From NCBI GenBank assembly GCA_023424865.1, contig JAFADM010000206.1, positions 1 through 11,473 on the forward strand: DNA of 11,473 nt. Direction: 5' to 3'. This DNA comes from Bacillota bacterium. Lineage in GTDB: Bacteria; Bacillota_A; Clostridia; DSM-8532. The position numbers and the translations under genes were made by a program. The notes under the pieces are model-generated. The model made no database searches, was not told the DNA's origin, and saw only the letters and a program-made list of their open reading frames with translations. Positions 1-11,473 of this stretch are shown one piece after another; the stretch's first letter is position 1, and every line of letters begins with the position of its first letter.

Positions 1-114
1 GAGAACCCCTGCGAAATCTTTGACACTATCGAATTCCCGTTGGATCAGTTCTTCCCGCCCCAAAAATTCGACTTCCCGGGCGCAGAAGATTTTGACCGCG
101 ATCTCCGGAAATAA
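1..114 (+). CDS. C-terminal 37 residues of an unidentified protein (5' truncated)
   Basis: The first reading frame is open from base 1 to a TAA at 112-114. The visible tail is acidic and aromatic (residues such as IEFPLDQFFPP, then FDFPGAEDFD) and ends in DRDLRK. I do not recognise the family. A strong hairpin terminator follows within 20 nt, so this is probably the end of an independent upstream transcription unit with no part in the peptide locus. The reading frame is supported by the abrupt stop followed by non-coding A/T-rich sequence and the terminator, but the fragment is too short for codon statistics. Confidence 0.6.
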   Translation, partial: ENPCEIFDTIEFPLDQFFPPQKFDFPGAEDFDRDLRK

Positions 115-129
115 AATAAACGTGTACTG

Positions 130-184
130 AATAGAGGCTGCTGCAGAATGAAAATCTGCAGTAGCCTCTATTTTACATTTTTTT
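130..184 (+). terminator. Intrinsic terminator of the upstream gene
   Basis: An 18-bp stem (130-147 paired with 155-172, one G-U pair) encloses a 7-nt loop (148-154). It is followed by a T-rich run, TTTTACATTTTTTTT, ending near 184. It lies 15 nt after the stop codon of the left-edge gene and insulates the peptide locus from upstream transcription. The A-rich sequence on its left flank (about 110-121) could give weak activity on the opposite strand too. Confidence 0.9.
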
Positions 185-193
185 AACTTTAAA

Positions 194-233
194 GTGAAAT
201 TTTATTTCACATTATAATATCAATTGGTATAAT
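194..233 (+). promoter_or_regulatory. Candidate promoter with operator-like inverted repeat, upstream of ABC ATPase
   Basis: A TATAAT hexamer at 228-233 has TTTCAC at 205-210 as its -35, with a 17-nt spacer; a second TATAAT lies at 213-218. The -35 is the right arm of a perfect inverted repeat, GTGAAAT-TTT-ATTTCAC (194-210, 7-bp arms, 3-nt spacer), so a repressor bound there would block the promoter. The implied leader to the ATPase start is about 170 nt. Alternative, weaker promoter parts lie nearer the gene: TTGATC at 312-317 with an AT-rich -10 around 336-342, and TATAAT at 361-366 without a good -35. Confidence 0.5.
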
Positions 234-409
234 AGAAATAAATGGGATTGTTCTATCTGACTGGGACCTTATTGGAAGCCTTTTCGTTTACTGCAACCAA
301 CCGTATACCACTTGATCTTTTATAGATTAGAAAAATTATATATTAAGGGTAAAAAGGTAATATAATACAGGAAAATGAATGGTATGATACCTTATGAGGA
401 GGAAAGGAT
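234..409 (+). other. Leader region before ABC ATPase
   Basis: This non-coding stretch of about 175 nt carries no riboswitch or protein-coding ORF that I recognise. It contains a short perfect palindrome, GGTATGATACC (381-391), directly before the AGGAGG ribosome site (397-402, 7 nt from the ATG at 410). A protein or RNA structure at that palindrome could affect initiation, but this is only positional inference. Confidence 0.4.
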
Positions 410-1078
410 ATGGCTGTATTAAAATTGGAAAATGTAGGTTACCGTTATAAAAATGGTGAACGCAACATTTTAAAAGGTGTGAACTGCACGTTTAAGGAAG
501 GAAGCCTCTGCTCCGTGGTAGGTCCCTCCGGAAGCGGTAAGACTACATTGCTATCACTTATGGCAGGATTGGATAAACCTGGAGAAGGTAAGCTGTACCT
601 TGACGGAGAGGATTTATCGGCTATGGATCTGGATTTGTATCGCAGGGAGAAAGTATCCATGATTTTTCAAGCTTTTCAGCTTTTTCCTCTTCTTACGGTA
701 TTGGAGAATGTCTGTTATCCTATGGAATTGAATGGCGTACCTCTGATGCAAGCCCGAAAAAGGGCCAAGGAGCTTTTGTCTTCCGTTGATATCTCTGAAG
801 AAAAGCACCGGCGCTATCCCTCCAATCTTTCGGGAGGAGAACAACAAAGGGTGGCTATTGCCCGTGCTCTCTCTACCGGAGCTCGGGTTGTTTTGGCGGA
901 TGAACCCACAGGCAATTTGGATACGGCTAATGGAAATCGAGTGATTGAGATACTTCGTCAACTGGCTCATGGGGAAAACTACTGTGTTATTGTCGTTACT
1001 CATGATCTCGTCATTGCAGATGGTTCAGATAGGGTTTATAAAATGACGGACGGGGTACTTTCAGCTCTAAGTGCATAA
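410..1078 (+). CDS. ABC transporter ATP-binding protein, MacB/LolD type
   Basis: This 222-residue protein is a stand-alone nucleotide-binding subunit that should hydrolyse ATP at the cytoplasmic face of a membrane permease. All motifs are intact: Walker A GPSGSGKTT (38-46), Q-loop Gln87, signature LSGGEQQ (140-146), Walker B VVLADEP (160-166) followed by TGNLD, and switch His198. The LSGGEQQRVAIARAL and ADEPTGNLD forms are typical of the MacB/LolD/BceA group, whose partners are FtsX-fold permeases. The natural partner is the double-FtsX permease starting at 4619, about 3.5 kb downstream. That separation is unusual, because such pairs normally adjoin. The start is set by AGGAGG at 397-402. No terminator follows, so read-through into the maturase gene is possible. 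The role is likely export of, or self-protection against, the mature peptide (inference). Confidence 0.9.
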   Translation: MAVLKLENVGYRYKNGERNILKGVNCTFKEGSLCSVVGPSGSGKTTLLSLMAGLDKPGEGKLYLDGEDLSAMDLDLYRREKVSMIFQAFQLFPLLTVLENVCYPMELNGVPLMQARKRAKELLSSVDISEEKHRRYPSNLSGGEQQRVAIARALSTGARVVLADEPTGNLDTANGNRVIEILRQLAHGENYCVIVVTHDLVIADGSDRVYKMTDGVLSALSA

Positions 1079-1088
1079 GGGTGTAAGC

Positions 1089-1130
1089 CAGAAGCTTTCT
1101 GAGAGCTCTATACTGTTCTGAATGCTTCTG
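1089..1130 (+). repeat. Short inverted repeat between ATPase and maturase genes
   Basis: CAGAAGC (1089-1095) is the exact inverse complement of GCTTCTG (1124-1130), with an 8-bp palindrome AGAGCTCT (1102-1109) in the loop. No T-run follows, so this is not a convincing terminator. Its right arm overlaps the first unit of the phased repeat at 1121. Confidence 0.35.
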
Positions 1131-1165
1131 TTATGTACCTTAAATGGAAACTTAATGACATATAC
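1121..1165 (+). promoter_or_regulatory. Phased upstream element, copy 1 (four 11-nt units)
   Basis: ATG trinucleotides begin at 1122, 1133, 1144 and 1155, an exact 11-nt period (about one helical turn). Units 3 and 4 share CTTAA(A)TG. The element lies just upstream of the -35 of the maturase promoter (1172), where activator sites usually sit. A second copy occurs at 11231-11275 in the same relation to another promoter; the first 38 positions match at 31. A direct-repeat-binding activator, such as a response regulator, is the simplest reading, but no regulator gene is present in the window. Confidence 0.55.
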
Positions 1166-1171
1166 TATAAG

Positions 1172-1200
1172 TTGACCAATTATTTGAAAAGAGTTATAAT
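1172..1200 (+). promoter_or_regulatory. Promoter of the maturase operon
   Basis: TTGACC (1172-1177) and a perfect TATAAT (1195-1200) are separated by exactly 17 nt, giving the best sigma-A-type promoter in the window. Transcription should begin near 1207, leaving a leader of about 50 nt that ends in the ribosome site AAAGGAG (1239-1245). Confidence 0.8.
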
Positions 1201-1256
1201 GCAATACAATGATAATCCAAAAAATTCCTTATGTGTTGAAAGGAGAACATATATAA

Positions 1257-2711
1257 ATGGAAATTCCATTTATTGAGCTTTTTCACACACCTAATGGCAG
1301 CTACTTTTTGGATATTAACAGGAATGACTTAATCCCAATCAGAGAATCTTCATTTAAATATTTGTTAGAAGTACTATCAGGCAAGAAAGAATTAGATGCT
1401 AACGAACCTGAGGAATTGACAGAGCTTAGGTCTCAAGGATATCTTACCTTTCAAAGTGTTGTTAAAGAGGTACAGCATGCCTATTTAAAATTTCTCAGAA
1501 TTTTTCTCCAGCGCAAGTTAGCTAAAATCACCCTTCAATTGACTCAAAACTGTAATTTCAGATGTAAATACTGTATATACTCTGAGAACAGCAGCATGTT
1601 GCAACGCTCTCACTCTTCTAAACATATGAGCTTTGAGGTAGCCCAAAAGGCGGTAGATTTCCTCTGGAAGCACTCTGTAGACAGCCAGGATATAAATGTG
1701 GGCTTTTATGGAGGAGAACCTTTGCTGGAGTTTCCTTTGATTCAAAAGTTGGTGGCATACTGTAAAGAACGTTTTGAAGGCAAGAAGCTGACCTTTAGCT
1801 TAACGACTAATGGTACGCTCTTAAGTGATGAAATGATCCGATACTTTGAGGCTCATGATATTTCAATGATGATTAGCCTTGACGGCCCAAAAGAGATCAA
1901 TGATCAAAATCGCGTTTTTGCCGATGGACGGGGAACATATGATTCCGTCATGGAGCATGTGTATCGTATATTTAAAATTGCGCCTGAGTATGCTGAAAAA
2001 TTGCAAATCAGCATGGTGATGGACCCTGAAAATGATTTTGACTGCATTAATGCCATCTGCCTGCAAGGAGAAGAACTCAAAAGACTGAATATAATGCCCT
2101 CAATTATTGACCGCGAATATGATGGAACAGATGTGGTGTTTGCCGAAGAATATACATGGAAATATGAGTACCAGCGTTTTTTGGCGAATCTGTCTTATTT
2201 CGGACGTTATCCTGAAGATGAAGTCTCTCCTGTTGCAAGCCGTTCTGTAACCGCGGCTGTCAGTGACAATATCAAAATAAACACATCAATGGGCCTTCAT
2301 CGTATCGATGCGCCATCGGGGCCATGTGTTCCCGGCCAAGCTCGGCTTTTTGTCGATGTAAACGGACGATTGTTTCCATGTGAGCGTGTAAGTGAAAACT
2401 CACCCGCAATGTGTATTGGTACACTTGATGATGGGTTTTATGAGGAAAATGCTCAGCGGATTTTAAACATTGGCCATTTAACAGAGAATGCCTGCAAGAA
2501 ATGCTGGTGTTTCAGATATTGCAGCTTATGTGCAAAAAAAGCCGATACAGGCTCCCGACACCTTTCTGCCAAATTCAGGCTTTCGCATTGCAATGAATCC
2601 AAAGCCATGGCTTACAGCAAACTGAAGCAATACCTTCTGTTCAAGGAAATTCCTGTTTTTTATCCGGCGCAGACACGGCTAATCCACACAGAGGGAGGTC
2701 AAGCTACATGA
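1257..2711 (+). CDS. ccpM: Cys-rich peptide radical SAM/SPASM maturase (CcpM-type)
   Basis: This 484-residue enzyme should use S-adenosylmethionine and a 4Fe-4S cluster to make radical-based modifications on the Cys-rich precursor encoded at 4201. The radical SAM cluster motif is Cys99-x3-Cys103-x2-Cys106 (CNFRCKYC), followed by GGEP (152-155), TTNGTLL (183-189) and SLDGP (207-211). The C-terminal SPASM domain has Cys357, then GRLFPC with Cys375, Cys386, and the cluster Cys413, 416, 418, 422, 425 and Cys445, enough for two auxiliary clusters. The first 90 residues precede the barrel and may bind the leader peptide; I cannot confirm a canonical RRE. The family name follows NCBI nomenclature for maturases beside Clo7bot peptides. 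The start follows AAAGGAG at 1239-1245, and the stop overlaps the next start as ATGA (2708-2711), implying coupled translation. The exact modification is not readable from sequence; thioether chemistry is one option. Confidence 0.88.
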   Translation: MEIPFIELFHTPNGSYFLDINRNDLIPIRESSFKYLLEVLSGKKELDANEPEELTELRSQGYLTFQSVVKEVQHAYLKFLRIFLQRKLAKITLQLTQNCNFRCKYCIYSENSSMLQRSHSSKHMSFEVAQKAVDFLWKHSVDSQDINVGFYGGEPLLEFPLIQKLVAYCKERFEGKKLTFSLTTNGTLLSDEMIRYFEAHDISMMISLDGPKEINDQNRVFADGRGTYDSVMEHVYRIFKIAPEYAEKLQISMVMDPENDFDCINAICLQGEELKRLNIMPSIIDREYDGTDVVFAEEYTWKYEYQRFLANLSYFGRYPEDEVSPVASRSVTAAVSDNIKINTSMGLHRIDAPSGPCVPGQARLFVDVNGRLFPCERVSENSPAMCIGTLDDGFYEENAQRILNIGHLTENACKKCWCFRYCSLCAKKADTGSRHLSAKFRLSHCNESKAMAYSKLKQYLLFKEIPVFYPAQTRLIHTEGGQAT

Positions 2712-3817
2712 AAACACCGGCAGCTCTTTATCCTTTTTGCTCCCAGCTTTTGCCTGTAGTTAAATTTTTTGAGGATTTTCAGGATAAGTATGCGCTGAAA
2801 AAACTTTATTCACCTTCCGGGTTTGGTCTGAACGGACGGGACGCGGCTTATTCACGCAATCATCCTCAGATTGGGATAACAGTAGCAGATAGATTTAATC
2901 CCGGAGATCAGGAATGGGATGTTCTAATACTTATCAGAACGACAGGAATAGAGAAGATTGAAGACACAAAGCTGGTGGAGATAGCTGAATACACACTGCA
3001 ATCAGGAAAAAGTGTCCACTTTTTTGACGATAGCAGCGCCGATGTGCCTAAAAAAATGTGGACATTATCGGAAGCGTATCCGGATAAGGTAAAGCTTTAT
3101 ACCGGAAGCCTACAGACCATAGTAAAAAGATCATTCAGCAGTGAAGAGTACACGGCTGTTGACATTCCTGTTGTTTTAGTGGGCGGGTTGGTGGAAGAAG
3201 CCGATACCTTTGAGGTTTTACTGCGTCTGGCAGCGCAATTGCGAGCGGAAGGGTTCAATGCCACGGCCATAGCGAAACATCCTGTCGGCCAACTCTTTGG
3301 TCTTCATACTCTGAATCGTATCTATGAAAGAAACGACCTGACGGAGGCTCAAAAAATACTTGAGCTTAATCGGATGCTCAAAAACGTGGAGATTTCGGAG
3401 CGCCCCAACATTCTTTTGATTGAAGCTCCCGATGCTGTAAAACGTTATAACGATATTGCTCCAAACGGTTTTGGCATACGCACCTATATGCTTTGCCAAG
3501 CAGTCTGTCCCGATTATTTTATTTGCTGCGTACCGTGTGATTTGGGTGTAGAGGGATTTCTGGAAGCAATCAGCAGGGATTTTGAGAACCGCCTGAGTTC
3601 GCCCATCCATGCAGTCCATGTAAGTAATCTGGTCATTGATTCAATGGAGCTATTGCAATCCCATCGTATATCCTATATTCATACTCCTTTGGAGACCGTT
3701 AGGGAGCAGATTGCAAATGAAGGACTGGATTTGCACATTCCTTTGTTTGATGTTGTGGGCAATGGAGCGGATGCGCTATGCACCCATTTGTGCGACGTTA
3801 CGATGCTGAAAGGATGA
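2708..3817 (+). CDS. Peptide maturation system protein (TIGR04066-type), function unknown
   Basis: This 369-residue soluble protein has no signal peptide or membrane segment. It resembles the family named only as 'peptide maturation system protein' that accompanies Clo7bot clusters; no activity is known to me. The N-terminal part (about 1-145) has LYPFCS (7-12), SPSGFGLNGRD (35-45) and DVLILI (71-76). The second part opens with a P-loop-like strand and turn, VVLVGGLVEEADTFEV (155-170), lacking the Lys-Ser/Thr of a Walker A. It continues with AEGF (180-183), a conserved Pro192, PNILLIEAPDA (233-243) and NGFGIRTYMLCQAVCPDYF (253-271), whose end is Cys-rich (Cys263, 267, 273, 274, 277). The layout suggests a Rossmann/P-loop-like fold, possibly degenerate. 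The start overlaps the maturase stop by 4 nt and is preceded by GAGGGAGGT. The C-terminal extension of the S8 protease at 9613 appears related to this protein. Confidence 0.75.
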   Translation: MKTPAALYPFCSQLLPVVKFFEDFQDKYALKKLYSPSGFGLNGRDAAYSRNHPQIGITVADRFNPGDQEWDVLILIRTTGIEKIEDTKLVEIAEYTLQSGKSVHFFDDSSADVPKKMWTLSEAYPDKVKLYTGSLQTIVKRSFSSEEYTAVDIPVVLVGGLVEEADTFEVLLRLAAQLRAEGFNATAIAKHPVGQLFGLHTLNRIYERNDLTEAQKILELNRMLKNVEISERPNILLIEAPDAVKRYNDIAPNGFGIRTYMLCQAVCPDYFICCVPCDLGVEGFLEAISRDFENRLSSPIHAVHVSNLVIDSMELLQSHRISYIHTPLETVREQIANEGLDLHIPLFDVVGNGADALCTHLCDVTMLKG

Positions 3818-3822
3818 GAAAG

Positions 3823-4119
3823 ATGAGAGAGTATACATTGGATTTGCGCAGTACCATAATTCAACGCCGGATTACAGAAATGCTGAGTGTAAAGTTTTAC
3901 ATTCCTGAAGAAGTACTTGATCCGGATTATTGGGATGAGCCGTTGACTGGAAGTCGATACCAGTTTTCCGCCACTGATCTGACCTACTTGTTTTTTGAGC
4001 TGGAAAAAGTCTTTGGGATAAGAATTCCTCACCGATACCTACGTTCCTACGGTTTTTGTACCATTAATAAAATAGCCAAAATCCTGGAGCAATGCTGGGA
4101 AGAGTTAAATATTCCTTAA
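3823..4119 (+). CDS. Acyl-carrier-related peptide maturation protein
   Basis: This small protein (98 residues from this start) has an acyl-carrier-like second half: LTYLFFELEKVFGIRIP (53-69) matches the helix-II pattern LxxLxxxLExxFxIxIP of acyl carrier proteins, and INKIAKILEQ (81-90) matches the last helix. The DSL motif is not conserved. The position of the phosphopantetheine Ser, two before Asp52, is Ala50, while a Ser sits one residue earlier (49). It may therefore be a carrier-fold protein-interaction module rather than a true carrier. This matches the NCBI description 'peptide maturation system acyl carrier-related protein' in Clo7bot loci. Starts are possible at 3778 (inside the previous gene), 3814 (ATGA overlap) and 3823. 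I chose 3823 because AAAGGA at 3808-3813 is about 9 nt upstream; 3814 leaves almost no spacing. Confidence 0.72.
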   Translation: MREYTLDLRSTIIQRRITEMLSVKFYIPEEVLDPDYWDEPLTGSRYQFSATDLTYLFFELEKVFGIRIPHRYLRSYGFCTINKIAKILEQCWEELNIP

Positions 4120-4200
4120 AAAGAGTCAGAATTGAAAATATCTCTTAAATTTCCATTACTGTGCTGCAAGCCCTACTAATAATTAAGGGAGGTGAATGTA

Positions 4201-4422
4201 ATGCCTCGGTTAAAGAAAAAGAGCTCTGTAGACTCTGTTGAAGCGTATGCTTGCATTTGCATGCTGGCTTCATGCAGCTGCAGCTGCAGTTGTGTCTGTG
4301 CTTGTACTACTTACCAGCCCAGTGCTGACGACCTGAATTCCGGGTATGATACCGGAACAGCAAATAGACGCTCTCCAATCCTGCAAACGAACTATTCAGC
4401 AGAAAATATGCAGTACTCCTGA
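4201..4422 (+). CDS. Cys-rich RiPP/bacteriocin precursor peptide, Clo7bot-like
   Basis: This 73-residue peptide is the probable substrate of the maturation enzymes. It has a short basic head (MPRLKKK), a SVDSVEAYA stretch (9-17), then a core with eight Cys: Cys18, 20, 25, 27, 29, 31, 33 and 35. The last six alternate strictly with single residues, mostly Ser. A polar, Cys-free tail of 38 residues follows (36-73), rich in Ser, Thr, Asn, Tyr and Gln. The core and the adjoining maturase, 369-residue and carrier-like genes match the Clo7bot pattern. AAGGGAGGTG (4185-4194) sits 6 nt before the ATG at 4201; a GTG at 4192 in the same frame lies within that ribosome site and is rejected. Only one precursor copy is present, whereas the family is named for seven copies in Clostridium botulinum. 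The mature boundaries and the fate of the tail are unknown. Confidence 0.82.
   Translation: MPRLKKKSSVDSVEAYACICMLASCSCSCSCVCACTTYQPSADDLNSGYDTGTANRRSPILQTNYSAENMQYS
4273..4288. repeat. 16-bp perfect palindrome in the Cys-coding repeat
   Basis: TGCAGCTGCAGCTGCA is its own reverse complement and contains two tandem GCAGCT units. It encodes the Cys-Ser-Cys-Ser-Cys run of the precursor. Such a tract could expand or contract by slippage, changing the number of alternating Cys, and could form a hairpin in the mRNA. Confidence 0.7.
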
Positions 4423-4505
4423 TCACATGGATAACCTTAAGCTTTTTAATGTCAGCAGGAGAAATCACCAATTACATTAGGGCAGTGCAGCATTTTGTAT
4501 ATGGT

Positions 4506-4533
4506 GGCGGCTCAAACAAATAATTGAGCCGCC
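4506..4533 (+). terminator. GC-rich hairpin after the precursor gene (partial terminator or mRNA stabiliser)
   Basis: GGCGGCTCAA (4506-4515) pairs perfectly with TTGAGCCGCC (4524-4533) around an 8-nt loop. The downstream sequence TTCACTCTGTTG has only a broken T-run, so termination would be incomplete. Its place 84 nt after the precursor stop and just ahead of a new promoter fits an attenuator or 3'-protecting stem that raises precursor mRNA over the downstream transporter genes (inference). Confidence 0.6.
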
Positions 4534-4542
4534 TTCACTCTG

Positions 4543-4571
4543 TTGTGACTGATAGGTATAACTTTTATACT
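4543..4571 (+). promoter_or_regulatory. Promoter of the transporter/protease operon with overlapping inverted repeat
   Basis: TTGTGA (4543-4548) and TATACT (4566-4571) are 17 nt apart. A perfect inverted repeat, GTATAA-CTT-TTATAC (4556-4570), covers the end of the spacer and most of the -10, which is an operator-like position. Transcription would begin near 4578 and serve the FtsX permease, the fused exporter and the S8 protease. Confidence 0.6.
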
Positions 4572-4602
4572 GTCCCGCGTATTGAAAATATTGGAATAAT
4601 AT

Positions 4603-4622
4603 AGGAGGTTATGCGGAAATGA
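4603..4622 (+). promoter_or_regulatory. Ribosome site of the FtsX permease with a nested 3-codon ORF
   Basis: AGGAGG (4603-4608) stands 10 nt before the permease ATG at 4619 but only 2 nt before an earlier ATG at 4611. The earlier ATG would encode Met-Arg-Lys and stop at TGA 4620-4622, overlapping the permease start as ATGA. The spacing strongly favours 4619 as the real start. The mini-ORF is probably accidental. Confidence 0.5.
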
Positions 4623-7600
4623 AGAAAAATATTTGTTTGAAATCCACCCTGCGCCAGCCGGTACGGACACTTTTTTTTCTTTTGCTGGTAGGGCTTGTTT
4701 CCTTTGCTTTTATATCGCGGGCAGTGGAATATCTGGTAGTGCAAGGAGAAACAGCGCGATTGACAGAGTATTACCGCACCGTTGCCAGCCTTGAAAAAGT
4801 CGTGAAGACCCATGAGGACGATTATGATGTAACCGCCGGGGTGGAGCTGGTTTCAAAAAGTCCATACGTGGCTTTTGAAGACCGGCGGAGGTATAGCTCA
4901 GGAGTGCTCCAGGGAGTGTATAACTCTGATGTGGACGGTTATTTAAGTGAACGTGCCGGCAGCTCAGTTCGTAACTCGGGCCTCCATATAAGTGATGTAC
5001 TGGTGTACGGAACGCTGCAATCAAAAACCTATACGCCACCGACGAAGCCTGGTACCGAAGAATACCTGCTTACACTTCAGGTGGATAAGGTATTGGCGGG
5101 TTACCCTGAGTATGCGGGAGAAGGCCGGACCATTAAGCTTAAGTATTGTCCTGAAAGCTCCGGCGAGCTGGATGAGGCTTTTAATGGGCTCCAGGTGGGC
5201 GAACGGTATTTTATTAAAGCGTATTTTGATCCTTTTTATGATAATGTAATAAATCAGACTACCTCTGGAAATCTAGTACTTAAACCATTGAATAATAACG
5301 GTCTTTGGTTCTTTCCGCTTGAGCCGGATGCTTCCGCGGATTTCTCAGATCCGGCGCTTATGGGACTGGATGATGAGATTAAGGTACTGGTAGAAAATCA
5401 GCGGGCCATGCAGGTAATCGGTACCGGGGATATGAGCGCCATCCCGGCTATGCAGGAGGTATCCAGGCAGAATTACCTTGTTGAAGGACGCTGGCTCAAC
5501 AGAGAGGATGACACCGGAAGCCGGCGTGTCTGTGTTGTGCATCAAGATTTTGCGGAGCTTAGAGGACTTTCTGTGGGAGATAAAATCACTATTAGTCTAC
5601 GGGAACTGAAAGCTCCTTATTATGGCAGTTATATTGTTCCTGGGGAGGACTGGGGAGTCTGGGGAAATTACGATACTGATGTACAGGAATTTGAAATCGT
5701 GGGATTGTATGGAATACTTTCAGAAAACCCCGTTCAACTCTCCGTCTACAGTACACGCATGTACATACCTAACTCCTGTATGCCTGAAGGGTACAGAGAT
5801 CCCAATCTGTACTCAGACAGTCTCTACAGCTTTATCCTTCGCTCACCCCAGGACAAAGACGACTTCCTGGCTGAAAACGGGGATGCTCTGGAGGCATTGG
5901 GCATGAGGGTATCCTTTGTGGATAACGGCTGGGACAATTTCCAGGCGTCCGCCGTTCCAATAAAACAATCCGTGGCAATGAACGCAGGCGTATTTGCTCT
6001 GGTAACGCTGATGGCTCTGATTCTAACTGTTGTCCTCTATTTGCGGCAGCGGCGCAGGGAATTCGCCATCCTCCGGGCGCTGGGAGTACCCAAGCAGGAT
6101 GCCATAATGCAAACACTTTGGCCCATAACACTTATCGGGGCAGCCGGCATTCTGACAGGGGGTCTTCTTTCATGGCACTATGCACTGGGAAAGGCCTCAG
6201 AAACCTTGGCTTCTCTTCAGGGGCAGGAGGATGGAACACTTTCGGGGACACTCTCTCCGGTGTGGCTGGCGGGGCTGTGTGCGGGGCTTTTCGTTATTAT
6301 AATGATTTTTACGGCTATTGGTGCGCTTGCTACAGCTCGGCGGCCTGTTCTGGAGCTTATTCAGGGAACTGCGGTCAGGGTGACGGAAAGAGAACCCCAA
6401 CGGGGCGACGGACGGGAAAACCCGAAAGGCAGAGCTTTGCGTCCACAGTCCGCCATGCCTACCTTAACAGCTATAGAGGTTTCCAGTCCGTTTCCGAGAG
6501 GGACTCCGGAATCAGTAAAAAATTCAGGATTTGCGCAGATTGCGCGCTATATTATGCGGCATAGCCGTCGCGGGCCGCTCAAGTCCGTCCTGACCATTTT
6601 AGTAGCACTGTGCTTTACCCTGGCTTTGGGATGGATGAGTTGGTCCATGGAAGGAAACGAAGCGGAGCTGGACCGGCTTTATGGTACTACCCAGGTGGAG
6701 GGCGAAATTGTGAAGAAAAATGCTTCTGCTTTTGTTTCGGATTCCGGCAGCGGAATTATCCGAAAGCGGACTGTAGAGGCAATTATGGAAACCGGCTTTA
6801 TACAGAGCGCCTATCTGGAGGCCGGGGCAATTTCCCGGTCAATAGCCGCAGCAGATGAGGAAGGGAAATATGACGAAGGGCGAACGGCCGAGAAGGTTGC
6901 TCTGCGTGCCTTTGAGAGACCGGATAAGTTCTTCTCCCAAGGGGGGAGGTACATTACCTTAGAATATGCCGATGGATGGAATGAAAATCTTTTTGCCATG
7001 GACTGGTCGGAGGATACGGTAAGCAGACCGGTTGTCGTCCCTGCCGGCCTGCTAGACCGTCTCGAACTTAAGCCTGGGGACGGGATATGGCTCTCCGACA
7101 GTACCGGCAATACGGCTGGCAATTTTGTGATAGCTGGACAGTACACGGGAACGGTCATTGGTGACGAGCCGGAGCCCATTCTTATACCAACGACCGGACT
7201 TAAGCTTCTGGTTGGGGAAAACTTGAACTACAGTGTAGCAGAATTTGTTCTGGATCCGTCGAAAAACCGGAATTTACCAGAATTCCGTAAAAAAATGGAG
7301 ACGCTTTTTGCCGATGGGGGCGGAGGTATTATCGGCCTCAATTTCCTGCTTTGGGACGAAGTCCTCACTCAGGTGGTGGAGCCCTTGGAAAAGAACCTGT
7401 CTCTGATGGCGGTGCTTTATCCTGTAACCGTGGTGCTGTCGGTAATCATTGCGGCGGGTCTGGCTTTGCTTTTGATGTTCCAGACAGCCAGGGAAGCCGC
7501 CATCATGCGGGTGCTGGGAACAGCAAAACACCGAGCACGGGTCATGCTATGGGGGGAACAGCTTTTGCTGTGTTTTATTGGACTGCTGTCAGGCTTGATT

Positions 7601-7759
7601 CTGCTGATTGCACTCAGGCAGGATGTATCTGAAGTACTCGCAGGTACTGCTTTGACTTGCGCTGGTCTCTACCTGGCCGGAACCCTTTTAGGAGCCTTGT
7701 CAGGTGCTATTTTCGTCACCAATCGTATGCCCCTTGAACTCTTGCAGGTAAAGGAATGA
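4619..7759 (+). CDS. Double-FtsX ABC transporter permease
   Basis: This 1046-residue membrane protein has two MacB/FtsX units in tandem. TM1 is at about 18-40, followed by a very large outside domain (about 41-450). TM2-4 lie near 455-475, 500-520 and 545-572, with the FtsX cytoplasmic motif REFAILRALG (480-489). A charged linker (about 575-650, rich in Arg, Pro and Ser) leads to the second unit: TM5 (655-677), a second outside domain (about 678-925), and TM6-8 near 928-955, 980-999 and 1007-1033, with REAAIMRVLG (958-967). It contains no ATPase, so it needs a separate one; the gene at 410 fits. Such permeases use a mechanotransmission cycle to move peptides or lipids, or to confer resistance to antimicrobial peptides. 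The coding sequence looks richer in GC, particularly at third positions, than the maturase and protease genes, so it may have a different history. Confidence 0.88.
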   Translation: MKKNICLKSTLRQPVRTLFFLLLVGLVSFAFISRAVEYLVVQGETARLTEYYRTVASLEKVVKTHEDDYDVTAGVELVSKSPYVAFEDRRRYSSGVLQGVYNSDVDGYLSERAGSSVRNSGLHISDVLVYGTLQSKTYTPPTKPGTEEYLLTLQVDKVLAGYPEYAGEGRTIKLKYCPESSGELDEAFNGLQVGERYFIKAYFDPFYDNVINQTTSGNLVLKPLNNNGLWFFPLEPDASADFSDPALMGLDDEIKVLVENQRAMQVIGTGDMSAIPAMQEVSRQNYLVEGRWLNREDDTGSRRVCVVHQDFAELRGLSVGDKITISLRELKAPYYGSYIVPGEDWGVWGNYDTDVQEFEIVGLYGILSENPVQLSVYSTRMYIPNSCMPEGYRDPNLYSDSLYSFILRSPQDKDDFLAENGDALEALGMRVSFVDNGWDNFQASAVPIKQSVAMNAGVFALVTLMALILTVVLYLRQRRREFAILRALGVPKQDAIMQTLWPITLIGAAGILTGGLLSWHYALGKASETLASLQGQEDGTLSGTLSPVWLAGLCAGLFVIIMIFTAIGALATARRPVLELIQGTAVRVTEREPQRGDGRENPKGRALRPQSAMPTLTAIEVSSPFPRGTPESVKNSGFAQIARYIMRHSRRGPLKSVLTILVALCFTLALGWMSWSMEGNEAELDRLYGTTQVEGEIVKKNASAFVSDSGSGIIRKRTVEAIMETGFIQSAYLEAGAISRSIAAADEEGKYDEGRTAEKVALRAFERPDKFFSQGGRYITLEYADGWNENLFAMDWSEDTVSRPVVVPAGLLDRLELKPGDGIWLSDSTGNTAGNFVIAGQYTGTVIGDEPEPILIPTTGLKLLVGENLNYSVAEFVLDPSKNRNLPEFRKKMETLFADGGGGIIGLNFLLWDEVLTQVVEPLEKNLSLMAVLYPVTVVLSVIIAAGLALLLMFQTAREAAIMRVLGTAKHRARVMLWGEQLLLCFIGLLSGLILLIALRQDVSEVLAGTALTCAGLYLAGTLLGALSGAIFVTNRMPLELLQVKE

Positions 7760-7786
7760 AGAAATACGGAAAAAGGAGGAATTTTT

Positions 7787-9619
7787 ATGGCGCTGCACGA
7801 AAAGAGATGGGGCGAGCTTTCAGGTTTTTTTTCGACAATAGCCTACTGTTTGTCCCTCTCATGGAAAGCATCAAAAATCTACACGGTTATTAGGATCGCC
7901 AGCGAAATTTTTATGCCGCTCCTTTTAATCGTTGCCTCCTTTATTGGGAAATACCTAATTGACATGCTGGCAGGAGCAGGAGCTGCTGAAAACACCGGAG
8001 AGATGCTTCTGGTCCTGTTTGCATGCCTGCTGGCCATCACACTTTTGCGGACTGTTTGTCAAAAAACAACGCAATATTGTCAATCCACGCATAATGAAAT
8101 CATAAGCGGAAAGCTCGCCCTCAGCATGATGGAGCGCTCTCTTGCAGCCGACCTGGAGTACATGGACAATCCGGATTACCATGATAAGCTCCTGTCTGCC
8201 ACACGTGACTCGGCAGCCGTAACAAATTTGCTATGGAATGCGCTTGCATGCATTAGTTCAAGCGTCTCTTTGCTTGGTGCATTTGTTGTGCTATGCCAGT
8301 CTAATGTCCTTTATGGCTTTATGATGATGGCAGCAGCCTTCCCATCCTCTATAGCAGCGGCAAAACATACGAAATCACTCTATTATTTAAGTATGGAGCA
8401 GATAAACGGAGAACGGCAAAAGAGCTACTATCAAAGCCTTGCCGTGGACAAAAGTCATGCTCAGGATGTGCGGCTGTTCAATGCTGGCGATAGGCTTAAG
8501 GAACGTTATACCCGGCTGTGGCAGGAGTTGTTTGATAAAAGGAGAACTCTCATGAGGAAGCGAACCCTCCTCACCTGCCTTATGGATTGCCTTCCGGAGA
8601 TTGTCGTTGTGATTATCAGTATTCATATTGCGTTTCAGGTTATAGGGAAAATGGCTACCGTAGGCGATTATTCTCTCTATACCGGTCTCATAAGCCAGCT
8701 TTGGGCCGCCATATCGAGATTGTCCTCCTCTGTCATGCAGATCTATGATAATCAAATGAAAATAGCTAATGTAAAAAGCCTGGAGCATTTCCGGAACCGT
8801 ATTACAGACAATGGAACAAAGCCTCTTGACTATGTCGGCTCCATTGAGTTTGATCATGTTTGCTTTACGTATCCCGGTGCCAGGGTACGTGCCGTAGACG
8901 ATATAAGTTTTATGTTACGCAAGGAAGAAAAGGTGGCCCTTGTCGGGTTGAACGGTTCGGGAAAGTCAACGCTTATAAAGCTGCTTTTGCGTTTATATGA
9001 ACCGGACTGTGGAAGCATAAAAATTAACGGCACCGACATAAAAGAGTATTCGTTGATTGAGCTGAGAGCTAATTTCAGCGTCTATTTCCAGGAGATGCAA
9101 AATTATTTCTTTACCCTTAGAGATAATTTTACTATTTCAGACAGTAAATGCCAAAATGTGGATGAACTGATCATGAGCGCACTTAGAGACAGCTGCTGCG
9201 AGGATGTCCTGAAAAAAGCCGGAAAGGGTTTGGATACAAATCTGACCCGGTTTTTTGAAGCGGACGGCATTGAGCTTTCGGGTGGGCAGCATCAAAAGCT
9301 GGCTCTGGCCAGAGTTTTTTTTCGCAGGCATACCGCCTTGATTCTGGATGAGCCTTCCTCCAATCTTGACCCGAAAGCGGAGCATAATATATTCCGTTCT
9401 CTTCAAACACTGACACAAGGAAAAATGACGCTATTTACATCCCATAGATTATCTAATATCTTCCTGGCGGACAGAATTATTGTCCTGGAGAAAGGTAAAA
9501 TTGTAGAGGATGGAACACAGGAAGAACTATTGGAAAACAGGCAGCGATATGCCGAGCTGTTCAGGTATCAACAGGAAAAGTATTTAGTTGTAGAGGAGCA
9601 GAAAAAGAAATCATGTTAA
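7787..9619 (+). CDS. ABC exporter with fused membrane and ATPase domains
   Basis: This 610-residue half-transporter should dimerise in the membrane and export the modified peptide. The membrane part (about 20-325) has hydrophobic segments near 35-60, 72-92, 145-170, 175-193 and 268-286. The ATPase part (about 350-600) has Walker A GLNGSGKST (387-395), Q-loop Gln435, signature LSGGQHQK (497-504), Walker B ALILDEP (517-523) and switch His553. There is no N-terminal C39 peptidase domain, unlike dedicated bacteriocin exporters, so leader removal must be done by another protein, probably the adjoining S8 protease. AGGAGG (7774-7779) is 7 nt before the ATG, 27 nt after the permease stop, in the same operon. 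The stop overlaps the protease start by 7 nt, which implies coupled translation and linked function. Confidence 0.9.
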   Translation: MALHEKRWGELSGFFSTIAYCLSLSWKASKIYTVIRIASEIFMPLLLIVASFIGKYLIDMLAGAGAAENTGEMLLVLFACLLAITLLRTVCQKTTQYCQSTHNEIISGKLALSMMERSLAADLEYMDNPDYHDKLLSATRDSAAVTNLLWNALACISSSVSLLGAFVVLCQSNVLYGFMMMAAAFPSSIAAAKHTKSLYYLSMEQINGERQKSYYQSLAVDKSHAQDVRLFNAGDRLKERYTRLWQELFDKRRTLMRKRTLLTCLMDCLPEIVVVIISIHIAFQVIGKMATVGDYSLYTGLISQLWAAISRLSSSVMQIYDNQMKIANVKSLEHFRNRITDNGTKPLDYVGSIEFDHVCFTYPGARVRAVDDISFMLRKEEKVALVGLNGSGKSTLIKLLLRLYEPDCGSIKINGTDIKEYSLIELRANFSVYFQEMQNYFFTLRDNFTISDSKCQNVDELIMSALRDSCCEDVLKKAGKGLDTNLTRFFEADGIELSGGQHQKLALARVFFRRHTALILDEPSSNLDPKAEHNIFRSLQTLTQGKMTLFTSHRLSNIFLADRIIVLEKGKIVEDGTQEELLENRQRYAELFRYQQEKYLVVEEQKKKSC

Positions 9620-11046
9620 TCGCTTTGATTGATGATGGGATAGAAGCATCAGCTTGTCCAAATATCAGGATAAGGTTTGATTTGTCTGTTGGCAGTGACT
9701 GTGTCATCAAAAATCGTAATGCTGATGAAAAGATTATTACAGATCATGGAACGACATGTGCAAAAATAATTGCCAAGTACGCGCCAAATGCAGAATTTTG
9801 TAGTTTGCGCATTTTTCATAATGAAAAGCTTCGCGCTTCCTGCGATCTGCTTATAGCTGCATTGGAATGGTGCTTCACCATGGGTATTCCGATTATACAT
9901 ATGAGCATTGGCTCAACCCGTCCCGGCGATTATAAAGAAATCAGACCGGTGGTCGCCAGAATAATCCAGCAGCGCCAAATCATCATAGCCGCATGCAGTA
10001 ATAAGGTGGGTTATTCCATTCCGGCATGCCTTAACGGGGTATTGGGTGTAATGGCTGATAAAGGTCTGAAAGATGAAGAATATACGATTGCGTCAGACCG
10101 GTTGCCGAACTTAGGTCTGATACATGCTTCATCGAGGCATAAAATTGTACTTTCGCAAACGCATGAATATACTACCCCGATTTCCAACAGCTATGCCGCA
10201 CCGACAGTTACGGCAGCTGTTCACCATATCCTAGAGAAAAGCGGCGCCTATTCCCTATCGGTGGTGCAGCTCTATGCGAGGTTGTCTAAGGACTCAGAAA
10301 ACATCCTGTTTTTGAGACCTGAATTTATTGAAAATGCAGTGCTTCTCAATCCTTGCAGTTACCCTTTTTTAAAGGAACACTTCTTCTTTAGCTGCCTAGG
10401 GGAGTATCGCAGCTTATCAAATTTACAAGTTGCTATCCCAAATAGTAAAAATATTGTGTATTTAGCTCCCCAGGATGCTCGCATCCCAGAAAACTTTTGG
10501 TTTGAGAAAAAGGATGATATTGAATGTGTGCTATATTGTGGAAAGCTGCCGAAAAAGGTAAAGGATATATTGCCTAAAGCCTTGGTTTGGAGCGAAGATA
10601 ACTGCATTTATCCCGAGTATACAACTGAAAAACAGGATGTGGATTCTCCGGCCGTTATCAATCTTTACGGGAAAGGCTTAGAGGCCATTGATGTAATGTG
10701 CAGGCTGCGCCAAATGTTTATCGAGGAGGGTTATCAATGTATGGGAATCAGCGATTACCCCTTTTCCTATCTTTATGATTTGGAGTTTGTGCCTGAAGGC
10801 GTTTCAACTCAGTCAGCCGCTAGGTACTTAAATGAGCTATACCAACCGGAAGTTATTATTAATAATTATCAAATCCCCGGCCATACGTTTGATGAAAGAC
10901 CGGATGCTTTTTCTATTTTTCTGCAAGACGGTAAAAGTTATAAAAACACCTTTTTTATTGAAAGTCAAAGCAGCTATATGAAACCCAATGCAGATAAACG
11001 TGAAATTGCCCTACTTTATGATAAAATCCTAAAATGTTTTTTATAA
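9613..11046 (+). CDS. S8 (subtilisin-type) peptidase with C-terminal maturation-protein-like domain
   Basis: This 477-residue serine protease is the likely precursor-processing enzyme. The triad is intact: Asp7 in IALIDDGI, His45 in HGTTCA, and Ser193 in SNSYAAPTVTA, with oxyanion Asn130 in AACSN. The catalytic Asp is seven residues from the start, so there is no signal peptide or propeptide, and the enzyme should act in the cytoplasm before export. The peptidase part ends near 235. The remaining 240 residues are not part of the S8 fold and resemble the 369-residue maturation protein: VINLYGKGLEA (348-358), EEGY (371-374), Pro383, LYDL (387-390) and LNELYQPEVII (406-416) match VVLVGGLVEEA, AEGF, Pro192, LFGL and an LN...PNILL stretch there. 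The start overlaps the exporter stop by 7 nt; the nearest ribosome site, AGAGGAG (9592-9598), is 14 nt away, so translation probably depends on coupling. No U-run terminator follows. Confidence 0.85.
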   Translation: MLIALIDDGIEASACPNIRIRFDLSVGSDCVIKNRNADEKIITDHGTTCAKIIAKYAPNAEFCSLRIFHNEKLRASCDLLIAALEWCFTMGIPIIHMSIGSTRPGDYKEIRPVVARIIQQRQIIIAACSNKVGYSIPACLNGVLGVMADKGLKDEEYTIASDRLPNLGLIHASSRHKIVLSQTHEYTTPISNSYAAPTVTAAVHHILEKSGAYSLSVVQLYARLSKDSENILFLRPEFIENAVLLNPCSYPFLKEHFFFSCLGEYRSLSNLQVAIPNSKNIVYLAPQDARIPENFWFEKKDDIECVLYCGKLPKKVKDILPKALVWSEDNCIYPEYTTEKQDVDSPAVINLYGKGLEAIDVMCRLRQMFIEEGYQCMGISDYPFSYLYDLEFVPEGVSTQSAARYLNELYQPEVIINNYQIPGHTFDERPDAFSIFLQDGKSYKNTFFIESQSSYMKPNADKREIALLYDKILKCFL

Positions 11047-11121
11047 ATAAATCCCCAAGAATTCATCGTTATAACCCGTATTATAGGTTACCCGGGAATG
11101 CACCGTCAATATAGGGGAGGA

Positions 11122-11200
11122 TTGGTTTGGAAATTACTAAATTTATTCTTCTTTTTAGGAGTTAAGATACTATTTTTCTGTTTTTTTAATGGTTATAATT
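11122..11200 (+). pseudogene. Possible decayed copy of the maturase gene start
   Basis: After AGGGGAGG, the sequence from 11127 (a TTG codon, 6 nt spacing) reads TGGAAATT, then ATTTATT, then CTTTTT and later TACTATTTTT. The maturase start at 1258 has the same order: TGGAAATT, ATTTATT, CTTTTT and TACTTTTT, with a few small gaps. The frame closes after 12 codons (MEITKFILLFRS, against MEIPFIELFH in the maturase). The match is short and AT-rich, so chance is a real alternative; a tiny translated peptide is another. Confidence 0.25.
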
Positions 11201-11204
11201 AAAA

Positions 11205-11224
11205 TATAGGAATAAAGTCCTATA
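11205..11224. repeat. 7-bp inverted repeat upstream of the second phased element
   Basis: TATAGGA (11205-11211) and TCCTATA (11218-11224) are perfect inverse complements around a 6-nt loop. There is no following T-run, so this looks like a protein site or small RNA stem rather than a terminator. It ends 7 nt before the phased element at 11231. Confidence 0.4.
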
Positions 11225-11230
11225 ACCGCA

Positions 11231-11275
11231 AACGCTTTTGTTATGGGCCTGAAATGCAAGCTTAATGATTCATAC
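11231..11275 (+). promoter_or_regulatory. Phased upstream element, copy 2
   Basis: Aligned without gaps to 1121-1158, 31 of 38 bases are identical, ending in the shared run CTTAATGA; an ATAC tetramer is also shared shortly after. The 11-nt spacing of the ATG units is kept (11243, 11254, 11265; the first unit at 11232 is ACG). As in copy 1, a candidate promoter begins immediately downstream. Confidence 0.55.
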
Positions 11276-11276
11276 A

Positions 11277-11305
11277 TTGCAATCAATGACCTGAAATTGT
11301 AAAAT
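11277..11305 (+). promoter_or_regulatory. Candidate promoter of the right-edge gene
   Basis: TTGCAA (11277-11282) and TAAAAT (11300-11305) are separated by 17 nt. The -35 lies within 10 nt of the phased element, comparable to the maturase promoter. The implied leader to the ATG at 11372 is about 60 nt. Confidence 0.45.
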
Positions 11306-11371
11306 AATAAATAGACGCTTTTCTTATCCGTATTTATTCAAACTTAAGACAAGTGAGGTTCCCTGGGAGAG

Positions 11372-11473
11372 ATGAGGAGGTTTTTAATTCTTGCCGCGCC
11401 TTTTATAGTATTACTTGCCGCGTGGGCAGCTGCCTTGCAGGCAGACTCTTTTAACGAGCCTGTCAGGCAGGTT
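11372..11473 (+). CDS. Start of a secreted or membrane-anchored protein (3' truncated)
   Basis: An open frame begins at ATG 11372 and runs to the window end (34 codons). It starts MRRFLILAAPFIVLLAAW and continues AAALQA before a polar stretch DSFNEP. This is a textbook Sec signal: two Arg, a hydrophobic core of about 20 residues and a probable signal peptidase I site after ALQA. There is no lipobox Cys in the visible part. The purine-rich GGGAGA (11365-11370) is very close to the ATG, and GTGAGG (11353-11358) is 13 nt away, so the start is only moderately supported. The function cannot be told from this part. Its upstream region shares the phased element with the maturase promoter, so it may be co-regulated with the peptide genes. 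Confidence 0.55.
   Translation, partial: MRRFLILAAPFIVLLAAWAAALQADSFNEPVRQV

Follow-up and report, generated by a model that had tools for sequence, protein, structure and literature searches.

The C-terminal tail of an S8 protease in a CcpM-type peptide-maturation cluster as a reduced homologue of the neighbouring TIGR04066-like protein

Results

Gene content of the locus

The window, by which we mean the whole stretch of 11,473 nucleotides analysed here, carries a putative peptide-maturation cluster whose features are collected in Table 1. The radical SAM enzyme matches the TIGR04068 model over positions 1-459 of 462 with 490.6 bits, against a cut-off of 500. The carrier-related protein scores 50.3 bits (E 2.4e-13) with TIGR04069, below the cut-off of 70, and gave no match to the Pfam PP-binding model PF00550, the column of the serine being occupied by alanine; were translation to begin at 3814 instead, the gene would overlap the stop of its predecessor. 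The precursor was aligned with precursor candidates from 10 related loci, and its leader/core border is placed provisionally. The protease gene begins before the ABC exporter gene ends, start and stop overlapping. The ABC ATPase is the probable partner of the FtsX-like permease, and at the six related loci encoding an S8 protease with a tail, an ABC ATPase directly follows the FtsX gene.

Table 1. Features of the window (positions are those of the whole stretch).
Feature	Position	Strand	Residues and remarks
ABC ATPase, LolD/MacB type	410..1078	+	Upstream of the radical SAM gene
Radical SAM/SPASM maturase, CcpM (TIGR04068) type	1257..2711	+	TIGR04068, E 4.6e-147
TIGR04066-like protein	2708..3817	+	369 aa; predicted pseudo-DUF1611, Rossmann domain plus P-loop fold without the P-loop
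Segment aligned to protease tail	2996..3430	+	Residues 97-241 of the TIGR04066-like protein; hhalign
Former Walker A loop	3176..3220	+	Residues 157-171 of the TIGR04066-like protein, LVGGLVEEADTFEVL
TIGR04069-like acyl-carrier-related protein	3778..4119	+	No phosphopantetheine serine; alanine 65 of the long ORF, FSATDL
Cys-rich precursor peptide	4201..4422	+	Leader-like start MPRLKKKSSVDSVEAYA, Cys-rich core, 3' tail
FtsX-like permease, MacB-type exporter	4619..7759	+	Pfam FtsX
ABC exporter (transmembrane + ATPase)	7787..9619	+	Pfam ABC_tran, ABC_membrane
S8 (subtilisin-like) catalytic domain	9613..10287	+	Protease residues 1-225; no extra residues before the first strand
S8 triad and oxyanion residue	9631, 9745, 10189; 10000		D7, H45, S193; N130
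C-terminal tail of protease	10288..11043	+	Protease residues 226-477; reduced P-loop-less TIGR04066/DUF1611 homologue by profiles and models
Tail segment homologous to the TIGR04066-like protein by direct profile comparison	10510..10872	+	Protease residues 300-420; hhalign, secondary structure

The protease and its tail

The ORFs of 477 residues (9613-11046) and 369 residues (2708-3817) are as an earlier, sequence-only reading of this DNA described them, and every residue number that it cited is correct. The protease qualifies as a Pfam Peptidase S8 member (37.1 bits against a cut-off of 21.8). For relatives, a query alignment of seven proteases gave 196 matches, of which 120, including the window protein, were listed, and the 107 of at least 440 residues among those listed formed our protease set; all 107 keep the Asp-His-Ser triad. 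A search with the tail alone matched only the window protein itself. Among curated models, the S8 part is matched best by NF049966, which describes QhpE, but with 84.6 bits, where 165 are required, the window protease is not a member, and we say only that it may work like QhpE.

The predicted structure of the whole protease (pLDDT 92.2) suggests no further added domain. Fold searches with this model returned only subtilisin-type proteases among the best 50 matches in each of 'pdb' and 'pdb_via', and a viral library gave subtilisin-type proteases followed by weak, mixed matches. Pfam recognised nothing beyond S8 in the window protease and only sporadic weak domains in its relatives, none of them DUF1611. 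The tail, which is fused directly to the protease and kept beside the Cys-rich peptide class, has 252 residues compared with 369 in the TIGR04066-like protein and about 360 in a full module, and so is not a full-length copy: its first domain is reduced, and of the P-loop domain the second half is missing, as is the EAPDA...NGFGI region.

Homology between the tail and the TIGR04066-like protein

As two single sequences, the proteins gave a BLASTP score of 29.3 bits (E 2e-4 for one comparison), pairing residues 272-435 of the protease with 94-238 of its neighbour. We then compared a profile of the 107 protease tails with one of 67 TIGR04066-like proteins, the window proteins being included in both, and hhalign aligned 122 columns at a probability of 96.0 (E 4e-9); full-length profiles gave 95.4 (E 2e-8), both values lying above the 90 percent that the sequence-only reading had named as supporting its claim of resemblance. 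The real pair scored 67.5; none of 100 column shuffles exceeded 23.5, reversed profiles scored 14.6 and 15.2, and the S8 domain matched the TIGR04066-like profile with a probability of 0.1. The aligned segments share 16 identical residues in 121. In separately predicted models of the two proteins, the order of strands and helices is the same in the aligned part, and 99 of the 121 aligned residues agree in secondary structure in the hhalign register, whereas even-numbered register shifts of up to 20 gave at most 76; we judged the fold of the tail in this way because fold searches with the whole protease gave mainly S8-type matches.

Among 91 related proteases, 15 match the NCBI TIGR04066 model at E <= 0.1 (18,950 models searched; lowest E 2.7e-6), while the next NCBIfam model outside the proteases is matched by 6. 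These matches are independent of the alignments made here. A genome search likewise found an Anaerocolumna protease whose tail region matches positions 58-204 of the model (E 7e-6). The window protease itself gave no match to TIGR04066 at E <= 1, the cut-off being 200 bits, and its tail is, on these comparisons, a homologue of the family and not a member. Full-length intermediates also exist. The similarity is almost certainly real and, judged from the profiles, due to homology; the possibility that it is chance, or the generic likeness of Rossmann/P-loop proteins, is very remote. That view could draw on the low identity, on how common Rossmann folds are and on the Pfam results for the protease and its relatives, but it is opposed by the failure of shuffled and reversed profiles, by the lead of TIGR04066 over other models and by the intermediates.

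The sequence-only reading had listed 13 numbered residue pairs, 11 of which hhalign pairs in the same way; Glu357-Ala358/Glu164-Ala165 are out of register and fall in a loop where the tail is two residues shorter. Its P-[EN]-[VI]-[IL]-[IL] strand is aligned by hhalign, but its LN pair is matched only in a gapped MAFFT alignment. The further similarity claimed on the N-terminal side (NPCSYPF/LYPFCS and YRSLSNL/YALKKLY) drew no support from profiles: residues 226-325 of the protease and 1-130 of its neighbour gave a probability of 0.8%, the first 140 residues of mid-sized tails matched neither TIGR04066 (2.6%) nor the fusion modules (1.4%), and a bridging subfamily takes the alignment no further back than position 71 in the profile of the TIGR04066-like proteins.

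A DUF1611-type fold without its P-loop

The 369-residue protein matches TIGR04066 at positions 4-342 of 361 with 172.4 bits (E 1.3e-50), and at a cut-off of 200 is, by sequence, a relative below the threshold. A fold search with its predicted model assigns it the two-domain DUF1611 fold, a Rossmann domain followed by a P-loop domain. By sequence, Pfam PF07755 (cut-off 25 bits) did not match it, and matched one of the 67 TIGR04066-like proteins (E 0.028); the profile of these proteins gave no match in the PDB. A likeness to glutamate receptors was set aside in favour of the fold search, the PDB sequence matches behind it being weak (E 0.021 and worse).

The loop that would correspond to Walker A was aligned with those of S8-DUF1611 fusions (GTSSKQGKFTLQL) and other TIGR04066 proteins (for example GTGEKTNKFDIQL). 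In the Thermotoga structure 2g0t the motif reads GTDCVVGK, and one form that it takes in the fusions is GTSSKQGKF; the 369-residue protein has GGLVEEADT instead and the tail YGKGLE--AIDV, which is two residues shorter, so that the P-loop is destroyed in both. A comparison of 94 TIGR04066-like proteins shows the loss in 93, as in the window protein; of 36 carriers at such loci, 35 lack the serine. Profiles and predicted models together place the TIGR04066-like protein and the protease tail in common descent from a DUF1611-type module. Of the two paralogous, non-catalytic modules that the sequence-only reading had envisaged, the homology and the non-catalytic character of both are supported, but they are not equal copies, the tail being reduced. 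The common task it suggested for them, such as holding the precursor or assembling a maturation complex, is conjectural, although the module recurs on radical SAM enzymes and S8 proteases elsewhere. In the accessible literature no link of TIGR04066 or of S8 proteases to DUF1611 was found, and DUF1611 occurs there in papers whose titles and opening lines concern other subjects.

Sister clusters with intact modules

The module is fused in full length to S8 proteases at 12 loci, and it also occurs fused to the radical SAM enzyme (L055 and L056). Nine of the S8-fused modules (L043-L047, L049, L050, L133 and L134) match the DUF1611 Pfam model at E <= 0.01, and all three whole fusion proteins scanned (L043, L045 and L049) exceed its gathering score. 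Each of these nine has an intact P-loop, GTxxxxGKF, and eight of the nine loci encode a carrier, with the serine in all eight and a score above the Pfam PP-binding cut-off in seven. They form one clade (SH-aLRT 99), so the joint decay of P-loop and carrier may rest on only one or two events. A full S8 fusion is not always paired with an intact carrier and P-loop: in the lachnocin or related-type fusions L048, L051 and L135 the P-loop is lost and no carrier was found. An intact DUF1611-like protein also occurs inside an NRPS cluster with carrier domains (L053). A test of two clades in the module tree gave AU p values of 0.60 and 0.61, and the tree does not distinguish an origin of the tail in an S8 fusion from one in a free-standing TIGR04066 protein.

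Discussion

We propose that the window protease would be a cytosolic QhpE-like subtilisin that cuts off the leader of the Cys-rich precursor after modification by the radical SAM enzyme, a role suggested by analogy with QhpE and SacP23. Profiles, models and intermediates show that its tail derives from a DUF1611-type module, of which a reduced form without the P-loop remains. The 369-residue neighbour shares this descent but is a larger pseudo-DUF1611 protein, and its gene adjoins that of the serine-less acyl-carrier-like protein. Because the module is intact and S8-fused beside an intact carrier protein in the sister clusters, the ancestor was probably an enzyme using a carrier-bound or CoA-like cofactor. 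In the window, module and carrier would both be chemically dead and retained as structural parts; the TIGR04066-like and TIGR04069-like proteins may join the radical SAM enzyme as the core of a maturation complex, on which the tail would dock the protease, so that cutting follows modification. We put the probability that the protease cuts the leader and is docked by its dead tail at about 0.5. The S8 tails at L052, L056 and L060, too short or too diverged for a profile match, speak against docking, as does the fact that, of 35 regions where the module stands free, 19 show no S8 gene (within the fetched DNA, several contigs being short); the single P-loop-intact clade and the three fusions without an intact pair weaken the argument from joint decay.

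The tail could instead bind the leader, or merely stabilise the protease. A substrate-recognition domain, binding the leader or the Cys-rich core and setting the substrate in the S8 site without contact to a partner, would suit a tail fused straight to the protease, conserved beside the peptide class and accompanied in the model by no other added domain. We regard it as improbable, as the module also occurs free-standing or fused to a radical SAM enzyme, which fits shared docking or substrate presentation better, and as some clusters have tail stubs of about 150 residues. A rather unlikely alternative is that the S8 fusions cap what they cut, the DUF1611 part being an N-acyltransferase, dependent on a carrier or on CoA, that blocks the newly exposed end; in window-type clusters this step would have been lost or taken over by a remodelled site in the TIGR04066-like protein. 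The DUF1611-fold structure 7xrj is titled N-acetyltransferase DgcN, the P-loop is intact in all nine P-loop-type fusions and eight of their loci encode a carrier, L053 associates such a protein with carrier domains, and the resistance of SacP23 to Edman degradation was read as a blocked N-terminus (PMC10731318). Yet DgcN, which appears in papers on D-amino acid use, is described at the gene level as acting on free D-glutamate (PMC11747546), no acyl group has been seen, and the loss of P-loop and serine from nearly all TIGR04066-type loci means that the block in SacP23 need not stem from capping. Broader still, and unlikely in our estimation, is the idea that the S8-DUF1611 fusions are a new two-headed RiPP enzyme, joining a protease to a carrier-dependent transferase of acyl or other groups onto the freed N-terminus, from which CcpM/SacP23-type clusters, the window included, descend, keeping transferase and carrier, both inactive, for a structural role as a pair, along with a transferase remnant on the protease.

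In NCBIfam, the names of TIGR04066 and TIGR04069 say no more than that these proteins belong to a peptide maturation system and accompany CcpM-type radical SAM enzymes; the tie to DUF1611 gives both a concrete origin and a first testable idea of their role, and offers an explanation for the protease tail. Sister clusters have kept both the P-loop and the carrier serine; both are gone from the window, where the protease bears a shrunken copy of its neighbour and both resemble worn-out relatives of an intact enzyme family. The S8-DUF1611 fusions with an intact carrier are a place to seek new chemistry at peptide N-termini.

Comparison with known systems

The TIGR04066 family, a hypothetical equivalog in NCBIfam, resembles the tail by profile at protease residues 300-420 and is represented in the same gene cluster, but the tail is shorter and falls below the model cut-off. 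DUF1611 (PF07755; structures 2obn, 2g0t and DgcN 7xrj) has a two-domain fold like that predicted for the TIGR04066-like protein; the sequence match and the P-loop are retained in the S8-fused relatives, whereas the P-loop is destroyed in both window copies. QhpE, the subtilisin-like leader protease of quinohemoprotein amine dehydrogenase, is adjoined by a radical SAM thioether maturase and an ABC exporter, as here, but its model (219 positions) spans only the S8 part of the window protease.

In the accessible literature CcpM is named as a previously annotated enzyme; searches on Clo7bot and on lachnocin with radical SAM found nothing. A lachnocin-type cluster, L051 (NF038170 radical SAM maturase, 838.5 bits), encodes an S8 protease with a C-terminal TIGR04066-type module (E 2e-13), differing in its degenerate P-loop and in having no carrier in the fetched region. 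The predicted sactipeptide-like cluster of Roseburia intestinalis L1-82 has TIGR04068, TIGR04066, TIGR04069, a subtilase (cd07492) and an ABC transporter, the passage concerned containing no analysis of the protease tail (PMC4573289). The SacP23 cluster of Paenibacillus polymyxa #23, whose product was made in Bacillus subtilis, combines TIGR04068, TIGR04066, TIGR04069, a subtilase, an ABC transporter and a Cys-rich precursor, as here; in the parts examined, its TIGR04066 protein is labelled immunity, the gene itself not having been tested, the domain structure of the protease is not discussed, and the failure of Edman degradation on the purified peptide, taken by its authors as a blocked N-terminus, is likened to that of other modified sactipeptides and circular bacteriocins (PMC10731318).

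Results

Resemblance of the protease tail to the TIGR04066-like protein

The sequence-only reading had likened the region C-terminal to the S8 domain of the protease (the tail) to the adjacent TIGR04066-like protein, and profile–profile comparison bears this out, matching tail residues 300–420 to residues 97–241 of that protein at 96.0% (E 4e-9). Eleven of the 13 residue pairs that it had numbered are identical to those aligned by hhalign; the other two are not. A single-protein BLASTP search related protease residues 272–435 to TIGR04066-like residues 94–238 at E 2e-4. A genome-contig search with a 46-sequence TIGR04066 alignment gave 12 loci; among their ORFs, the S8 part matched seven S8 proteases besides that of the window, and the tail matched six of these, missing only that of L008. 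An alignment of these six with the window protease matched 196 related proteins, and from the 120 matches listed we took 107 sequences of at least 440 residues, window included, all 107 with an intact S8 triad; the TIGR04066-like profile comprised 66 of 73 relatives (340–400 residues) and the window protein. Full-length profiles matched at 95.4%. Control scores were far lower than the 67.5 of the real pair, at 23.5 for the best of 100 column shuffles and 14.6 and 15.2 for reversed profiles, and the S8 domain gave 0.1% against the TIGR04066-like profile. The NCBI TIGR04066 model, scanned against 91 of the 106 aligned protease relatives, matched 15, with a best E of 2.7e-6; one other non-protease model alone had more than one match (six), and Pfam DUF1611 matched none of the 91. 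In an Anaerocolumna protease the tail region was matched directly by the TIGR04066 model (E 7e-6).

Full-length fusions and graded remnants

A search with the TIGR04066 model across two overlapping genome sets, the order of Anaerocolumna (392 genomes, 23 with a match) and its class (391 genomes, 22 with a match), also picked out S8 proteases of 556–625 residues that end in a TIGR04066-type module. The eight scanned gave TIGR04066 E values from 2e-28 to 2e-13, with matches spanning, for example, model positions 3–357 of 361. Nine such modules (alignment A7) matched the TIGR04066 profile over 337 columns (98.9%, E 1.7e-17), and a Pfam scan found DUF1611 in all nine, as the sole family at E <= 0.01. 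Their profile matched 2g0t at E 4e-6, the next, unrelated match lying at 0.011, and the P-loop GTDCVVGK of 2g0t aligns with GTSSKQGK of the fusion modules. Seven fusion modules matched the window-type tail at 95.0%. Remnants on other proteases are graded, from about 320 residues in L127 and L128, through about 250 in the window type, to 150–215 in L126, L079 and, weakly, L008; the tails of L052, L056 and L060, too short or diverged, gave no profile match. A profile of seven mid-sized tails matched the fusion module at 96.4% and TIGR04066 at 95.7%, over positions 71–239, and the homology therefore reaches the second half of the first domain.

Joint loss of the P-loop and the carrier serine

At the P-loop site, all nine P-loop-intact S8-DUF1611 fusions read GTxxxxGKF. 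Elsewhere in the class, many TIGR04066 proteins have a loop like TNKFEIQL, with the lysine kept and the preceding glycine lost; window-type proteins read EADTFEVL and the protease tail GKGLE--AIDV. Aspartate occupies the column of D166, in the former Walker A loop of the window protein, in 71/94 TIGR04066-type proteins and in 66/67 of the window's own set, and the next column holds lysine in 22/94, a count that includes L053, a DUF1611-like protein of a nonribosomal peptide synthetase (NRPS) cluster and the only one of the 94 with a GK-type loop. The three fusions of lachnocin or related type (L048, L051, L135) lack GTxxxxGK, as do both modules fused to a radical SAM enzyme (L055, L056). The L053 protein (9106–10194, minus strand; loop GTRPCIGKF; Pfam DUF1611 32.1 bits) is encoded beside an MFS transporter gene, another case of the module near carrier domains.

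Carrier-like proteins were gathered from 55 regions with two profiles, seeded on fusion loci and on TIGR04069-like proteins, each of which on iteration also retrieved the other's set. The phosphopantetheine serine column, 14 residues ahead of a conserved F without gaps, holds serine in 8/8 fusion-locus carriers, from eight of the nine P-loop-intact loci, and in 1/36 (L052) from 31 loci whose TIGR04066-type modules are free or radical-SAM-fused (Fisher exact p 5e-8, uncorrected for kinship). This count drops two of 38 rows, L013, which repeats L057, and an L122 gene about 5 kb away that does carry serine. No carrier was found in the L046, L048, L051 and L135 regions. The 35 TIGR04066-type proteins of the 31 loci hold one Walker-A-like string, at residue 94 in L001, which lies in the first domain, off the P-loop site. 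Pfam PP-binding scored above its cut-off in seven of the eight fusion-locus carriers (the exception, L050, scored 18.8 vs 20.8) and gave no match in the window or L127 carrier. The P-loop and the carrier serine are therefore kept jointly or lost jointly; the S8 domains of the P-loop-intact fusions form one clade (SH-aLRT 99), so that very few events may lie behind this pattern. Two different Cys-rich precursor candidates adjoin each other beside the intact carrier gene of L043 (15352–15700, minus strand).

Locus architecture

The genes of the window all run in one direction and form a single cluster for a Cys-rich radical SAM peptide. Its TIGR04068, TIGR04066 and TIGR04069 matches lie below the curated cut-offs, and the products are therefore named '-like' or '-type'.

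Genes of the window, with model scores against curated cut-offs
Feature	Coordinates	Orientation	Model match
ABC ATPase	410-1078	co-directional	
Radical SAM maturase, CcpM-type	1257-2711		TIGR04068, E 5e-147, 490.6 vs cut-off 500
TIGR04066-like protein	2708-3817		TIGR04066, 172.4 vs cut-off 200
Acyl-carrier-related protein	3778-4119		TIGR04069, E 2e-13, 50.3 vs cut-off 70
Cys-rich precursor	4201-4422	co-directional	
FtsX permease	4619-7759	co-directional	
ABC exporter	7787-9619	co-directional	
S8 protease	9613-11046	co-directional	

A long and variable 3' tail follows the Cys-rich core of the precursor, and precursor tails share a loosely common ending (YSAENMQYS in the window, YNSENMMYS in L007).

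We surveyed 53 regions (the window, L001–L012, L043–L062 and L121–L140). A full S8 fusion occurs in 12, none of which has a free-standing module, and a free-standing TIGR04066-like protein in 35 (including L053), none with a full fusion; the module is fused to a radical SAM enzyme in two (L055, L056), and four, three of them S8 comparison regions, have neither fusion nor free module. Among the 35, an S8 protease whose tail was recognised occurs in ten and a different S8 protease in six; of these six proteases, those of L126, L130 and L140 match the tail profile at 94–98%. No S8 gene was found in the remaining 19 within the DNA covered. A tree of 51 S8 domains, which carries long-branch warnings, splits all module-bearing proteases and L072, a radical-SAM-linked S8 protease, from seven other S8 proteases (SH-aLRT 91). 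A tree of 57 modules over 145 columns is compatible with descent of the tail from either the S8 fusion or a free-standing TIGR04066 protein (AU p 0.60 and 0.61 for the two clades tested).

The L050 cluster (5054–15642) contains radical SAM, YcaO, methyltransferase, S8-DUF1611 fusion, serine carrier and two ABC genes, flanking a small KK-rich, Cys-containing peptide candidate (L050_8415). L126 (1–17900) has three tandem radical SAM/TIGR04066/carrier-like sets within 18 kb and one S8 protease with a short tail. In three Lachnospiraceae MAG loci (L005:1628–4006, L006:11171–13390, L008:11779–14019) a protein of 740–790 residues with a solute-binding domain (SBP_bac_1 below cut-off in L008) is encoded one or two genes past TIGR04066; no match to the window exporter proteins was seen in the DNA covered there.

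Discussion

The window protease bears a homologous module that lacks the P-loop, a larger P-loop-less copy is encoded nearby and the carrier lacks its serine. By analogy with QhpE and SacP23, the S8 domain would act in the cytosol, cutting off the leader once the precursor has been modified. Published passages on QhpE have it removing the QhpC leader there at that stage (PMC7876137); those on the SacP23 protease assign leader removal by analogy and place the cut before modification (PMC10731318). The same report gives an observed SacP23 mass of 3404 Da against 4455 predicted, a gap that leaves room for C-terminal trimming too. Because the same module is found free, on a radical SAM enzyme and on a protease, we suggest that both modules, together with the carrier-like protein, are retained as structure, linking modification and cutting.

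The most far-reaching alternative is that the intact fusions use the carrier to put a group on the newly freed N-terminus. The blocked N-terminus described for SacP23 is suggestive of this, although the authors of that report liken the block to other kinds of Edman failure (PMC10731318). That report also guesses at immunity for TIGR04066 and describes the family as containing proton-transporting ATPase subunits, but its survival argument for immunity covers the whole expressed cluster rather than the TIGR04066 gene by itself (PMC10731318). NCBIfam names TIGR04066 merely as a peptide maturation system protein.

We rate the window protease as a RiPP leader protease whose tail is a pseudoenzyme, from a family that has an intact sister form. 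The literature searched yielded no paper on that sister form, and none tying TIGR04066 or S8 proteases to DUF1611; a 2015 survey does record TIGR04066 alongside a subtilase in a Roseburia cluster (PMC4573289). S8 plus tail recurs in six of the 12 profile-search loci (L002, L003, L007, L010, L011, L012), in the order radical SAM, TIGR04066, carrier, precursor, FtsX, ABC, ABC, protease (carrier last in L003); in the window the small ABC ATPase gene instead precedes the radical SAM gene.
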